This document shows, piece after piece, positions 1-64,000 of a DNA stretch of 64,000 bases (positions are counted from its first letter, which is position 1; each line of letters begins with the position of its first letter). The notes beneath the pieces are model-generated. The model was not told the origin of the DNA and did not search any database. It was given only the letters and a program-made list of their open reading frames with translations. The DNA lies in assembly GCA_003577165.1 (NCBI GenBank), contig QEUM01000004.1:1-64000 (forward strand). Reading direction: 5' to 3'. The position numbers were made by a program, and so were the translations under genes. This stretch comes from Armatimonadota bacterium. Its GTDB lineage: Bacteria > Armatimonadota > Fimbriimonadia > Fimbriimonadales > ATM1.

Positions 1-1
1 G

Positions 2-331
2 CGCTGCACCACCACGGCCAACCCGTGTATCTACCGCTACCTCAGCAGCAACCCGGCTGGCGGCATGTTCGGCACTCTGCCGACGAACGCCTGGCCCGCA
101 GGAGAGGACTGGGTCCACAACAAGGGCATGCACGTCGGCTTCTCCGACACGCACGCCAAGTGGCGCCGAATGGGCGCGCAGATCACCACGGGTGGTCCCT
201 GCTCCGGTCCTCACACGGACTGGCGCGTGGACTTCTTCACGTCCTACCTCGGCACGGGCTACAGCCAGTGCTACTGGTACGACGGGTTCCATGCGTGGCT
301 GTTCCGCCCGCCGTATGACTTCGCCGACTAA
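2..331 (+). CDS. Prepilin-like H-X9-DG domain protein, C-terminal part
   Basis: This is the last 109 codons of a gene that begins before the window. The frame is open from base 2 to the stop. The segment around HVGFSDTHAKW resembles the 'FxDGHVKW' stretch near the end of DUF1559/H-X9-DG proteins, a family that carries a type IV prepilin N-terminus and is strongly expanded in Armatimonadota and Planctomycetota. The N-terminal prepilin helix that would prove the assignment lies outside the window. A hairpin follows 39 bases after the stop, so the gene probably ends its transcript there. Function in this family is not established; a surface or secreted pseudopilin-like role is inference. Confidence 0.55.
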   Translation, partial: RCTTTANPCIYRYLSSNPAGGMFGTLPTNAWPAGEDWVHNKGMHVGFSDTHAKWRRMGAQITTGGPCSGPHTDWRVDFFTSYLGTGYSQCYWYDGFHAWLFRPPYDFAD

Positions 332-369
332 TCTCGGCTAAGCCTCAACGGCTTGGGGTTGGGCAATAA

Positions 370-393
370 GGGCCGGGGCATTTGCCTCGGCCC
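370..393 (+). terminator. Hairpin terminator after the prepilin-like gene
   Basis: A 10-bp stem (370-379 with 384-393, one G-T pair) closes a 4-base ATTT loop and is followed by a short T-containing run. It separates the prepilin-like gene from valS. Confidence 0.6.
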
Positions 394-446
394 GGTACTT
401 TGTTAGGTACCATTCAAGCGCTTTCACGACAGGAAGGTGCCTTCGA

Positions 447-2923
447 ATGACGGATTCGAACCTCTCAACGCGCTATGACCCCAAACAGGTCGAGACGACC
501 TGGTACCAAAAGTGGGAATCCTCGGGCCTCTTTCGTCCTGAATATGGACGTAGAGACTCGGACCGCCCACGATACTGCATTGCGATCCCCCCACCCAACG
601 TCACGGGCAGCCTCCACATGGGCCACGCCCTCTGCTATTCCATCCAGGATGTCCTCGGACGCTGGAAACGAATGCAGGGCTTTGAAGTCCTGATTCTGCC
701 GGGAACCGACCACGCAGGAATCGCAACGCAAAAGGTCGTCGAATCTCAGTTGCGCAGCGAAGGCAAGTCTCGCCATGAACTTGGAAGGGACGCCTTCGTC
801 GAACGCGTGTGGCGTTGGAAGGAAGAATCCGGCGGGATCATCCTGCGCCAATTCAAGAGGCTGGGCTTCGCGTTCGATTGGACGCGCGAGCGGTTCACCA
901 TGGACCCCGACTACCACGACGCGGTGCTCCGCGTATTCGTGGACTGGTTCGAGCGCGGCCTGATCTACCGAGGCAAGCGAATCGTCAACTGGGACCCCGG
1001 ACTGAGGACGAGCGTCAGCGACATCGAAGTCTCCGATGAGATTCGCAACGGCAAACTCTATCACTTTCGCTATCCGTTCGCAGATGGCGACGGTTACGTA
1101 GTCATCGCGACGACGAGACCGGAGACGATGCTCGCTGACGTGGCCGTGGCGGTTCACCCTTCGGACGAGCGCTACGCGCATCTCATTGGCAGGAAGATTC
1201 GCCTGCCTCTCGTCGGCCGCATCATTCCACTCGTTGCCGACACCTATCCCGATCCCGAGTTCGGAACGGGCGCGGTGAAGGTGACGCCTGCCCACGATCC
1301 GAATGATTACGAGATCGGCGTTCGACTCGGACTCGACTTCAACGACCCCGAGCAAGTGCCTGTCTGCATTGACGAAGACGCGAAGGTCATCGCGTCGCGG
1401 ACCTCGAAGAAGCCGGACTGGTCGACCGAATCGAGGACTACGCAATCCCGCTCAAAGTCAGTGACCGAAGCGGCCAAGTCATCGAGCCGCTCCTCTCAGA
1501 ACAGTGGTTCTGCTCGATGAAGCCCCTTGCGGAGGCCGCGATCCGCGCCGTCGAGGACGGCCGTATCCGCTTCACGCCGGATCGTTACAAGGATGTCTAT
1601 CTTCGCTGGATGGAGAACATCCGCGACTGGTGCCTCTCGCGGCAACTCTGGTGGGGACACAGAATTCCCGTGTATTACACCGACTCCGGCGAGCCGATCG
1701 CTGCGCTCTCGAAGGAAGAATGCGACACTCGGATGGCCCGAGAAGACCGACGACCTGAACCGCTTTTACCCAACGGACGTGCTGGTCACCGCGCGCGACA
1801 TCATCTACCTGTGGGTGGCGCGAATGATCATGGACGGCCTGGACCAGGCACACGACATCCCGTTCAGAGATGTCTATGTCTACGCGACGGTGCTCACCGA
1901 TGACGGAAAGCGCATGAGCAAGTCGCTTGGCACCGGTGTCGACCCTTTGGAATACATTGACCGATTCGGCGCAGACGCCATGAGGTTCAGCCTGCTCGTG
2001 CAAACGGGTTACAACCAGGAGATCCGCTTCGGCGAGAAGCGCATCGAAGAGGCGCGCAACTTCTGCAACAAGATCTGGAACGCCAGCCGCTTTGCGCTGA
2101 TGAACCTCGACGGCTACTCGCCCGAGTCCTCAACGTTACTCGAAGACGCTTCGAAACTCCTCGTTGAGGATCGCTGGATTCTCAGCCGTTTGGCGAGCTG
2201 CGCGAATTCTGTCCAAAGCGCACTCGAAACCTACAACATGATGGATGCGTGCAAAGCGCTGCACGAGTTCTTCTGGAGCGAGTTTTGCGACTGGTACATC
2301 GAGGCCAGCAAGGATCGCCTTCGCAACCCGGACCTGCGCGAGGTTCCGCAAGCCGTGATCGTACGATGCCTCGATCAATTCTGTCGCCTCATGCATCCCT
2401 TCATGCCCCACATCACCGAGGAAGTGTGGCAGGATGGGCGGACGTGAGCGCAGCGACGCTGGATGCTGACGCAGAAGAAGAGATGCAGTCCAGGATCGAA
2501 CTCGTGCGAGCCGCAAGAAGCCTGAGACAGGAACTCGGCGTCGCTCCACTGAAGAAGTTGGACGTGCTGTACGTGGAAGGGGGGGTCGCAGATGATTACC
2601 TCCTCCGGACGCAGGCATGGTTCAACGAGATTCGCGAAGGAGCGCCCGCAGCGCTCCACATCAGTTCGTCCGTCGGCGGTGTGGACTTGCACCTGCCGGT
2701 CGAGGGGCTCATCGATCCCGCCAAGGAAATCGAGCGACTCTCACGCGACCTTCAGAAGCGCGAGGCGGAGCTCCTCGGCCTCCGAAACCGGCTCGACAAC
2801 CCGGAGTTCGTGGCGCGCGCGAAGCCCGAGGTCGTCGAAAGGGACCGCGAGGCCGCCGAAGCCCTCGAGCGCGAGACAGATAGAATCCGGCGCAGGCTCG
2901 AAGAGTTCTCGAAGCAGGTTTAG
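447..2923 (+). pseudogene. valS: Valyl-tRNA synthetase, frame broken at three points
   Basis: The product would charge tRNA-Val. The N-terminal frame carries the class I signature ([19 protein letters not shown] at residues 57-60). A second frame carries the WWGHRIP segment. The first frame resumes with RMSKS (about 1912-1926) and the anticodon-binding region, and a last frame holds the C-terminal coiled-coil arm ending in LEEFSKQV. The breaks lie near 1380-1397, 1730-1740 and 2430-2440. At each break the flanking protein is colinear with ValS but a conserved piece is missing: about 20 residues at the first, about 25 including the WFSS region at the second, and about 10 at the third. Outside the breaks there are no stops and conservation looks normal. 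ValS is essential, so either another copy exists or the sequence lost short segments during assembly. Confidence 0.85.
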
Positions 2924-3309
2924 GAGGGCTCCTCCTCCGTCGGGAAACCGCGGAGCATCCACTCCGTCCAGCCTCCCGCCATGCTGACCGCATCCGCAAA
3001 GCCCATCTCGAGAAGCGTCTTCGCCGCCAGGAGGCTTCGGTGCCCTCCTCCGCAGTAACACAGCACCTTCTGGCTGCGATCCTGAAGCCGCTCGTCCCGT
3101 TTGTAGTGCTCGAGATCGGCCTTCACTTCGAGAAAGCCGCGCGGAACGTTGATCGCGCCGGGCAGATGGCCCTCGGCGAATTCGTCCGGCTCCCGGACAT
3201 CGAGAAGCAGCCATCCCTCGCCCTGCACGAGGTCGTACACCTGCTCCGGGTCCACTTCCCGCACGACCCGCCTCGCTTCATTCGTGAAGTCTTCGAGCGA
3301 TCTTCCCAT
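2920..3309 (-). CDS. Single-domain rhodanese-like sulfurtransferase
   Basis: This 129-residue protein is one rhodanese domain. It shows DVREPDEF near residue 37, GHLPGAINVP near 47-56 and an active-site loop CGGGHRS whose Cys86 would carry the persulfide and whose Arg91 is conserved. There is no signal peptide, so it is probably cytoplasmic. The physiological sulfur acceptor cannot be read from sequence. The ATG at 3309 is preferred over an upstream in-frame codon at 3333, because 3309 starts just after the comEC stop (3317). The gene is thus the last member of recF-dciA-comEC-rhodanese. Its 3' end overlaps the end of valS convergently by 4 bases. Confidence 0.85.
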   Translation of the reverse strand: MGRSLEDFTNEARRVVREVDPEQVYDLVQGEGWLLLDVREPDEFAEGHLPGAINVPRGFLEVKADLEHYKRDERLQDRSQKVLCYCGGGHRSLLAAKTLLEMGFADAVSMAGGWTEWMLRGFPTEEEPS

Positions 3310-3316
3310 CTTGGTC

Positions 3317-4751
3317 TTAGAGTATTGCCGCATCGTCCTCCGGAACGGCCGGCCGCGGCTCCCCGCTCAGCAGAAACGGAATTGCGCCCAGTCCCGCAGC
3401 GACCGCCGAAGGGATCGGCGCGAACTCCAACGCGGCGCCCGGAGCGTTTCCTACAACTTCGTTCACGCTCCTCATCCACACCACTCCGAAGTGCGTGACG
3501 CCCTCCGCGAGCGCAGAGGCCGGCTCGGAGAACGCGAACGCCGCAACCGAGAGCACCTCGCCAATGTATATCACCGGCACGGCGAACGCCGTCAGGCCGT
3601 TGGCGAGCGGAGACACGACTGAAACCATGCCGAAATGTGTGGCGACGACCGGAGCGGTAAACATGTGCGCGATCAGCGTAGTGCCGAGAACTCCGATTCC
3701 GGCCGTCAGCCCCCAACGCGCCACGCTCGATCGGAGACCCGAGGTTCGCTTCTTCGCCCAATGAAAGAGCCGCGGCGAGAAAAGCACCAAGCCGGTTACG
3801 GCCATGAAACTGAGTTGGAATCCGGCATCGAACGCAGACCCGGGTTCGCATAGCAGGTACACGATGCCCGCAAGAGCAATCGAGGACAAACCGTCCGGCG
3901 TGCGGAGCGCCAGAGTCGAGACCAGATACGCCGCTGCCATCAGCGATGCCCGAACGATAGACGGCTTGTAGCCGACCGCCATGCAGTACGCGGCTAACAC
4001 GAAGAGAACAAGGGTCACCTGAATGGACCGAGGGATCGGCAGGCGGGTGAGAACCAGGAACAGGCCCGCCGCCAACACCATCACGTTGTAGCCGCTCGCC
4101 GCGAGGAGGTGAAGAGTCCCGGCCCGACGCATCGCTTCGATCAACCCCTCATCGACCAGTGCCTGCCTGCCGCCCCATATGCCGACTCAGCCGATCCCAG
4201 GTCGCGTACCTCCACGCGGCTGCCATCCCGCCCATCGAGTGATTCGCCTCGACCACCTCGAAACTCCCGGACCAAACCACGCTCATCTTCTCATTGACGC
4301 CGTGGGTTAGCCAATATCGGTCGAAGGGGTCCCCATCCTTCGACCGTGAGGGCAGGATCCCCTGCAGTTCGCCGCGGACCCGCACGTAATCGCCCAGCGC
4401 AACGTGCCGGTCCCACGGGATATAAACCAGCACCTTGTATTTCCCGGAGTCCACGACGATGCGCTGAGCCCTCTGCCCCATCGTCGGTGATCCGATTACT
4501 CTTCCCTCGATGACGCGGTCCGGCGCCGTTATCGGATAGGGAAGTTCTCCTCCCCACATCGCCCGCCAAAACCCAAGCAGCAGTAGGGCGGCGTTCAGAA
4601 AAGGCCATCGCCTGCCTGTCCATATTCCCAAAAGAGAAATGGTCCAATACCACGGTGAGAATCTGGAGAGCGCCGCTCCCAGAAATGTTGGAAAACAGGC
4701 GACGAGTGGTCTAAGCAAGAAGTGCCGATAGCGCTCCTCGAATCTCTGCAC
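3317..4751 (-). pseudogene. comEC: ComEC/Rec2-type DNA uptake channel, frame broken
   Basis: ComEC transports single-stranded DNA across the inner membrane during transformation. The N-terminal part (GTG at 4751, preceded by AGAGG) has two hydrophobic segments and an OB-like DUF4131 region. The second frame starts near 4144 and holds the competence domain, with the hallmark AGTLHLLAASGYN followed by repeated membrane helices. Between them the frame shifts at a GGCAGGCAGGCA repeat (about 4155-4175). About 30 residues that normally carry the conserved 'LGDR'-like stretch before the competence domain are missing. The metallo-beta-lactamase domain of long ComEC proteins is absent. The gene sits 11 bases after dciA. 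Either transformation is lost here or the sequence has a local assembly deletion. Confidence 0.75.
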
Positions 4752-4762
4752 GCACCGTCCCT

Positions 4763-5221
4763 CTATTCGTCTAAGTTCTCTCGAATGCTCCGCATTTTCG
4801 TGAAAACGGAATCCAGCACCCTTTTTAACTCTTCGTGCTCTACATTCACCGAGACAGGTTTGCACGCGACTTCCCGCTTCCTCTCCTTCTGCGCAGCAGA
4901 CGAATCAGAAGGCTCCTTTCGCGAGCGAGCGTTCACGATGCGAAGGGATGTGAAAAGCTCTTCACCCGCTGCTTCATTGAGCCTCTGCAGGATCGCATCC
5001 GCACGCAACCGAATCTCCTGCGCCCACACGCTCGACAACGTTGAAATGCACAGCTCTCCTCTTTCAAATCTTTCCGGAGCAGTCCTCGCGCCGATGACTT
5101 CACCCACAATCTCCTTCCACCGCTTCATCACCGAGATCGCCCTCGCCGTTCGAATGAGTTCAGAACGACCAACAGCCACGCCAAGCAAGTTCGCAAGCAG
5201 ATCCGGTTCTGTGCGCTTCAC
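4763..5221 (-). CDS. dciA: DciA-like DUF721 protein
   Basis: This 152-residue protein has the DUF721 core: helices ending in MKRWKEIVGEVIGART followed by a short beta region with LCISTLSSVWAQEIRLRADAILQRLN. In bacteria lacking DnaC, DciA helps load the replicative helicase DnaB at origins, so a replication role is likely. The C-terminus has a charged stretch (KERKRE) and a predicted helix. It overlaps recF by 4 bases (ATGA), an arrangement common for DUF721 genes, and is translated in the same leftward operon as comEC. Confidence 0.75.
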   Translation of the reverse strand: MKRTEPDLLANLLGVAVGRSELIRTARAISVMKRWKEIVGEVIGARTAPERFERGELCISTLSSVWAQEIRLRADAILQRLNEAAGEELFTSLRIVNARSRKEPSDSSAAQKERKREVACKPVSVNVEHEELKRVLDSVFTKMRSIRENLDE

Positions 5222-6327
5222 GTCTCTATCACCCGTCCTGCATCGATCTTATATCGTGCTGGCGGCTCGGAGAAGTCGGACTCCACCGCGTGGTAGTCCG
5301 TACAAGTAATCACGACTTGCCCATACTGCGCAGCCCCTTCCAACACTTGGTGCCTGCGGCTTGAGTCCAGATCGCTCAAGATGTCATCCAAGAGGACCAG
5401 CGGGATCACCCCGACGTCGCGAATCCAGTGCTTGACCTGCGCCAACTTTACAGCCAGCACCGCAGTCCGCTGTTGGCCCTGGCTGCCAAACTTCGCAGCA
5501 GATCTGCCCGACAACTCGAGAACTAAGTCGTCGCGATGCGGTCCGATGGATGTTGCGCCCAGTATAAGATCTCGATGAAAACTTATGCGAAACGCGTCCA
5601 GGAAGTCCTTCTCCTCCACGCAATCATCGCCCGGTCGGTACCGAATCTGCAGGTCCTCTGCGCCCCCGCTCAGCCGCGCGTGCTCCTCTGCCGCGAAGGG
5701 CGAAAGCGACATCACGTACTCGGTCCGAAGCCTTCGGACGCGCGCGGCCGAGGGAGCCATCCGTAGGTTCCAAGCCTCCAAGTCCTGACGCCCGCTCCCT
5801 CCCTCTTTGAGGGCTTTGAGCACAGCGTTCCGCTGCTTGAGCAATCGCCGATACTCGAGAATCGCCGCAAGATAGCCAGCGTTAATCTGACTGAGATCGT
5901 TGTCTAAAAATCTCCGCCTGTCGTTCGGCTCGCCCGTCACAAGGACCATGTCGAGAGTGGAAAAACAAACGCTCGGGAGACGTCCGATGAGATCCTGAAC
6001 TCGCGGCAGGTTTGTCGCCCCTACTCGAGCGGTGCGCCTTCCGCGTGTGGGCAAGATTAGGCCGATTTCCTGTCCAGAATCCGCAAACACTGCCGACACC
6101 TCAGCCGCATCAGCGCCGTACTGGACCAACTCGTTGGACGCTGCCCCACGAAAAGATCGAGTGGAAGCCAGCAGATAAATCGCTTCGAGCAGATTCGACT
6201 TGCCCTGTCCGTTAGCTCCCCAGATCAGATTTAGCTTCGGTGAGAGTTCAACTCTTGCCTCCCCATAGTTCCGAAATCGCTTTAGCGCGATCGTGGCGAG
6301 AGCGGGTTTCGACACTACGCTATGCAC
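5218..6327 (-). CDS. recF: RecF recombination mediator
   Basis: RecF is an SMC-like ATPase that binds gapped DNA and helps RecO/RecR load RecA. The 369-residue length is normal. A Walker A motif GANGQGKS lies at residues 37-44 after the typical N-terminal RFRNYGEARVELSP. The ABC-type signature region lies near KFGSQGQQRTAVLA, and Walker B is LVLLDDILSDLD. The start is a GTG at 6327 with GAAGG seven bases upstream. It is the first gene of the leftward set recF-dciA-comEC-rhodanese. The usual dnaN neighbour is not in this position. Confidence 0.93.
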   Translation of the reverse strand: MHSVVSKPALATIALKRFRNYGEARVELSPKLNLIWGANGQGKSNLLEAIYLLASTRSFRGAASNELVQYGADAAEVSAVFADSGQEIGLILPTRGRRTARVGATNLPRVQDLIGRLPSVCFSTLDMVLVTGEPNDRRRFLDNDLSQINAGYLAAILEYRRLLKQRNAVLKALKEGGSGRQDLEAWNLRMAPSAARVRRLRTEYVMSLSPFAAEEHARLSGGAEDLQIRYRPGDDCVEEKDFLDAFRISFHRDLILGATSIGPHRDDLVLELSGRSAAKFGSQGQQRTAVLAVKLAQVKHWIRDVGVIPLVLLDDILSDLDSSRRHQVLEGAAQYGQVVITCTDYHAVESDFSEPPARYKIDAGRVIET

Positions 6328-6548
6328 GGGATGCCTTCAAACAAGAGAATGTCTTAGAGTTATTGTTCTTATTAGGTGATTCGCGATTGGTGGAAAACTG
6401 GGGCTGCCGAGCACAGATTTCCCGCGTACCCTCTATGGATAAGCTGTTGAATGCGAATGGGAATCCGAGGGACAAAGGACGCAGATGTTCGACACCCCGG
6501 AGTCCTGCGATATCTGCCAACACGTTGCCCAGTCGGTTTTCCATAGAC

Positions 6549-7298
6549 TTATAACAGACCGTGTCGTCTTGCGTACTTCATGACGACCGCCTCCATGAGG
6601 TACACGGGGTGCACGCCGGCATAGGTGGGAATGGAGTAACGGTTGGCGACAGGCTGCCAGACATCCCTCGTGAGGCGGGCCTGAACGTTCGACGGAAGTT
6701 CCGGGTACCGGTCGCAGAGGGTCTTGATCGCTAGGTACTCCTCGGCGGTCATGCCCCGGAGGTCGCCGACGAGTCCCTCAAGAGGGTGCTCGAAGTCCGA
6801 CAAGCCCGATGACAGAGGTACGGCGTCCACGTTCCGCCTTTCGTGCACCACGATGGTGTTGGCAGCGATGTCCCCTAGCCTTTGCGCCCTGGGCGACAGG
6901 AAGAGCAGGATGATGTCGATCGCCATGAGCACGGGAAGCAGCAGGTCACCGAGGCGAAGCACGCTTCGAACGGCCGCTGCGCCGAGCGTTACCGGCGACC
7001 CATCCGCCATTCGGACTCGGATTCCCATCAGCTTCTTGCCCACCGTCTGCCCGTTCCAAACCGATTCGAGGAGGATCGAGTAGCCGGCAATGACGAACAG
7101 CACTACGAGGAGAAAAATCAGCATGGCCATGCCGGCCGAGGCAGGCATGATGGCGGTGGACAGGAACGCGCCAGACATCAGGAGGATGACCATCACGACC
7201 GCGTCGATGAATGCGGCGAAAATTCGTGACCCAATTCCGGCCAGCCGGAACTCTACGGCCACCTTCTCCGGCGTGACGATGGAGTACTCTGACGGCAC
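6549..7298 (-). CDS. RDD-family membrane protein
   Basis: About 249 residues from a GTG at 7298. The RDD domain begins at EFRLAGIGSRIFAAFIDAVV, containing the Arg and Asp-Asp-like positions that name the family, and continues with three hydrophobic segments, the conserved WNGQTVGKKLMGIRV stretch and APRAQRLGDIAA. The C-terminal 90 residues are soluble and alpha-helical. RDD proteins are inner-membrane proteins; some have been linked to sodium/proton exchange, but the role here is unknown. It lies 30 bases from a divergent DUF58 gene. RDD and DUF58 genes often co-occur with MoxR ATPases, but none is seen in this window. The frame is open far upstream, so the start is not certain. Confidence 0.8.
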   Translation of the reverse strand: MPSEYSIVTPEKVAVEFRLAGIGSRIFAAFIDAVVMVILLMSGAFLSTAIMPASAGMAMLIFLLVVLFVIAGYSILLESVWNGQTVGKKLMGIRVRMADGSPVTLGAAAVRSVLRLGDLLLPVLMAIDIILLFLSPRAQRLGDIAANTIVVHERRNVDAVPLSSGLSDFEHPLEGLVGDLRGMTAEEYLAIKTLCDRYPELPSNVQARLTRDVWQPVANRYSIPTYAGVHPVYLMEAVVMKYARRHGLL

Positions 7299-7328
7299 CG
7301 CAGCGAGCGTACCTGACGGGATTTCGCC

Positions 7329-8639
7329 ATGGTTTTGCGACCGACGTTCTTCCTTCTTGCCGCAGTCGGGCCCCTCATGGCCTTGGGTGGTTACGCGTCT
7401 CCCGTGCTTTTGCAGTTCGTTTGGCCTTGGCAGATTCTGATCATCGCCCTGGCGATCGCCAGTTATGCCATGGCCGGCAAGGCGGAGAACCTTGTCGTCG
7501 AAAGGAAATTCGATCGCGTTCTTAGCGTTCGTGAGAGAAACCTGGTTCGTGTCGTTCTCACGAACGACGGAGACGACGAGATCGCATTCACATTCCGAGA
7601 TGAAGTCCCGCCGGAATTCGATGCCGAGGAGAACGAGTTCGAAGTTCGCTTGTTGCCGGGTGAACGGCGTGAGTACCGTTATCACGTCACGCCTGTGAGG
7701 AGAGGGGACTTCTTCTTCCTGGACTCGTTTGTGCGGATCAATGGTCCTCTGCATCTCGCGGCTCGAGTGGTGCGGATGGACACAAAGGAGATCGTTCGTG
7801 TGTATCCAAACGTTCTCGCGCTGAGAAAGTTCGACCTTCTGAAGCAGCGCGGCCACCTTCGCCAAATTGGAATCCGTCGCTCACGACTCAAAGGAGTGGG
7901 CACGGACTTTGAGAGTTTGCGCGAATATGTCAGCGGTGACGACATCCGGAAGGTGGAGTGGAAGGCGACGGCGCGCCGCCACAGGTTGATGGTCAAAGAG
8001 TATGAGGCAGAGCGCAATCAATCCATTGTGATCGTTCTGGACTACGGCCGGTTGATGATGGCCGAGGTCGAAGGCGTCGTCAAACTGGACCTCGTGCTGG
8101 ATGCAGCGCTGATGCTCGGAAATGCCGCAGCCAACGCGAACGATATGTTGGGACTGCTCGTCCACGCAGATCGCCTGGAGAAGTGGCTCCCGCCCGCCCG
8201 CGGCCGAGCGCAAGTGGGGCGCGTCATCGAAGCGCTTCATGCTCTGCAAGCTGTCGAGGAGGAGCCCGACCTGCGAGGCGCAATGGACTACTTAGGCTCA
8301 CGTTGGAAGCGACGCAGCCTCGTCGTGGTCTTTACCGAAATCGAAAGCGTAGACACAGCCAAGGATTTGCTGGCAACCTTGTCGCCGTTGGCACGCCGGC
8401 ACCTCTGCCTCGTCGTTACCGTCGCGGACCCAAAGCATCGCTCGATGCTCAACCCGGCGGGAGAGACTCTTTACGACGAATTCATCCGCGCCTCCGCCCG
8501 CCTCTACCAGGAAGAGCGTGACGAGGCCAAGCGCCTCCTGAATGCGGGGGGGGTGAAGACGTTAGACTCCGAACCCCAAGACCTGGCCGCCGACCTCGTC
8601 AACTTTTACATGGACGTCAAGGCAACCGCTGCGCTCTAA
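7329..8639 (+). CDS. DUF58 domain protein
   Basis: A 436-residue protein with two N-terminal membrane helices (about residues 5-45), a beta-rich middle region and a DUF58 domain. The domain signature is GTDFESLREYVSGDDIRKVEWKATAR near residues 197-222, followed by a von Willebrand A-like strand IVIVLDYGRLM. DUF58 proteins commonly partner MoxR AAA ATPases and are thought to act in protein-complex maturation at the membrane; no MoxR gene is adjacent here. The start ATG is 30 bases from the divergent RDD gene and has only a weak ribosome-binding match. A run of eight G occurs near the 3' end inside the frame. Confidence 0.85.
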   Translation: MVLRPTFFLLAAVGPLMALGGYASPVLLQFVWPWQILIIALAIASYAMAGKAENLVVERKFDRVLSVRERNLVRVVLTNDGDDEIAFTFRDEVPPEFDAEENEFEVRLLPGERREYRYHVTPVRRGDFFFLDSFVRINGPLHLAARVVRMDTKEIVRVYPNVLALRKFDLLKQRGHLRQIGIRRSRLKGVGTDFESLREYVSGDDIRKVEWKATARRHRLMVKEYEAERNQSIVIVLDYGRLMMAEVEGVVKLDLVLDAALMLGNAAANANDMLGLLVHADRLEKWLPPARGRAQVGRVIEALHALQAVEEEPDLRGAMDYLGSRWKRRSLVVVFTEIESVDTAKDLLATLSPLARRHLCLVVTVADPKHRSMLNPAGETLYDEFIRASARLYQEERDEAKRLLNAGGVKTLDSEPQDLAADLVNFYMDVKATAAL

Positions 8640-9076
8640 GGGCCTCGGCGTCGTGGCTGAGGCGCGGTGGGACCGGGCAAGTTTTTGTCGGCCCAAAATT
8701 TCAGCACGCCCACGGCGGCGAGTGTGAGCACGGTCATCCCGATCGCAACTCCCGCAGTCTTCCAGCCTGGGTTCGATGAGGAGGTTACGTCACGATTCGC
8801 TTCCGCTAGCGCCTGTCCCGCATCAACGGGGCGCTCGGGATCCGCATCGCCCAGCGCGGACGCAGCGTCCGCATCGCTGACCAGGGGAGGCGACTCCGCG
8901 CGCTCGATCTTGACCTCGCCAACCTCCTGCATCGGAGACCCAACAGACATCTGGGCCTCCACTTCGGATTCCGAAAGCTTCGGGTCGGTAGATTTCTCCG
9001 GCGCGCGAATGATTGCCGCGCTGGCGCCCGCAGCGAGTGTCAAAACTGCGATGAAGTGCGTAACTCTGTAACTCAT
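8636..9076 (-). CDS. Exported protein with C-terminal membrane helix, last gene of pilin operon
   Basis: About 146 residues from an ATG with GGGAGGA seven bases upstream. The N-terminus is a signal peptide or membrane anchor (hydrophobic to about residue 22). A low-complexity acidic middle follows, with many Ala, Ser, Asp and Glu, then a second hydrophobic helix (VAIGMTVLTLAAVGVL) and a basic tail PQPRRRGP. No family was recognised. Its position 13 bases downstream of the large PilX-like gene suggests it belongs to the pilus operon. The 3' end overlaps the convergent DUF58 gene by 4 bases. Confidence 0.65.
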   Translation of the reverse strand: MSYRVTHFIAVLTLAAGASAAIIRAPEKSTDPKLSESEVEAQMSVGSPMQEVGEVKIERAESPPLVSDADAASALGDADPERPVDAGQALAEANRDVTSSSNPGWKTAGVAIGMTVLTLAAVGVLKFWADKNLPGPTAPQPRRRGP

Positions 9077-9089
9077 CTTGATTCCTCCC

Positions 9090-10907
9090 CTAATACTCAT
9101 TTGAGCCGTGGAAGAAGCCCCTGTCCTGCCATGTTTGGCGAAGAATCGCTGGAGTTCGAGGAAGAACAAGGTCGATTAGCGGCTTCTTCGTAATCTTCCG
9201 CTCACGAATTCTGTTGTCGTAGTTCATCTCCATCGGAAGGCTATAGATGACCATCGCCTCATCCTTGCTGATGATCGAGCCGTTAAATCGCACACCCGTC
9301 CCGCCGGTGCCAAGCCGCCCCCCACCGAGGTAGTTGGTGTAAAGGATCGCATCGATGTCATCCACGCTCTCCGAGATGCTGTTGATGTACGAGTCGCTGT
9401 AAACGCTCTGATATCTCTTCCGCCCTGTGGAGTCGACTTCTACCGCGTTGAACGGTGGAATCCAATTGCCCGACTCATCGTAGCGTCCCTTTGTAAACGG
9501 CGGCGTCATGTAGTACAAAGGGTAAGGGAACTTGAACTTGCTGACGTCCCCGATCATCACGCTGCCGCGAGCGGCAAGGGCGAGCATGTCCTTAGAGCTG
9601 TTCGTGTCGTCGATCGCCTGCTGGACCGTTCCTTCAAAGTTAGGCGGATTTTTGTACCGAATGCTTCCCACGACGTGAACATTGCGCCCGGTGTAGATCG
9701 TGCCTTGCCCTTGGACGTACCCTTTGATCACGCAGTCTTGCGTAAACGTGACCGGTCCATGGATAAGGATCGGCTTCGACGAACTGCCAATCAAGACCCC
9801 GCTGCCAGAAACGACGCCGTTGGTGTCGAGCCGCACGTAGGAGTTCGTCGAGCTGTTCCAGACCTTTACGTACGCGCCTTGGCCGTAATCCGGGTTAACT
9901 TGGCCGTTGTCGAAAGTTTGACGGTCATCAATGTACGACGTACTCAGTGCGGTGTATCGCGTGAGGTCGCTGAGATCCGGCATTACGATTTCCGAGGTCG
10001 GCGTTGAATCCAGCAGGGTGCCGTCATACTTCCGGTATCCCCGAGCGTCCCCGATAATCGCGCCGGAGAGCCGGTTGTTGACGACCCCTCCCTCGTAGTC
10101 GTACAAAAAGTCCCGCCACTTCTCATACTCTTCCGATCCTTTTGCGCCATGCATGGACTCGTTGTATGCCATCCGCTTTCGCGTGTGGTACTGGGCGTTG
10201 TAAACCGAGTTCGTGTACTGATTTGGAGTGATATTTACGTAGCCCGCCGCGGGTGGGCTTAGTTTGTCGTTCATGCTCGCGAAAACTGACCCGTTGATCG
10301 TCGGCGTCCCTCCGCTAAAGTCGAAGTTTCCGTTCGCTCGCATATCTCCGTTGACGATGAGATCCAGAGGCCCAAAGCCAGTCATCCAACCATAGTTGTT
10401 GACGAAGTAGGTGTAGTCGAACACCTGACTTCTCGTCAAAGTGAACTGGCTTGCGACATCCACGATTTTGCGAGCCTCGTCAAAATCAAGGTGTCCGTCC
10501 TCGTCGCGATCGGTCCACGCAACGGCCCGTACGATGACCCGCCGGTTGTAGCTGTCAATCTCTTCGTAACCAATGACACCGACGGAATAGGCGTCGAAGT
10601 CGTTGACTCTGCCTCCTCGGCTTGCGCGAGGCGAGGAAGGGGAAGCTCCGTACAGGTCGGCGTCCAGCGTGTTGAAAAGTTGTTCGACCTTGAACGTCTT
10701 CCACATCGCGAGGAGTGCGTCCTGGATGCCCGCTTCACACGCATTTGCGAGGCGAATATCCAGTTCCTTACTTCTCGCGATTCGGATGGTCTGTGTGGCG
10801 CTGCTAACAAAAGCAGTCGTGCCGATTGCGATCAAGGAGAGGATTCCGAAGATCGAAATCAGTGCTATCCCGCGCTCGCGTTTGGATCTTCGAGTGTGCG
10901 TTCTCAT
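9090..10907 (-). CDS. Large PilX-like type IV pilus assembly protein with EF-hand loop
   Basis: A 605-residue protein whose N-terminus RERGIALISIFGILSLIAIGTTAFVS is the PilX_N-type helix of minor pilins, with the basic leader RRSKRERG. The rest is a large extracytoplasmic beta-rich domain. A sequence matching a canonical 12-residue EF-hand loop lies at residues 133-144 (D133, D135, D137, G138, L140, D141, E144), suggesting calcium binding. It sits third from last in a leftward pilin operon after PilV- and PilW-like genes, the usual order for minor pilin clusters (PilV-PilW-PilX). A role as a tip or priming minor pilin is inference; the size is well above that of typical PilX (about 200 residues). 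Confidence 0.75.
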   Translation of the reverse strand: MRTHTRRSKRERGIALISIFGILSLIAIGTTAFVSSATQTIRIARSKELDIRLANACEAGIQDALLAMWKTFKVEQLFNTLDADLYGASPSSPRASRGGRVNDFDAYSVGVIGYEEIDSYNRRVIVRAVAWTDRDEDGHLDFDEARKIVDVASQFTLTRSQVFDYTYFVNNYGWMTGFGPLDLIVNGDMRANGNFDFSGGTPTINGSVFASMNDKLSPPAAGYVNITPNQYTNSVYNAQYHTRKRMAYNESMHGAKGSEEYEKWRDFLYDYEGGVVNNRLSGAIIGDARGYRKYDGTLLDSTPTSEIVMPDLSDLTRYTALSTSYIDDRQTFDNGQVNPDYGQGAYVKVWNSSTNSYVRLDTNGVVSGSGVLIGSSSKPILIHGPVTFTQDCVIKGYVQGQGTIYTGRNVHVVGSIRYKNPPNFEGTVQQAIDDTNSSKDMLALAARGSVMIGDVSKFKFPYPLYYMTPPFTKGRYDESGNWIPPFNAVEVDSTGRKRYQSVYSDSYINSISESVDDIDAILYTNYLGGGRLGTGGTGVRFNGSIISKDEAMVIYSLPMEMNYDNRIRERKITKKPLIDLVLPRTPAILRQTWQDRGFFHGSNEY

Positions 10908-10928
10908 GGTTCCTCCGCGTGAATCTGT

Positions 10929-11516
10929 TTACAGTTGAATGCTGGGTGTGTTCCGAAGCAAAATTGTCTCGCGCACGCGGCCGTATGCTGTCTCGCCCTC
11001 CGCGCGGATCATCTTCTGAGTGACGAGGTGGACTGTCACTTGCCGGACAATCGCGCCACCATCCGAAGTGAAGGGCCGGTAAAGAGGACCCTCCGCTCCG
11101 CCGTGGCGATCCGTGAAGATGACATCGTCCAAAAGGACGGTTTGGCGCTCTCCGTCGAGCGAAATCAATTGCCCGTTAGCATCCACGTACATGCGCCGGA
11201 CGACGCCGTCCCATTCTGGCGGCAGCTTGTACCTACCATCCAAGTCTCGCTCGGGCAGCCTATAGGTGATTCCGCGACCATCGATGTCGACGGTAACGGA
11301 CATCGCCTCGCGCAGACGGTCGCGAATGTACTGGAGCGCTTGAGTGGAGGCTAACTCCACTTGAATGCGCGCTTCCCCTATGTACCAGGCCTGCATTGTT
11401 GAGACAAGGGCGATGACTCCGGATAAGAGCACGAGAGCCGTCAACGAAAGCCCGATTAACATCTCAAGCGTCGTTACGCCACGGCATCTCAGCAAAATGC
11501 GTCTTCCAGTTTTCAA
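10929..11516 (-). CDS. PilW-like minor prepilin
   Basis: This 195-residue protein starts with a short basic leader and a prepilin signal: cleavage is expected at G/VTTLEMLIGLSLTALVL, with the Glu at mature position 5 retained. A globular domain of about 160 residues follows. The start is a TTG at 11516, two bases after the stop of the upstream PilV-like gene, with GGGGAG about nine bases before it. It lacks cysteines outside the leader. It probably works with its operon neighbours in pilus priming. The exact subclass (PilW or GspJ) cannot be settled from sequence alone. Confidence 0.75.
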   Translation of the reverse strand: MKTGRRILLRCRGVTTLEMLIGLSLTALVLLSGVIALVSTMQAWYIGEARIQVELASTQALQYIRDRLREAMSVTVDIDGRGITYRLPERDLDGRYKLPPEWDGVVRRMYVDANGQLISLDGERQTVLLDDVIFTDRHGGAEGPLYRPFTSDGGAIVRQVTVHLVTQKMIRAEGETAYGRVRETILLRNTPSIQL

Positions 11517-11517
11517 A

Positions 11518-11976
11518 TCAAAACTCCCCTAAGTAATTGGTGAGCTGCACAGAACGCTCGCCGTTCCGTTCCGTCCACTCGACGCGAACCGTGATTGAGC
11601 GCAAGTCGTTGCGCACCTGCTGAATGCGCAGCCGACCCTTTCCGGATGGCAGAACTTGCCAAGGTGCGCCGAACTCTGTGCTGTCGACGTTGTCGAAGCG
11701 CAGAAAACCGGATCCGTCGGGGACAGTCGAGTCTAAGAGGCCTGCGTTAGCGAGGGCTGTGGCGTTGAGATTGGCGTAGCCGAGGCCCTTCACTGCCTCC
11801 ATTTGCTTCTGCGCGATCTCGGTGGCCTTGTTGAGCAAATCCGCGCGAGCGCGGCTGCTGTTCGCGACCGGCAAGGTGGACCCGATGATCAAGCCGCAGA
11901 TCGCGATGAGAAACACCGCAAAAAGCGTCTCGGCAAGTGAATACGCGCGAACGTGACGTGTGTATGCGCCTTCCAT
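11518..11976 (-). CDS. PilV-like minor prepilin
   Basis: A 152-residue protein with the N-terminal sequence RAYSLAETLFAVFLIAICGLIIGSTL. This is a prepilin helix in which the residue before cleavage is Ala rather than Gly, with Glu at mature position 5. The C-terminal domain is beta-rich with a WTERNG turn. It lies between the major pilin-like gene and the PilW-like gene. Ala at the -1 position is tolerated by some prepilin peptidases, so processing is likely but not certain. Confidence 0.7.
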   Translation of the reverse strand: MEGAYTRHVRAYSLAETLFAVFLIAICGLIIGSTLPVANSSRARADLLNKATEIAQKQMEAVKGLGYANLNATALANAGLLDSTVPDGSGFLRFDNVDSTEFGAPWQVLPSGKGRLRIQQVRNDLRSITVRVEWTERNGERSVQLTNYLGEF

Positions 11977-12002
11977 GTGTGCACCTCAGAAGGAAGCAAA
12001 TA

Positions 12003-12033
12003 GGGGAGCGGCGGTCTAAAGCCGCCGCTCCCC
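12003..12033 (-). terminator. Strong hairpin after the pilin gene
   Basis: A perfect 12-bp GC-rich stem (12003-12014 with 12022-12033) encloses a 7-base loop, 20 bases after the pilin stop. It may act as a terminator or as a processing hairpin that lets pilin mRNA exceed that of the minor pilins downstream. Confidence 0.65.
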
Positions 12034-12053
12034 AAGTTGTCGTCGTTAGCTGA

Positions 12054-12398
12054 TTACAGCTGGTGGCCGGCGATCGTACAAGTCGGGTTGGTGCCGACGT
12101 TGGCGACCGTGTAGGTACCGCCGCTCGGGCATTCCGGCTGGGACTTGATGTAGTCCGGGACGATGTCCGCCCAGGCAACTGCGTCGCCATCGGCAGCCTT
12201 GTTGTCCATAGCCCACTGCTCTTTCGCTGCGTCGATCTGGCGCAGGTTGCTGATGCAGCTCTTGGTTCGAGAAGTCTCACGTGCCTTGATGAAGTTAGGC
12301 ACGGCGATCGCCAGCAAGATGCCGATGATCAGGACGACGATCATGATTTCCACGAGGGTGAAACCCTTCGTGCGACGATTCTTCAGAAATCGAGTCAT
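12054..12398 (-). CDS. Major type IV pilin or pseudopilin
   Basis: This 114-residue protein has a textbook prepilin leader and helix: basic leader ending KG, then FTLVEIMIVVLIIGILLAIAV with Glu5. The mature region after NFIKARETSRTKSCISNLRQIDAAKEQWAMDN matches the short pseudopilins common in Armatimonadota and Planctomycetota. Two cysteine pairs could form disulfides (near residues 36 and 86-106). The ATG at 12398 has GGAGGA a few bases upstream and fixes the start. It heads a five-gene leftward operon and is followed by a strong hairpin, consistent with being made in excess. Confidence 0.9.
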   Translation of the reverse strand: MTRFLKNRRTKGFTLVEIMIVVLIIGILLAIAVPNFIKARETSRTKSCISNLRQIDAAKEQWAMDNKAADGDAVAWADIVPDYIKSQPECPSGGTYTVANVGTNPTCTIAGHQL

Positions 12399-12860
12399 GC
12401 TCTGTGTGGATCCTCCGCTGTTCTGATTGTTGGCACGGGTGTAACCCCCGCTCAGGGCAAACGTTCCATTTCGTGAGGTTTCTGCCACCCGGTAATCCTG
12501 CGGGTTATCCCAACCCCGAATTGGCGTCGAGGAGCACACTTTCAGTCGTTCAGGCCCTCCCGTCCAGCGTCATTTGGTCGAGAAGCGCGCACAAATTGGA
12601 GACAAGAAAAGCCAAACAACCCAAAAAAGGTCGATACAGCGCATTAAGCCAGTACTTAGTTACTGTATGTGGAAGACTCCTCGCGATGGTCTCGTAAATC
12701 CAGGAAAACAGCGAAAACAGAAGAAAAACGCAGATTTCGGCGGTGTTTCGCCCATCATCTTGAGTTCGCAGACCTCGTTGCTGTGAGGGGCCCTTTGGCA
12801 TACTCGCTCACGTTGCGTCGCCTTGTGCGGCGTGGCGGGTAGGGAGGGCTGTAACAGATC
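12399..12860. other. Divergent intergenic region with AT-rich core
   Basis: These 462 bases separate the leftward pilin operon from the rightward DnaA-like gene and contain no credible gene. A central stretch (about 12590-12745) is rich in A-tracts, unlike the surrounding GC-rich sequence. The pilin side offers a leader of up to 150-200 bases, but no known riboswitch could be recognised. Promoters for both directions are expected here but none matches consensus well. Confidence 0.6.
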
Positions 12861-13829
12861 GTGGAGCTGGTTTGGAGTGGAGCAGCGCCGGCATCGGTCA
12901 CCGATCGCGACTTGGTCTCGCCTGCGAGGGGCCGATTCGCCGTTCTGCCGTCCAACGTGGAGGCGACCCAACTTGCGGAGCGGGTCCTGGGGGGCGAGTG
13001 TCGGTTTGCCCTGATCGTCGGACCCGGAGGGACCGGGAAGACGCACCTGTTGGAGGCGGTCGCCGCGCGGGCGAGGGTAGCAGTGGTGAGGGCGGGCGAC
13101 CTCTCGCACGCCAAGCAGTCTGCATCCGACGGCCTCCTGGTCCTCGACGACGTCGAGGCGATCTCAGGCCAATCCAAGCTCGCGATCCAAGCGAGGATCT
13201 TGCTGGAGCGCCGAGTTCGCGCCAAGAGGCCGGTCATCGCCGCCGCAGCGACGGGCGGCATCCCTGCCACGAAGTTGGTTCCCTTCTCCCGTGTGTGGAG
13301 ATTGGCGAGCATCGAGCCGCCATCGGGTGATGAGCGGGTGGTTCTCCTAAATGAAATGTGCGCGAACTTGGGCATCGCCCTGCCCCCTGGGGCGGCGCGG
13401 CTGACCTCGCGCACGGTTACCGGCGACGGCCGGACATTGCGCGGTGCCCTGACGAGGCTTCGGGTCGCAGCAAGAGAGGAACTCGCGTCCGCGAGCCTCG
13501 TCAACATCGCCGGGTGGCTTTTCCCCTACGCGCAGGCGTCGGGCAGCTACGATCTGCGCGACATCGTATTCGACGCTGTCTGTCGGGCCGGTGGATCCGG
13601 TCCACGACGGCTCACCTGCAGCGAGTTGCAGTCGCTCGCCGCCTACCTCCTCCGCGTCCACGCAGAACTTCCGGAGGGCGCGATCGCCGAGTACTTCGGC
13701 GCATGCGGTGGTGAGGTCTTCCGGTGCGTCGAGAGGGTCAGAAAGCGGCTCGCCGTAGGAGAGAGGGCGATGACGGCAGCAGCCCGACGGGCGATGGCCT
13801 TCATCCAAGAGAGACTTTGTGACCGGTAG
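12861..13829 (+). CDS. DnaA/Hda-like AAA+ ATPase
   Basis: A 322-residue protein with a DnaA-type AAA+ core: Walker A GPGGTGKT (residues 54-61), Walker B LLVLDDVEAI (Asp96-Asp97) and a sensor region near PVIAAAATGG. The C-terminal 80 residues keep the helical outline of DnaA domain IV (a 'SLAAYLLRVHAEL...IAEYFG' pattern), but the DnaA-box recognition signature is not conserved. It lacks DnaA domains I and II. It may be a DnaA paralogue acting as an Hda-like regulator or a specialised DNA-binding ATPase; this is inference. The start is GTG at 12861 with GGGAGGG upstream. It overlaps the next gene by 11 bases. Confidence 0.65.
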   Translation: MELVWSGAAPASVTDRDLVSPARGRFAVLPSNVEATQLAERVLGGECRFALIVGPGGTGKTHLLEAVAARARVAVVRAGDLSHAKQSASDGLLVLDDVEAISGQSKLAIQARILLERRVRAKRPVIAAAATGGIPATKLVPFSRVWRLASIEPPSGDERVVLLNEMCANLGIALPPGAARLTSRTVTGDGRTLRGALTRLRVAAREELASASLVNIAGWLFPYAQASGSYDLRDIVFDAVCRAGGSGPRRLTCSELQSLAAYLLRVHAELPEGAIAEYFGACGGEVFRCVERVRKRLAVGERAMTAAARRAMAFIQERLCDR

Positions 13830-15117
13830 GTCGACCTGGCTCTTCGACTCCTGCGAGGGACAACAGGAAAACCCGGCAGATTTGTCATCGTCAAATCCGT
13901 CGTCTGCGGACAAAACTCATGCGGGCGAATCTGCGGCATCCATGAAGAGGGTCAGAGACCTCCCACTCTGGCCGGTGTGGCTGAACCCAGAACATCGAGT
14001 CGAAACAGCGCTCGTACTGATGAGGGGACACAAGATTCCCGCTCTCGGAGTCGTCGACGGCGGTACCTACGTCGGCGTGCTGTTCCTGGAGGACTTGGTC
14101 GGCCAGCCGCCGGAACGCGCTGCAGAGATGATGGTGGCGGCCGATTGCCTCGCCCTCCCCGTCGTGGCCGACGGCAAGTTCCTGGGCATCGTCTCGGCCC
14201 GCGACCTCCTACAGGAGATGGGTCGAAATTACGATCCGATGACCTCTCTTCCCTGGAGTGACAGCCTGCGCGAATGGGGCGCGGCGCGCCTGTCGGAGGG
14301 CCGAGAAATCACGGTCCTTTTCTTCGACATCGACTCGTTCGGCAACTTCAACAAGAGATACGGGCACCTCATCGGTGATCAGGTGCTGCGCCTTGTCGCG
14401 GACGTCTTCCGCGAAGCCGTGGACGCAGAGAGAGATCACCTCTGCCGCTACGGCGGTGACGAATTCGCGATCGGAACCCTCAGGCCCTATGAGGAAGCCC
14501 TTCCCTTCGCCGCGCGCGTCGCGCGCCTGGCGTCGGAGGTCCGACTCGAAGGAATCCCGGCCCCCGTCACCGTGTCTTACGGTCTCTCAGGCGGTCGCAG
14601 ACGCGGCGAGCGAACCGGCACGCACGGCCCCGCCACCCTCGACGATCTCATCAACATGGCGAGCAAAGAGTGCATGGCGGCCAAGGGCATCGAAGCCACC
14701 CTCCCACTCTTCGACTCGAAAGACGAAGACGAGATGGACAACGGCACGACGACTGCACAGCCCGCCCAGGGACCCGAAGTCCTCGCCGTGACGCTGAAAG
14801 AAGAAAAAGAGGGCTACGCGGCCGTGGTCGTGATCCGGTCCGACAGCCAAGTCGTTACCGGCGTCGCCGTGGGCGCCTCGGATCGCCACCAGGCAGGCGC
14901 TCTCGCAGCCCTCGACGCGGTCCAGCGGCTTCGCCGCGGCTCCGCCCTTCACATTGAGAAGGTGATGTCTACGGCGGGTCCGGACGGGGCGGAGATACTC
15001 TCCATCGCAGGATCGAAAGACGGCGCTCCCATCATCGTGACGAAGGTGTGCACGGGAGATCCGGCTCGGTTCTCGGCCGAAGCGGTCCTCGAGGCCTTTG
15101 GCGAAAATCTCTCTTAG
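13819..15117 (+). CDS. CBS-pair and GGDEF diguanylate cyclase with extra C-terminal domain
   Basis: Two CBS motifs occupy about residues 50-135, followed by a GGDEF domain: FFDIDSFGNFNKRYGH supplies the metal Asp170, and RYGGDEF (GGDEF at 212-216) is intact, so c-di-GMP synthesis is likely. The inhibitory I-site Arg is replaced (Ala203), so product inhibition is probably absent. After a linker, the last 125 residues form an alpha/beta domain I do not recognise. CBS pairs usually bind adenosyl ligands and could gate the cyclase. The GTG at 13819 overlaps the DnaA-like gene, suggesting coupling; an ATG at 13942, directly before the CBS region, is an alternative start. It is cytoplasmic with no membrane helices. 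Confidence 0.85.
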   Translation: MTGRSTWLFDSCEGQQENPADLSSSNPSSADKTHAGESAASMKRVRDLPLWPVWLNPEHRVETALVLMRGHKIPALGVVDGGTYVGVLFLEDLVGQPPERAAEMMVAADCLALPVVADGKFLGIVSARDLLQEMGRNYDPMTSLPWSDSLREWGAARLSEGREITVLFFDIDSFGNFNKRYGHLIGDQVLRLVADVFREAVDAERDHLCRYGGDEFAIGTLRPYEEALPFAARVARLASEVRLEGIPAPVTVSYGLSGGRRRGERTGTHGPATLDDLINMASKECMAAKGIEATLPLFDSKDEDEMDNGTTTAQPAQGPEVLAVTLKEEKEGYAAVVVIRSDSQVVTGVAVGASDRHQAGALAALDAVQRLRRGSALHIEKVMSTAGPDGAEILSIAGSKDGAPIIVTKVCTGDPARFSAEAVLEAFGENLS

Positions 15118-15161
15118 GCTGCGCTTCATAGGCCCCGCAGGGTCGTAGAATAGGACGGCCC

Positions 15162-16811
15162 ATGAATTCATCGAACGAGTCCGCTCGGATTCTCGACGAG
15201 ATTCTCGCGATGGTGAAGGACGACAACCCTCGCCTTCGCAATTACCTTTTCGCGCTCCAAAAATCCCTCGAGAGCGACGAGCGCCGAGCCCAGGAGATGG
15301 CGCAGACGCTCGCCGAATACGAAGACGCGTATCAGAAACTCACCGCGCCAGCGAACCGAACCGGCGTGTTCCTCGACTGGATCGAAGCGAAGGAGATCGC
15401 TCTCGTGGCCGTCGGCGACTCCGAATTCGTCGTCTCGGTGGATCCGAAGATCGATGCCAAGGACCTGAAGTGCGGCAGCCGCGTCAAAGTCAACGACGCG
15501 TACGCCGTGATCGGCACCATGCCGCCCCATCCAGGCGGACAAGTGATGAAAGTGGCCGAAGTTCTCGGCAAAGATCGCCTGAAAGTGAGCCAGGATCCTC
15601 AGGGCGCAGTGGGCCGAGTTGTGAAGCGCGCCGACTCGCTCGCGAAGGCAGGAATTCAGGTGGGCGATGAGGTGCGGATCGAACCGAACTTCAAGGTAGC
15701 GGTCGAACACTATCCGCAGCAGGCGAAGGAAGAGTACTTCTTCGAAGAGGTCCCAGAGATATCATGGGACCAAGTGGGCGGACAGCACGAGGCGATTCAG
15801 TTGATTCGCGAAACCATCGAAGGTCCGCTGCTCCATCCCGAGTTGTATAAGAAGTTCGACAAGAAGCCGATCAAGGGCATCCTCCTATTCGGCCCCCCCG
15901 GATGCGGTAAGACGCTCATCGGCAAAGCGATCGCTCACAACCTCTCGATCGAATACGGGAAGAAGAAGGGAAAAGAGGTCAAAGAGTACTTCATGCACAT
16001 CAGCGGGCCGCGAATCCTCAACATGTGGCTCGGAGAGACGGAGCGCATGGTCCGCGAGATCTTTCAGACCGCTCGCGAGCGAGCGAAGGAAGGACGACTC
16101 GTCTTCATCTTCTTCGATGAGGCCGAGTCGGTCCTGCGCACCCGCTCCAGCGGCCGCTGGCTGAACATCAGCAACACGGTCGTCCCCCAGTTCTGCGCGG
16201 AGTTGGACGGCCTGGTCTCCCTTGAGAACGTCGTGCTGATTCTCACGAGCAACCGGCCGGATTACATTGATCCCGCGATTCTCAGGCCCGAACGGATCGA
16301 TCGAAAAGTGAAGATTCGGCGGCCTGATCGTGACGCGACGCGCGAGATATTCAGCATCTACCTACACGATGCTCTGCCTCTCGACCCGGACGCGATCGCC
16401 GCCGAGGGGGGGGACGTGTCTGCGGTGCGCGACTGCCTGCTCGACACGATCACGAGTTACCTCTGGCGCACGACCGAGGAGACGGAATTCGTTCGGGTGT
16501 TTCTGCGCACCGGAACCAGCGAGACGCTGCATTGGAAGGACTTGGTCAGCGGCGCATTAATCAAGTCGGTCGTGGACCGCGCGAAGGACATCGCGATCAA
16601 GCGTGCGATCGCCGAGCCATCCAAACCGCACGGAATCCGATTAGACGACCTCAAAGAGGCGATTCGCTCCGAGTATCGCGAGAACGAAATCTTCCCGAAG
16701 AGCGACTCTCTCGACGATTGGCTGAAACTGCTGGATATCGAGGAATCGAACGTCGCGGCGGTCAAGCCGATTCGTGACGCGGACCGCGACGTCCGGGGGG
16801 GCGTCATCTAA
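15162..16811 (+). CDS. arc: Proteasome-activating AAA ATPase (ARC/Mpa type)
   Basis: A 549-residue ATPase that would unfold proteins for a bacterial 20S proteasome. In order: an N-terminal coiled coil (about 1-62), tandem OB-like domains (about 65-185), and an AAA module with the VGGQ lead-in, Walker A GPPGCGKT (244-251), a pore-loop region GPRILNMWLGETE and Walker B VFIFFDEAE. The interdomain organisation matches actinobacterial ARC/Mpa and UBact-associated homologues. The C-terminus ends RGGVI and lacks the QYL or HbYX tail used to dock onto 20S rings. No proteasome subunit, ubiquitin-like tag or ligase gene is in the window. A -10-like TAGAAT lies 10 bases before the ATG. Confidence 0.9.
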   Translation: MNSSNESARILDEILAMVKDDNPRLRNYLFALQKSLESDERRAQEMAQTLAEYEDAYQKLTAPANRTGVFLDWIEAKEIALVAVGDSEFVVSVDPKIDAKDLKCGSRVKVNDAYAVIGTMPPHPGGQVMKVAEVLGKDRLKVSQDPQGAVGRVVKRADSLAKAGIQVGDEVRIEPNFKVAVEHYPQQAKEEYFFEEVPEISWDQVGGQHEAIQLIRETIEGPLLHPELYKKFDKKPIKGILLFGPPGCGKTLIGKAIAHNLSIEYGKKKGKEVKEYFMHISGPRILNMWLGETERMVREIFQTARERAKEGRLVFIFFDEAESVLRTRSSGRWLNISNTVVPQFCAELDGLVSLENVVLILTSNRPDYIDPAILRPERIDRKVKIRRPDRDATREIFSIYLHDALPLDPDAIAAEGGDVSAVRDCLLDTITSYLWRTTEETEFVRVFLRTGTSETLHWKDLVSGALIKSVVDRAKDIAIKRAIAEPSKPHGIRLDDLKEAIRSEYRENEIFPKSDSLDDWLKLLDIEESNVAAVKPIRDADRDVRGGVI

Positions 16812-16827
16812 ACAGAGAACTCGGCTC

Positions 16828-17430
16828 TTATCCGAGTTGCGCTTCCATCCACGCGAGGGCGATGTCCTCGACGAGAAGCGAGTAGCCTCCGTCGCTTTTC
16901 GCGCCCATCTGCCTGAGGATGTAGGCGGGGTGAAGGGTCGCAATCGCTGTCTTCGCGTATGCGCAAGAGAACTTCTTCCCTCGCTCCTTTGTGATCTGGA
17001 ACCCCTTACGGATGATCGTGTTCGCGCTCGGCGCGCCGACGCACAGGATGACCTTTGGCGCGATGATCCTTAGTTGTTGGTCCAGCCACTGTGAGCATGC
17101 AGCGATCTCGTCGGGCGCGGGGGGTCGATTGTACGGCTTGCCGTCACGCCAGTCGCAGGCGCGACACTTGACGGTGTTGCAGATGTACACGTCCGTCCGA
17201 TCCAGGCCGTTATCCATCAAGGCTTGGTCGAGCAGTTTGCCGGCCCGCCCGACAAACGGCACGCCGGTTCGGTCCTCCTCTTCTCCTGGGCCTTCGCCGA
17301 CGAGGACCAAGGGGCTCTGCGGGTTGCCCACGCCGAACACCACCGTCCGCCTCCGCTCCGCCAGGCGGCAGGCAGTACAGGCCTCGGCCTGGGCCTTGAC
17401 CTCAGCCAGCGTGGTCGCGTGCGGCTCCAT
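16828..17430 (-). CDS. Type-4 uracil-DNA glycosylase (4Fe-4S)
   Basis: A 200-residue enzyme that removes uracil from DNA. Family-4 hallmarks are present: VGEGPGEEEDRTGVPFVGRAG (active-site motif near residues 44-64), the late ATLHPAYILR motif, and the iron-sulfur cysteines C18, C21, C89 and C112. It has the length of UDGa enzymes. It is convergent with the proteasomal ATPase gene (16 bases apart). No promoter was identified upstream of the ATG at 17430. Confidence 0.9.
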   Translation of the reverse strand: MEPHATTLAEVKAQAEACTACRLAERRRTVVFGVGNPQSPLVLVGEGPGEEEDRTGVPFVGRAGKLLDQALMDNGLDRTDVYICNTVKCRACDWRDGKPYNRPPAPDEIAACSQWLDQQLRIIAPKVILCVGAPSANTIIRKGFQITKERGKKFSCAYAKTAIATLHPAYILRQMGAKSDGGYSLLVEDIALAWMEAQLG

Positions 17431-17504
17431 TCCGATGTCCGCGCGGATGTTACCGAGGAGGCGTGGCGTGCGTCGGCGCCGCGGAGGCCGGAAACAAGAA
17501 CTGA

Positions 17505-17532
17505 GGGCAGCGGCCGAGAGTGGCCGCTGCCC
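17505..17532 (-). terminator. Hairpin terminator of the small lipoprotein gene
   Basis: A perfect 11-bp stem (17505-17515 with 17522-17532) with a 6-base loop lies 22 bases downstream of the lipoprotein stop. Read on the minus strand it is followed by a weak T-rich run. Confidence 0.6.
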
Positions 17533-17553
17533 TACATCGTAACAGTATTGCGA

Positions 17554-17724
17554 TTAGTCGGTGGTCGCCGCGTCGATCGTCTCGCCCTTCTGAGTCTGGC
17601 CGCCAGGCTGGACCGGGGCAGCATCCTTCGTCGGGTCGACGTCATCGCCCCCACCGCATCCGGCGGCAACGATTCCGAGTGCAAAGACTGACAGCGTCGC
17701 GATCGCGATAATAGAACGCTTCAC
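17554..17724 (-). CDS. Very small lipoprotein
   Basis: A 56-residue protein. The N-terminus KRSIIAIATLSVFALGIVAAGC is a lipoprotein signal with lipobox VAAGC, leaving a mature peptide of about 34 residues (GGGDDVDPTKD...). A perfect AGGAGGTGA ribosome-binding site lies directly upstream of the GTG at 17724, which settles the start over longer frames. A hairpin terminator follows. No domain is recognisable. The strong translation signal argues that it is a real and abundant product. Confidence 0.8.
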   Translation of the reverse strand: MKRSIIAIATLSVFALGIVAAGCGGGDDVDPTKDAAPVQPGGQTQKGETIDAATTD

Positions 17725-17776
17725 GTGTTCACCTCCTGTGTGGCTTACGCCGCCGGCATTATATCCGAGCAGTCTG

Positions 17777-20098
17777 CTACTCCCACAAGGCGTCGTACCA
17801 GGCCTCATACACCTTCTGGTGGCGGGCGAGCAGCTCCCGGCACTTGGCCTCAAGTTCCGCCCGCGTGCTCGGGTCGCCCGCGATCCTAAGCCACTCGTCC
17901 GCGAGTTCCTCCGCGTTCCGGCAGATGGTGAGCACCCCCGCGTCCCGGCTCGCATAGACGACCGCCTCCTGGTGGAGGAAGTTGGTCCCGATGGTCACCG
18001 GTACTCCCCAGGAGATCGCCTCGAGAGGCGTGTGCCCTCCATGGTTCGGCACAAAGCTGCCCCCGACGAACGCGACAGTCGCCAGGCAGTACAGTTCACT
18101 CAGTTCGCCCTGCGTGTCGATCTGAACCACTCCGCTCGGAGGCAGCTTCGCGGGCAGCTCTGACCTTCGCACGAACTCCGTCTTCGTATCGCGAAGGACT
18201 TTGTCAACGCCGGGCACACGGTGGAGTTTTCTCGGTGCGATGCACAGCACAGCATCCGGAAACGTCTTGCGGAACTTCGCGAACGCCTCGATCAAAACGC
18301 GCTCGTCCTCGGCATGCGTGCTGCCCGCGACGACGACGGGTCGTGCGCCGTCGATTCCAAGCAGGTTCTTCCACTTTTCGATAATCGCCGGACGATGCTC
18401 TTCAGGAACTTCGTTGACCATCGCCGGGCCGGCGACACGGATGCGATGCTCCTGGACTCCCGACCGGATCAACCGATCACGGTGTTCATCACTTTGGGCG
18501 ATGACCAAGTCAACGCTGTTGAATAAAACGCTTGAGAACGGGTATTTCGAATATCGTTGCGCCTTGCGTTCGGAAATATTGACGTTTACAAGCAGCGTTT
18601 TCGCGCCAAACACGCGAGACCAAAACGTCCAATGCAGATTCCTCGCATGCTCGATGAAGATGAGTGCGCGCGGTCGGAACTTGATCAAGTTGATCGCAAC
18701 GGAGATCGGATTGTTGAACGGCGCGACGAGAAGAGGAAACGAATACGATCCCTTTAGTGAACGGGCAACTTCACCGTATTCGAGAGCGACTGCGATATCG
18801 GGGTTCCTCGTCTTCTGAAGCGACGCCGCCGCGTTGATTGCGGTGCGCGTCTCTCCTAAACCCGTTCCCACGAGCACAACCCAATTCCCTCTTCGCGGAG
18901 GCCTCGTCCCTCCAAGTGTTCTGCGAAGTCCGAGCGTTGCGTATCTTCCGGACCAGTGGCGCTTCACCGCTTGCAGCACCAAGTACGGAATCGCAAGCGT
19001 CGCATAGATACAGTAAAGCGAATATCCGACGATGCCGAAACAGAAACGCCAAATGAACGTTGGTGGCCTTCTAACCGGAAAATAGGGCCAATAAACCGCC
19101 TCTTTTGCCTGCGCTGAGTCTGCGCGCTCCGTTGGCCGCAAGGCGCGCATGAGAACCGCGAGCACTTCTTCTGGCGATATCGAAGTCAATCCGTCGGGGC
19201 CTTTGTACAGAGTGAATTCCCTTCTCTCGAATGGGCCGGATCTCTCAGGCAGAGTTGGTCCCATCACGCTCACGACCGGACGCCCGAGCGCGACGGCGAT
19301 GTGGCTCGAACCCGTGTCTGCGCCGACATGCGCCGCACACCTCGACAGAACCGCGACCAGTTCGGCGATGGACGTCTGTCCGACGAGCGAGGGGACCTTT
19401 TCGCCGACAAACTTGCACAGCTCCTCGTAGAGCGAGACTTCGCCGGGTGAGCCGATGACGACGGGCGTCAATCCCGCGCTTCGAAGCATCGGAACGAGTC
19501 TTGCGTAGTGTTCCACCGGCCAGCGCTTCTCCGCCCCCCCCGAGCCGAGATTGAGTGCGACGAACGGACCGTTGACGCCGATCTGTTCAAGTTTTTCGCA
19601 AATTCTCTGAACCGCTTCCGGCTGGGGCGAGAGTCCGAACTCGATCGGATCAATTGGACATCCCAAAGCCTCCGCGAGCGCTCCGTACTGCCGGATGACA
19701 TGCTCGCCCGGAACCTTCGGCGCAACTGCCTTGCTGAAGAGCCAAGCGCCCTCCTGCTGCCTGTGGTAACCAAGCCGGAGTTTCGCGCGCGAAAACCAAG
19801 TCGCCACTGCGCTCCTCGCCAAACTCTGCAAGTCCACGGACGTATCGTATTGCTCCGATCGAAGCTGTCGTCGGAGCCGGAAGATCTCACTCAGCCCCGG
19901 CTTGCGGCGCACTTGGATGACTTTGTCAACTGCTGGATGCGCCGCAAGAAGGTCGGCGAACTGGTCGCGCACGAGCCAGTGAATCTCAAGATCAGGACGG
20001 TGCCGCTTGAGCGCCATCGCAACAGGCATCGAGTGGACGATGTCGCCGAGCGACGACAGTTTTATGATCAACAGTTTCTTGCCCGGGTCGTATGCCAT
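17777..20098 (-). CDS. Fused heptosyltransferase (GT9) and Kdo transferase-like (GT30) protein
   Basis: This 773-residue protein joins two glycosyltransferases. Residues 1 to about 330 are GT9-like: KLLIIKLSSLGDIVHSMPVA at the start, NLGSGGAEKRWP in the middle, and GADTGSSHIAVALGRPVVSVMGPT near 255-280. A hydrophobic segment (about 345-375) follows, as at the start of WaaA/KdtA. The remainder is GT30-like, with the LGE motif whose Glu corresponds to the catalytic base, SDEHRDRLIRSGV, and FVGGSFVPNHGGHTPLEAISWGVPV near the end. Both activities build the lipopolysaccharide inner core at the inner membrane, normally from separate genes. It lies 18 bases after an ABC ATPase gene, with AGGA before its ATG. 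Confidence 0.85.
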   Translation of the reverse strand: MAYDPGKKLLIIKLSSLGDIVHSMPVAMALKRHRPDLEIHWLVRDQFADLLAAHPAVDKVIQVRRKPGLSEIFRLRRQLRSEQYDTSVDLQSLARSAVATWFSRAKLRLGYHRQQEGAWLFSKAVAPKVPGEHVIRQYGALAEALGCPIDPIEFGLSPQPEAVQRICEKLEQIGVNGPFVALNLGSGGAEKRWPVEHYARLVPMLRSAGLTPVVIGSPGEVSLYEELCKFVGEKVPSLVGQTSIAELVAVLSRCAAHVGADTGSSHIAVALGRPVVSVMGPTLPERSGPFERREFTLYKGPDGLTSISPEEVLAVLMRALRPTERADSAQAKEAVYWPYFPVRRPPTFIWRFCFGIVGYSLYCIYATLAIPYLVLQAVKRHWSGRYATLGLRRTLGGTRPPRRGNWVVLVGTGLGETRTAINAAASLQKTRNPDIAVALEYGEVARSLKGSYSFPLLVAPFNNPISVAINLIKFRPRALIFIEHARNLHWTFWSRVFGAKTLLVNVNISERKAQRYSKYPFSSVLFNSVDLVIAQSDEHRDRLIRSGVQEHRIRVAGPAMVNEVPEEHRPAIIEKWKNLLGIDGARPVVVAGSTHAEDERVLIEAFAKFRKTFPDAVLCIAPRKLHRVPGVDKVLRDTKTEFVRRSELPAKLPPSGVVQIDTQGELSELYCLATVAFVGGSFVPNHGGHTPLEAISWGVPVTIGTNFLHQEAVVYASRDAGVLTICRNAEELADEWLRIAGDPSTRAELEAKCRELLARHQKVYEAWYDALWE

Positions 20099-20116
20099 CG
20101 TCGTCCTCGATTCTGA

Positions 20117-21112
20117 CTACCCGGTTGGTGTCGTGGCCGGCGACCGAGTGAACATGTCTCGCATGACCTCTTCTATGTCCACTTCCTCGATGCTGAGGTC
20201 TTCGACAGGCAGTTCCTGCAGCACGCGTGCAGCGATCTGAGTCGTTCGATCCCGAGGGACCTCGATGACGGCCTCCAAAGGACTGCTCGAAACGACCGTT
20301 CCGTAGACTGAAAGGTCCACTTCAGACTCAGATCGGAAGAGGATGCGCAGTTTGCGCAACGGTTTGTACTGTACCGAAAGGTCCGCTAATGACCCGTCGA
20401 ACAGCAGGCTTCCGTGATCGATCACGATCACCCGTTCGCAAAGTTCGGCCACGTCCTGCATATAGTGGCTTGTCAGGAGAATCGTAGTCTTGTTCTCACG
20501 GTTTTGCTGTCGCAGAAACTCGCGTATCTTCTTCTGCGAGATGATGTCGAGGCCGAGCGTCGGTTCGTCGAGGAAGAGGACACGAGGGTTGTGGATGAGA
20601 GATGCTGCGAGTTCGCACTTCATTCTCTCACCCAAACTAAGCCTGCGCACTTGCGTGTGGACTTTATCTTTGATTTCGAGCGTCGTCATCAACTCTTCGA
20701 TTCGGGTTTTGAATTGATCGTCCGGAACTTCGTAAATCTCTTTCAGGACTATGAAACTCTCCCATGCGGGCAGGTCCCACCAGAGTTGGTTCTTGTTTCC
20801 CATCACGAGAGAGATCTGCTTCAGCATTTGAGGCTTTCGCAGCGTCGGGTCGCTGTCGAGAACGCGCGCTGAGCCCGAAGTGGGGTGCAGGATGCCCGTG
20901 AGCATCTTGAGAGTCGTCGTCTTCCCCGCGCCGTTCGGGCCAAGGAACCCCACCAACTCGCCATGGCCGATCTCGAAAGAGACTCCCTTGACGGCCTCGA
21001 CGGTCACTCGATTCGGCTTGAAGAGCGCCTTGAGGGCCCCTGCGATCCCTGGGTCCTTCTTGACGATGGTGAAGGTCTTCGTCAGGCCGTCAGCCTTGAC
21101 GACCGACTGCAT
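20117..21112 (-). CDS. ABC transporter ATPase, COG4586-like
   Basis: A 331-residue ATP-binding subunit of an ABC-2-type exporter. Walker A is GPNGAGKTT, the Q-loop region reads VMGNKNQLWWDLP (typical of COG4586 ATPases), the signature is LSLGERMKCELAASL and Walker B is VLFLDEPTLGLD. The C-terminal 80 residues match the regulatory extension of this subgroup. The usual permease partners are not adjacent; instead a lipopolysaccharide-core-type glycosyltransferase follows in the same operon. The ATG at 21112 is chosen because the longer frame antisense to the neighbour has no family similarity, and a -10 hexamer lies six bases before it. Confidence 0.9.
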   Translation of the reverse strand: MQSVVKADGLTKTFTIVKKDPGIAGALKALFKPNRVTVEAVKGVSFEIGHGELVGFLGPNGAGKTTTLKMLTGILHPTSGSARVLDSDPTLRKPQMLKQISLVMGNKNQLWWDLPAWESFIVLKEIYEVPDDQFKTRIEELMTTLEIKDKVHTQVRRLSLGERMKCELAASLIHNPRVLFLDEPTLGLDIISQKKIREFLRQQNRENKTTILLTSHYMQDVAELCERVIVIDHGSLLFDGSLADLSVQYKPLRKLRILFRSESEVDLSVYGTVVSSSPLEAVIEVPRDRTTQIAARVLQELPVEDLSIEEVDIEEVMRDMFTRSPATTPTG

Positions 21113-21118
21113 GGCGCG

Positions 21119-21124
21119 ACTATA
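21119..21124 (-). promoter_or_regulatory. -10 hexamer for a leaderless ABC ATPase message
   Basis: TATAGT on the minus strand ends six bases before the ATG at 21112, and there is no ribosome-binding site between them. Transcription would start at or next to the start codon. Confidence 0.5.
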
Positions 21125-21183
21125 CCGCCCCGATTTCGCCCCTACGCCGAAGGTCGCAAGAGCCCGAGGGCGAAGTTTAGGAT

Positions 21184-23859
21184 GTGTTCCGCGCCGCGAA
21201 GTGGATCTGGAGGCCTGGGTCGCGCACCGACTGGAACGACTGGGTGGCCTTCCGATGCGCTTTCGACCTCCCAAAGAAGCCTGAGATTGCGAACCTCACG
21301 GTCACGGCCGACGCCCGCTACTGGGCTTGGATCAACGGGGAGTTCGTCTTGGAGGGCCCGCCCAGGGGGTACCCGGACGATTGGATGGTGGACCTCCGGG
21401 ACGTTGGAGCGCTCCTGCGGGCCGGCGCCAATCGCCTCACGATCCTCGTCCACGCTCCAGGCGTCTCGACGTTCCAGTACATCCACTCCGACGCCGGCCT
21501 GATCGCCGAGCTGGAAGCAGACGGCCATTTGGTCGCCGCAACCGACGCGAAGTGGGAATGCCTGCCGGGAGCGCTGGGCCTCGCCAAAGAGCGCAGGATC
21601 TGCTGCCAGATGGGCTGGCAGGAGCCGCCCTGGTCGGACAGGCGGCCCGCCCTCTTCGGAGACGGAGCGGGCTGGATCCCTGCCGTCGAGGTCACCGATG
21701 ACCGGCGCCTGCACCCGGCTCACTCCTCAATCGCCCCTCCGGAACCTGTCCCCGCCGCGGCGGTTGTATCCGCCGCAACGGTGCGAAGACCTCGGACCTC
21801 GTGGTCGTTCAGCCTCCGGCGGTTCCTTCTTCCCGGCTACCTCGACGCCGCGCCTCAGCAGATCCATGGAGTGGTGGGCATAGGGTTTCACGTGAAACAT
21901 CCCGGCACGATCCTGTTCGAGTTTCCCCCTCCCTGGTTCTGGGTGCGGCCGTCCGGCAACCTCAATGGCGCACTCCTGATCGAGGCTGAATCGCGCCACA
22001 ACCCGTGGCAGAGGGGGATTGCTCTCCAAGGAGAGGTCCGCCCAGGCAGAAACTTCGTCGCCTTCGACGTCTCCGGCCACTTCCACGAGTGGACTCTCGC
22101 CCTCACGGTGGACGACGTCGAACTCGAGTTGACCGGCCCGGTCCTGGTCGCAAACACCGGCGACAATCCGGCCCTCAAGGCGGAGTTAGCCGCCGCTGAG
22201 AGCGAACAAACGTGGCTCGGGAGGCCCGAAGTCGCCGTCCTGCCCCCGGACGATCCTGCGATAGACGCCTCAGCCCCCGCGGGTCTAACCGCTTACGCAG
22301 AGGACGCCGAGCCGCTTGGCGGGGCTCAGGCGGAGGATTTCGCCCTTCCCGACGCCGAGGGGCGAGTCATCCTCGATCTGGGGCGCATGACGGTCGGTCA
22401 CTGGGACTTCGAAGCCGTATCGGATGCCCCCACGCGGCTCGTTTTGCACGGCTTCGAGGCCTACCAGGAAGGCAAGCCGGACTTCCCATGGGAGATGTCC
22501 AACACGTTCGAGGTGGACCTGCCGGCCGGCCGCTCTCACGTCATGTCTCTCCTGAGGCGGGGAGCCCGCTACGTGTCCGTTCAGGGCCAGAGAGCCCGCG
22601 TCACAGGCTTCAAGACCCTCGAAGCGACGCGACGGTACGGGGCTCCGGCTGAATTTCGCTGCGGCGATCCCATCCTCGACGACGTCTATCAGATGTCGCT
22701 GCTCACGCTTCGGCTGTGCAGCGAAGACACGTTCGTCGACTGCCCGACCTACGAGCAGACCCACTGGGTCGGGGATATGCGAACCGAGGCGTTAGTCAAC
22801 TACGCGGTACTCGGAGACGTACCGCTCGTTCGACGTTGTTTGCAGCTTGGAGCCCAAAGCCTGCAAAAAAGCGCCTTCGTAGAGAGCCACGTGCCGAGCG
22901 GATGGCACTCGATCATCCCGGCGTGGAGCTTCCTCTGGGCCGTCGCCTGTTGGGAGCATGCGATTTTTACAGGCGATCGCGATTTCCTTAGAGAAATCCT
23001 TCCGAGCCTTGCGTCCCAACTCACGGCAGCTCGCGCGCACATCGGCGACGAGGGCCTCTTTGAGATCGAAGCCTGGAACCTCAGCGACTGGGCACCCATG
23101 GACGCTCCGGGCCGAGGCGTGGTAACCGCCAACCAGGGGTGGCTTGCCCTCGCGGCTCGCGCAACCCACGACGCAGCGGCCTGGCTCGGAGAAACATCCC
23201 TCGCCGACGAGGCGCTTAGCCTCTGGCACGGGCTGAAGGACCCCGTGAGCCGGCGCCTATGGTCATCGGAGAAGCAGGCGTACGTGGACTGCATCGATCC
23301 AGAATCCGGATCCCCCTCGCAGACCTTTTCCGTTCAGACACAGTGCCTGCTGTTCCTCGCCGGGCTTGTGCCCTTCGAGCGGTCGGACCGAATCGCGCAG
23401 ATCCTCCGCACGGGCGCCGAGGACGAGGGCTTCGTCCAAGTGGGGACACCCTTCTTCGCCTTCTTCCTCTTCGAGGCGCTGGAGAAACTGGGCGAAACCC
23501 ATCGCATCATCGAGATAATCAAAGAAAAATGGGGCTTCATGAGAAATGCGGGCTCCACGACCTGCTGGGAGCTGTTTCCCAGCTATCTTCCGGCAGGAAG
23601 GTGGACGAGAAGTTACTGTCACGCCTGGAGTTGCGCGCCCGCCTACTTCCTGCAGCGTCACGCTCTGGGGCTCCGCCAACTCAACATCGGCGCCACGGAA
23701 TTCGTGTTCACGCCCGGCCGTGCGCCGTTTGAAGAGTGCGAGGGCGAATCCGCTACTCCTCACGGGATGATTCGCGCTCGCTGGCGCAGGACGCCCGACG
23801 GCGTCGAGGCCGAAGTCGAAGTCCCCGACGGAGTCACGGTCGAGACCGTAACGCCGTAG
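21184..23859 (+). CDS. Alpha-L-rhamnosidase-like glycoside hydrolase (GH78)
   Basis: An 891-residue protein with N-terminal beta-sandwich regions and a C-terminal six-hairpin barrel. The GH78 hallmark occurs as DTFVDCPTYEQTHWVGDMRTE (residues 516-536), which provides the acidic residues of the active site. Further toward the C-terminus are TTCWELFPSY and YCHAWSCAPAYFL, typical of the family. No signal peptide is visible, so it may act on intracellular glycosides. Rhamnosidase activity is the usual annotation, but substrates in this family vary. The start is GTG at 21184; an overlapping ATG two bases earlier is out of frame. It is divergent from the ABC ATPase gene and 16 bases upstream of the DUF512 gene. 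Confidence 0.8.
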   Translation: MFRAAKWIWRPGSRTDWNDWVAFRCAFDLPKKPEIANLTVTADARYWAWINGEFVLEGPPRGYPDDWMVDLRDVGALLRAGANRLTILVHAPGVSTFQYIHSDAGLIAELEADGHLVAATDAKWECLPGALGLAKERRICCQMGWQEPPWSDRRPALFGDGAGWIPAVEVTDDRRLHPAHSSIAPPEPVPAAAVVSAATVRRPRTSWSFSLRRFLLPGYLDAAPQQIHGVVGIGFHVKHPGTILFEFPPPWFWVRPSGNLNGALLIEAESRHNPWQRGIALQGEVRPGRNFVAFDVSGHFHEWTLALTVDDVELELTGPVLVANTGDNPALKAELAAAESEQTWLGRPEVAVLPPDDPAIDASAPAGLTAYAEDAEPLGGAQAEDFALPDAEGRVILDLGRMTVGHWDFEAVSDAPTRLVLHGFEAYQEGKPDFPWEMSNTFEVDLPAGRSHVMSLLRRGARYVSVQGQRARVTGFKTLEATRRYGAPAEFRCGDPILDDVYQMSLLTLRLCSEDTFVDCPTYEQTHWVGDMRTEALVNYAVLGDVPLVRRCLQLGAQSLQKSAFVESHVPSGWHSIIPAWSFLWAVACWEHAIFTGDRDFLREILPSLASQLTAARAHIGDEGLFEIEAWNLSDWAPMDAPGRGVVTANQGWLALAARATHDAAAWLGETSLADEALSLWHGLKDPVSRRLWSSEKQAYVDCIDPESGSPSQTFSVQTQCLLFLAGLVPFERSDRIAQILRTGAEDEGFVQVGTPFFAFFLFEALEKLGETHRIIEIIKEKWGFMRNAGSTTCWELFPSYLPAGRWTRSYCHAWSCAPAYFLQRHALGLRQLNIGATEFVFTPGRAPFEECEGESATPHGMIRARWRRTPDGVEAEVEVPDGVTVETVTP

Positions 23860-23875
23860 AGGTTTAATCCAAATA

Positions 23876-25237
23876 TTGTCTGAGTTGATCCAGATTCGCA
23901 CCCGCGGCTTGGTCGTCAAAAGCGTCGCGCCGAATTCTCCAGGAAGCCGAGCCGGACTGCAAAGCGGTGACGTGATCCGCAAAGTGAACGGCGTCTCCGT
24001 GAACGACGTGATCGACTTCCAGTTTCAAACGAGTGAAGAACGATTCGAAATCGAATTCGTGAGGCAAGGGGAATACCGAACGGCCGTGTGCGAGCGCGGG
24101 TGGGGGGAAGAAGTCGGCCTCGATTTCAGTTTCGAACTGGCGGATCAAATTCACACTTGCGACAACAAGTGCGTTTTTTGCTTCATCCACCAAATGCCCA
24201 AAGGAATGCGAAAGTCGCTCTATTTGATGGATGACGACTTTCGTCTTAGTTTCCTGCACGGCAATTACGTAACGCTCACGAACATGTCGGAAGACGAGTT
24301 CGCGCGAACGAAGGAGCAGGGACTCTCGCCCCTCTACGTTTCGGTGCACGCCACCGATCCCAGGCTCCGCGGTTACATGCTCGGCCGCGGCGCGCCGGAG
24401 CCCATCCTCCCTCGCATCCGCGACCTCGGCGCGAGCGGCATCTCCGTGCACTGCCAGGTCGTGTTATGCCCAGGCTTGAACGACGGAGCGGCCTTCGATC
24501 AGACCGTCGCCGACCTGGCGGACCTTCACGAAAAGCGCTCAGGCCTTTCGGGAGGCACGCTGAGTGTCGCGGTCGTTCCGGTCGGACTGACCCAGTTTCG
24601 GCACAACCTCTATCCGATCCGACCCGTGACTCCCGACTACGCGCGCGAATTCCTGAAGACCTGCGAAAGGTGGCGCCGATCTCTGAAACCGGATCTGGGC
24701 ACAGGCTTCGTGTTTCCCGCCGACGAGTGGTTCTACTATGCAGGCCAAGAGGTGCCGGGTCGAGCCTGGTACGAGGACTTCCCCCAGTTCGAAGACGGCA
24801 TCGGCAACATGAGGCTGTTCCTCGACCAGTCGAAACGCGCCCTCAAATCGTTCAGCGGCGCAAAGGCGCTTCGCGATCTGACGCTCGTCACTTCGCCGCT
24901 TCCCAGCCGCGTCATCGAGTGGCTTGCCGACGAATTGCGCTTGCGACTTAGAACAGAAGTTCTCGTTCGCGTTGTGCGCAACCGGTTCTTCGGAGAGTCC
25001 ATCACGGTTGCCGGGCTGATGACGGGGCAGGATGTTTCACGGACATTAAGAGAAGAAGGGGCGAAGGGAATCGTCGCCATCCCCGACATCTGCCTAAAGG
25101 ACGGCACGCTCTTTGTGGACGATTACGACATCGAGCGAGTGCGAACCGAGACAGGGCTCGACGTGCGTGCGGTTCCAACGCGCGCCAGAGAGTTTCTGAA
25201 AACCTGGATTCCCGAAAACGTGCTGGCGATCAGCTAA
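23876..25237 (+). CDS. DUF512 protein: PDZ plus radical-SAM-like iron-sulfur domain
   Basis: A 453-residue protein. An N-terminal PDZ-like domain (VVKSVAPNSPGSRAGLQSGD, about 12-55) precedes a radical-SAM-type cluster motif CDNKCVFC (C95, C99, C102), and the DUF512 C-terminal region follows (GFVFPADEWFYYAG, then a late TGQDV and IPDICLKDGTLFVDD). This architecture is widespread in Firmicutes and other phyla and its reaction is not established. The start is a TTG at 23876, 16 bases after the upstream rhamnosidase stop. The 3' end overlaps cdsA convergently by 8 bases. Confidence 0.85.
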   Translation: MSELIQIRTRGLVVKSVAPNSPGSRAGLQSGDVIRKVNGVSVNDVIDFQFQTSEERFEIEFVRQGEYRTAVCERGWGEEVGLDFSFELADQIHTCDNKCVFCFIHQMPKGMRKSLYLMDDDFRLSFLHGNYVTLTNMSEDEFARTKEQGLSPLYVSVHATDPRLRGYMLGRGAPEPILPRIRDLGASGISVHCQVVLCPGLNDGAAFDQTVADLADLHEKRSGLSGGTLSVAVVPVGLTQFRHNLYPIRPVTPDYAREFLKTCERWRRSLKPDLGTGFVFPADEWFYYAGQEVPGRAWYEDFPQFEDGIGNMRLFLDQSKRALKSFSGAKALRDLTLVTSPLPSRVIEWLADELRLRLRTEVLVRVVRNRFFGESITVAGLMTGQDVSRTLREEGAKGIVAIPDICLKDGTLFVDDYDIERVRTETGLDVRAVPTRAREFLKTWIPENVLAIS

Positions 25238-26033
25238 CTGTCTTTGCAAAGAACTCAAGAAACACCGCCGTCATCGGCGCGGACAGCAAGAGCGAGTCGA
25301 GCCGGTCGAGCAGACCCCCGTGGCCGGGAAGGGCCGCCCCGCTGTCCTTGATTCCGAGGCTCCGCTTCCACGCGCTCTGATAGAAATCGCCGAGCTGCCC
25401 GAAGACGCCGACGACGCCACCGACGACCAGGCCAATCCCAGCCGACTCGCGAAGCGGCCCTGCCAAGAGCCAGCCGACGAGGAGCGACGCGGCGAGGTTC
25501 GCGGCCGACCCTTCCCAGGTTTTCGAAGGCGAAATCGAGGGCGCGACCTTGTGCTTCCCAAACGATCGGCCGGTGAGCATCGCCGCCGTGTCCCCGGCCC
25601 ACTGGCAGATCAGCAGCAACAAAACTAAAGAAGGAAGCGCCGGCCAATCGGCATCCGTAGACCCGACCTCGGCCGCGCGAAGGTGAACCAGCACGGTGAA
25701 TGGCGCAGCCACCCAGAACAGTGGCAGAGCGAACTGACGCACTGACCGGAAGCCCCGCGGAAGGAAGAAAGCCCACACGACCGGCGAGAGCATGGCCACG
25801 AGCCAGATCGGATCCGGCAGAGGTCGCGGAGCGAGCCAGACAGAGAAAGCGACCGCCGCTAAGGCGAGGGCGCCTCCGATGGCGGCGTAACCCCTCTCGG
25901 CGAGAGCGAACTCGATGACGCATCCCGCGGCCGCGAGCGTGATTAGCACCTGCAACGGTACGAGCGACGGGGCGATCAGGACGGCGACGACGATCGGAAT
26001 GGCGACTGCGGCGGTGACGACGCGCGCGAGCAC
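25230..26033 (-). CDS. cdsA: Phosphatidate cytidylyltransferase
   Basis: A 267-residue inner-membrane enzyme making CDP-diacylglycerol from phosphatidic acid and CTP. It has seven to eight hydrophobic segments and the CdsA signature near the C-terminus: SPSKTWEGS, GQLGDFYQSAWKRSLGIKDSG and PGHGGLLDRLDSLL, which carry the metal-binding and catalytic acidic residues. The start is a GTG at 26033 with GGAGGT about 10 bases upstream, within 6 bases of the stop of the LuxR-type regulator, so the two are co-transcribed. Confidence 0.93.
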   Translation of the reverse strand: MLARVVTAAVAIPIVVAVLIAPSLVPLQVLITLAAAGCVIEFALAERGYAAIGGALALAAVAFSVWLAPRPLPDPIWLVAMLSPVVWAFFLPRGFRSVRQFALPLFWVAAPFTVLVHLRAAEVGSTDADWPALPSLVLLLLICQWAGDTAAMLTGRSFGKHKVAPSISPSKTWEGSAANLAASLLVGWLLAGPLRESAGIGLVVGGVVGVFGQLGDFYQSAWKRSLGIKDSGAALPGHGGLLDRLDSLLLSAPMTAVFLEFFAKTVS

Positions 26034-26039
26034 GCGCCC

Positions 26040-26663
26040 CTACCTCCGAACCCTGCCGAACGACATCCGTAGGAGGGCGATCTGCGTGCGATTGCGAAGA
26101 CCGTGCTTTTTGAGAATCTGGCTCACCAGATTCTTCACGCTCTGCTCGCCGAGCCCAAGTTCCTGGCCGATCTCACGATTCGACAGCCCTTCCGCGACAA
26201 GCGCAGCAACGTCTCGTTCGCGAGGCGAAAGGCGCAGCGTCAGTGCCGGAGGAATGGCGTCGTCGGAATACGGGTTCCACGGCTCGCCACTCGCGAGCGC
26301 GCGCACCGCCGCGCACAGAGTCTCAAAACTATCCGTTCTCAGCACGTGACCGCTGCACGCTGCGGCGATGCTCGTATCGAAATGCGACGCCAACTCCGGG
26401 TCCGAGAGCACGAGCACTTTGAGTTCGCGCAGAGCGGACTGAGCAAACTCGCGATCCGCGAATGCGGAGACCATCCGAGCGTCCACGAGAGCCACGTCGG
26501 GCTGAGAGTCGAGGAGCGCGCGCGTGAGAAGGGTGGAATCCGTGCAAGTCCCGGCGACCTCGAAATCCGGTTCGTGCGCGAACAGCGCGCGGAGGCCCTG
26601 GAGATTAAGCAACTCCTTGTCAGCGATGAAAACGCGGATGGTTCTTGCAGGGCCGCTGATCAT
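26040..26663 (-). CDS. LuxR-type response regulator with degenerate receiver
   Basis: A 207-residue protein with an N-terminal receiver-like domain and a C-terminal LuxR helix-turn-helix (LSPRERDVAALVAEGLSNREIGQELGLGEQSVKNLVSQILKK). The phospho-acceptor position is probably Asp61 (DVALVDARM). The acidic pocket is reduced (ADKE at 14-17) and the conserved receiver Lys appears to be Arg (VLRTDS). Phosphorylation may therefore be weak or absent. No histidine kinase is adjacent. It lies between sigH and cdsA in a leftward set, which hints at control of envelope or stress genes; targets are unknown. Confidence 0.82.
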   Translation of the reverse strand: MISGPARTIRVFIADKELLNLQGLRALFAHEPDFEVAGTCTDSTLLTRALLDSQPDVALVDARMVSAFADREFAQSALRELKVLVLSDPELASHFDTSIAAACSGHVLRTDSFETLCAAVRALASGEPWNPYSDDAIPPALTLRLSPRERDVAALVAEGLSNREIGQELGLGEQSVKNLVSQILKKHGLRNRTQIALLRMSFGRVRR

Positions 26664-26702
26664 GGTTCAGATCCGGTGCATCTGAGCGAGGGTTGCGAAC
26701 GC

Positions 26703-27335
26703 TCAGTCTTGAAGGAACTGTCCGATCTTGCGCTTGATCCGCTGCAGCGCATTGTCGATCGACTTCGAGCGGCACTTTAGCTCGACGGACATCTCACGGT
26801 AGGACTTGCCCTGCAGATAGCAGCGGAGGACTTGCGACTCATGCTCGCTCATTAGGTGCTTCACGGCCTGATGGAGGTTCTTCGGGATTTTGCGCGCTGT
26901 GAGTTTGTCCTCGGGGTTGATGCCGCAGGGGTCGGCGATGACGTCGAGAAGTACGCCGTCGTCCTCGCTGGTAAGAGGCTGGGTCAGGGAGATGTAGGCG
27001 TTGAGCGGGAAGTGCTTCTGACGAGTGGCGGTCTTGACTGCGGTAATGATCTGGCGGGTGACGCAGAGTTCGGCAAACGGTCGAAACTTCGCTCGGCGGT
27101 CGCTCCGGAAGTCGCGGATCGCTTTGTAGAGTCCGATCATGCCCTCCTGGACGACGTCGTCGTGGTCGGCCCCCACGAGATAGAACGCCCGCGCCTTCGT
27201 CTCGACCAGGGGTCGGTACCGATCCATCAGGCACTCGGCCGCGCGCAAGTCTCCCTCGCGAGCGCGAGCGACGAAATCCTCGTCGTTTACGCCGAGTCCG
27301 GCAATAGCCGGGTCTTCGTAGGCAAAGAACGTCAT
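26703..27335 (-). CDS. sigH: RNA polymerase sigma factor, SigH (sigma-30) type
   Basis: A 210-residue sigma-70-family protein with region 2 (KARAFYLVGADHDDVVQEGMIGLYKAIRDF) and a very characteristic segment FAELCVTRQIITAVKTATRQKHFPLNAYISL that closely resembles Bacillus SigH. Region 4 (YLQGKSYREMSVELKCRSKSIDNALQRIKRKI) binds the -35 element. In Firmicutes SigH runs the transition to stationary phase; the regulon here is unknown. The ATG at 27335 has GGGAGAGG just upstream. A candidate promoter lies about 70 bases further upstream. Confidence 0.88.
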   Translation of the reverse strand: MTFFAYEDPAIAGLGVNDEDFVARAREGDLRAAECLMDRYRPLVETKARAFYLVGADHDDVVQEGMIGLYKAIRDFRSDRRAKFRPFAELCVTRQIITAVKTATRQKHFPLNAYISLTQPLTSEDDGVLLDVIADPCGINPEDKLTARKIPKNLHQAVKHLMSEHESQVLRCYLQGKSYREMSVELKCRSKSIDNALQRIKRKIGQFLQD

Positions 27336-27402
27336 GCCTCTCCCTTCCTCCCCCGGTCGGGTCCGTTGAATACTTCTGCCCGCGGGCAGCACAGCCGCCG
27401 AC

Positions 27403-27432
27403 AGTCTAGAAAATCCACCGGGGTGCTGTCAA
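27403..27432 (-). promoter_or_regulatory. Candidate sigma-70-type promoter for sigH
   Basis: On the minus strand TTGACA (27427-27432) is followed after 18 bases by TAGACT (27403-27408). A 9-bp inverted repeat AGAAAATCC/GGATTTTCT spans the upstream side, with its arms about 35 bases apart. Confidence 0.5.
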
Positions 27433-27511
27433 GGAACGGCCACCTTTTTGCGAGGATTTTCTGGACGAAAGGGTTCGAGTTTTCCACAGGCTCGTGGGAA
27501 ACCGGCTCCGC

Positions 27512-27979
27512 TCAGAGGACTTCGAAATCGGAAAGAACGGACTCGATCGTCTCCGGATCGAAGCCCGCTGAGGCCAGTCGCCTCGATGCTCGGCGTAGAA
27601 GATCCCGCCGTGCGTCGCCTTTCGCGGCTCGACTCATCTCCTCTTCGAGCAATCTGCGCGCCGTGTTGCCGTCCGGTTCGAGGCCCAAACAAGCGGCGTC
27701 TGCATCTTCTCCGTCGCACCCCTTCGACACCAGGTGGTCGCGGATGCGCTGCGCGCTCCAGAGTTTCTCCGCCTGAAGTCTTTGCGCGAGGCGAGTAGCG
27801 AGCCGCACGTCATTCACGTACCCTCTGCGCTCCGCGTCGGCGAGGGCCTGTGCGATCTCGACTTCGGTGAAGCGCTTCGCGCGGAGTTTCGATTCGATCT
27901 CGGCCCTAAAATGGTCGCGCGCCCGGAGGAGTGTGAACGTCACTCCGAGCGCGCTGTTGGAGGTGGGCTTGGAAGTCAC
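27512..27979 (-). CDS. recX: RecX regulator of RecA
   Basis: A 155-residue helical protein with the RecX three-helix repeats: [36 protein letters not shown] in the first half and a matching ISKGC/GFD pattern later ([29 protein letters not shown]). RecX binds inside the RecA filament groove and limits its activity. Its start overlaps the end of recA by 4 bases, so the two are translated from one transcript. No promoter of its own is apparent. Confidence 0.85.
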
Positions 27980-29076
27980 TCGTCGAGGTCGTCGTCCTCC
28001 GTTGCGCCTACGGAGACGGCGGCCATCTCTTCGGTGAAGGTGGCGCCGGCCTTGTTGGCGAGTTTGCTGCGGATGTCCGATTCGATCTCATCCATGATCT
28101 TGAGGTTGGCTTCGAGGAAGGCCTTCGCGTTGTCGCGGCCCTGGCCGAGACGGAGGTCACCGTAGTTGTAGAAGGTGCCGCTTCGGCTGACGATTTCAAG
28201 TTTCTGGGCGACGTCGAGCAGGTCGCCGCTCTTGCTGATCCCTCGTCCGAAAATGATGTCGAACTCGCAGGTGCGGAACGGCGGCGCGACCTTGTTCTTG
28301 ACGACCTTGACTTTGGTTCTGGCTCCAATCGGCTCGGTACCGTCCTTCAGCGTTTCGGCGCGCCGAACTTCGATCCGGACCGAGGCCCAAAACTTGAGGG
28401 AGCGCCCGCCCGGCGTCGTCTCGGGGTTGCCGTAGATGACGCCGATCTTCTCTCGCAACTGGTTAATGAAGACCGCGGCGGTCTTGGTCTTGTTCACGTG
28501 ACCGCCCAACTTGCGGAGGGCCTGCGACATCATGCGGGCCTGGATGCCGACGTGAGTGTCGCCCATCTCGCCCTCGATCTCCGCCTTGGGGACGAGCGCC
28601 GCGACCGAGTCGAGCACGACGATGTCCACTGCGCCGGACCGGATGACCGCGTCCATGATCTCAAGCGCCTCTTCGCCGGTCGCCGGCTGGGAGATGTAGA
28701 GCCTGTCCACGTCCACTCCGAGGTTCCGGGCGTACTCGACGTCGAGCGCGTGCTCGGCGTCCACGAAGAGCGCGAGTCCGCCCTTCTTCTGCGCTTCGGC
28801 GATGGCGCTGAGGGCGATGGTGGTCTTGCCGGAACTTTCCGTTCCGTAGAGTTCGGTGATGCGGCCGCGGGGGATGCCTCCCACTCCGAGGGCCAGGTCC
28901 AGGCTGATCGAGCCGGTGGGGATGCCCTCGACCCTCTCGTGGGTCGAGTCGCCGAGGCGCATGATCGCGCCCTTACCGAAGGCTTTTTCAATCTGGCCGA
29001 GGGCCATTTGGAGTGCGCGTTCTTTGTCCATCAGGGGCTGTTCCTCGACGACGAGTCCGTTTCGCTTCGATGACAT
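27976..29076 (-). CDS. recA: RecA recombinase
   Basis: A 366-residue RecA with Walker [10 protein letters not shown] (residues 78-86), Walker B region [25 protein letters not shown]2 loop [22 protein letters not shown] and a C-terminal acidic tail (EDDDLDE). It carries out homologous strand exchange and triggers SOS repressor cleavage. A clear ribosome-binding site GGGAGG lies six bases before the ATG. The promoter immediately upstream carries two palindromes that could be SOS operators. recX follows with a 4-base overlap. Confidence 0.97.
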
Positions 29077-29089
29077 GATTTTCCTCCCG

Positions 29090-29130
29090 TAGTAGACGAT
29101 ATTCTACTATATCCCTTGACGCGTGTCAAG
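29090..29130 (-). promoter_or_regulatory. recA promoter with two nested palindromes
   Basis: On the minus strand TTGACA (29124-29129), a 17-base spacer and TAGAAT (29101-29106) form a near-consensus promoter, with transcription expected about 18 bases before recA. The -10 lies within TAGTAGA-N6-TCTACTA (29090-29109), a perfect 7-bp inverted repeat. The -35 lies within CTTGAC-N4-GTCAAG (29115-29130), a 6-bp inverted repeat. Either could be the operator of a LexA-type repressor. Neither matches the classical Bacillus or Escherichia SOS boxes. Confidence 0.75.
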
Positions 29131-29191
29131 GGGGATTTTTGGGATTTTTTCGCCTTCGCCGTTCGGCTTCCCGGAGGCTGGGCGGTGCGAG

Positions 29192-29197
29192 TATGCT
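29192..29197 (+). promoter_or_regulatory. -10 hexamer for a leaderless cyclophilin message
   Basis: TATGCT ends six bases before the ATG at 29204, and no ribosome-binding site is seen between them. Confidence 0.4.
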
Positions 29198-29203
29198 CCC
29201 GCC

Positions 29204-29746
29204 ATGTTGAGTTGGATTGCGTGCGCTCTGCTCGCCTCGGCGCCCGTCTCGGGCCCCCTGCCCGCAGGCGTCGCGCGGGCGGACTACTCGCCGAGCGGGC
29301 CTGTGATCGTGGTGAAGGTCGAAAACCGGGGGACGTTCGAGATCACGACCGACCCCAAGAACTCCCCGAAGACCGTCGCTCGGATCACGGAATTGGTGCG
29401 CTCGGGCTTCTACGATCGCCAGAGGTTCCATCGGGTGGAGTCGTGGGTGATCCAGTGGGGCGCGCCCGCGAGCAAGACGATGCCGATCGACGCGGACGAG
29501 GTGCTGAGCGGCGGGAGCGGAAAGCAGATGCCGTTCGAGATGTGCGAAGTGGACTTCATGCGCGGAGTCGTGGGCATCGCGAGCACCGGCCTGCAGGTGG
29601 GAGGAGACTCCCAGATCTTCATCCTCAAGGCGGACTACGAACGGCTTTGGCACAGTTACGCCGTGCTCGGCAAAGTGACGAAGGGCATGGAAGTCGTCGA
29701 CCGCATCACAAAGGGCGACCGGATTACTTCGATGAAAGTGAAGTAG
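29204..29746 (+). CDS. Exported cyclophilin-type peptidyl-prolyl isomerase
   Basis: A protein of about 180 residues starting with a signal peptide (LSWIACALLASAPVSG). The cyclophilin core follows: FEITTDPKNSPKTVARITELVRSGFYDRQRFHRV includes the catalytic Arg in FHRV, and SQIFILKADYERLWHSYAVLGKVTKGMEVVDRI closes the barrel. It would speed proline isomerisation of proteins in the periplasm or at the surface. The shorter ATG start is chosen because it begins exactly at the signal peptide and has a -10 six bases upstream. It is divergent from recA. Confidence 0.85.
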   Translation: MLSWIACALLASAPVSGPLPAGVARADYSPSGPVIVVKVENRGTFEITTDPKNSPKTVARITELVRSGFYDRQRFHRVESWVIQWGAPASKTMPIDADEVLSGGSGKQMPFEMCEVDFMRGVVGIASTGLQVGGDSQIFILKADYERLWHSYAVLGKVTKGMEVVDRITKGDRITSMKVK

Positions 29747-29801
29747 CCGGTCACGGCGCGACCCGCGGTTAGTAGTCGCCTACAGGAGGGATTGTGGAGA
29801 G

Positions 29802-30512
29802 ATGCAGGATCGATACGCGGGGGATGTTGGGGACTTCAGCAAGTTCCAGTTGCTGCGGGAGCTGCACAAAAACAGCGGCCTGAGGCTGGGCATTTCGTGG
29901 TACCGATTCCCGGACGAAGATCACAACCGCGACGGGGGCAAGGTGGACTACGCGGACAGGCACGAGTACACGTCCTGCGAGCCCGACCTCACGGACGCTC
30001 TGCGCAAAGTCTTGCAGGGGACGCGGTCGGTGAGGGCTTTGGAGGGGGCCGGCGTGCTGCCGCCCACGACTCTGTATTTCAGTGAGTTGATTCCGCGCCA
30101 GGGCGGCCCGCAGCGCGCGGAGTGGTTTCAGCGTTCCCTCGAGGCGCTCGCGCCGGCCGAAATCGTGATGGCAGATCCCGACAACGGTTTTCTTCCGATG
30201 TCCGTGGGCCTGGGATCGAGTCGTTTTGGGAAGTACATCGTCGATGACGAAGTTTCGGGCTTGCTCGGGGTTGCAGGTTTGGTCGTTGTCTATCATCACT
30301 TCAGTCGCCAAGGGAAGCATGTGGAGCAGGCACAGCGGGTTGGGTTTCATTTCGAACGATTGCATGGCAAGCGTCCGATGATGGTTCGATTCAGGCCGTA
30401 TTCGCCGCGCCTCTATGTCGCGTTCTGTCGTGATACGTGGGCGGAAGAACTCGCGATGACCACGCTGAACTCGCTGGCGCGTCGGTGTCCCGATTTCTGG
30501 CAGGTGATGTGA
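29802..30512 (+). CDS. Uncharacterised conserved family protein (RYxGDxGDFxKF N-terminus)
   Basis: A 236-residue protein with an N-terminal motif MQDRYAGDVGDFSKFQLLREL, an early LGISWYRFPDEDHNRDGG, and a central segment EIVMADPDNGF. I recall the same pattern from a scattered family of unnamed bacterial and phage proteins. The DPDNG segment resembles the catalytic end of strand 4 in methyltransferase or nuclease folds, but this is only a resemblance. No cysteine motif or membrane helix is present. A GGAGGG ribosome-binding site precedes the ATG. It stands alone between the cyclophilin gene and the repeat array, at the left edge of an accessory region with Mrr and Fic genes. Confidence 0.7.
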   Translation: MQDRYAGDVGDFSKFQLLRELHKNSGLRLGISWYRFPDEDHNRDGGKVDYADRHEYTSCEPDLTDALRKVLQGTRSVRALEGAGVLPPTTLYFSELIPRQGGPQRAEWFQRSLEALAPAEIVMADPDNGFLPMSVGLGSSRFGKYIVDDEVSGLLGVAGLVVVYHHFSRQGKHVEQAQRVGFHFERLHGKRPMMVRFRPYSPRLYVAFCRDTWAEELAMTTLNSLARRCPDFWQVM

Positions 30513-30554
30513 GCGTCTGTTGGTGACGAGTCGGTTCGTTATACGCGACGGTCG

Positions 30555-32252
30555 CGGGTGTCGCCCTTACAGGGCTTCGATGGTTGTGTGTCTTCGCGAT
30601 TCCAGGGCTTCGCCCTTCGCTATAGAATCACGGCCCTTCGGGCCTCCTTCTCGGAGATGAGAGCAAACACCGCATCACGTGGACCGTGGCAGCCGACGAG
30701 CCCCGAAGGGGCGGCAAGACTACAGCGAAGGGCGAAGCCCTGGGCGCAATGACATCACTTCGGGCCTCCTCTTTTGAAACGACGGGGCGCACCGCGTGAC
30801 GCGGTTCGTTGTAGCCGGCGAGCCCCGAAGGGGCGGCAAGCCTACAGCGAAGGGCGAAGCCCTGGGCGCAATGACATCACGACCCTTCGGGCCTCGTTCT
30901 TGGAGATAAAAGGCCGCACCGCGTGACGTGGACCGTGGCAGCCGACGAGCCCCGAAGGGGCGGCAAGCCTACAGCGAAGGGCGAAGCCCTGGGCAGCCCT
31001 GGGCGCAATGACATCACGGCCTTCGGGCCTCCTTCTCGGAGATGAGAGCACACACCGCATCACGCGGTCCGTGGCAGCCGACGAGCCCCGAAGGGGCGGC
31101 AAGACTACAGCGAAGGGCGAAGCCCTGGGCGCAATGACATTACGACCCTTCGGGCCTCGTTCTTGGAGATGAAAGGCCGCACCGCATCACGCGGTCCGTG
31201 GCAGCCGACGAGCCCCGAAGGGGCGGCAAGCCAGCAGCGAAGGGCGAAGCCCTGGGCAGGATCGCGGCCCAGGGACATGAGGCCTGTAGGGCCGAAACCC
31301 GGTGTTGGGCGTTCGCCCTATCCGTGCCATCGCGCGTTTCGCGATTTCGTCGTTGCGGGATCACACGTGATCGTGTAATCCGTTCTGTCGTTGGGTCTTG
31401 TAATTCACGGCGGGTGCATCCGACGAACGCGCGCGTGTCGCCCTTACAGGGCTTCGATGGTTGTGTGTCTTCGCGATTCCAGGGCTTCGCCCTTCGCTAT
31501 AGAATCACGACCCTCCGGGCCTCCTTCTCGGAGATGAGAGCAAACACCGCATCACGTGGACCGTGGCAGCCGACGAGCCCCGAAGGGGCGGCAAGCCTAC
31601 AGCGAAGGGCGAAGCCCTGGGCAGGATCGCGGCCCAGGGACATGAGGCCTGTAGGGCCGAAACCCGGTGTTGGGCGTTCGCCTTATCCGTGCCATCGCGC
31701 GTTTCGCGATTGCGTCGTTGCGGGATCACACGTGATCGTGTAATCCGTTCTGTCGTTGGGTCTTGTAATTCACGGCGGGTGCATCCGACGAACGCGCGGG
31801 TGTCGCCCTTACAGGGCTCCGGTGGTGCGGGCGTCTTCGCGACTCCAGGGCTTCGCCCTTCGCTATAGAATCACGGCCCTTCGGGCCTCGTTCTTGGAGA
31901 TGAAAGGCCGCACCGCGTGACGTGGACCGTTGCAGCCGACGAGCCCCGAAGGGGCGGCAAGCCTACAGCGAAGGGCGAAGCCCTGGGCAGGATCGCGGCC
32001 CAGGGACATGAGGCCTGTAGGGCCGAAATCCTGTGTACGGCGTTCGCCTTATCCATGCCATCGCGTGTGTCGCGATTTCGTCGTCGCGGGATCACACGTG
32101 ATCGTGTAATCCGTTCTGCCGTTGGGTCTTGGAATTCACCGGCGGTGCATCCGACGAACGCGCGCGTGTCGCCCTTACAGGGCTACGATGGTTGTGTGTC
32201 TTCGCGACTCCAGGGCCTCGCCCTTCGCTATAGAATCACGGCCCTCCGGGCC
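30555..32252. repeat. Nested tandem array of triloop-hairpin repeats
   Basis: Seven copies of a core of about 55 bases (GCCCCGAAGGGGC, then AGGGCGAAGCCCT) start at 30700, 30822, 30949, 31085, 31212, 31577 and 31943. The first five are spaced 122-136 bases. The last ones sit in a longer unit of 365-366 bases that recurs at 31438, 31803 and 32169 (marked by TCGCCCTTACAGGGCT), with a further leading copy at 30561. Each unit is dense in 5-bp stems closed by GAA, TTC or TAC triloops, and the long unit adds a GATCAC-N2-GTGATC palindrome. Open frames across the region are by-products of the repeats. No transposase is nearby. The next gene (DUF1801) ends 26 bases beyond the array. Confidence 0.9.
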
Positions 32253-32278
32253 GTGGCGGACGACGCCACCACGCGTCG

Positions 32279-32668
32279 CTACTTCAACCTCTCCAACCGG
32301 CCTTTGCGCTTGACGATGTTCTTGTAATCCCACTGGATGTCTCGCGCCTTCGCGAGCCACCGCGCGAGGTCCGCGACGTCCACCTGCGATACGTCCGTGT
32401 AACGCGCTTCTGCCGCCTTGAACTTCCCCTCGGGACTCAAGCCCTTCTCGTCAAACGACTGCCCGCTCCAGAACAGCAGGCGCACGCAGTCTTTCAACTT
32501 GCTGTAGCCGACGATCGGGTTGCCGTCGAGAAACCAGACCGGATGGGCGTGCCACACCTTGTTCTGCGCATCGGGGAGGCCTCGGTCGATCTCACGCGCA
32601 AGCAGGTCGCAAATCTCCTTGTCCTTCGGGGTTTGGGCGTCGTTGTACTTCGTCGTGTCCGGGTGCAT
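32279..32668 (-). CDS. DUF1801 domain protein
   Basis: A 129-residue protein with the DUF1801/YdhG fold: LPDAQNKVWHAHPVWFLDGNPIVGYSKLKDCVRLLFWSGQSF in the centre and a helical C-terminus rich in Lys and Arg. Relatives include the Bacillus frataxin-like protein Fra/YdhG, but many members have no known role. A -10-like TAAAAT lies 12 bases before the ATG. It ends next to the hairpin array, which may serve as its transcription boundary. Confidence 0.8.
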   Translation of the reverse strand: MHPDTTKYNDAQTPKDKEICDLLAREIDRGLPDAQNKVWHAHPVWFLDGNPIVGYSKLKDCVRLLFWSGQSFDEKGLSPEGKFKAAEARYTDVSQVDVADLARWLAKARDIQWDYKNIVKRKGRLERLK

Positions 32669-32794
32669 CGTCGCCCTCGGATTTTACGGCGCGGATCGCG
32701 CGGACGGGGGCGCCCCGCCCCTTAACCCACCGGTTCGACGGCGCTGCCCTCCAATCCCGCAAGGACACCTGCCGGCGCCGCCGAATTCGTCCAC

Positions 32795-33547
32795 ATGCTC
32801 CTGCTCGCCGCAGTCCTCCAGTCGGCCCATGTGTTCTACGACGGCTTCGAGTCCGGCAGCCTCGACAACTGGGGCGACCTCCGCGCGGCCAACATCCGCG
32901 TCGTCTCCACCGATCCATACAAGGGCGAGCGGTGCGTCGAGTACTCCGCCCCGATCGGCAAGGAGTCGGGCGGACACGCTGTCCGCTGGTTCATGCCTGG
33001 CTACGACGAGCTTTGGGTGCGATTCGCCGTCAAATTCGCGGACGATTTCGACCAGGGAAACCACATGCACCTTTGCGCGCTCGCAGGAAACCGATTGGAC
33101 AACAAGTGGTCTTCCATGGGCAAAGCGGGATTGAAGCCGAACGGCAGCGACTTTTTCGTAACAAACCTCGAACCGAACAGCGAGCGCAAATCGGTGCCCC
33201 CCCCTGGAACGCTCACGTTCTACTCGTATTGGCCGGACATGAAGATCTCACCGGACGGAAAGTATTGGGGCAATGTGCTGTTTTCGAATCCGAAAATACA
33301 GGTCCCGCGCGGCAAATGGGTCGTGATGCAGATGTGGATGAAACTCAATCGTCCCGGCGCGTCCGACGGCGAACAAGCGTTCTGGATGGACGGCAAACTC
33401 GGAGGCAAGTGGAGCGGCATCCGATTTCGCGACACGACGGACCTTCGCCTGAACTCGTTCAGCCTCGATCTGTACATCCACGACTCGCCGAAACTCAACC
33501 GTGTCTGGTTCGATGAAATCGAGATCAGCACGAAGCCGTTCGAGTAA
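32795..33547 (+). CDS. Secreted polysaccharide-lyase-like (concanavalin-fold) protein
   Basis: A 250-residue protein with a short hydrophobic N-terminus (LLLAAVLQSAHV) that may be a signal peptide. A beta-jelly-roll domain follows: YDGFESGSLDNW near the start, DELWVRFAVKFADDFDQGNHMHL, GKWVVMQMWMKLN and NRVWFDEIEISTK at the end. This pattern resembles polysaccharide lyase family 14/20-type or LamG-like carbohydrate-active proteins, which also end with a 'WFDDIxIS' strand. Catalytic residues cannot be assigned with confidence. It is expected outside the cytoplasm. The upstream DUF1801 gene is divergent. Confidence 0.65.
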   Translation: MLLLAAVLQSAHVFYDGFESGSLDNWGDLRAANIRVVSTDPYKGERCVEYSAPIGKESGGHAVRWFMPGYDELWVRFAVKFADDFDQGNHMHLCALAGNRLDNKWSSMGKAGLKPNGSDFFVTNLEPNSERKSVPPPGTLTFYSYWPDMKISPDGKYWGNVLFSNPKIQVPRGKWVVMQMWMKLNRPGASDGEQAFWMDGKLGGKWSGIRFRDTTDLRLNSFSLDLYIHDSPKLNRVWFDEIEISTKPFE

Positions 33548-33708
33548 CCCCGCCGGCCCGCCGTAACCCCCGGCCTCAGAACCGAGGCCCAACCCGCGCA
33601 CACCGCTCGATCTATCGCGTCTCCCCACTGCCCGCCTCCGCGGCCCCCTTGCGGCTCGCGCCGCCGACATGGAAAATTGCGCGGAAGACCACAATCAGGC
33701 AGGGCGCG

Positions 33709-34191
33709 ATGACCGCAGGGAAAGGCACGCTTGCAGAACTCCGACCCGATTTCGAACTCCTCGTCGGGCCCCTCTTCGACCTCTCCGAAACGCTCCTCCG
33801 GAAGCACGGAGACTTCCTGCCCCACGGTGCGGTACTCGATAACGGTGGCCAAGTCACGCTCGTCGCCGCGCCCCCGACAGGCGAATATGCGACCTCCACC
33901 GAGGTCCTGCCGCATCTACACGAAGCCCTTAGGGCGCACGCAAGAGATGTGAGCCTTCGTGCGGTCGCCGTCGCGGAAAGCGTCGAGGTCACGCTGGAGG
34001 GCAAGAAGGCGACAAGGGCGATCAAAGTTCTCGTCGAACACGCTCGCGGCCTCACCGTCGCGTTCTATATGCCGTTCGAAAAGAAACTGATGAGAGGATT
34101 CGTCATGGGCGAGATGTTCGGTGTGGAGGCTCAGGCCGAAGTGACACCTTGGGCTGCGCAATCTACGAACGCCAACCCAGAGCACGCATAG
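33709..34191 (+). CDS. Hypothetical protein
   Basis: A 160-residue protein of unknown family. It is rich in alpha-beta alternation (TLAELRPDFELLVGPLFDLSETLL, VEVTLEGKKATRAIKVLVEHARGL, VAFYMPFEKKLMRGF), has no signal peptide and no cysteines. The ATG at 33709 is preferred to an upstream in-frame codon at 33649 because the extra residues look non-coding. The pattern of a predicted 'LxHxxGxxVxFYxPY' strand resembles small uncharacterised proteins often found beside toxin or immunity genes; this is only an impression. Confidence 0.6.
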   Translation: MTAGKGTLAELRPDFELLVGPLFDLSETLLRKHGDFLPHGAVLDNGGQVTLVAAPPTGEYATSTEVLPHLHEALRAHARDVSLRAVAVAESVEVTLEGKKATRAIKVLVEHARGLTVAFYMPFEKKLMRGFVMGEMFGVEAQAEVTPWAAQSTNANPEHA

Positions 34192-34278
34192 ATTGCGAAC
34201 GCACACGAAAATGCGAACTGACACCGAGCGAGCCGGTGCGCGACTTCGAGAAGTGGGGAATTCCGTTTGGATAGAGCC

Positions 34279-35049
34279 ATGTTCTGGAAAATCGACTGCT
34301 TCGTTGGAACGGTGACTCGATCCATCACGCCGATCGCATCAGCAGTGTTCAAACTGGGCGGAAAGCCCGTTTTCGTCTCGCACGTCGAGGAACCGAAATG
34401 CGAGCGCTGCGGTCAGAACATGGACTTCATAGGACAGATCCCCTTGAAATCACCGCTGAAATTCTCGAAGCGATTTGCGATGGCATATCTGTTCATGTGC
34501 CCCGGAAAGTTCGACGAGCGTGTAGGGCTCGAATGCGAGACTTGGGAAGCGTTCTCCGGAGCGAATGCGGTCATCCTACAAGAAGACCACGGTCGCGCGC
34601 TCATTGCCGAGGGACCGCATAGATACGTTGATTACGAAGTTCGTCTACAGCGCCTTCCCGAGCCGAACGTAGACGTAACCGATGAGAGAATCAGCGAACG
34701 CGAGGCAGCGCAAGTGTCGGAGGACACGAAGATCGGGGGAGTGCCCGCATGGTTACAGATGAACGAAACGCCCGCGTGCCCAATGTGCGGGCTGCCAATG
34801 CGATTCGTTGCTCAGATCTCCGCTGAGCCCGACGGCCCTCTTCCAGCGGACACGTGGGACGCCGTAACCCCGTCGTCTCGCCGGTGGGATGACGCAACTC
34901 CGGCGGTGCCCGTAACCCGGTCGTCTCGCAGATGGGACGATAAGAACAATCACGCCTTCTTCGATTTCGGGGATGTCGGACTCGGCTACGTTTTCGTCTG
35001 CGCCAGAGACTGCACGAACCGCGGCGCCTTCCTCTGGCAGTGCTCGTGA
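34279..35049 (+). CDS. DUF1963-like double zinc-ribbon protein
   Basis: About 256 residues. Two related halves each carry a CxxC knuckle: EPKCERCGQNMDFIGQIP in the first and TPACPMCGLPMRFVAQIS in the second, the latter preceded by KIGGVPAWLQ, typical of DUF1963/YwqG-type proteins. The end (DVGLGYVFVCARDC...FLWQCS) also fits. The linker in the second half contains an in-frame 48-base duplication (SSRRWDD repeated at 34867-34890 and 34915-34938). Zinc binding is likely; function is unknown. The start is taken as the ATG at 34279 rather than a TTG four codons earlier. No ribosome-binding site is evident. Confidence 0.65.
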   Translation: MFWKIDCFVGTVTRSITPIASAVFKLGGKPVFVSHVEEPKCERCGQNMDFIGQIPLKSPLKFSKRFAMAYLFMCPGKFDERVGLECETWEAFSGANAVILQEDHGRALIAEGPHRYVDYEVRLQRLPEPNVDVTDERISEREAAQVSEDTKIGGVPAWLQMNETPACPMCGLPMRFVAQISAEPDGPLPADTWDAVTPSSRRWDDATPAVPVTRSSRRWDDKNNHAFFDFGDVGLGYVFVCARDCTNRGAFLWQCS

Positions 35050-35119
35050 CGTCGGTCCGCACGACATCACTCTGCCCCCGCGAGTTCACCCACGCCGCAA
35101 GCATCGGTGGCGTTGAACT

Positions 35120-35998
35120 ATGCCATCCTTTTCACAAATGAACGGTGAGCGTTCGAACCGCTACATTCGGGTTTACGGCACCCTCCTGGAAGTCCTTCGC
35201 GAGAAGGGCGGCGAGGGGCCTGCCAGAGAGATCATGCGTGAAGTAGCAGATCGGTGTTTCAAAGACACTCCCGAACGACATCGCGTCCTACGCGGAGGTG
35301 AAAACGCGGCAGAGATAGAGGTCGCTTGGGCCCGCAACAACTTGAAAGTAGCAGGTTTGATCGATGCTTCGACTCGTGGCGTATGGCGTCTTACGCAAAA
35401 GGGCTGGGAGACGAAAGTCGAGTCCCTGGAAGAGGCCCGGAAAATTGGTCGCTATAGCCAGATCACAAAGCGCTTGCGACAGGAAGAAGGCAGTGGCGAA
35501 GATGAGGAAGAGGGTCCAGAGACCGAACAAGAGTCGCCCGACCTGCTTGAAGTCCTGTTGCACCTAAACCCCGAGGGGTTTGAACGCCTTTGCCAACTAG
35601 TGTTGCGCCGTGCAGGGTTCGAGGAGGTGGAAGTGACAGGACGTTCTGGCGACGGCGGAATCGACGGGCATGGCGTACTCCAGGTCAACGAGTTGGTTTC
35701 GTTCCATGTGCTGTTCCAGTGCAAAAGATACAAAGGGACAGTGGGCCCAGCAGAGATCAGGAACTTCCGCGGGGCGATGAGCGGCAGGACGGATAAGGGG
35801 ATATTTCTCACGACTGGCGACTTCACGAGGGAGGCACGCCTGGAGGCGCGGAGAGACGGCGTCCCGCCGATCGAACTCGTGGACGGACAATCGTTGTGCC
35901 GGCTCATGGAGCGACTCGGGATCGGCGTCCGGCCGCGCACCATCTACGAAGTCGATCTTTCGTTTTTTGAACCGTTCGGCCTTCCTTCCGACACGTGA
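35120..35998 (+). CDS. mrr: Mrr-type restriction endonuclease
   Basis: A 292-residue protein with an N-terminal winged-helix Mrr_N domain (about residues 12-105), an acidic linker, and a C-terminal Mrr catalytic domain. The PD-(D/E)xK residues are visible: Glu155 in GFERL, Asp182 in GDGGIDG, and Gln200-x-Lys202 in FQCKRYKG. The later GIFLTTGDFTREA motif is diagnostic. Mrr enzymes cut DNA with foreign methylation (type IV restriction). No methyltransferase is adjacent, as expected for type IV systems. It lies in the accessory region and is convergent with the Fic gene. Confidence 0.88.
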   Translation: MPSFSQMNGERSNRYIRVYGTLLEVLREKGGEGPAREIMREVADRCFKDTPERHRVLRGGENAAEIEVAWARNNLKVAGLIDASTRGVWRLTQKGWETKVESLEEARKIGRYSQITKRLRQEEGSGEDEEEGPETEQESPDLLEVLLHLNPEGFERLCQLVLRRAGFEEVEVTGRSGDGGIDGHGVLQVNELVSFHVLFQCKRYKGTVGPAEIRNFRGAMSGRTDKGIFLTTGDFTREARLEARRDGVPPIELVDGQSLCRLMERLGIGVRPRTIYEVDLSFFEPFGLPSDT

Positions 35999-36174
35999 CG
36001 CTTTCAGAAACCCGATTGGCCAATCCGAACGCCCAGAGGGGCCACTCGTCAAAGCGCCCTTTGGCAGCGTAGAGACAGGGCAGCCTCCTCAACAATCGCC
36101 GACGATATCTCCCCGCGTTGCTTTACGACGCGCCGGGTACCTGCTCTGGCCAAATCGAGGCATCCCCTCACGTA

Positions 36175-37266
36175 TTAGTCCACGCTAGGCTCAAGGGATA
36201 GCGCGTTCAGTAGTCGAAGATTGAGAAATAGTCGTTCTCTGCCGTATTTAATGCTCTTCAGTATCCCCAAGCGTTCGAGCTCTCGAAGATAAGCCGATGC
36301 TGTGTTGCGTTTGGCGATGCCCACATTCTCCAGGTGGCAGATACGCGTATAGGGCCTCGCGAACACGGTTTCGATGAGTTCGTGTTTGAATCTCCTCTGC
36401 ATCCCTCTCCGAGCGACGTCAACTGCCCGTTCCACTTCGTTGTAGACCCTATGGAGCATCTCTAGTGTCATATGGGCCGTCGACTCAACTGCTTTCAACA
36501 TGAAGAGAATCCACGACTCCCAATCGTCCTCTTCTGTTACACGACGCAACAGACGGTAGTATTCCGGCTTTTCGCGCAGAATGTACCAACTCAGATATAG
36601 AACGGGGACGTTTAGAAGCCTCTGTTGGATCAGAGCGAGGATGTTGAGGACGCGGCCGGTTCTCCCATTCCCGTCAGGAAACGGATGGATGGCCTCGAAC
36701 TGCCGGTGCGCAGCTGCCATGGCAATGAGTGGATCTACAGAGCGATCCTCGGCCAAGAACCTGCACAGATCATCGAGCATCGACAAGATCCTCTCTCGTC
36801 CGACGGGCGGAGTGTAGATCACCTCTTGCGTCCGGTCGTTCACGATTTGGCAGCCTGGCAGTGCTCGAATTTCGATATCCGCGCCCTTTAGGATCTTCGC
36901 CAACTCGACCACCAGACTGGGTCGGATGGGGTGGCCACTCTTTAGGTCGTGGTATCCGTGCCACAGTGCCTCCCCATATCGGAGTACCTCCCGTGTCTGT
37001 GGGTCGGAGTATTCGGGATCGAAGTCTAAGGCCCGGTAGAGCGCGTCGCTTGTCGTGACGACGTTCTCGATCTCGCTTGAGGCACGCGCTTCTTGCAGGA
37101 GTATTGCCCTCAGGAGAACCACCTGGTTTGGCACGAGAGGCCCGGCAGCCTGTAGAGCGGTCAGATTTCGGCTGGCCGCTATTGCTTGCTTCAGTGTTGC
37201 CTGTGTCTCCAGCTTCTCAACCGGAATCGGGGGCAGGTCGTTGTGCGGCTGATCCGGTCTGTACAT
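36175..37266 (-). CDS. Fic-domain AMP-transferase-like protein with winged helix
   Basis: A protein of about 363 residues. An N-terminal Fic_N-like region carries the inhibitory motif SSEIEN (about residues 63-68), matching (S/T)xxxE(G/N). The Fic core motif HPFPDGNGRTGR (about 194-205) is complete, so nucleotide transfer to target proteins is plausible and probably auto-inhibited. The C-terminal 70 residues look like a winged helix (VGIAKRNTASAYLRELERLGILKSIKYGRERLF), which may bind the gene's own promoter. A -10-like CATAAT lies five bases before the ATG, and an inverted repeat lies further upstream. Confidence 0.9.
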   Translation of the reverse strand: MYRPDQPHNDLPPIPVEKLETQATLKQAIAASRNLTALQAAGPLVPNQVVLLRAILLQEARASSEIENVVTTSDALYRALDFDPEYSDPQTREVLRYGEALWHGYHDLKSGHPIRPSLVVELAKILKGADIEIRALPGCQIVNDRTQEVIYTPPVGRERILSMLDDLCRFLAEDRSVDPLIAMAAAHRQFEAIHPFPDGNGRTGRVLNILALIQQRLLNVPVLYLSWYILREKPEYYRLLRRVTEEDDWESWILFMLKAVESTAHMTLEMLHRVYNEVERAVDVARRGMQRRFKHELIETVFARPYTRICHLENVGIAKRNTASAYLRELERLGILKSIKYGRERLFLNLRLLNALSLEPSVD

Positions 37267-37271
37267 ACCCA

Positions 37272-37333
37272 ATTATGCACTCGAAATGGCCGGTTCGTGT
37301 GCATATTCCGACGATCTGCACAAACTGTGTGCA
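37272..37333 (-). promoter_or_regulatory. fic promoter with TGCACA inverted repeat
   Basis: CATAAT on the minus strand (37272-37277) ends five bases before the fic ATG. A perfect repeat TGCACA-N5-TGTGCA covers 37317-37333. Two further half-sites of the same type (ATGCAC at 37275-37280, TGTGCAT at about 37298-37304) lie between. They could be operators for the protein's own winged helix. Confidence 0.5.
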
Positions 37334-37646
37334 CGTCTCCACCTCTCCGCTCGGGCCGCCATGGCCCCGCGCCTGCCGTGCGAACCGCCACGGCTCCAGA
37401 AGAGTAAGTGCGCGTCTACAGGGGTTCTCCACAACCTCGGCGCCCGAACGCAACGCGTCCCAATCGCCCACGAATGGCAGGGGCTGGAAGCAACCTCGAG
37501 GGAGTCCCCGCGGGTAGTCAGATCGGCAGTGGGGATTCCGATCTAGCCATGATCCGGCCCGGCAACTGCGTGCCGGTCTGCGTGCCAGGATGGACAGCGG
37601 GGTTGGCTTGAGGAGGCTGGATCTCCCCGATTCGTACTTGAAAGAG
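37334..37646. other. Intergenic region between fic and tRNA-Asn
   Basis: About 310 bases with no supported gene. Short frames exist but have no ribosome-binding site, family resemblance or consistent codon use. No terminator or clear promoter was recognised. Confidence 0.5.
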
Positions 37647-37721
37647 TGGCTGCCGCAGTAGGATTCGAACCTACGACCCGCTGATTAACAGTCAGCTGCT
37701 CTACCACTGAGCTATGCGGCA
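37647..37721 (-). tRNA. tRNA-Asn (GTT)
   Basis: All four arms fold: acceptor TGCCGCA/TGCGGCA with discriminator G and encoded CCA, D stem GCTC/GAGC, anticodon stem GCTGA/TCAGC around loop CTGTTAA (anticodon GTT), and T arm GTAGG-TTCGAAT-CCTAC. Confidence 0.96.
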
Positions 37722-37780
37722 GCGTTGGGGCGCGAAATTCTACCCTTAGGTATCGGAGACCCCGGCCCCGTGCGACACCC

Positions 37781-38743
37781 TCACGGGCCCCCCGAATCCT
37801 CAGGCGCGCGCCGATAAACCTCCGTGCTCACGTACTTGAACCCGCTGTCCGTTGCCGTGGTCACCACCGTCCGCCCCTCGCCCAATCGCTCCGCCACTCG
37901 CAGTGCGGCCGCGACGTTCGCGCCGCTCGACGCCCCCGCGAAGATCCCCTCGATAGCCGCGAGCCTCCTGGCCATGTCGTGCGCGTCCGCCGACGCAACC
38001 GACTCAACCCTGTCCACAGCAGAACCATCCCAAGCGGGCGGCAGAAAACCGAGCCCGATCCCTTCGATCCGATGCCCGCCCGTGCGTCCCTCGGAGATCA
38101 CGGGTGACTCGGCCGGCTCCACCGCGACGACCTCGATCTCCGGTCGCTTCCGCCGCAGAGCCGCCGCGACTCCCAAGATGCCGTGCGCGGTTCCCACGCT
38201 CTCGACATACGCGTCCACCTGACCGTCGGACTGCTCCCAAATCTCCTCGCCCAGAGAGTGGTAGCCCCGAGTCGCATCGTTGTTGTTCAGTTGATCCGTC
38301 CAGTAGGCCCGGCGCTCCTCGGCGATCTCGGATGCACGCGCGATCATCGCTCGAAACAGGTCCGCCGTGATCTTCCCATCGGGGCAGGAAACGATCTCGA
38401 TCTCCGCGCCGAACGCCGCCATCTGGTCCCGCTTCTCCTGGCTGAACGCGTCCGAAGTCACCAGGAAGATCGGATGCCCGAGCGCTGAACACACCAACGC
38501 GAGCGACGTCCCGGTGCTGCCTCCCGTGTACTCCACCACCGGTTGGCCGGGCGCGAGCCGCCCGTCCCGTCGCGCCGACTGGATCACCTCCAGGGCCATC
38601 CGGTCCTTCTTGCTCCCCGTCGGATTTGCGCCTTCAATCTTGACCAGCACGCGCGCCATTCCTGGCCGAACGAGTGAGCGCAACTGAACCATGGGAGTGC
38701 CGCCGATCGCCTCCAAAATGGATCCGCAAACCCCTCGCATCAT
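37781..38743 (-). CDS. Cysteine synthase-family PLP enzyme
   Basis: About 320 residues of the fold-type II PLP family. The start IGGTPMVQL, the PLP-lysine motif NPTGSKKDRMA, the substrate loop EYTGGSTGTSLA, the phosphate-binding region SVGTAHGILG and the late AGASSGANVAAAL match cysteine synthase/cystathionine beta-synthase-like enzymes. The extra Lys in the PLP motif (SKKD rather than SVKD) and an Asn-rich loop (QLNNNDA) place it in the CysK-like group without proving the substrate. The ATG at 38743 is chosen because a -10 hexamer TAGACT lies seven bases before it; a GTG at 38767 is the alternative. Confidence 0.85.
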   Translation of the reverse strand: MMRGVCGSILEAIGGTPMVQLRSLVRPGMARVLVKIEGANPTGSKKDRMALEVIQSARRDGRLAPGQPVVEYTGGSTGTSLALVCSALGHPIFLVTSDAFSQEKRDQMAAFGAEIEIVSCPDGKITADLFRAMIARASEIAEERRAYWTDQLNNNDATRGYHSLGEEIWEQSDGQVDAYVESVGTAHGILGVAAALRRKRPEIEVVAVEPAESPVISEGRTGGHRIEGIGLGFLPPAWDGSAVDRVESVASADAHDMARRLAAIEGIFAGASSGANVAAALRVAERLGEGRTVVTTATDSGFKYVSTEVYRRAPEDSGGP

Positions 38744-38750
38744 CCGGGCG

Positions 38751-38756
38751 AGTCTA
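38751..38756 (-). promoter_or_regulatory. -10 hexamer for a leaderless cysteine-synthase-like gene
   Basis: TAGACT on the minus strand ends seven bases before the first of two adjacent ATG codons, with no ribosome-binding site between. Confidence 0.45.
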
Positions 38757-39061
38757 CTTGCCACCACCCCGCGACGGCGGCCGGCACCGTGGAACCCCCT
38801 GGAAGCCCGAGCTGCCGGTTGATCCGTGCGAAGCGTTCAGGAAGCGCAACCTGACGATTGACACTCGTGCGGCAGGTGTCCCAAGAACTGTCGACGCCGC
38901 ACGCAGGGCGACCTGGAACGGAGGATACGGACTCGGCCAAAGCGTCTCTCCGCGCCGTTGCGCCCAACCGGCAGTGCCTCCGGTGCGCACGAACGTGCAC
39001 GCTTTCCCACACGCGGAGCGTGCAGCGTGCAACCGTGCACCCCCGGGGGCGGACGGCGGGG
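38757..39061. other. Intergenic region without a recognisable feature
   Basis: About 305 GC-rich bases lie between the DUF393 gene and the cysteine-synthase-like gene. Apart from the promoter at its left edge, nothing was recognised. Confidence 0.5.
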
Positions 39062-39415
39062 TCAGCCGATCGTACAGCGGCCGAAGAGGAGGTGGCGGGT
39101 TCGGGCCACAAGCCGGTAGCCCACCGCTGCAAGCCAGAGAAGAGGCGGAACACCAAGCACGGCAGACAGGGCGCGCGCCCACCGGGGCCCGAGCCGCATG
39201 ACGGCAAGCCAGGCGCGCACTCCGACCACTCGGCCCGACGGCATCTCAAGGACAACGTCGCCTGCCGAAGGGCCGTCCTCGAGCGGCATGGCAACCACAC
39301 GGTTGCCTGTCATCGCCTCGGCGGCCTTCGCCGATCCGGCACATAGGCGGCAGGTCTCGTCGTAAAGCAGCCGAAGGCCCGCCTCGTCGGTCGTACCGGA
39401 GCCGAAGTTCGCCAT
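39062..39415 (-). CDS. DUF393 (DCC-type) thiol-disulfide oxidoreductase-like protein
   Basis: A 117-residue protein with the DUF393 hallmark near the start, LLYDETCRLCAGS, whose CxxC follows a conserved Asp. Two hydrophobic segments occur in the C-terminal half. The family is annotated as DCC thiol-disulfide oxidoreductases, but reactions are rarely shown. The ATG at 39415 places the DxxCxxC motif at the expected distance; a GTG three codons upstream is also possible. It diverges from the rpsF operon. Confidence 0.75.
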   Translation of the reverse strand: MANFGSGTTDEAGLRLLYDETCRLCAGSAKAAEAMTGNRVVAMPLEDGPSAGDVVLEMPSGRVVGVRAWLAVMRLGPRWARALSAVLGVPPLLWLAAVGYRLVARTRHLLFGRCTIG

Positions 39416-39522
39416 CGCGTACACCCTATCGTACGCGAACGAACCGGCGGCGTGCCAGGAGCGAGCACAAAGTGAAGAGAAGCGCAACCGCAAGGTTGCC
39501 CACAGCCCAACGGTCCCAGGAC

Positions 39523-39551
39523 TTGGATGAAGGGGCGAGCGGAGGTATCCT
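39523..39551 (+). promoter_or_regulatory. Candidate promoter for rpsF-ssb
   Basis: TTGGAT (39523-39528) and TATCCT (39546-39551) are separated by 17 bases and lie about 60 bases before rpsF, leaving room for a leader. Confidence 0.4.
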
Positions 39552-39610
39552 ATCGCCTCGTCCTTCTTGCCCCCGGTGCGCCGAGGGGCCGGAGACCACA
39601 AGGAGGAAAC

Positions 39611-39913
39611 ATGACAGAAACACAATTGCGCGCTTACGAGGCCCTGTTCATCGTCCCGGCCAACGCCGACGATGCGTCCATCAAGACCATGCTCGAGAAG
39701 CACACCAAGTTCATCGAGGAGCAGGGGGGGAAGGTGGAGAAAGCCGAGAAATGGGAAAAGCGCAAACTCGCCTATCCCATTCGGGGCCACAGCGAAGGCA
39801 ACTACTGTCTAATCTTGTTCGACGCGCCCGCGCATGTGCCGGCAGAGTTGACGAGGATCTTCCGAATCAGCGACGACATTATCCGCGGACGCGTGTACCT
39901 TCGGGAGAAGTAA
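39611..39913 (+). CDS. rpsF: 30S ribosomal protein S6
   Basis: A 100-residue protein with the S6 pattern: YEALFIVPANADD at the start, KWEKRKLAYPIRGHSEGNYCLILFDAP in the middle and IRGRVYLREK at the end. It binds the central domain of 16S rRNA with S18. AGGAGGA lies just before the ATG at 39611, which settles the start against a longer frame. ssb follows after 4 bases, as usual; rpsR and rplI, which often complete this operon, are not present. Confidence 0.93.
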   Translation: MTETQLRAYEALFIVPANADDASIKTMLEKHTKFIEEQGGKVEKAEKWEKRKLAYPIRGHSEGNYCLILFDAPAHVPAELTRIFRISDDIIRGRVYLREK

Positions 39914-39917
39914 AAGC

Positions 39918-40343
39918 ATGGCAAGCATCAATCGCGTGGTAATCACCGGGCGCCTTACGCGCGACCCAGAATTGAGAACGACGACGACAGGCAAGACGGT
40001 CGCCTCGTTCTCCTTGGCGGTTCAAAAGAGGTTCAAGCCGCAAGACCCGAACGAGAAAGACGCCGACTTCATCCGGTGCGTCGCATGGGGCCAAACGGCA
40101 GAGTTCCTCAGCAACTATGCAACTACGGGACGAATGGTCGGAGTGGATGGAAGACTTCAGTCCCGACGATACACGGGCAATGATGGGGTAGACAGGGAAG
40201 TCGTCGAAGTCGTAGCGGACAACGTTGCGCTCCTCGATCGTCCGAAAGATTCTGCCGGGGGGGCGGAACCTGCAGCCGTCGCTGCAGTCTCCTCGGGCTA
40301 CGATCAAGAAACCGACGACTACGATCCCTTCGCGGAGGAGTAG
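39918..40343 (+). CDS. ssb: Single-stranded DNA-binding protein
   Basis: A 141-residue SSB with an OB fold (INRVVITGRLTRDPELRTTTTGKTVASFSLAVQ, FIRCVAWGQTAEFLSNY, VDGRLQSRRYTG) and a flexible tail ending DDYDPFAEE. The acidic tip resembles but does not equal the DDIPF partner-docking end found in many SSBs. It protects single strands in replication and repair. It lies between rpsF and a sugar-phosphate isomerase gene whose GTG starts directly after the ssb stop. Confidence 0.93.
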   Translation: MASINRVVITGRLTRDPELRTTTTGKTVASFSLAVQKRFKPQDPNEKDADFIRCVAWGQTAEFLSNYATTGRMVGVDGRLQSRRYTGNDGVDREVVEVVADNVALLDRPKDSAGGAEPAAVAAVSSGYDQETDDYDPFAEE

Positions 40344-41408
40344 GTGCCGGGACGCCTCGACGACCCCGGGTTCGTACTCGGTAACGACCCGTCAGGGTTG
40401 ATGGGGCTCACCACGGGCTTTCCGGATCAATGCCGGAAAGCCCTCTCTATTTCGCGTTCTGTCGAGTTCGATGGCGCGGCGAAGAACAAGAGCAACGTCG
40501 TCGTCGCCGGTATGGGCGGATCGGCAGCGGGGGGGGATTACCTCAAGGCGCTTTTCTGGGAAGAGGGGCAGACGCCATGCGAAGTCTGGAGAGACTACCG
40601 ACTTCCGAAGTACGTGGATGGCGACACGCTCGTGTTCGCTTGCAGTTACAGCGGCAACACCGAAGAGACTCTCTCAGCCGTCGCCGAGGCGAAAGAGCGC
40701 GGCGCGGCCGTCGTCGGAATCACGAGCGGGGGGGAGCTGCAGACACGGTGCGAACAGAACGGATGGCCGCTCATACGCATTCCGTCTGGGCAGCCGCCGC
40801 GCACGGCGCTGGGATTTCTCCTGATTCCTCTCGTGGACGCAGCGGTTCGAACCGGCTATCTGCCGGAGCAGGACTTCGATTCACTGTTCGACGAACTCGA
40901 CCGATGCGCAGCGGACTTCGCTCCCGCTGCGAAGCTGCACAACAACCCGACGAAAGCGATGGCGTCCATGCTTTATGGGCGGGTCATTCTCGTGTACGGT
41001 CTCGGCGCATGGCAGGCTCTCGTCGCGAATCGTTGGAAGGGTCAACTGAATGAGAATGCGAAGGTGATGGCGTTCGCGAATGCGTTTCCCGAACTGAATC
41101 ACAACGAGATCGTCGGATGGACGTTGGCCTGCAGCCAAAACGCGAGCCACTGGGCGACCGTCATTCTCGAAGGCGGACTTGAGTCCATCAAGATGCGCGC
41201 ACGCGCCGACATCACAGCGGACATCATCAAAGAGAAGAGCGAAGTGTTCCGGGCGAGTTCACGCGGCGAGTCGTTGCTTGAGCAGATGTTGACACTCTCG
41301 TATTTCGGTGACTTCGTGAGCCTGTATCTTGCGGCTCTCTACGGAGTCAATCCGGAAGAGATCACTTCGATCCATCGCCTCAAACGCGCGCTCAGCGAAC
41401 TGGACTAG
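40344..41408 (+). CDS. Bifunctional phosphoglucose/phosphomannose isomerase
   Basis: A 354-residue protein with two SIS domains. The first has VVVAGMGGSAAGGDYL and a sugar-phosphate loop SYSGNTEETL (about residues 98-107). The second ends with the family-specific FPELNHNEIVGW. These match the PGI/PMI enzymes first known from Archaea and found in many non-proteobacterial phyla, which interconvert fructose-6-phosphate with glucose- or mannose-6-phosphate. The GTG start abuts the ssb stop with no gap, implying coupled translation. Confidence 0.88.
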   Translation: MPGRLDDPGFVLGNDPSGLMGLTTGFPDQCRKALSISRSVEFDGAAKNKSNVVVAGMGGSAAGGDYLKALFWEEGQTPCEVWRDYRLPKYVDGDTLVFACSYSGNTEETLSAVAEAKERGAAVVGITSGGELQTRCEQNGWPLIRIPSGQPPRTALGFLLIPLVDAAVRTGYLPEQDFDSLFDELDRCAADFAPAAKLHNNPTKAMASMLYGRVILVYGLGAWQALVANRWKGQLNENAKVMAFANAFPELNHNEIVGWTLACSQNASHWATVILEGGLESIKMRARADITADIIKEKSEVFRASSRGESLLEQMLTLSYFGDFVSLYLAALYGVNPEEITSIHRLKRALSELD

Positions 41409-41440
41409 GGAAGAGGCTCGACGGTGAAGCGCGGTCGTCC

Positions 41441-42481
41441 TCAGACGGGCATGCCTGCGAGCCGTTCGGCCGTTTCGGTGAGGGCGCCGATGGCGTGCTC
41501 CAGGCCGCTGTCGTCCACTTCACGATGGAACACGAAGCGCAATTGAGTCGGCGAGGTTGCAAACACCTTGACGCCTCGTTCTGCCAGCGCAGACGCCCAT
41601 TCCGGCGCAGGCGAAGAGGTATTGACTCGCACGATGTTCGTTTGCACGGTCGCCATGTCTACGGAGAGCCCGGCGAGCGAGTTCGCCGCTTCCGAGAACT
41701 GCTTCGCCCTCCGGTGATCGTCCGCCAGTCGTTCGACGAGGTGATTCAACGCGTAAACACCGCAAGCTGCCAGAACTCCGGACTGGCGCATCGTTCCACC
41801 GACTCTCTTCCGGTGGTGCTTCGCCGTCTTGATGAAGTCAGCAGGACCTGTGAGCAAAGATCCGACCGGGCAAGAGAGCCCCTTGCTGAGACAAAACATC
41901 ACCGAGTCCGCGTACTGCGCGATTTCGCGTGCGGGAATTCCTTGAGCGATCGCAGCGTTGAAAATCCTTGCGCCATCGAGGTGAATGCGCATTCCGTGCC
42001 TGTCGGCTAATGCGCGATAGTCGGCCATGTGATCCTGCGGAATGATCGTGCCGCCGGCGCGGTTGTGAGTGTTCTCGAGGCAGAGCAACTTCGTGCCTGG
42101 CGTGTGAATGGACTCTTTCGTAACGCGGCGTTCGATGTCCGAGGGATCCATCACCCCGCGATCCGAGCGGAGCGTCCAGAGCACTGCGCCAGCGAGGGCG
42201 CCGGGCGCGCCGGACTCGTAGTACAGGATGTGGCAATCCTCTTCGACGATCGCGGCGTCGCCTCGTTCCAGCCACGTTCGCAGCGCGAGTTGGTTGCCCA
42301 TCGTGCCGCTCGGAACGAACATGGCGGCTTCTTTGCCCATTTTCTCGGCGGCGAGTTCTTCTAATGCATCGACCGTTGGGTCGTCGTCGAGCACGTCGTC
42401 GCCAAGCGGCGCCTCGGCCATGGCCCGGTACATCTCCGGCGTCGGCTTCGTCACCGTGTCGCTTCTCAGGTCTACGATCAT
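41441..42481 (-). CDS. ltaE: Low-specificity L-threonine aldolase
   Basis: A 346-residue fold-type I PLP enzyme. The N-terminus DLRSDTVTKPTPEMYRAMAEAPLGDDV is nearly diagnostic. ENTHNRAGG and IHLDGARIFNA precede the PLP-lysine in CLSKGLSCPVGS. It cleaves threonine or allo-threonine to glycine and acetaldehyde. The gene overlaps the upstream esterase gene by 4 bases and is the last of a leftward three-gene set with the esterase and aminotransferase. Confidence 0.93.
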   Translation of the reverse strand: MIVDLRSDTVTKPTPEMYRAMAEAPLGDDVLDDDPTVDALEELAAEKMGKEAAMFVPSGTMGNQLALRTWLERGDAAIVEEDCHILYYESGAPGALAGAVLWTLRSDRGVMDPSDIERRVTKESIHTPGTKLLCLENTHNRAGGTIIPQDHMADYRALADRHGMRIHLDGARIFNAAIAQGIPAREIAQYADSVMFCLSKGLSCPVGSLLTGPADFIKTAKHHRKRVGGTMRQSGVLAACGVYALNHLVERLADDHRRAKQFSEAANSLAGLSVDMATVQTNIVRVNTSSPAPEWASALAERGVKVFATSPTQLRFVFHREVDDSGLEHAIGALTETAERLAGMPV

Positions 42482-43248
42482 CGCTTTAGGGCATTTTGGA
42501 AGAATTCCAACGACTTGTCCAGGATGAACTGGAAAGATTCCAGCGAAAAGTTGTGGCCGTCGTTCGGCAGGATGATGAACTCGGACGGGACGCCTGCCTT
42601 TTGAAGGGCGTTGTGCAGCCTTTCGCTTTGATCCGGCCAGACGATGTCGTCGAGGGCGCCGTGGAAGATGAGCATGGGGCAGCAGTCACCGTCCACATGG
42701 GAAAGAGGACTGGCGTAGACCCAATCGGCTTCGTTGCCTTCGTAAGGCTTGCCCATGAATTGATGAATGAAGTCCCACGAGATCTGGGGATGCCTCGATT
42801 TCGGATCGGTCAGATCGGCGAGGCCGCAAATGTCCACGCATGCGTTGGCTCTGCTAGGAACGCCGTCCTCGCACTCATCCCGTGTCGAAACAGACAGGGC
42901 CAAGTGACCTCCGGCGCTGTTTCCGAGCACGCCGAGTCGCACCGGATCAATGCCAAGTTCGTCCGCGTGTCGTCGGATGTAGCGCATGAAGCGGTGCAAG
43001 TCCTCGACTGCGGCCGGGCATGGATGAAGCGGCGCAAGGCGATACTGGGGACAGAACGCTACGAATCCATTCGACGCGAAGAACTTGCCGATGTCGTGAT
43101 GGTCGACGCGGTCGCCACTGACCCAACCGCCTCCGTGAATCGAGACCACGGCGGGCAATCGTGCGCGCTCGCCGCTCGGGGCAAAGGTGTCGTAACGGAG
43201 CGTGGTGCCGCGAGAGTCGTCGTAAACTCTGTCAAGAATCTCCGTCAA
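42478..43248 (-). CDS. Alpha/beta-hydrolase, HSL-type esterase
   Basis: A 256-residue esterase-like protein with the oxyanion motif HGGGW, the nucleophile elbow GNSAGGH, Asp in GALDDIVWP and His in DGHNF, giving a full Ser-Asp-His triad. It resembles the hormone-sensitive-lipase/BD-FAE group that hydrolyses short-chain esters. No signal peptide is present. It overlaps both neighbours (aminotransferase and threonine aldolase) by 4 bases, so the three are co-translated, but a shared pathway is not obvious. Confidence 0.88.
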   Translation of the reverse strand: MTEILDRVYDDSRGTTLRYDTFAPSGERARLPAVVSIHGGGWVSGDRVDHHDIGKFFASNGFVAFCPQYRLAPLHPCPAAVEDLHRFMRYIRRHADELGIDPVRLGVLGNSAGGHLALSVSTRDECEDGVPSRANACVDICGLADLTDPKSRHPQISWDFIHQFMGKPYEGNEADWVYASPLSHVDGDCCPMLIFHGALDDIVWPDQSERLHNALQKAGVPSEFIILPNDGHNFSLESFQFILDKSLEFFQNALKR

Positions 43249-44522
43249 TTCTCCGCTCCTATGACAGCGCTCAGCAGGCTCGCGGTTTCAGCGATCGCCT
43301 CGGCGAACACGGTCACGGCGGTGTCGACTTGCGCAGCGTTGATCGTCAGCGGGGGCTCGAATCGTATCACGCGCCGGTTGTTGAGGGTGTAGGCGGCAAC
43401 GACGCCTCTCTTCACCATTTGGGCGATGCAGAGTTCCGCGACATCGTCCATCGTGAACTCGACTCCGATCATCAGACCCTCGCCGCGAACGGCAGCGATC
43501 AGGTCTGTGTGAGCTTGCGCGACATTCTGAAGTCCGCTCTTCATTTGCTCTCCGCGCGCTCTGCTGTTCTCGACCAGATTCTCGCTTTCGATGACGTCCA
43601 ACGCTGCGAGCGCCGTCGCGCACGCCAGAGGATTGCCGCCGAAGGTGCTCGTGTGAATCAGCGGGTTTTTGCCGAATGCGTTTTCCCACACTCGTGGCGT
43701 TCCCATGAACGCGCCGATTGGGATGACGCCACCGCTCAAGGCTTTCGCGAAGGTAATGATGTCGGGAACGATTCCGGAGCGATCGATTCCGAACATCCTT
43801 CCCGTGCGGCCGAAGCCCGTCTGCACTTCGTCGACTATCAGCAGCGCTCCCGTTTGATCGCAAAGGGAGCGGAGGCCCTTGAGGTAGTCGTCATCGGCGA
43901 GGATGATTCCGCCTTCGCCCTGCACAGTCTCCACGATGAAGGCGGCAGTGCGATCATCAATTGCAGCCTTTGCAGCGCTCAGATCGTTGAATTCGACGTG
44001 TTCAAATTCAGGAACGAGAGGATAAAAAGGTTCGCGATACTTTTCGCGACCGGTCGCGGAGAGGGCGCCGATCGTCTTTCCGTGATAACCGCCGTAGGTT
44101 GCAATCACCTTCGGCCGTCCTTCGAAGGCCTTTGCAACTTTGAGCGCGCCTTCCACAGCTTCCGTGCCGCTGTTGCAGAAGAACGAGTAGTTCAAATCGC
44201 CCGGCGCTAACTTCGCGAGGCGCTCTGCCAAGTCTGCGAGCGATTTCGAGAAGAACACCTTCGACCCGAGCGGCATGGTGTCGAGCGCCTGTTTTGCGGC
44301 CTCGACGACTTTGGGATGCCTGTGGCCGAGTGAGAACACGCCATATCCACCCAGGCAGTCGAGGAACTTTCGACCTTCGTGATCCCAGATGTAGCATCCC
44401 TCCGCCTTCATTTCAACGCCGTATCCGGCGAACGAAAGGAGGCGCGCAAGACCAGGGTTAACGTAGGTTCCGTATTTCGCAACGACGGAGTTCAGTAGGT
44501 CCTCTGGAGTCGTTGGGGGCAT
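43245..44522 (-). CDS. Class III aminotransferase, putrescine/ornithine-type
   Basis: A 425-residue PLP enzyme of subgroup II. Landmarks are [63 protein letters not shown] and the PLP-lysine in [18 protein letters not shown]. The length and the YGxExxNAxGxYxxDxxGxxFLDxxGGxG start resemble putrescine or acetylornithine aminotransferases such as YgjG; the exact amine is uncertain. A -10 hexamer CATAAT lies six bases before the ATG with no ribosome-binding site, so the message may be leaderless. Confidence 0.88.
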
Positions 44523-44528
44523 GGGCCG

Positions 44529-44534
44529 ATTATG
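44529..44534 (-). promoter_or_regulatory. -10 hexamer for a leaderless aminotransferase message
   Basis: CATAAT on the minus strand ends six bases before the ATG at 44522. Confidence 0.45.
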
Positions 44535-44564
44535 GCTGACGCAATGGTAAGATGCCCGCCCGAC

Positions 44565-44984
44565 ATGAATCCCGAACGCACCCTGATTCTCGTTAAACCG
44601 GACGGTGTTCAGAGGGGCTTGGTGGGAGAAGTCATCCGCCGATTCGAGGCGCGAGGACTTCGGCTAGCCGCCCTTCGACTCTTGAATGCTCCTCGCAACC
44701 TCGTCGAAGTCCACTACGAGGAGCACCGCGAGAAGCCGTTCTTCGCGTCGGTCGTGGAGTACCTCTGCTCCGGGCCGGTCGTGGCGATGGCGATCGAGGG
44801 GGAGAACGCGGTCAAGGTCTGCCGGGGGATGATGGGGGCGACGAACGCCGCCGAGGCGGCTCCGGGGACGATTCGAGGGGACTTCGCCCTAAACGTCGAG
44901 AAGAACATCGTCCACGGCAGCGCGGACCCGGAAGCGGCCGCCCGGGAACTGTCAATTTGGTTCTCGGAAGCCGATTTCGTTTGA
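44565..44984 (+). CDS. ndk: Nucleoside diphosphate kinase
   Basis: A 139-residue enzyme that equalises nucleoside triphosphate pools. It starts NPERTLILVKPDGVQRGLVGEVIRRFE and carries the active-site His in KNIVHGSADPE and the substrate loop GPVVAMAIEGENAV. It has the usual length. The ATG at 44565 fits the family start better than an in-frame codon at 44532. TAAGAT lies 11 bases upstream. A promoter for the following beta-barrel gene overlaps its stop codon. Confidence 0.95.
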   Translation: MNPERTLILVKPDGVQRGLVGEVIRRFEARGLRLAALRLLNAPRNLVEVHYEEHREKPFFASVVEYLCSGPVVAMAIEGENAVKVCRGMMGATNAAEAAPGTIRGDFALNVEKNIVHGSADPEAAARELSIWFSEADFV

Positions 44985-45010
44985 ATCGGGCAGGCCGGTG
45001 GGGTTAGAAT
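44981..45010 (+). promoter_or_regulatory. Candidate promoter for the beta-barrel gene
   Basis: TTGAAT (44981-44986), an 18-base spacer and TAGAAT (45005-45010) precede a strong AAGGAGGT ribosome-binding site (45053-45060). Confidence 0.5.
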
Positions 45011-45070
45011 AGTCCGATCGCCCGCAGGATGCGGGGGTAGAGGACGGAGACTAAGGAGGTCCAACTGCTC

Positions 45071-45592
45071 ATGAAACGCTTTTTCGTGATGGGCGCAGCC
45101 TGCGCCCTTGTTTGCGCTGCCACGTCGGCACAGGCCCAGAGGCTCGACGAGAGACTTGAGAAGGAGTCGCAGTTCTCGGTCCGAGCGGGAGCCTTCCTGC
45201 CGTTCGAGGATGTGCTCACGGATGTTGCGGACGTGTGGTTCGGCGCGGGCGCCGATATCGAAATCCCCATCCACCTTTTCCAGAACTCGGTGACCGTTTT
45301 CTCGATCGACTGGTTCACCCACAACAGCGGCTCCCGGGACAACATCTTCCCGGCGATGGTCAGCCAGCGGTGGTACTCCGGGCCTTTGGGCCAGAGAACC
45401 TACTTCCAGGTCGGCATCGGCGCCGCGTTCGTGGACTTCGTGCCCTCGGACACGCTGTTCGCAGCTCGAGGCGGAATCGGCATGGAGATCAACGACATGG
45501 CTTTCGTCGAGGCGAACTTCTATTGGACGGAAGAGGACGACAACGGCATTACGGCGTCCGGCATCGCAGCCTTCGTCGGCGTGCGATTCTAA
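45071..45592 (+). CDS. Small outer-membrane beta-barrel-like protein
   Basis: A 173-residue exported protein. A signal peptide ends near AQAQ (residue 22). The mature part consists of alternating hydrophobic/polar strands (FSVRAGAFLPF, TYFQVGIGAAFVDFV, GGIGMEINDMAFVEANFYW) and ends with GVRF, the C-terminal aromatic residue expected for barrel insertion by BAM. No specific family was recognised. The very good ribosome-binding site suggests high expression, and a 15-bp hairpin follows the stop. Confidence 0.7.
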   Translation: MKRFFVMGAACALVCAATSAQAQRLDERLEKESQFSVRAGAFLPFEDVLTDVADVWFGAGADIEIPIHLFQNSVTVFSIDWFTHNSGSRDNIFPAMVSQRWYSGPLGQRTYFQVGIGAAFVDFVPSDTLFAARGGIGMEINDMAFVEANFYWTEEDDNGITASGIAAFVGVRF

Positions 45593-45613
45593 GGCCTACT
45601 ACGACCCGAAGCG

Positions 45614-45649
45614 GGCAGGCCGAGCACGAACGTGCGTGCTCGGCCTGCC
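45614..45649 (+). terminator. Perfect 15-bp hairpin after the beta-barrel gene
   Basis: Stem 45614-45628 pairs fully with 45635-45649 around a 6-base loop. There is no T-tract, so termination or mRNA stabilisation are both possible. It lies directly before the hisB-like gene. Confidence 0.65.
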
Positions 45650-45670
45650 GTCCGTAAGGCGAGGGATGTT

Positions 45671-46246
45671 TTGAGAAAGGAAACGCCTGGAGTCCGATTC
45701 GCTGAGGTCGAGCGCGAGACGCAGTTGGTCCGCGTTCGCGTGGTCGTGGACCTGGACGGCGAGTCCAAGCACACGATCGACACCGGGATCGGCTATTTCG
45801 ACTACGTTTTGGGTCTGCTCGCCTTCCACGGGGGCGTGGACCTCGGAGTGTCGGCTGAGGGCGACCTTGCCGTTGACGACAGGCACACGGTCGAGGCCGT
45901 GGGGGCGTGCATCGGGAAAGCGATTCGGCAGGCCCTCGGCGACCCTGATGGGACGCGTCGCGTCGGCTCGGAATCGGCGCCGGTGGATGACGCACTAGTG
46001 CATGTCGCGGTGGACATCGGGGGACGACCGGCCTGTCAGTACAAGGTCCAGTTCACCGTAGAGCGGATCGGTGGCCTGACCTGCGAGTGCATCGAGGACT
46101 TCCTCCGGGCAGTGTCGATCCACGCGGGCTTCACAATTCACGCCATCCAAATGGCGGGCCACAACAACCACCACATCTGCGAGAGCCTCTTTTCCGCCCT
46201 GGGCCTGGCCCTCAGGCGGGCGATCGGGAAGGCGACGGCTAAGTAG
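45671..46246 (+). CDS. Divergent imidazoleglycerol-phosphate dehydratase-like protein
   Basis: A 191-residue HisB homologue of normal length. The fold landmarks are clear: TGIGYFDYVLGLLAFHGG, GDLAVDDRHTVEAVG, a late AGFTIHAIQ and GHNNHHICESLF. However, the His of the usual FFDHM is Tyr, and the first His of DHHTVED is Arg with the final Asp as Ala, so two of the conserved manganese ligands are missing while the second half (HNNHH, Glu) is intact. Catalysis of histidine synthesis step 6 is therefore doubtful. The start is a TTG at 45671 preceded by GAGGG. A hisA-like gene follows after 11 bases. Confidence 0.8.
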   Translation: MRKETPGVRFAEVERETQLVRVRVVVDLDGESKHTIDTGIGYFDYVLGLLAFHGGVDLGVSAEGDLAVDDRHTVEAVGACIGKAIRQALGDPDGTRRVGSESAPVDDALVHVAVDIGGRPACQYKVQFTVERIGGLTCECIEDFLRAVSIHAGFTIHAIQMAGHNNHHICESLFSALGLALRRAIGKATAK

Positions 46247-46257
46247 GGGTCGGCCTT

Positions 46258-46839
46258 ATGCTGAGGGCCGCGGTTCTCCGATTGTCCGGCGGCGCTCTCC
46301 GCTTCGCGTGCAACGGCTTCGACGAAGCGATCCGGGAAGCCTCCTCCGAGTTCGATTGGCTCCACGTCGTGGATGAGGACGCACGCGAGTCCGGGGCGCC
46401 CCAAAACGTCGCACTGCTCAGTCGGATCGTTGGTCTGTCGTCAGCGCCGATTCAGTACGAGGGCGGCCTGGGGCTGTTTCACCTTGCGGAACTCGTGTTG
46501 GGCCTCGGGGTTTCGAGGGTAGTCCTCGACGAGGCTCTGACAAAGACGGAGAGGTCGGCGGAGTACTTCTTCTCCCGGCTTGGGGAGCAGGTGATCGCTG
46601 TCGTTCGGCCGGAGGGTCACGAGGCGGCGAGGCGGTACGCTGAGCAAGGAGCGCGCCGTCTGCTGCTCGACGGCGCTGACGAGATGGAAGACGTGGAGCG
46701 ATTCGTCAAGGAGTCCGGGCTTCCGACGTGGGTCCGTGGCGAGGTGACGCATTCGCGGCGAAACCTGGAGGCTTTGGCCGCCGTAAGGTGCGAGGGAGCC
46801 TTGATCGAAGGCGCGGCTTCAGAGAACGGCGAGACATGA
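46258..46839 (+). CDS. Degenerate HisA-like half-conserved TIM-barrel protein
   Basis: A 193-residue protein, shorter than HisA (about 245). LHVVDEDARESGAPQNVALLSRIVG and IQYEGGLGLFHLAELVLGLGVSRVVL align with the HisA segments around LHLVDLDGA and VQVGGGIR. The N-terminal catalytic Asp (in the usual PAIDL) and the Asp of strand 5 are not present, and the GG phosphate loop is altered. It is likely not an active ProFAR isomerase. It sits beside an equally divergent hisB and overlaps the next gene by 4 bases, so the pair may have been repurposed. Confidence 0.6.
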   Translation: MLRAAVLRLSGGALRFACNGFDEAIREASSEFDWLHVVDEDARESGAPQNVALLSRIVGLSSAPIQYEGGLGLFHLAELVLGLGVSRVVLDEALTKTERSAEYFFSRLGEQVIAVVRPEGHEAARRYAEQGARRLLLDGADEMEDVERFVKESGLPTWVRGEVTHSRRNLEALAAVRCEGALIEGAASENGET

Positions 46840-47150
46840 ACGCACTTGAGATGGTGTTCGACAACTTCTTTGTGCAGGTGTTTGTCGGCATCGGGCTCAT
46901 GGTCTTCCTCATCGCAATCGGAGAGGCGTTCGCTCGCATGTTGCGCCCGCTTTCGAAGAAGCAGACGGAGCGAATGGTGTCGGCGATGAAAGAGGATTTG
47001 CAGGGCCAGATCGAAGCGCTGCGCCAGGAGGTCCGCTCGGCCAGATCCACGGTCCTCGACCATTCGATGAGTCTTGAAAGCAACGTGGAGACGCTCGTTC
47101 GCCGAGTTGAGCGGCTCGAACAAACAACGAGCCAGCGAGGAGTTGGGTAA
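46836..47150 (+). CDS. Small membrane/coiled-coil protein 1
   Basis: A 104-residue protein with one membrane helix (FFVQVFVGIGLMVFLIAIGEAF) followed by a cytoplasmic coiled coil (KKQTERMVSAMKEDLQGQIEALRQEVRSARSTVLDHSMSLESNVETLVRRVERLEQ). The segment VLDHSMSL recurs in the next gene product. The ATG overlaps the hisA-like stop. It has a PspB-like layout, but no homology to a named family was recognised. Confidence 0.65.
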   Translation: MNALEMVFDNFFVQVFVGIGLMVFLIAIGEAFARMLRPLSKKQTERMVSAMKEDLQGQIEALRQEVRSARSTVLDHSMSLESNVETLVRRVERLEQTTSQRGVG

Positions 47151-47443
47151 TGCCAGAGGAACTGATCCCGATTGTAGCGATCTTCTGCGTGATCGGCTTG
47201 CCGATGATCGCGGGAATCGTTTCGCTTCTGCTGAAGCACCAACGACAAATGGCTGAGTTGATGAGGCAAGGCTCTCGCGAAGAGACTGCACTGCAGGGCG
47301 AACTTCAAGCGATACGACGCGAACTATCGGACTTCAAGAATGCCGTACTCGATCACTCGATGAGCCTCGACAACGCAGTCGAACGAATCTCAAGAAGGCT
47401 GGACGAAGTGGAATCTGTCCACAACAACCCTCATCGAGGTTAG
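47150..47443 (+). CDS. Small membrane/coiled-coil protein 2
   Basis: A 97-residue paralogue of its neighbours: membrane helix IVAIFCVIGLPMIAGIVSLLL, then KHQRQMAELMRQGSREETALQGELQAIRRELSDFKNAVLDHSMSLDNAVERISRRL. It shares VLDHSMSL with protein 1 and the helix plus HQRQMAE with protein 3. The start overlaps the preceding stop (TAATG). The arrangement resembles the small PspB-type membrane proteins. Confidence 0.7.
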   Translation: MPEELIPIVAIFCVIGLPMIAGIVSLLLKHQRQMAELMRQGSREETALQGELQAIRRELSDFKNAVLDHSMSLDNAVERISRRLDEVESVHNNPHRG

Positions 47444-47544
47444 GGTCGGAATTCGATGGGCATCAGGTTCCTTATCGTCAATTCGCTACGCTCGCCCGCT
47501 GTTGGGGCGGGGAGGAGTGAGGTTGAGTCACAATTGGAGCAACT

Positions 47545-47808
47545 ATGCCGGACGCAGGTGTAATCGCTGTCGTATGCATCTTTGGGCTGCCAATGCTGAT
47601 TGGATTGGTTAGCGTGCTCACTCGCCACCAAAGACAGATGGCGGAGATCCTCCACAAGTCGCAAGGACAAGATCAGGCGCTGGTTGATGAGATTCGGGCA
47701 TTGAGAGAGGAAGTGCGCCAATTGCGCGATCGAACGGACGCTGTGCTTTTCTCGCCCGGTGCAAACCCGCAAGCCTACGACGAACAGAGGCTTCAGACGG
47801 ATCGCTAA
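47545..47808 (+). CDS. Small membrane/coiled-coil protein 3
   Basis: An 87-residue protein with membrane helix VIAVVCIFGLPMLIGLVSVL and the shared sequence RHQRQMAEILHKSQGQDQALVDEIRALREEVRQLRDR. It has lost the VLDHSMSL segment and ends with a different tail. It lies about 100 bases after protein 2, so it could have its own start signals. The three genes look like a local expansion of one family. Confidence 0.65.
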   Translation: MPDAGVIAVVCIFGLPMLIGLVSVLTRHQRQMAEILHKSQGQDQALVDEIRALREEVRQLRDRTDAVLFSPGANPQAYDEQRLQTDR

Positions 47809-47835
47809 GGTTCGTCAGTTCGTCGCGTCCACCTC

Positions 47836-48369
47836 ATGGCGATTCGCCCGAATAGTGTAAGGGTCGTTCGGGTTACCGCAGTTCTTCGCAGGCGACTGGC
47901 GAGCAAGTGGCGCCATCACATCGAACGCTCCGGCGAGCGAGTGGAGTTCGATTGGTTCGACGAACGGGTGCTTCTGTGGGTGGCGCTGCTTCGAAATGAG
48001 ATCGTCGGCCATGTGTCATGCAAAATCGAAGAAGTGGATTGGGCCGACTGCGGCGAGCTGCAGCGATTCGAAGAGAAGCCCGATGCTGTGCAGTCAAGGG
48101 ACCTGAATGTCACAGAGGCATTCGTTCAATCGTTTGCTGTAGACCCGGCGTACAGGCGGCTTGGCGTTGGACGCAGACTGCAGACTGCGATGGTCCGAGC
48201 GTGCAAGAAGCAGGGAGTAAGCCAATTGAGAAGTTGGTCGTCCTGCGATGCAGTTGAGAATTACCGTCTCAAACTGTCGATGGGATTCTGCGTCGTGCCG
48301 TCGTACTACTTCGTGCCGCGCGCGAACAAGTGGTCGCGCGGCGCTTACTTTGTGATGAAACTCCGGTAG
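47836..48369 (+). CDS. GNAT-family N-acetyltransferase
   Basis: A 177-residue protein with the GNAT acetyl-CoA motif A as SFAVDPAYRRLGVGRRLQTAMVRACKKQG (about residues 99-127) and a C-terminal region SSCDAVENYRLKLSMGFCVVPS that closes the fold. The acceptor substrate cannot be inferred. It follows the small membrane proteins by 27 bases and precedes a tRNA gene on the opposite strand. Confidence 0.82.
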   Translation: MAIRPNSVRVVRVTAVLRRRLASKWRHHIERSGERVEFDWFDERVLLWVALLRNEIVGHVSCKIEEVDWADCGELQRFEEKPDAVQSRDLNVTEAFVQSFAVDPAYRRLGVGRRLQTAMVRACKKQGVSQLRSWSSCDAVENYRLKLSMGFCVVPSYYFVPRANKWSRGAYFVMKLR

Positions 48370-48389
48370 GGTTCGGCGCACTGCGGAAG

Positions 48390-48465
48390 TGGCGCCCCCG
48401 ACAGGATTCGAACCTGTGGCCCACTGCTTAGAAGGCAGTTGCTCTATCCCCTGAGCTACGGGGGC
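48390..48465 (-). tRNA. tRNA-Arg (TCT)
   Basis: Acceptor GCCCCCG/CGGGGGC with discriminator G and encoded CCA, D stem GCTC/GAGC, anticodon stem ACTGC/GCAGT around loop CTTCTAA (anticodon TCT), T arm ACAGG-TTCGAAT-CCTGT. Confidence 0.96.
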
Positions 48466-48577
48466 GGTTGCCGGACGAGCGTATCGTCGGCACGGTGAAG
48501 ATACCCGCGACTGGGGCGAGAGCCGGTTCGAAATCGGTGGCCCGGGGGCGGAAGCCGGCCGGGCCACCGAGGGGGGA

Positions 48578-50194
48578 CTACTTGCTGGGAACGCAGAGGC
48601 AGGATGAGTTAATCGGGATATCCGAGGCTGCCCAGATCTCCTCAAACGCATCTTCGTACTGCTTTGCGTCCTTGCCCTGACCCTTGAGCGCCTGGATCAT
48701 TCCGAACGTTGACCAGCCGTTGTTCGGCAGACGCTTGAGGTCCTCGCGGTACACGGCCTCCGCTTCCTTGAAGTGTCGGGCCTTCACAAGGACCGCGCCG
48801 AGCGCATGCCGGGTCGGCTGCAGCCAGTCGGGCGGCTCGTTGTATTTGAGTCCGTCTTCTGCGCGGACCGCCGTCCTCAAGGTTTTGATTGCGTCCTCGA
48901 TTCTGTTCTCGCCGAGCAGAATTTCACCGTTCATCAGGAGTTCAGCGACTTTCATCACGTCCCACGCGGTGTTGTTGCCGATGCCCCTGTCTTTCGGTAC
49001 GAAGTTTCTCGTTCGATAGAAGTGCCACTGCTCGATGCGGGCCGACTTCGCATCGCCCTTGACAGCGAACGCGACGGCGCGTGCCATGTGGCGGATCGCC
49101 CGCATAATCGGGAACACCTCTTTGGGTTCCGGCATGGAGAGAATGTCGTCCCACTTGCCGAATCGGATTCTCGCTTCGTACATTGCGGCGAGATAGCCAT
49201 CGAGAACCGGCGCCATGGATTCGAGTACTTCAGGTGCAACGGCCTCCTGAATGTGGTCCATGCCAGCGATGCCTTCCTTCGACTTTCCGACCATCATCGC
49301 CGCGTAAGCGAGCATCTGATGGTTGTGCGCCATGTACACCAAGTAGAAGCCCTGCTCAGGGCGGCGGGCGACGTAGGCGTCGTCCGCAGCGATCGCATCG
49401 GCGTTCGATCGGATCGCATCTTCCCAGTGACCGGTTCGAACGAAGGTGTGCGAGGGCATGTGCACCATGTGACCAAGCCCCGGTTGAAGCTTCCAGAGCT
49501 TCCGAGCGGCCTCAAGCCCGTCCTCCGGGTTCGCCGAGGCCTCGGTGATGTGAATGTACAGGTGCAGGCCGAGAGGATGATGCGGATCAAGTTCGAGCAC
49601 TCGCTCCAAAAGGCCCTTGATCTCCGGCGTCCAGGACTTCGGCTTCCCATCGGGGGTCCAGAAGTCCCAGGGATGGAGATCCATCAGCGCCTCGGCGGTC
49701 AGCGCGCCAATGTCCGCATCGCGTGGGTGCTTTCGCCAAACGGCTTTCATCGCTTCGGCGTACGCCTTGTCGAGTGGAGCCCTTTCCGCGTTCGGATCGG
49801 CGGAAAACCGTTTGAACTGCGCTTCAATCAAGTCGCGTTCGACACCGGTCCTCGACCCCAGCGCTTCGCGTGCGCGCTGAAGCGACCGCCATGCTCTCGC
49901 CGCGGCAGCGGGCTCGACTGCCGGGTTGTTGATGTGCGGCCCGAGGGCTGTTGCGACTCCCCAGTGCGCCATCGCACAATTGGGGTCGATTCTCGCGGCC
50001 TCCTCGAAAGATCGAATCGCCTCGTCGTGATTGAAGGCGAATAGGAAAGCCAGGCCCTGATTGAACCATCGCTGCGCGTCAGCCGACGACGTCGAGACTG
50101 TGCGAGCGTGCGTTCCCGTGCCCTCGAACAGGAGCGGTTTAGGCTCCGCTTGGGCAAACACAAGGCTGAGAGACAATACCGCTGCTATGCTCAT
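48578..50194 (-). CDS. Exported tetratricopeptide-repeat protein
   Basis: A 538-residue protein with a signal peptide (cleavage near FAQA, residue 16). TPR units run through the length, for example WFNQGLAFLFAFNHDEAIRSFEEAARIDPNCAMAHWG near residues 43-75 and LGAVLVKARHFKEAEAVYREDLKRLPNNGWSTFG near the end. The region HLYIHITEASANPEDGLEAARKLWKLQPGLGHMVHMPSHTFVR is characteristic of a TPR family common in planctomycete- and acidobacteria-type genomes. GGAGGA precedes the ATG. A scaffold role outside the cytoplasm is inferred. Confidence 0.85.
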   Translation of the reverse strand: MSIAAVLSLSLVFAQAEPKPLLFEGTGTHARTVSTSSADAQRWFNQGLAFLFAFNHDEAIRSFEEAARIDPNCAMAHWGVATALGPHINNPAVEPAAAARAWRSLQRAREALGSRTGVERDLIEAQFKRFSADPNAERAPLDKAYAEAMKAVWRKHPRDADIGALTAEALMDLHPWDFWTPDGKPKSWTPEIKGLLERVLELDPHHPLGLHLYIHITEASANPEDGLEAARKLWKLQPGLGHMVHMPSHTFVRTGHWEDAIRSNADAIAADDAYVARRPEQGFYLVYMAHNHQMLAYAAMMVGKSKEGIAGMDHIQEAVAPEVLESMAPVLDGYLAAMYEARIRFGKWDDILSMPEPKEVFPIMRAIRHMARAVAFAVKGDAKSARIEQWHFYRTRNFVPKDRGIGNNTAWDVMKVAELLMNGEILLGENRIEDAIKTLRTAVRAEDGLKYNEPPDWLQPTRHALGAVLVKARHFKEAEAVYREDLKRLPNNGWSTFGMIQALKGQGKDAKQYEDAFEEIWAASDIPINSSCLCVPSK

Positions 50195-50307
50195 AAACGT
50201 CCTCCTTGTCTGATTGCCACCACACGGCTACAGGCGGCGGAAGCCTCTCGATGCCAGCCCTGCAACCGGTACTTCGTGGGGCTAAAGTTCGGCGGAAGGA
50301 TACACCA

Positions 50308-51141
50308 TCAGCCAGAGCCGGACGTCTGGTTCTGCTGATGTTCTTCGGTCTGGACTGCCTGGGCCTCTTCGGCGTGGGTCCCCCTTTCGGCCAGCGACCG
50401 GATGATGGGGATGTCCAACTCGTCGAGGGCTCGGTTGATGGACTCCAGCTGTCCCTTGACCTCGGCCATCGTGGAGAGGAAGTCCTCCCGACTTAACTCA
50501 GCTTCGTCGCTTCCGAGGCGATAGGCCAGCAGTTGAACGCGTAGGCTGTCGAGCGCACTCACGAAAACCGCGCACTGGCCTTCGGTTCGAGTGACGCGCG
50601 CGATCACCGCCTCGTAGTACTTTCGATATTCGGCGACGTTCTTATCCGCGAGCATGTACATCTCGCTGGTCTGCCTGTCCTCGGAGGTCATGCGAAACGG
50701 CATGGCGGAGATGCCGAACTTTCCCTCGCTCCGGTTGATTTCCTGCTTGACGAGGTCGGCTTTGCGAAGCGAGACATAGAGGTGCCTTGCCGTTCGTTCG
50801 ATGGTCTTCGGCATTTCATGAAGCCCGTTGCGAATGGGGTCTGGCGCGCGGTTCAGCGCTGCACGAAACCGGTTGAGCCTGTCTCGAATCAACTCCCACA
50901 GCTGCCGATGTTCTGGGTTTTTGAACCGCTTCTGTCGGAACTCCTCACGGACCGTTACTGTGTACGCGCCGAGTCCGATGCCGAGAACTCCGAGTCCTAT
51001 GATGTACGGAAGGGAGAGAAAACTGGAAGTCGTGATCGCGGTGAACCCGATGTAGCCTGCGAGCAGCAGTCCCACCACGCGCGCCGGGTGAAGCATTGCA
51101 AGAGCAAGCGTGATCGCGTCGGCTCGACGGATCTCTTTCAT
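50308..51141 (-). CDS. Hypothetical membrane-anchored helical protein
   Basis: About 277 residues. Two hydrophobic segments (VVGLLLAGYIGFTAI and YIIGLGVLGIGLGAYTVTV) near the N-terminus precede a long soluble region with several predicted helices (for example EYRKYYEAVIARVTRTEGQCAVFVSALDSLRVQLLAYRL and a late coiled coil) and a Gln-rich tail. No family was recognised. The ATG at 51141 overlaps the gatA stop by 4 bases (ATGA), placing it in a gatC-gatA-membrane protein operon, although a functional link to amidotransfer is not implied. Confidence 0.7.
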   Translation of the reverse strand: MKEIRRADAITLALAMLHPARVVGLLLAGYIGFTAITTSSFLSLPYIIGLGVLGIGLGAYTVTVREEFRQKRFKNPEHRQLWELIRDRLNRFRAALNRAPDPIRNGLHEMPKTIERTARHLYVSLRKADLVKQEINRSEGKFGISAMPFRMTSEDRQTSEMYMLADKNVAEYRKYYEAVIARVTRTEGQCAVFVSALDSLRVQLLAYRLGSDEAELSREDFLSTMAEVKGQLESINRALDELDIPIIRSLAERGTHAEEAQAVQTEEHQQNQTSGSG

Positions 51142-52589
51142 GTCGCCAGGGGGGGCGGTGGCAGTTTGCCGAAGCACTGCTCGGCCGCGAGCGCGATGCT
51201 GAACATATGATCTTCGCGGAATGAATCACAGACAATTTGGAAGCCCACGGGCAGCCCGTCTGACAATCCGCAGGGAACGCTGATGGCTGGGAACCCACCC
51301 ATGTTTGCAGGGATGGTGCAGAGGTCGGCGAGTTTGAGGGCGAGTGGATCGCCGAGCAGTTCGCCCAATTTGAACGCCACGGTGGGGCTTGTCGGCGAGA
51401 TGATCGCGTCGAATTTTTCAAACGCTTCGCGCATCTGCTTCTTCATGAGCGTGCGCGCTCGATGCGCTTTCGCGTAGAACGCGTCGTAGTATCCGCTCGA
51501 AAGAACGTAGGTTCCGATGACGATGCGCTCTTGAACTTCTGGGCCGAATCCTGCAGAACGTGTGTTTCGCATCAGGTCGATCGGATTGTCAGCCTGGACG
51601 CGCAGGCCGTAGCGAACTCCGTCGTATCTTGCGAGGTTGCTGCTCGCTTCTGCCGGCGCGATGATGTAGTAAGTCGAAACGCCGAATTCGACCATTGGCA
51701 GGGAAATCTCTTCGACGATTGCGCCTTCGGCGACAAGTTTGTCGACGGCCGCGCGAAATCCATCGCGGACGCCCTGCTCGACGGAGTCGGAGGACAGTTC
51801 CTTGATGATCGCCAGTTTCTTTCCTCGAACGCTGGGGATGCGCGCGGCGGCCGAGTCGTAGGGCATCGAGACACACGTCGAGTCCTTCGGGTCGTGGCCC
51901 ATTACGGCTTCGAAGCCTGAGATAGCGTCGGTGACTGTTCTGGCGAAGGGTCCGATCTGGTCGAGCGAACTCGCGAACGCAACGAGGCCGTAGCGGCTGA
52001 CTCTGCCGTAGGTCGGCTTGAATCCGACGACTCCTGTGAGAGCAGCGGGCTGACGGACGCTTCCACCCGTGTCGGATCCGTAAGTGATCGCAGCGAGGGA
52101 AGCCGCCGCGGCGACCGCGCTCCCTCCCGAACTTCCGCCGGGCGAGCGTTCGAGGTCCCATGGGTTCTTCGAGGGAAAGTATGCGCTTCGCTCCGTGCTC
52201 GATCCCATCGCGAATTCATCGAGGTTCGTCTTGCCCAATAGAACCGCGCCGCTTTGTTTCAGCCGCAGTGCGGCCGTACCTTGGTAGGGTGGAACGTAGC
52301 CTTCGAGAATGCGCGACGCGCACGTCGTTGGAATCCCCTTAGTGATCATGTTGTCTTTGAGGGCGACCGGGATTCCTGTCATGGCGTTCGCATCGCCGCT
52401 GTCAATCATTCGCTGCGCGGTTTTCGCCTGTTCAAGCGCCGTGTCTTCACAAACGTGAAGGAACGCTTGCAGTTCTTTGTCGAGTTGCTCGATGCGGTCG
52501 AGATGCGCTTGGGTGAGTTCTACGGCCGAGATCTCGCGCGAGTCCAGCTTTGCCCGCATTTCGGCGGCAGTGAGCCCGCACGGTTCCAT
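51138..52589 (-). CDS. gatA: Asp/Glu-tRNA amidotransferase subunit A
   Basis: A 483-residue amidase-signature subunit that releases ammonia from glutamine for transamidation of Glu-tRNA-Gln or Asp-tRNA-Asn. The Ser-cisSer-Lys machinery is visible: Lys in VALKDNM, and serines in SPGGSSGGSAVAAA and YGSDTGGSVRQPA. The ATG at 52589 begins with the usual LTAAEMRAKLDSREISAVELTQAHLDRI. It follows gatC with one base between stop and start. Confidence 0.96.
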   Translation of the reverse strand: MEPCGLTAAEMRAKLDSREISAVELTQAHLDRIEQLDKELQAFLHVCEDTALEQAKTAQRMIDSGDANAMTGIPVALKDNMITKGIPTTCASRILEGYVPPYQGTAALRLKQSGAVLLGKTNLDEFAMGSSTERSAYFPSKNPWDLERSPGGSSGGSAVAAAASLAAITYGSDTGGSVRQPAALTGVVGFKPTYGRVSRYGLVAFASSLDQIGPFARTVTDAISGFEAVMGHDPKDSTCVSMPYDSAAARIPSVRGKKLAIIKELSSDSVEQGVRDGFRAAVDKLVAEGAIVEEISLPMVEFGVSTYYIIAPAEASSNLARYDGVRYGLRVQADNPIDLMRNTRSAGFGPEVQERIVIGTYVLSSGYYDAFYAKAHRARTLMKKQMREAFEKFDAIISPTSPTVAFKLGELLGDPLALKLADLCTIPANMGGFPAISVPCGLSDGLPVGFQIVCDSFREDHMFSIALAAEQCFGKLPPPPLAT

Positions 52590-52590
52590 C

Positions 52591-52878
52591 TCAGTCGATG
52601 ATGGTGGGGACGAGGAAAAGCCCGGCGGCCGTGCTTGGCGCGCCGGCAATCGCATCCGATCTCGTCAGTCCTTCCTCGATTTCATCTCCTCGCCAGATGC
52701 CGTACACGTCGACGGAGTGCGGGGTGAGTTCGACTCCCGCCAGATCGAGTTCCTGGAGGTGTCGGAAGTACTCAAGCACTCGGTTGAGGTCCGAGTGCAT
52801 AGCGTCGAGTTCGGTTTCGGACAAGTGAAGTCGGGCCAAATCTGCGACGTGGCGCACCTCGTCCCGCGAAATCGGCAT
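52591..52878 (-). CDS. gatC: Asp/Glu-tRNA amidotransferase subunit C
   Basis: A 95-residue protein with the GatC pattern ISRDEVRHVADLARLHLSETELDAMHSDLNRVLEYFRHLQELDLAGVELT. It stabilises the GatA-GatB complex. A -10-like TAAACT lies six bases before the ATG with no ribosome-binding site. It diverges from the YyaL-like gene across 48 bases. Confidence 0.92.
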   Translation of the reverse strand: MPISRDEVRHVADLARLHLSETELDAMHSDLNRVLEYFRHLQELDLAGVELTPHSVDVYGIWRGDEIEEGLTRSDAIAGAPSTAAGLFLVPTIID

Positions 52879-52884
52879 GGTCGG

Positions 52885-52916
52885 AGTTTAGCACAGGGGC
52901 CTTCCACGGCCATAAT
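52885..52916. promoter_or_regulatory. Divergent -10 elements of gatC and the YyaL-like gene
   Basis: On the minus strand TAAACT (52885-52890) ends six bases before gatC. On the plus strand CATAAT (52911-52916) ends ten bases before the YyaL-like ATG. Both messages would have almost no leader. Confidence 0.45.
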
Positions 52917-52926
52917 CCTGGCGAGA

Positions 52927-54978
52927 ATGCCAGGGAACCCGAAGCGGCCCCGTTTCACCGTTCTGTCGTATCTGGTCGCGGTCCTGGCAATCGCAGCCGT
53001 CGGCCTTCGACTCGCAAGCAATCGCCTGCCGGAAAACAAGCCGAATCGCATGTCGGAGGAGTACGGGGCGTACGCCCGCGCAGCGGGCCGATCGCTGATT
53101 GACTGGTATCCGTTTTCGGCGGAGCCGTTCGCCCGGGCGAAGGAGCGGGGGCGGCTGATCCTGCTCGAAGTCGGCAGCCAGCTGTCCAGGGAAAGCCGCA
53201 TCTACACGGATCGCTACTTCAAGGACAGCGAGGTGATCCGCCTGTTGAAGAACCACTTCGTGTGCATCCGGGTCGATGCGGAGGAGATGCCCTGGGTCGC
53301 GGACCTATTGAATCTCAACGAACCGCTCATGCCGCTGGCGGGCGACTGCTTGGTGGCCGTGCTCGATTCAGAAGGGCGGATCGTCAGCGAGTCGCCGTTT
53401 CGCATCCTGCGGTCACGCCGCGACCCGATCGGGCTGTACGACTGGCTGACTCGGCTCACGCGCGCGTGGGTGACTGACAAGCGCGAGATTCTAAGGGCGA
53501 CGGAGGCGAGCCAAAGGGCGAGGGAGGCTGCTGCCTCGGCCTTTGGGCCAGGCCAGGGGGTGACGGCTTCGGACGTGAGCCAGCTCTGCGCCGCGCTCGC
53601 CGGCGCGACGGATACGACGGCTGGAGGGCTGCGAGGGGCCGTGTCTCCCGTCGCGGCTCCCATTTTGTCGCTGCTTGGGGCGGAGCGGTCGAATCCCTCG
53701 CGGGGCGCGAGGATCGCATGGCTCCTGCGACTCCGTGAGTCGCCGTGCTATGAGCAGGTCGACGGAGGGTTCTTCTACAACGCTGCCGCACAGAGTTGGC
53801 GGGACCCGAGGTACGGGATTCGGACCGGAACCACGGCGCTGCTCGCGGCGGAGTACGCGGAGGCTGGCCGAGAACTCGGATCGGGTTTGTTCACTTTCAC
53901 CGCTCGGCAAACGATGAATATGCTGATCGAGCGACTGATCGACCCAAGTTCTCAGATGTTCTTTGCAGGACTCGCTACCGACATGGATGCCTTCGAGAAG
54001 AGCGAATACTACGACTGGAATGAGGACGAGTTGCCGGAGAGCGCTCGGAACACCTTCGTCGTTTACACGCGGGAAACTGGCGTTGGGCCGCTCGGGCTTC
54101 GCAACGAGCGGGATTTCGAACTCGGCGCATCCGAATCTCGCGCGCAGAGGATTCGATCGGCGATTCCGGCATTGGCCGACGTTCGCCAGAGCCGGCCAAA
54201 ACCCGAAGTCGTCGCGAATCTGTTCGCAGAAGCGAATGGAAAGGCTGTGTCCGGCATCGTTCGGGGCGCGCAAGCGCTCGATGACCAGGAGACATTGGGA
54301 TTCGCGCTGCGCGTCTTCGAGCGGGCGCGGCGCGCCTTTGTTCAGCCCCTCGGCGACGTGCTGTTTGCTCCCGCTGGCAAGGGACGGACCACCGGATATG
54401 CGGGCGCGTACGCGTGGATGGCTCGCGCTGCGATTGATTGTTACGGCGCGACGGGAGATGTCGAATACCTGTCAATCGCCCAGAAGATCGTGAATCGGCA
54501 AAACGAACTGTTCTGGCACGAGCGGGGGGGGTACACGTCCGTGCTGTCTTCGGAGTGTTCGTTTGCAGGTTTTTATGCGCCTGTGCGGCCGTACATCGAT
54601 ACGCCCGACGAAAGCCTGAACAGCGTATCGGTGCGGAATCTCATCGATCTGGCTCAAATCGCGGGAGACGCTTCCTATTGGGATCGCGCATACACGGTTC
54701 TCACAGTTTTCGGGAGGCCCGCGCTCACGAAAGGCGAGTTCGGTTCGGGGATCGCGCGGTGCATCCTCCTCGCCGAAATGCCGGCCCTCTTGTGTACTTC
54801 AAACGTCGTCGAAGAGGTGAGACGGAGACTTCCCGGAGCGCGCGTTCTCCTCGCGCCGCCGGGGCGCGTGTCGCGATCCGGAATCTATTTGCTGACTGGC
54901 GCTGCGGCAGACGGTCCCGTCAGCATCGAAGATGCCGCCGCTCGCATCGGGCTTTCGTTGCGTCCCGACGGCCTTTGA
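52927..54978 (+). CDS. YyaL/DUF255-like thioredoxin plus (alpha/alpha)6-barrel protein lacking CxxC
   Basis: A 683-residue protein beginning with a hydrophobic anchor (LSYLVAVLAIAAVGLRLAS). A thioredoxin-like N-terminal region (DWYPFSAEPFARAKERGRLILLEVGS...FVCIRVDAEEMPWVADLL, about 58-122) and a C-terminal alpha-barrel with GRTTGYAGAYAWMARAAIDCYGATGDVEYLSIA resemble the YyaL/SSP411 family. In that family the thioredoxin fold carries a CxxC (StChWCH); here the aligned segment is SQLSRES and has no cysteine. Redox activity is therefore unlikely. The ATG at 52927 begins exactly at the anchor. Its 3' end overlaps the opposite gene by 94 bases. Confidence 0.75.
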   Translation: MPGNPKRPRFTVLSYLVAVLAIAAVGLRLASNRLPENKPNRMSEEYGAYARAAGRSLIDWYPFSAEPFARAKERGRLILLEVGSQLSRESRIYTDRYFKDSEVIRLLKNHFVCIRVDAEEMPWVADLLNLNEPLMPLAGDCLVAVLDSEGRIVSESPFRILRSRRDPIGLYDWLTRLTRAWVTDKREILRATEASQRAREAAASAFGPGQGVTASDVSQLCAALAGATDTTAGGLRGAVSPVAAPILSLLGAERSNPSRGARIAWLLRLRESPCYEQVDGGFFYNAAAQSWRDPRYGIRTGTTALLAAEYAEAGRELGSGLFTFTARQTMNMLIERLIDPSSQMFFAGLATDMDAFEKSEYYDWNEDELPESARNTFVVYTRETGVGPLGLRNERDFELGASESRAQRIRSAIPALADVRQSRPKPEVVANLFAEANGKAVSGIVRGAQALDDQETLGFALRVFERARRAFVQPLGDVLFAPAGKGRTTGYAGAYAWMARAAIDCYGATGDVEYLSIAQKIVNRQNELFWHERGGYTSVLSSECSFAGFYAPVRPYIDTPDESLNSVSVRNLIDLAQIAGDASYWDRAYTVLTVFGRPALTKGEFGSGIARCILLAEMPALLCTSNVVEEVRRRLPGARVLLAPPGRVSRSGIYLLTGAAADGPVSIEDAAARIGLSLRPDGL

Positions 54979-55862
54979 GTCTGAGCGCGATTCGATGCGG
55001 CGTAGACGACCGCTGAAACAGCGGCCAGGCAGAGAATTCCCAAGACCAGCGTCATCGCCTTCTCGCTTTGCGTTAGTCGAAACTCTTTGCGATTCGCGAG
55101 AAGCACGACGACCGAAATTGGCAAAAGCGCGGGCAAGGCCCGCAGGGGGAGCCCGGCGAGCTCGACGTGTCCGAAGAAGATTGCGACCCACAGGTAGAGA
55201 ACGAGCGCTGGCACGATCGCGAAGATCGTCGCTCTCGAGTTCATTTGAAAACGGTGGATCGCCAGGAAGAACATTCCGAGGAAGAGAAAGTCGGCTGGGC
55301 CAATCATGGCGAGTGGCTCCGCCCTGCCAGCCGTCGGGATCGAGAACGCGATGCTCTCGAAGACAGCCCGCCCGACCTCTGAGCCGAGGGCCTGTTTTAC
55401 GGTCCCCGACGGCGCGAAGACGATGACCATGTCAACGGTCGCCAACACGATCGCGGCCGGCAGCAGCAGGTTCTTGTCGCGAAACAGTGAGGCGACGGTG
55501 AACCCAAGGCATCCAGCCCACCCGACCGTCGCAATCGACGACAAAGCGGCGTAAAGGCCGGTTGGTCCGACGGCGTTGCGAATGAGCACGGTGAGGCCCG
55601 CCGAACAGAGGGCGAACAGGACCAGACCCAGAATCGAAGCTCTCAACGTCCATCGCTCGCGGGACGCGCAAAAGAGGATTGCCACGGGGAGAGTCACGAA
55701 CACCGCCGACACGACGATATTCGCCGCGTCGACCCAATCAAACGGTATGGCGAGGTTGGGCGTGAGCCACGTGAGGGTGGCCAACGCCACGGCGAGCAGA
55801 ATTGCGATCTTCGCTCCCGCACCGAGCGGGGTTGCTCGCGCACCAAGGTCAGAAGACCCCAT
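54885..55862 (-). CDS. Signal-peptide-peptidase/presenilin-like (A22) membrane protein
   Basis: About 325 residues with eight to nine hydrophobic segments. The arrangement of charged residues resembles A22 intramembrane aspartyl proteases: Asp144 in ATVDMVIVFAPSG (for the YD motif), then 47 residues later Asp191 in AMIGPADFLFLGMFFLAIHRF (for GxGD), then LAGLPLRALPALLPISVVVLLA (for the PAL region). The spacing and flanking residues match signal peptide peptidase closely by eye, though GxGD reads GPAD and the YD Tyr is Val. If active it would cut membrane-embedded peptides. The ATG at 55862 has TATGAA six bases upstream. The last 94 bases overlap the YyaL-like gene on the opposite strand. Confidence 0.5.
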   Translation of the reverse strand: MGSSDLGARATPLGAGAKIAILLAVALATLTWLTPNLAIPFDWVDAANIVVSAVFVTLPVAILFCASRERWTLRASILGLVLFALCSAGLTVLIRNAVGPTGLYAALSSIATVGWAGCLGFTVASLFRDKNLLLPAAIVLATVDMVIVFAPSGTVKQALGSEVGRAVFESIAFSIPTAGRAEPLAMIGPADFLFLGMFFLAIHRFQMNSRATIFAIVPALVLYLWVAIFFGHVELAGLPLRALPALLPISVVVLLANRKEFRLTQSEKAMTLVLGILCLAAVSAVVYAASNRAQTQRPSGRNESPMRAAASSMLTGPSAAAPVSK

Positions 55863-55917
55863 TCTCGCTTCATACCTGTCGGGCGGAGCGGCCTGCACGC
55901 GACAGACTGGCCGTGCC

Positions 55918-55923
55918 TATAAT
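55918..55923 (+). promoter_or_regulatory. Consensus -10 for a leaderless pyrR operon message
   Basis: TATAAT ends seven bases before the ATG at 55931. No ribosome-binding site or room for a PyrR attenuator exists between this site and pyrR. Confidence 0.5.
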
Positions 55924-55930
55924 GGGCCGA

Positions 55931-56473
55931 ATGAGCGATGGCCAATTCGACGCGACCGATGTGCGGCGGATGCTTGGGCGGATGGCGCACCAGGTATTAG
56001 AGGCGAATCGCGGCGCTGCCGGCTTGGTCGTGGTCGGAATCCTGACTCGCGGGTTTCCAGTCGCAAAAAGGCTTGCGTTCGCGATGACGCAAATCGAGGG
56101 CACGACGGTGCCGTGTGGCAGCCTCGACATCACGGCGCATCGTGACGATGCTGAAGTGGCCGTCGACTATGCCGACAAGAGCGAGATCCCCTTCGCAATT
56201 ACGGGCCGCACGGTGATTCTCGTAGATGAAGTCATACAAACGGGACGCACGGTGCGTGCCGCGCTCGACGCCTTGATGCGTCACGGACGCCCCGGTGAGG
56301 TGAAACTTGCCGCACTCATCGATCGCGGTGGCCGGGAACTGCCGATTCAGCCTGACTTTGTGGGACGCATCGTCGAAGTCGGCGCAGACGAATACGTTGA
56401 TGTACGAATTTCGGACGGTGCAGGAGAAGATACCGTCGCGATCGTGAAAGGAGCGATGCCGTGCACCTCTTAG
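55931..56473 (+). CDS. pyrR: PyrR-type regulator/uracil phosphoribosyltransferase
   Basis: About 180 residues with the PRPP-binding motif VILVDEVIQTGRTVRAALDAL (usual VILVDDVLYTGRT) and the PyrR features DITAHRDD and LAALIDRGGRELPIQPDFVGR. PyrR senses UMP and controls pyr mRNA, and has phosphoribosyltransferase activity. The second ATG (55931) is preferred because the -10 lies seven bases before it. It overlaps pyrB by 13 bases. No antiterminator/terminator leader is seen before pyrR or between the genes, so any RNA control would differ from the Bacillus scheme. Confidence 0.88.
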   Translation: MSDGQFDATDVRRMLGRMAHQVLEANRGAAGLVVVGILTRGFPVAKRLAFAMTQIEGTTVPCGSLDITAHRDDAEVAVDYADKSEIPFAITGRTVILVDEVIQTGRTVRAALDALMRHGRPGEVKLAALIDRGGRELPIQPDFVGRIVEVGADEYVDVRISDGAGEDTVAIVKGAMPCTS

Positions 56474-57402
56474 CAATTCGTGAGATGGAGCCCGCCCGAA
56501 TCGAGCAGTTGCTCGAATCGTCGCAGAGGATGAAGCGCGCGACGATTGACGGTTCGAAGGTTCCTCAGTTTCCGGGGCGAGTCGTCGGGATGCTGTTCCT
56601 CGAGGACAGCACGCGTACCCGCGTGAGTTTCGAGCAGGCGGCCAGGAAACTCGGGATGGGATTCTCAATCTTCGGCATGCAGGGCACGAGCCTGAGCAAA
56701 GGCGAGTCTCTGAAGGACACAGTTTTAACGCTCAAATACGAAAGGCTCGACGGACTCGTCATGCGGCACAATGCTTCGGGAGCCGCTCATCTCGCCGCGC
56801 GATTTTTCGATGGCCCTGTCATCAACGCCGGCGACGGAATGCACGAACATCCGACTCAGGCTCTCGCCGACGCCCTCACGATCGCCGAAAGGAAAGGGAA
56901 GATACAAGGCCTCAAGGTCGCTATCGTCGGCGACGTGATGCACAGTCGGGTTGCGAGGAGCAACCTCTGGCTGCTCCACAAACTGGGCGCCGAAGTGCAC
57001 CTTGTGGGCCCGCGCAATCTGCTCCCGAGGCACACCGGCAAACTGCCGGCGAGCGTGCATCATGACCTGCTTCCTGGAATCGAAGATGCGGATGTGGTGA
57101 TGGCGCTTCGGCTGCAGAAGGAGCGAATGGACGGAGGGCTCATCTCGAGTCTCGGCGAGTACGCGTCCTTGTATCAGATCAACGCCCGTGCGCTCGCAAA
57201 CGCGAAGCCGGACTGCATCGTCATGCACCCCGGGCCGATTAATCGCGGCCTCGAAGTGGATGACCAGACTGCGGACGGGCCCAATTCCGTCATCGTCAAT
57301 CAGGTTGAGAACGGAGTGTTCGTAAGGATGGCCGTATTCGCGGAGGCATTCTCGAACGGACATATGGAACAGCCGAAGACCAAGAAGGCAACGAAGAAAT
57401 GA
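56461..57402 (+). CDS. pyrB: Aspartate carbamoyltransferase, catalytic chain
   Basis: A 313-residue enzyme for the first committed pyrimidine step. The carbamoyl-phosphate motif STRTR (residues 50-54), the HPTQ motif in MHEHPTQALAD, and MHPGPINRG near the C-terminus are intact. It starts with GTG inside the end of pyrR and overlaps pyrC by 4 bases. The regulatory chain gene pyrI is not present, as usual outside Proteobacteria and Archaea. A Lys-rich tail follows the catalytic domain. Confidence 0.95.
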   Translation: MHLLAIREMEPARIEQLLESSQRMKRATIDGSKVPQFPGRVVGMLFLEDSTRTRVSFEQAARKLGMGFSIFGMQGTSLSKGESLKDTVLTLKYERLDGLVMRHNASGAAHLAARFFDGPVINAGDGMHEHPTQALADALTIAERKGKIQGLKVAIVGDVMHSRVARSNLWLLHKLGAEVHLVGPRNLLPRHTGKLPASVHHDLLPGIEDADVVMALRLQKERMDGGLISSLGEYASLYQINARALANAKPDCIVMHPGPINRGLEVDDQTADGPNSVIVNQVENGVFVRMAVFAEAFSNGHMEQPKTKKATKK

Positions 57403-58718
57403 AGATTGTTCTGAAGAACGGGCGAATCCTCGACCCATCGCAAGACCTCGACATGGTCGGCGACGTCAGCATCGTGAACGACCAGATCGCAGAGGTGGGT
57501 CGCGTGTCCTCGCCGGAAGACGCAGATGAAACCTATGACTGCACGGGCATGTGGATTACTCCGGGCCTGGTTGATCTGCATGTCCATCTTCGGGAGCCAG
57601 GGTTCTCGCACAAGGAGAGCATCATCACCGGGACGCAGGCTGCAGCGGCCGGCGGCTTCACCACGATCTGCTGCATGCCGAACACGAGTCCGCCGCTCGA
57701 TGATCCGGCGCTAATTGATTTCATCCTCGATCGCAGCGCCTCGCCCGAAGCGGGCGGGATCTTCGTCGCGCCGATCGGAGCCTTGACCAAGGGAATGAAG
57801 GGGGAAAGGCCGAGCGACCTCGCTTCCTTGAGGCGCGCCGGAATCGTGGCAGCGAGTGATGACGCGTTTCCGATTCAGGACGCCCAGGTGATGCTCCGCT
57901 GCATGGAATTGTGTCGGCAGTTGGACTTGCCGGTTGCGACGCACTGCGAAGACCTGTCGCTTGCCGGCGGCGGATCCATGAACGAAGGGTCTGTTAGCGC
58001 AGTGCTCGGCTTAAAAGGGATGCCGAGAACCGCGGAGGAGATTCAAGTAGCACGCAACTGCATGCTCAGCCTGGAGACTCTGTGTCCGCTTCATATTCTT
58101 CACGTGAGCACGTGGGGAAGCGTCGAGATCATCAAACAGGCGAAGTACCTCGGGGCGCCGGTGACGTGCGAGGTCTGTCCGCACCACTTCTCATTGATCG
58201 ACGAAGACATGATTCCGTTCGACACGAATTACAAGATGAATCCGCCGCTGCGCACCAAGGTAGATCAGGACCTCATCTTGCAGGCCATTGAAGAGGGGAC
58301 CATCGACTGCATCGCGACGGATCATGCGCCGCACGCTGCGCATGAGAAGGACCGTACGTTCGACGAGGCGCCGTTCGGCATCGTCGGATTAGAAACGGCT
58401 GTGGGGGTTACGCTTACGCACTTGACTCACAAAGGCGTCCTCTCACCGCTTGAGACCATTCGCCGACTGAGCACGCGACCGGCGGAGATCTTCAGGCTCG
58501 ATGCGGGCACGCTGAAGCCAGGAAGGACGCCCGTCGCGCAGGTGACGGTCATTGATCCGGCCATCGAGTGGACTTTCGACGTGAACAAGACGTTCAGCAA
58601 AGGGAAGAACAGCCCGTATCACGGCGCGACGTTCCGCGGCAAGCCGATGCTCACATTCAGCGGCGGCGAAGTCTATTGCGACGCGCTGTGGCCCCAGCGA
58701 ATTGCGATGATGGCCTAA
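57399..58718 (+). CDS. pyrC: Dihydroorotase
   Basis: A 439-residue amidohydrolase of the class I dihydroorotase type. Zinc-binding HVH occurs in DLHVHLREPG (His61, His63), followed by further conserved His in THCEDLSL and ILHVSTWGS, and Asp in CIATDHAPH. It converts carbamoyl-aspartate to dihydroorotate. It overlaps pyrB by 4 bases, and its 3' end overlaps the J-domain-like gene convergently by 4 bases. Confidence 0.95.
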   Translation: MKIVLKNGRILDPSQDLDMVGDVSIVNDQIAEVGRVSSPEDADETYDCTGMWITPGLVDLHVHLREPGFSHKESIITGTQAAAAGGFTTICCMPNTSPPLDDPALIDFILDRSASPEAGGIFVAPIGALTKGMKGERPSDLASLRRAGIVAASDDAFPIQDAQVMLRCMELCRQLDLPVATHCEDLSLAGGGSMNEGSVSAVLGLKGMPRTAEEIQVARNCMLSLETLCPLHILHVSTWGSVEIIKQAKYLGAPVTCEVCPHHFSLIDEDMIPFDTNYKMNPPLRTKVDQDLILQAIEEGTIDCIATDHAPHAAHEKDRTFDEAPFGIVGLETAVGVTLTHLTHKGVLSPLETIRRLSTRPAEIFRLDAGTLKPGRTPVAQVTVIDPAIEWTFDVNKTFSKGKNSPYHGATFRGKPMLTFSGGEVYCDALWPQRIAMMA

Positions 58719-59155
58719 TCGAGGTCGAGAGACTGGAATCGCCTGAGTCGTTGATCCAGCAAAGGAAGAAGCGTGTCATAGGCCTCCTGCACTTTCAGGT
58801 GAACTTCTGCCGCCTTTCTTCGTTCTTCGGTTCCCTCGGGGAAGTTCGTGGGCAGGCTCCGCTCGCTCAGCCTCTTGTACGCGCGCTTTAGGTCCTGCAG
58901 CGAAGCGCCCGGCGAGAGATTGAGCACCTTGTAGGCGCGCTCGATTCGAGATTCCTCTTTCGCCTGTTCGGCCGGAGTTCGATGGCGCGCAGGCGAAGGG
59001 GGGGGCGGTGGAGGGACCGTGTCGGTTGGCTTCCCGGCCTTGAGGTAGTCGTCCAACTCCTTTCGAGCGTCGCGCTCGAAGACGCTTTCGATTCGCTCCC
59101 ACTCTCGACCGACGTAAGCGCGAAGCAGGTCATACGCGCGGCGCGTGATGCTCAT
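58715..59155 (-). CDS. J-domain-like protein lacking HPD
   Basis: A 146-residue protein. The C-terminal 75 residues have the J-domain outline (RIERAYKVLNLSPGASLQDLKRAYKRLSERS...KVQEAYDTLLPLLDQR), but the HPD tripeptide that activates Hsp70 is absent; the loop reads LPTNFPEG. The N-terminus is a separate short helical region joined by a proline-rich linker (eight prolines near residue 50). Without HPD it should not stimulate DnaK ATPase and may be a structural adaptor. The ATG at 59155 overlaps the upstream gene by 4 bases. Confidence 0.7.
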   Translation of the reverse strand: MSITRRAYDLLRAYVGREWERIESVFERDARKELDDYLKAGKPTDTVPPPPPPSPARHRTPAEQAKEESRIERAYKVLNLSPGASLQDLKRAYKRLSERSLPTNFPEGTEERRKAAEVHLKVQEAYDTLLPLLDQRLRRFQSLDLD

Positions 59156-59751
59156 CGTCCCTGCACCTCGATCCACTCGCGTGCCTGGTCAACCGTCTTG
59201 TTCAGTGCGGTGAGCCGTTCGTGGAGTCCGGAAATCTCTTCTGGGATCTCCGAGGCGGCGGACGCAGCGGACGCGAGTTTCGAGCGCAAATCCGCGAGAG
59301 CGCGTCCCAGAGAATCGAGGGAGGCCTCGATCTCCGCGATCCGATTGCGCAGTTCCGTTTCATCGCCCTCGCCGACTAGCAGTTTCGTCATTTCACGCCG
59401 TGACTCGGCAAGGCGGATGGCTTGCCGTACCGTCTCCTCGGACTCCTCTTTAACACTGGACGACATACCCGAAAGCACGATGCTGTCGCGATGGGCGGCA
59501 AGCAAGTCGACGATGTCTCTGTGCGTTTTGATGAGGCCTGCGACTCGTGAACGAATCGCGGGTTGGAGTTCATCGAGTTCGCGATCGAAAGCAGAACGTT
59601 CGTCACCGGCGGCGACCGCCCCCACTCCGAGAAGTACGACGCCGACGGCGCCCACTCCGACCGCAGGAATCCACAGTCCGAGAGAAGCCAACAGGGCGGC
59701 TAAGCCGAGGGCTCCGACACCGAACCAAAGCAAGCGTCGTCCGCGACTCAC
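59152..59751 (-). CDS. Membrane protein with coiled-coil domain
   Basis: A 199-residue protein. Two adjacent hydrophobic segments (LLWFGVGALGLAALLASLGLW and VGVGAVGVVLLGVGAVAAG) form a hairpin anchor near the N-terminus. The rest is helical and coiled coil (ELDELQPAIRSRVAGLIKTHRDIVDLLAAHRD, ESEETVRQAIRLAESRREMTKLL, and a later EIEASLDSLGRALADLRSKLASAA). The start is a GTG at 59751 overlapping the porin-like stop (GTGA). No family recognised. It is translationally coupled to the genes on both sides. Confidence 0.65.
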   Translation of the reverse strand: MSRGRRLLWFGVGALGLAALLASLGLWIPAVGVGAVGVVLLGVGAVAAGDERSAFDRELDELQPAIRSRVAGLIKTHRDIVDLLAAHRDSIVLSGMSSSVKEESEETVRQAIRLAESRREMTKLLVGEGDETELRNRIAEIEASLDSLGRALADLRSKLASAASAASEIPEEISGLHERLTALNKTVDQAREWIEVQGR

Positions 59752-60620
59752 AGTCGAATCCTCGCCCCGACTCCGATGATCCATCCGCGGCCTTCGAAGT
59801 GCCTCACAGATGGCACGAGGAACAACTTTTGCGACAGGGCCATCTCCGAGACAAGCCGCAGATTGACGAGGCCCGACTCGGTTTCCAAAGTCGCGCCCCC
59901 TTCGACCAACGGCCCGTACGGGAACTGATAACTGAGAGATGCGTCGACCACTTCTGTGTCTAGATCGAGCGGGGAAGCGGCCCTTCGGAGCGCGATCCCT
60001 TCCACTCCGAGCGTCCAGCCGCCGAATTTCCGCGTGACATCAATTCCTACGGCGAGCCCGTAACCCCGGTTTCGGCCAGGCGACTCTTCAGGCAGGCGCA
60101 GCTGCGTGAAGGAGGAGGCGGCGATCCCGAAGTGATCTCCGACGGCCACGGAGACCCCGACGCTTCCGCCGACGCGGGCGACGAATCCGGATTGCTTCCC
60201 TCGGCCGCTGTCGAAGTAGCCGAAGACGACCGGCAGGGAGGCGAAATCGAATTCAGTTTCCACCTGCACGCCAAACGCGCTCTCCCTGAGCATCCTTCCG
60301 GATCCAAAAGGGATGTACTGCTTGCCGGCCTTCCACCTGCCAGGATTCTCCAGGAAGGCTTCGTCCATCGAGGAGTTGTCCGCGTCGCCGGGAATTCGCT
60401 CCAGCCTCTGCCGAAGGCGAACCGCCCAACCGTTGTCCAAGACGATGCCGAGCCGGAAGATCGAGTACTCGCCGAAATCGTTATACAGCCGGGCCTGCGA
60501 CTGACCGTTGGGCGAGTATCTCAGTTGGGGGTAGACGTCGGCGGAGAAACTGACGTGGGGCGCCTGTGCCGCTGCGGAACCGAAGGCCCCCGCCGCAACT
60601 ACGACCCAGAGCCCACGCAT
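59748..60620 (-). CDS. Porin-like outer-membrane beta-barrel protein
   Basis: A 290-residue protein with a signal peptide (ending near AAAQA) and a series of amphipathic strands typical of a 12- to 16-strand barrel (VSFSADVYPQLRYS, FRLGIVLDNGWAVRLRQRLERI, VGVSVAVGDHFGIAASSFTQLRL, WIIGVGARIRL). It resembles phosphate-selective or trimeric-porin-like proteins only in general terms. TATCAT lies eight bases before the ATG. It is the first gene of a leftward operon with a coiled-coil membrane protein and a J-like protein. Confidence 0.7.
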   Translation of the reverse strand: MRGLWVVVAAGAFGSAAAQAPHVSFSADVYPQLRYSPNGQSQARLYNDFGEYSIFRLGIVLDNGWAVRLRQRLERIPGDADNSSMDEAFLENPGRWKAGKQYIPFGSGRMLRESAFGVQVETEFDFASLPVVFGYFDSGRGKQSGFVARVGGSVGVSVAVGDHFGIAASSFTQLRLPEESPGRNRGYGLAVGIDVTRKFGGWTLGVEGIALRRAASPLDLDTEVVDASLSYQFPYGPLVEGGATLETESGLVNLRLVSEMALSQKLFLVPSVRHFEGRGWIIGVGARIRL

Positions 60621-60628
60621 TGGCCGAG

Positions 60629-60634
60629 ATGATA
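60629..60634 (-). promoter_or_regulatory. -10 hexamer for the porin-like operon
   Basis: TATCAT on the minus strand ends eight bases before the ATG at 60620. Confidence 0.4.
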
Positions 60635-60677
60635 CCGGGGCGGCAGGCCTGCGCCGTCATGCCAGAATCGCGGCCAA

Positions 60678-62129
60678 GTGGTGTCCACCGAGTTCGAACT
60701 TTCTGTCGGCCTCGAAGTTCATGCGGAACTCCTCACGCTCAGCAAGATGTTCTGCGGGTGTCCTAATGAATTCGGCGGCGAACCGAACACGCGCGTCTGC
60801 CCGGTCTGCCTCGGATTGCCGGGGTCCCTACCCGTCATCAACCGGCAGGCAGTCGAGCATGTATTGAAAACCGCGCTCGCCCTCAATTGCTCCATCGCGA
60901 TGCGGAGCATGTTTCACCGGAAGAACTACTTCTATCCAGATCTTCCGAAGGGATACCAAATCAGCCAGTACGAAGAAACCAATCCGATCGGGTACCGAGG
61001 CTGGATAGAAATCCCTCTTGCTGACGGAGCGACGAAGACGGTGCGCATCCGCCGTGTGCACCTTGAGGAAGACACGGGGAAACTGATGCACCTTCCAGGA
61101 GGCGGAAGCGGCGTGGACTTCAACCGGGCGGGCGTTCCGTTGATGGAGATCGTCACGGACTTCCCACCGGATGTCAAGTCCGCGGAAGAAGCGCGGAGCT
61201 ATCTGCAGGAATTGAGGCTCATCCTTCTCTATCTCGGCGTTTGCGATGGACGGATGGAGCAAGGGAGTTTCCGGTGCGAGCCCAACATCTCGATTGCCCC
61301 CCCCGGTGCGGAGACACTCGGCACGAAGGTCGAACTGAAGAACCTCGGATCGTTCAAGGCTGTCGCGCTCGGTATTGAATATGAGCGAAGCAGGATGGAG
61401 AGCGCGCTTGCGAGAGGCGAGACACTCCACCAGGAGACACGCGGTTGGGATGAGTCCGCGGAGATCAGTTATCCGATGCGAAGGAAAGAGGGAGAGAGTG
61501 ACTACCGTTACTTCACCGATCCTGATCTCCCCCCCCTCGCGTTCGACGAGGAGACGATCGAACGCGTGCGCGCTTCGCTGCCCGAACTTCCGGGCGAGAA
61601 GCGAAGGCGTTACCGAGAATCTCTCGGCCTCGGCGAATACGATGCGAATCTGTTGGTGGCCGATCCCGAATGGGCGGCCTACTTCGACGAAGCGGTGTCG
61701 GCAGGCGGCGATGCGAAGTTGGTGTGCAATTGGATGAACAGCGACTTCGCTCGGCTCCTCAACGAATCGGGACAGAGGCCGCGCACCTCGAAAGTCACCC
61801 CCGAGCGCCTCGCAGAACTGGTCGGGCTGATTCAGGCGGACCAGATCACGGGCAAGATCGCCAAGGAGGTCTTCGACACGATGTTCGCGACCGGTGATGC
61901 CCCAGGCAAGATCGTCTCCGAGAAGGGACTTTCCCAGATCGCCGACGCGGGAGAGTTGGCGGCCATCGTGGCGGACGTGCTGTCCGCAAACCCCGATGCG
62001 GTGGAGAAGTACAAGTCCGGCAAGGCGGGCGTCCTGGGGTTCCTCGTGGGCCAGGTCATGCAGAAGACACGCGGGCGAGCGAACCCGCAGGTCGTGAATA
62101 ATCTACTGGTGGAGAAGCTGACCGAATGA
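60678..62129 (+). CDS. gatB: Asp/Glu-tRNA amidotransferase subunit B
   Basis: A 483-residue tRNA-binding kinase/amidotransferase subunit. It begins [24 protein letters not shown] and has a zinc-site pair [43 protein letters not shown] and [15 protein letters not shown], and ends with the YqeY-like tail that carries [30 protein letters not shown]. It works with GatC and GatA encoded about 8 kb to the left. Two adjacent GTG codons at 60678 and 60681 are possible starts. It overlaps the next gene by 4 bases. Confidence 0.97.
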
Positions 62130-62701
62130 CCCTGCGGACCCTGTTGCTGCCGGCGGCGTGCTGCCTCACGGCCATCGGATCGGGCCAGCCTGCCTCGACG
62201 ACGGCACCCCTCGACAGGACGGAGGGGATCTATGAACTGTACGAGGCGCGGCTTATCGCGCGAACGGAGAGCCTCTTCCACGACGGCCGATTCGAAGAGT
62301 GCCTGACCATCCTTCGAATCCAGCACGGCATGAGGCCGGAAGACGCCGACGTGCATTCGCAACTCGTTTGGATGCTGGGCAACTTGGGTCGGCGGGACGA
62401 GGCGGCGAGCGAGACGATAGCGTACCGGAGGCGGTACCCAACCTCCCCGGTCGCCTGTGAGGACGAGGCGAAACTCTATCTGCTCGCGAAACAGTTTCGG
62501 CGGATTCCGCCGGTGCTCGAACCGGTGATTGAGTCGTCGACCGCGCTCGCAAACTTCGTCATGCTCGCACGGGCCTACGAGGAACTCGGACTGTATCGCA
62601 GCGCTCTGCGGGTCTGGGAGTTGCGAGCCGCGAAGATCGGCGACATGCAAAACATCACACTCAATATCGAACGTCTAAAGAAGAAGCTCGCCGGCGGATA
62701 G
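62126..62701 (+). CDS. Exported TPR-like protein
   Basis: A 191-residue protein with a signal peptide ([15 protein letters not shown]). It has three TPR-like helix pairs ([91 protein letters not shown]). The start overlaps the gatB stop by 4 bases. Function is unknown; probably periplasmic. Confidence 0.7.
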
Positions 62702-62725
62702 ACCGGCGCGCCAAGGAGGGCGCAA

Positions 62726-63181
62726 ATGAGCAAGGGCCACATCAAGGCTTTGGACATAGAGAAAAAGGAGTTCTCGACAGGACTTCGCGGCTACAACTCT
62801 GCCGAGGTCGACGCTTTTCTTGAGAGGATCGCCGCGGAAGTGGAGCGCCTTTCGGAAGAGAACGCGAAACTCACGCAAAGGGCGGCGAACGCAGAGGCGG
62901 AGTGCCAGAGGCTGCGACTCGTCGAAGAGAAACTTAGAGACGCCTTCGTTCACGCGCAGACCGCCGCGGACGAGATCAAGGCGTCGGCGCGGAAGGAGGC
63001 TGAACTGATCCTCCGCGAGGCGGAGGTCGAGCGAGTTCGCATCGCCCAGCAGATCGAGTCGCTGCGGGCCGAGAGGGACGCGTTCGTCGCGCAGCTGCGC
63101 GGCATCACGGAAGCCTTCGCTTCGCGGCTCGATTCAGTCGCTGCGAAGCCTGGTGAGGCGTCTCGGGCCGAGAGTGCCTGA
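62726..63181 (+). CDS. divIVA: DivIVA-family polarity/septum protein
   Basis: A 151-residue coiled-coil protein. The N-terminal DivIVA motif DIEKKEFSTGLRGYNSAEVDAFLERIAAEVERL (about residues 10-42) contains the conserved phenylalanine and the RGY loop that inserts into curved membranes. The rest is a long coiled coil. DivIVA organises cell poles or septa; homologues are typical of Gram-positive and some diderm phyla. AGGAGGG precedes the ATG. Its end overlaps the DUF167 gene by 29 bases. Confidence 0.85.
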   Translation: MSKGHIKALDIEKKEFSTGLRGYNSAEVDAFLERIAAEVERLSEENAKLTQRAANAEAECQRLRLVEEKLRDAFVHAQTAADEIKASARKEAELILREAEVERVRIAQQIESLRAERDAFVAQLRGITEAFASRLDSVAAKPGEASRAESA

Positions 63182-63446
63182 GGCCACTTTGGACGTCCGG
63201 GTGCATCCCCGGGCCTCGAGGGCAAGGCTCGAGCTTCGGGATGGCTTGCTGCATGCGTACGTTACGAGCCCTCCGGTCGAGGGGGCAGCGAACGAGGACG
63301 TGATCCGGCTGGTCTCTCGCTGTCTCGGCGTCGCCCCGAGCCGGCTGGCGCTCCGTTCGGGATCAAGGTCACGCAACAAGTCGCTCGTCGTTTCTGGTAT
63401 GACTCAGTCCAGCCTGGAGAAGAAACTGGAGGAGCAACTGTTATGA
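63153..63446 (+). CDS. UPF0235/DUF167 (YggU-like) protein
   Basis: A 97-residue protein with the DUF167 motif LDVRVHPRASRARLE, VTSPPVEGAANEDVIRLVSRCLGVAPSRLALRSGSRSRNKSLVV. The family is small and widely conserved without a proven role, and is often next to divIVA/YggT-type genes, as here. The GTG at 63153 lies inside divIVA; a second GTG at 63174 would remove most of the overlap. It also overlaps the next gene by 4 bases. Confidence 0.82.
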   Translation: MRRLGPRVPEATLDVRVHPRASRARLELRDGLLHAYVTSPPVEGAANEDVIRLVSRCLGVAPSRLALRSGSRSRNKSLVVSGMTQSSLEKKLEEQLL

Positions 63447-63823
63447 GAAGGTTCATGTTGTGCGTTGTCGGGATCGCGACGATTTCGCTCGCCTTGGCAA
63501 TCAACCCGCCGGTGCGGTTGGGTCAGCTCCGCGACTGCGATCGATTGATCATCAAGTACGAAGGCCACGAGGACATAGAGTTGTTCACGAAGGACTCCGT
63601 CCGCAGTATCCTCCGTTACATCGACGTGGACTCGTCGTCGGCCAATCGAACGTCTGCCGGCAAGCCCGCGTTCACGTTGGTCTTCTACAGGGGTTACTCC
63701 GAGAAGCCGACCGAAACGCTCTGGGTGGACAAAGCCGGACAGTGGGGATTTCACAAGGTCCGAACGGTCTACGGACAGAAGCGCGACCTGGTCGAGAAAC
63801 TCGAAAAGCTCTTCAAGCAGTAG
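63443..63823 (+). CDS. Small exported hypothetical protein
   Basis: A 126-residue protein with an N-terminal signal sequence (RRFMLCVVGIATISLALAIN). The mature part (DRLIIKYEGHEDIELFTKDSVRSILRYIDVDS...KAGQWGFHKVRTVYG) has an alpha/beta character and no recognised family. It is translationally coupled to the DUF167 gene. A periplasmic location is inferred. Confidence 0.65.
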   Translation: MRRFMLCVVGIATISLALAINPPVRLGQLRDCDRLIIKYEGHEDIELFTKDSVRSILRYIDVDSSSANRTSAGKPAFTLVFYRGYSEKPTETLWVDKAGQWGFHKVRTVYGQKRDLVEKLEKLFKQ

Positions 63824-63828
63824 CCGGA

Positions 63829-64000
63829 CTACGCTTCGGAGCCCTCGTCCTTCGGCTGCGCATCCTTCTGGCGAACGAAGTTGATTCTGAGGTTGCTCAG
63901 GAGGGCTTGAATCTGGCGACGTTCGTCGTCAGTTAGCTTCGGGTCGAGAGCCTCCGCCAATTGAGCCGCGACGTCGATGGCAAGCCTCGCCTCTGCCATG
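63829..64000 (-). CDS. DUF1844 protein, C-terminal part
   Basis: The last 56 codons of a leftward gene that continues beyond the window. ARLAIDVAAQLAEALDPKLTDDERRQIQALLSNLRINFVRQ is characteristic of the C-terminal half of DUF1844, a small helical family with no assigned role. The Met at 63999 may be internal, since full-length members have about 90-120 residues. A charged tail (KDAQPKDEGSEA) follows. It is convergent with the small exported protein gene. Confidence 0.75.
   Translation of the reverse strand, partial: MAEARLAIDVAAQLAEALDPKLTDDERRQIQALLSNLRINFVRQKDAQPKDEGSEA

Follow-up and report, generated by a model that had tools for sequence, protein, structure and literature searches.

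A constrained HisB-like protein without its catalytic residues in Fimbriimonadales: a candidate pseudoenzyme that may outlive histidine synthesis

Why would a bacterium keep two neighboring histidine-biosynthesis genes as full open frames when the proteins they encode have lost catalytic residues? The question is raised by a hisB-like and a hisA-like gene (hereinafter hisB′ and hisA′) in a stretch of 64,000 nucleotides (the window), which is part of contig C22 of the 2.75-Mb, 97.5% complete genome of an Armatimonadota bacterium of the order Fimbriimonadales (G000). The original prediction, made from the window's letters, was that the pair had taken on a new role rather than being in decay. We address it here through the residues and folds of the two proteins, their counterparts across the order and the selection acting on them.

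The locus

The genes of concern and their neighbors are as follows, with the evidence for each in brackets:

44532..44984, + strand: nucleoside diphosphate kinase (ndk), upstream syntenic marker (Pfam NDK, E 4.1e-54; synteny)
45071..45592, + strand: outer-membrane beta-barrel-like protein, upstream syntenic marker (adjoins hisB in G002, G003, G005 and G006)
45671..46246, + strand: hisB′, IGPD-fold protein without catalytic residues, 191 amino acids, TTG start (Pfam IGPD, residue table, dN/dS)
46258..46839, + strand: hisA′, shortened HisA-like barrel without catalytic Asp, 193 amino acids (Pfam His_biosynth, AF2, Foldseek)
46836..47150, + strand: small membrane/coiled-coil protein, first of three (sequence; conserved cluster 3′ of hisB in both families, f1 and f4)
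47150..47443, + strand: small membrane/coiled-coil protein, second, same family (sequence; conserved cluster)
47545..47808, + strand: small membrane/coiled-coil protein, third, same family (sequence; conserved cluster)

The TTG start of hisB′ at 45671 has a GAGGG upstream, and its stop at 46246 is separated by eleven bases from the ATG of hisA′ (46258), whose own stop (46839) is overlapped by the ATG of the first small membrane gene in an ATGA (46836–46839), so that the translation of these two is probably coupled. The start of the second small gene overlaps the stop of the first as TAATG. A promoter scan of 45550–47900 returned no sigma-70-like site as compared to 0.4 expected, and one terminator-like site was found there as compared to 2.0 expected.

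HisB′ retains the IGPD family and predicted fold but not the active site

Pfam IGPD (PF00475) covers HisB′ fully (positions 1–144 of 144, 167.8 bits, E 2e-49). Since its alignment to A. thaliana IGPD2, whose numbering we use, is gapless over 179 residues, the ligands can be read directly from the list in PMC4509728. That source gives the di-Mn ligand set as H47, H74, H169 and E173 for one site and H73, E77, H145 and H170 for the other, describes an E21Q mutant as inactive and states that removal of the C loop in a homologue abolishes activity.

In HisB′, as had been proposed, a Tyr replaces the His of the FFDHM motif (GYFDYVL; H47Y, a lost Mn1 ligand) and an Arg the first His of DHHTVED (DDRHTVEA; H73R, a lost Mn2 ligand), while the C-terminal HNNHH and Glu are kept (GHNNHHICE). 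Further losses had been missed: the acid–base Glu is now Leu (E21L), the phosphate-binding Lys is Ser (K177S), and the C loop, including S199 and K201, is gone entirely, leaving no [ST]KG. The residue table shows H74, E77, R99, D108, R121, H169, H170 and E173 as retained. Position 145 holds an Asp, and was left out of the ligand losses because active vertically inherited relatives carry Glu there.

HisB′ is like HisB in its full-length family match, its predicted fold and some of its metal and phosphate residues, and differs from the active enzyme in lacking the complete di-Mn ligand set (H47 and H73 being lost), Glu21, K177 and the C loop. It also scores below the cut-off of every NCBIfam HisB equivalog that it matched (at best 194.5 as compared to 231 bits). 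The predicted model matches IGPD in Foldseek (6fwh, E 1.4e-14) with a mean pLDDT of 67.3, being good only in the C-terminal half, with the N-terminal part poorly predicted.

HisA′ is predicted to be a shortened barrel

HisA′ was also proposed to lack both catalytic aspartates and to be about 50 residues short, and both observations stand: of the Asp in β1 and that in the DAREG motif, which we take to be the catalytic pair, neither is present (AIDL has become VLRL, and RPEG is in place of DAREG), and the protein falls 53 residues short of the canonical HisA in the relative G002. Its likeness to HisA lies in the fold, with an AF2 model of eight strands (pLDDT 85.2) and S. enterica HisA as the best Foldseek match (5ahf, E 4.9e-11). 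The sequence matches PF00977 (His_biosynth) only over profile positions 40–126 of 228 (39.9 bits, E 4.3e-10) and is far below the TIGR00007 cut-off (36 as compared to 229 bits). Its C-terminal half is barely conserved and hardly alignable among relatives.

The pair stands at the ancestral his locus

Family f1 is represented here by eight genomes, including that of the window. G000, G002, G003, G005 and G006 share a gene arrangement of ndk, outer-membrane protein, hisB, (hisH), hisA and small genes. Of these, G002 has an intact hisB and hisA at the shared locus, its hisB being syntenic with hisB′, and in the other four both genes are dead and the hisH between them is missing. The pair therefore occupies the ancestral hisB–hisH–hisA locus and is no young duplicate. 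As residue losses of the same kind recur with open frames in relatives, they are not chance. In G007 the metal ligands of HisB are present, but E21 and the C loop are not.

All seven other f1 genomes have HisA-like remnants. HisG is found only in G000, G002 and G003, as is HisD beyond a small piece, the G002 match spanning 9–286 of 411 positions. In G005, which lacks the pathway, a 44-codon in-frame remnant of HisD (G005:C39:9133-9264; L122 6134-6265) illustrates what real decay looks like, as against the intact hisB′ and hisA′. G004 keeps HisA′ without HisB; the place where hisB stood, between its outer-membrane gene and hisA′, is now a stretch of about 500 bases (L116, G004:C2, 8022-8522) that holds no long open frame, contains repeated GGGGAACC-like motifs and gave no tblastn match to HisB.

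Dead HisBs recur across the order

Searching 113 Fimbriimonadales genomes, we found matches to IGPD in 94, HisD in 86, HisA/HisF in 108 and HisG in 83. Among the 103 IGPD matches, 65 were read as DNA; the other 38 all score above 190 bits, with the exception of two fragments in G036. Dead HisBs were chosen by low score and then by residues, save that of G005 (185 bits), chosen by residues alone. This yielded 15 dead full-length HisBs, four in f1 (G000, G003, G005, G006) and 11 in f4 (G015, G043, G065, G067, G068, G069, G070, G073, G074, G087, G089). None of the 15 has a complete set of metal ligands or an [ST]KG C loop, and 14 have lost E21; by contrast, every intact HisB of the residue table (13 of 13) keeps E21, the metal ligands and the C loop. 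What replaces the metal ligands varies among lineages, with no convergence. Eight of the 15 genomes lack HisG and a full HisD, and the other seven have a second his operon.

Retention was compared in the 88 near-complete genomes (at least 90% complete, at most 5% contaminated). Nineteen of them lack HisG; G110 was set aside, its HisD piece lying next to HisB and HisF where a contig ends. In the remaining 18, which are without HisG or a full HisD (ten HisG-less and seven HisD-less genomes having been named by subtraction from the match lists), HisB is kept in 12 (G005, G006, G015, G029, G062, G063, G065, G067, G068, G073, G074, G096) as compared to none with a full HisA/HisF. G025 and G027 show a 61-bit partial HisD match. 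Active-site residues are partly lost in the HisBs of G029, G062 and G096; the residue-by-residue table does not include G063. HisB is missing from the other six (G004, G025, G027, G086, G093, G094), where a search with a dead-HisB profile was also negative.

In G075 and G076 that profile matched over positions 1–41 only; the idea of an N-terminal mini-ORF in these two was discarded, as the contigs end there. In a separate observation, two his operons are without hisB (L117, G044:C26, 2399-7184; L119, G071:C142, 3283-6399): G044 has no HisB match anywhere in its assembly, and the sole HisB of G071 is truncated before the C loop.

A second, canonical his operon

Had the genome held no other hisB and hisA while the strain made histidine, the proteins would have had to be active, against the original prediction. 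The search located them, contig C19 carrying a separate, complete operon (hisG–hisB–hisH–hisF–hisA/IE–hisD), and the hisB′–hisA′ pair therefore need not be active. C19 is unlikely to be contamination, because in composition it resembles the window (tetranucleotide r 0.986). HisB′ shares 37% identity with the canonical HisB on C19 and up to 66% with the HisBs of relatives.

In addition to the dead HisB, seven genomes (G000, G003, G043, G069, G070, G087, G089) have a canonical one that lies in its own his operon, for which there are two gene orders. G099 was rejected as a further dual-HisB genome: one of its loci (L106, G099:C97) shares the gene neighborhood of G102 with zero synonymous differences in hisB, and is probably contamination in the G099 assembly. 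G036, with two HisB fragments on two contigs, was likewise excluded. As the canonical HisBs of the seven fall on two long branches of the HisB tree, away from the remaining HisBs of the order, we infer that they were acquired.

Activity was probably lost several times

Dead HisBs occupy three positions on the tree, namely the four of f1 (99/87), G073 with G074 (100/99) and nine f4 rows (94/96), the last of which may cluster by long-branch attraction; in a tree label test, the starred branches force at most one change. G077, which shares genus g34 with G073 and G074, has an intact vertical HisB ending in STKG, with hisB–hisH–hisA in place, and in G071 (g32) the C loop is lost where the frame runs into the small gene. 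Three or more separate losses of HisB activity are likely.

The dead HisBs are under purifying selection

The original prediction would have been undone by relaxed dN/dS; instead, the pair proved constrained among relatives. By the Nei–Gojobori method with bootstrap intervals, and with dS near saturation in most pairs, dN/dS of the dead HisBs is 0.14–0.31 in six pairs (G005–G003, 0.14; G067–G069, 0.20; G000–G005, 0.23, bootstrap 0.13–0.35; G000–G006, 0.24; G067–G068, 0.29, 0.18–0.42; G068–G069, 0.31, 0.20–0.45) and 0.44 in a seventh (G087–G043, 0.28–0.64), with all upper limits below 1. The dead HisBs are somewhat less constrained than the canonical ones, which gave 0.13–0.29 in the five of nine pairs with finite dS. 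For HisA′ the values are 0.33–0.51 in the seven of ten pairs with finite dS, again with all upper limits below 1. When neutral evolution was simulated at the observed dS, both HisB frames remained open in none of 1000 runs, with 8.7 and 11.5 stops per pair, and identity fell to 22% and 12% as compared to the observed 65% and 62%. Some of the divergence could have arisen before activity was lost, but most of it likely came afterward, given that dead states are shared inside f1 and genus g31. HisB′ thus combines lost catalytic residues with purifying selection, as befits a pseudoenzyme.

As to where the constraint lies, R9, E12, V25, D29, T38, G39, D44, G59, G78, G82, H157, G163, F174, G178 and the start are invariant in all 15 dead HisBs, while the active-site positions drift. 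Pairwise identity among the dead HisBs peaks at residues 6–40 (56% as compared to 42% overall), whereas in 22 family-matched active HisBs the peak is at residues 61–80 (78% as compared to 61% overall); G007, which is without E21 and the C loop, G071, which is without the C loop, and the contaminant copy of G099 are not among these controls. In absolute terms the active HisBs are more conserved in every block compared, and an apparent excess of conservation in the dead HisBs at residues 21–40 vanished with the family-matched control (1.04 as compared to 0.99 bits). The fourfold sites vary about equally in codons 2–40 and 41–190 (fractions differing 0.47 and 0.48, 0.77 and 0.66, and 0.80 and 0.75 in three groups); hence, the constraint on the N-terminal part acts on the protein and not on a promoter or RNA.

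Downstream neighbors

The small proteins encoded 3′ of hisB(–hisH–hisA) combine a single membrane segment at the N terminus with a coiled coil and a motif resembling HQR.MAEL. Many loci of f1 and f4 carry their genes, singly or in tandem runs of up to three, and in f4 rpoBC often comes after them. The Pfam cut-offs are not reached by any of them, and no NCBIfam model matches; the third in the window hits ZapB below the Pfam cut-off (18.9 as compared to 31.5 bits). With G015 and G007 left out of the count owing to contig ends, no small gene stands 3′ of hisB in G068, G043, G069, G087, G029 and G096. Because the last three have neither rpoB nor a small gene beside hisB, the next gene being on the other strand, neither neighbor explains the retention of hisB everywhere. 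Coupling could well account for some of the retention, particularly that of HisA′. A TATAAC-like box lies a few bases 5′ of the hisB ATG in several f4 genomes, e.g., L095 6543 (−) and L087 6543 (−), and suggests leaderless transcription of these genes.

A proposed catalysis-independent role and its rivals

On this evidence we posit, with a probability of roughly 0.6, that HisB′ is a pseudoenzyme, retained in folded form because it has a role that is independent of catalysis and persists after the pathway is gone. HisA′ would be a weaker companion, found in the family of the window only. The view that the pair has a new role rather than being in decay is accordingly supported by the canonical copy elsewhere, the constrained dN/dS and the neutral runs, the case being strong for HisB′ and weaker for HisA′, given its poorly conserved C-terminal half and the overlap of its stop with the start codon that follows.

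Its chief rival has both frames open only for translation to run through to the small membrane genes and rpoBC, the proteins themselves being irrelevant. The ATGA overlap in the window, a TAATG overlap of hisB′ and the small gene in G073, the frequent place of hisB in f4 at the head of a run toward rpoBC, the TATAAC-like boxes near the ATG and the weak constraint on HisA′ (dN/dS 0.33–0.51) are all in line with this. We nevertheless regard it as unlikely: keeping a frame open would not by itself call for constraint as strong as that on HisB′ (dN/dS in most pairs 0.14–0.31; 65% identity as compared to the 22% expected), and in G087, G029 and G096 hisB is followed by neither the small gene nor rpoB, the next gene being on the opposite strand. 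Slow decay, with genes on their way out and open by accident, was already disfavored and is improbable. It could draw on the absence of HisB from 6 of the 18 near-complete pathway-less genomes and on the hardly alignable C-terminal half of HisA′, but it does not accord with the simulation, in which no run of 1000 kept the frames open and identities of 22% and 12% replaced the observed 65% and 62%, or with the remaining his genes in these genomes, which are gone or reduced to fragments such as the HisD piece of G005.

Residual or altered catalysis by HisB′ and HisA′, with another metal or substrate, would fit the predicted folds, which match IGPD and HisA, and the H74, E77, H169, H170, E173, R99 and R121 retained by the window copy; against this, E21 and the C loop, each essential according to PMC4509728, are gone, active-site positions drift and the metal-position replacements differ by lineage rather than converging, which makes it decidedly improbable. 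A regulatory subunit of canonical HisB in mixed oligomers would be apt for the 7 of 15 dead HisBs that coexist with a canonical copy, but the other eight are in genomes with neither another HisB nor the pathway, and we consider it very improbable.

Returning to the pseudoenzyme reading, HisB′ would descend from the order's own vertically inherited HisB, and would neither bind its two Mn ions in the normal way nor carry out the dehydration of imidazoleglycerol phosphate. Its second role may predate the loss of the pathway, since lineages losing it separately kept HisB far oftener than the other his genes tested. That role is dispensable, since 6 of the 18 pathway-less genomes are without HisB and G004 keeps HisA′ without it. 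According to PMC10978614 and PMC11040733, the N-terminal sheet forms the outer face of the 24-mer in a plant enzyme, such sheets are said to vary across kingdoms, and Mn withdrawal yields trimers in other species but none from that plant enzyme even in EDTA. By analogy with the species that yield trimers, HisB′ without its metal site might stay a trimer rather than a 24-mer, and its N-terminal sheet might bind a partner. The HisA-derived barrel would be a probable companion in the same operon, in the window's family only, putatively coupled in translation to the small membrane coiled-coil proteins. More tentatively, and at somewhat less than even odds, we propose that Fimbriimonadales HisB moonlighted before pathway loss, and that a job of the oligomer's N-terminal sheet kept dead HisB through several separate losses of histidine synthesis, even where a second his operon had brought in a new active HisB unable to do that job.

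Implications

We know of no non-catalytic role for HisB, an enzyme of a textbook pathway. Our search of the open-access literature found no paper on an inactive or pseudoenzyme IGPD or HisB, and one on Armatimonadetes, Armatimonadota or Fimbriimonas with histidine found nothing on a dead HisB. A comparable case is HisZ, the HisRS-like partner of the short HisG, a pseudoenzyme kept as a regulator. Like it, HisB′ is a catalytically dead relative of an enzyme with a proposed non-catalytic role; however, HisZ serves histidine synthesis, while HisB′ persists in genomes without it.

A practical consequence is that a hisB family match does not make a histidine prototroph, because HisB would be scored in 12 of the 18 near-complete genomes that have no HisG and no full HisD. 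The dead HisBs of the relatives constitute a natural separation-of-function experiment, marking the surface of the protein that matters without catalysis. The repeated keeping of an inactive HisB in lineages losing histidine synthesis suggests that the protein has a second, non-enzymatic job.

Follow-up and report, generated by a model that had tools for sequence, protein, structure and literature searches.

To our knowledge, presenilin/SPP-type proteases are usually described from eukaryotes and archaea only. In the human GxGD enzymes, the YD motif lies in TM6, the GxGD motif in TM7 and the PAL motif in TM9 (PMC7768045), and the presenilin substrate APP has a beta-strand that the PAL motif binds (PMC7366577). 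SPP has an orientation that is the inverse of that of presenilin and takes type II helices (PMC7366577, PMC7768045). For a characterised bacterial protease of this type, we found no report in the literature searched, which leaves most subscription papers uncovered, so that an earlier mention there or in MEROPS is possible; the term "bacterial presenilin" occurred there in a single passing use for an unnamed homologue, probably PSH. Here, we describe a gene in a 64,000-nucleotide stretch of an Armatimonadota contig (QEUM01000004.1), referred to as the window, whose product is very probably a bacterial GxGD-type intramembrane aspartyl protease that is distantly related to presenilin, SPP and archaeal PSH.

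The gene occupies 54885..55862 on the minus strand and encodes a polytopic membrane protein of 325 residues from an ATG, with a longer ORF possible from an alternative GTG start at 55898. Its 3′ end overlaps the convergent DUF255/thioredoxin-domain gene (52903-54978, plus strand; identified with Pfam) by ~94 bases. On the other side of the protease-like gene lies the pyrR-pyrB-pyrC cluster, in divergent orientation (Pfam, with PyrC named by eye). Within the window's family, the gene lies next to DUF255 and PyrR/PyrB. Outside this family, it is often followed by a same-strand leuS (25 of the 88 phylum loci examined) and is divergent from an upstream ANTAR response regulator (22) and a GAF/HisKA_2 kinase (19), with L093, L098, L107, L123 and L137 among the loci concerned. 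Gene context was also searched for a clue to the substrate, and none was found. The conserved context supports a genuine gene, and the 325-residue ORF is one.

An earlier note on this DNA had placed two membrane Asp at residues 144 and 191, with a PAL-like segment about 50 residues later, and translation reproduces this spacing exactly. The first conserved Asp, D144 (codon 55431-55433), is part of helix 5 (residues 130-149; 55416..55475), the second ends the GxGD-type motif G188-P-A-D191 (55290..55301) 47 residues later, and the PAL motif (residues 244-246; 55125..55133) begins with P244, 53 residues past D191; all of these features are on the minus strand. The stretches AMIGPADFLFLGMFFLAIHRF and LPLRALPALLPISVVVLLA begin at residues 185 and 238, respectively. 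Hydrophobic segments surround both Asp, which sit in adjacent helices. D144, D191, G188 and P244 are invariant in 50 relatives from the window's order. Across the whole phylum, we collected 159 homologous ORFs, and D144, D191 and G188 are each present in all 158 that cover the respective column, none lacking either Asp, in agreement with the conservation that the note had called for. Both Asp also stay invariant after homologues from two other phyla are added. The PAL motif is almost as well kept, with P244 in 153, A245 in 121 and L246 in 151 of the 159 ORFs, and N257 and E267 (157/159) join P244 and L246 as near-universal residues. Distant members retain the pattern, as in VLGMGDFIILAFLF together with LPALPFI, and mean column identity across the phylum is only ~20% despite the invariant D144, D191 and G188. 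Given the invariance in the order and the phylum-wide conservation, the D144/D191/PAL pattern is more than chance, and to judge from the sequences the conserved residue set has a catalytic look.

The window protein departs from the canonical motifs at two positions, both of which had been pointed out before. At residue 190, directly before D191, it carries Ala where GxGD has Gly, and the 158 covering ORFs have either Ala (93, including the window protein) or Gly (65) and nothing else. Thus, 65 relatives have an exact GxGD and the window protein belongs to the relaxed GxAD form. Because Ala and Gly alternate among relatives, the Ala is, as far as the alignment tells, a lineage variant of GxGD and provides no argument against it. 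The glycine at this position is the one that we take to be G384 of presenilin-1, which Steiner 2000 and Perez-Revuelta 2010 reportedly studied, as their titles suggest. At the first Asp, Val-Asp replaces YD in the window protein, and Tyr occurs in few relatives (e.g. L024, with YDIFLVLTP, and L026-L028), so YD is not a general feature of the bacterial family.

Searches with family profiles connect these motifs to presenilin. Against all PDB sequences, the top match of profile A2 is the presenilin-1 CTF (E=0.0021), which is also the sole match of profile A4 (E=0.0099); profile A5 has human presenilin-1 CTF as its best match at E=0.00034, with an unrelated match next at 0.048. The profile-presenilin-1 alignment runs from GLGDFIF to ALPALPI and sets PAL against PAL. 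The same search with profile A1, built from the 50 relatives of the window's order, returned zero matches because the profile required phylum-wide diversity. In Pfam, the Presenilin model PF01080 is the one matched by most members, always under the cut-off, and for the relative L238 it is the only Pfam match (E=0.0026, sub-threshold). The window protein itself gave nothing meaningful against Pfam and NCBIfam, and no model in either collection reaches its curated threshold for any family member. An NCBIfam match of one member to CbtA (E 0.0007) was discarded as a single isolated match.

An independent line comes from archaeal PSH, for which the bait fragment was letter-for-letter identical to PDB 4hyc. 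Aligned with hhalign to a set of 132 archaeal PSH sequences, the family profile gives a best local alignment of 107 columns with a score of 29.4, which registers the first Asp with YD, IGpGD with MGMGD and LPAL with GLPPL. This score was attained neither in 120 local shuffles (maximum 22.4) nor by a reversed profile (16.0), and the E-value is modest, at 0.0024-0.0032 for one comparison. A broader PSH set was required, as neither A1 nor A2 gave anything useful in hhalign when set against A3, a narrow PSH alignment. These results bear on the possibility that this membrane protein family is unrelated to A22 and resembles it through convergence in short motifs, a reading that would sit well with the lack of any curated profile over threshold and with the low global TM-scores of the structural matches described below. 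However, sequence profiles, structure search and profile-profile alignment concur on the same family with the motifs in register, and we give convergence a slim chance.

AF2 models were obtained for the window protein (pLDDT 90.3, pTM 0.85) and for L238 (pLDDT 89.5, pTM 0.85). In Foldseek searches against the PDB, ranks 1-7 for the window model are all presenilin, as are ranks 1-11 for the L238 model, followed by SPPL2a at rank 12. The presenilin matches have probabilities of 0.99-1.00 at best, with global TM-scores of just 0.3-0.4 and E-values >0.01. A viral structure library, which doubles as a negative control, returned no meaningful match to the model. The comparison with SPP and PSH that the earlier note had proposed gave the SPPL2a match of L238 and the PSH register.

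Both models have nine helices, of which four, not five, precede the first Asp; in the window protein these are residues 15-36, 41-66, 73-95 and 101-125. The two Asp fall in helices 5 and 6 rather than in TM6 and TM7, the PAL motif lies where helix 8 (246-256 in the window protein) begins, and a further helix 9 (residues 265-295; 54978..55070, minus strand) contains the near-invariant E267. A beta-hairpin (strands 173-177 and 180-187; 55302..55346, minus strand) immediately precedes the GxGD-type motif. The models therefore have the number of helices of the nine-helix presenilin arrangement anticipated for this protein, but not its layout, given the four helices before the first Asp and the extra helix after PAL. 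As modelled, the protein would have its catalytic half in common with presenilin and an N-terminal half that has diverged.

A presenilin-like fold and genuine homology would also be compatible with an ion leak channel or transporter, in which the Asp pair binds ions or protons and no peptide is cleaved. Transporters often have buried acidic pairs. A non-proteolytic Ca2+ leak role has also been proposed for presenilins (PMC5669866). Against this reading, the first Asp, GxGD, PAL and the beta-hairpin before GxGD together constitute the full protease requirement, and presenilin ranks far above any transporter in Foldseek. We therefore regard a channel or transporter as unlikely and a protease as the better description.

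The other GxGD family of bacteria, the type 4 prepilin peptidases (A24), consists of polytopic enzymes (PMC2947513), and a divergent member would account for a bacterial GxGD protein. In A24 enzymes, however, the Asp sit in soluble regions several helices apart (PMC2947513), whereas here they occupy adjacent hydrophobic helices. In addition, the same genome has a separate A24 gene, PF01478 is absent from the Pfam matches of the window protein and from the family tallies, and no A24 structure is among the Foldseek matches listed. A prepilin peptidase is thus very unlikely, with next to no probability in our estimate.

Returning to the presenilin/SPP relationship, the four helices before the first Asp and the helix after PAL argue that the protein is a divergent bacterial branch of the A22 kind and not a standard A22 member, as judged from alignments and models. 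The earlier proposal of a divergent or novel A22 branch is in this respect upheld by the motifs, the PDB profile matches and the fold search; the helix arrangement is non-standard and the proteolysis it implies is a prediction.

The family is widespread within its phylum. Of 291 genomes from the window's phylum, 268 contain a match to profile A1, usually as a single copy, and a relative is encoded in one copy in 55 of 61 related genomes. Two of 80 genomes from other bacterial groups also give matches, and these represent two small phyla in which the gene is found in 3/3 and 6/10 genomes. In the gene tree, 23 of the 24 taxonomic families or groups tested are monophyletic, as is the window's order. 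Since the gene tree matches taxonomy, vertical inheritance from deep in the phylum is most likely. One genome (G081) carries tandem gene copies (L118 and L156), both with the first Asp, GPGD and a PAL-like motif, which is PAL in one and AAL in the other. The gene is absent from G054 and G055, reduced genomes of ~1.5 Mb that are 97% complete, which might reveal a replacement for it.

The loop charges provide a clue to orientation. The mean number of K+R is 9.7 in loops 2, 4, 6 and 8 versus 5.2 in loops 1, 3, 5 and 7, and the former are richer in 154 of 159 proteins. Under the positive-inside rule, this suggests that the loop between the two Asp and the start of PAL lie outside the cytosol, as in SPP. 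D144 and D191, buried in the membrane, would form the catalytic dyad, and the beta-hairpin before G188 would, together with the PAL segment, hold the unwound helix of a substrate as an additional strand. The hairpin of the window model, directly before G188-P-A-D191, suits the PAL/beta-strand mechanism of presenilin. With an SPP-like orientation, the enzyme would be expected to cut N-in (type II) helices, and its likeliest house-keeping task may be to clear small membrane proteins or the remnants of signal peptides.

Bacteria usually have SppA as their signal-peptide peptidase. The window's genome has no match to its model, PF01343, which scores above the cut-off in three of the 61 related genomes (one strongly) that include the 55 with the protease-like gene, and in 11 of 14 genomes of a control set. 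This near-absence of SppA in the order makes remnant clearance plausible, with the link to SppA being a correlation only, and we put forward such clearance as a tentative leading guess at the substrate. It is possible, if somewhat doubtful as a whole, that the family constitutes a third, purely bacterial GxGD branch that is ancestral to the phylum and vertically inherited, with its own helix plan (four helices, the Asp pair, PAL and an extra helix), and that serves as an SPP-oriented house-keeping signal-peptide peptidase replacing SppA.

How old the presenilin/SPP family is and where it arose are questions touched by a bacterial branch that spans a phylum. The members of this branch, which include natural GxAD proteins, would be simple enzymes of a single subunit whose N-terminal half is smaller.

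Compared with known systems, the bacterial protein resembles presenilin (PSEN1/2, MEROPS A22A, PF01080) in having two Asp in successive membrane segments, a GxGD motif and a similarly spaced LPAL in register, and presenilin is its best PDB match by both sequence and fold. It differs in that presenilin has a long loop between the Asp, whereas 47 residues separate them here, and in its predicted opposite orientation, the general lack of Tyr before the first Asp, one helix fewer before that Asp, an extra C-terminal helix and no known cofactors. With SPP/SPPL (A22B, PF04258), it has in common the short Asp-Asp spacing, PAL, the predicted placement of the Asp-Asp loop outside the cytosol and the fold match of L238 to SPPL2a, but PF04258 is missing among the Pfam matches listed and the helix arrangement is another. 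The type 4 prepilin peptidases (A24, PF01478) are likewise bacterial GxGD aspartyl proteases, but differ in Asp placement, fold and sequence, and are encoded separately in this genome. Archaeal PSH/MCMJR1 (PF06550) is also prokaryotic, and its first Asp, GMGD and GLPPL align in register with the bacterial motifs, but it has five helices before YD rather than four, and PF06550 has no match in 397 genomes of the window's phylum and other bacteria. The two families nonetheless parallel each other in distribution, each being near-universal and mostly single-copy in one phylum, with PF06550 found in 96 of 100 genomes from the phylum that contains Methanoculleus.
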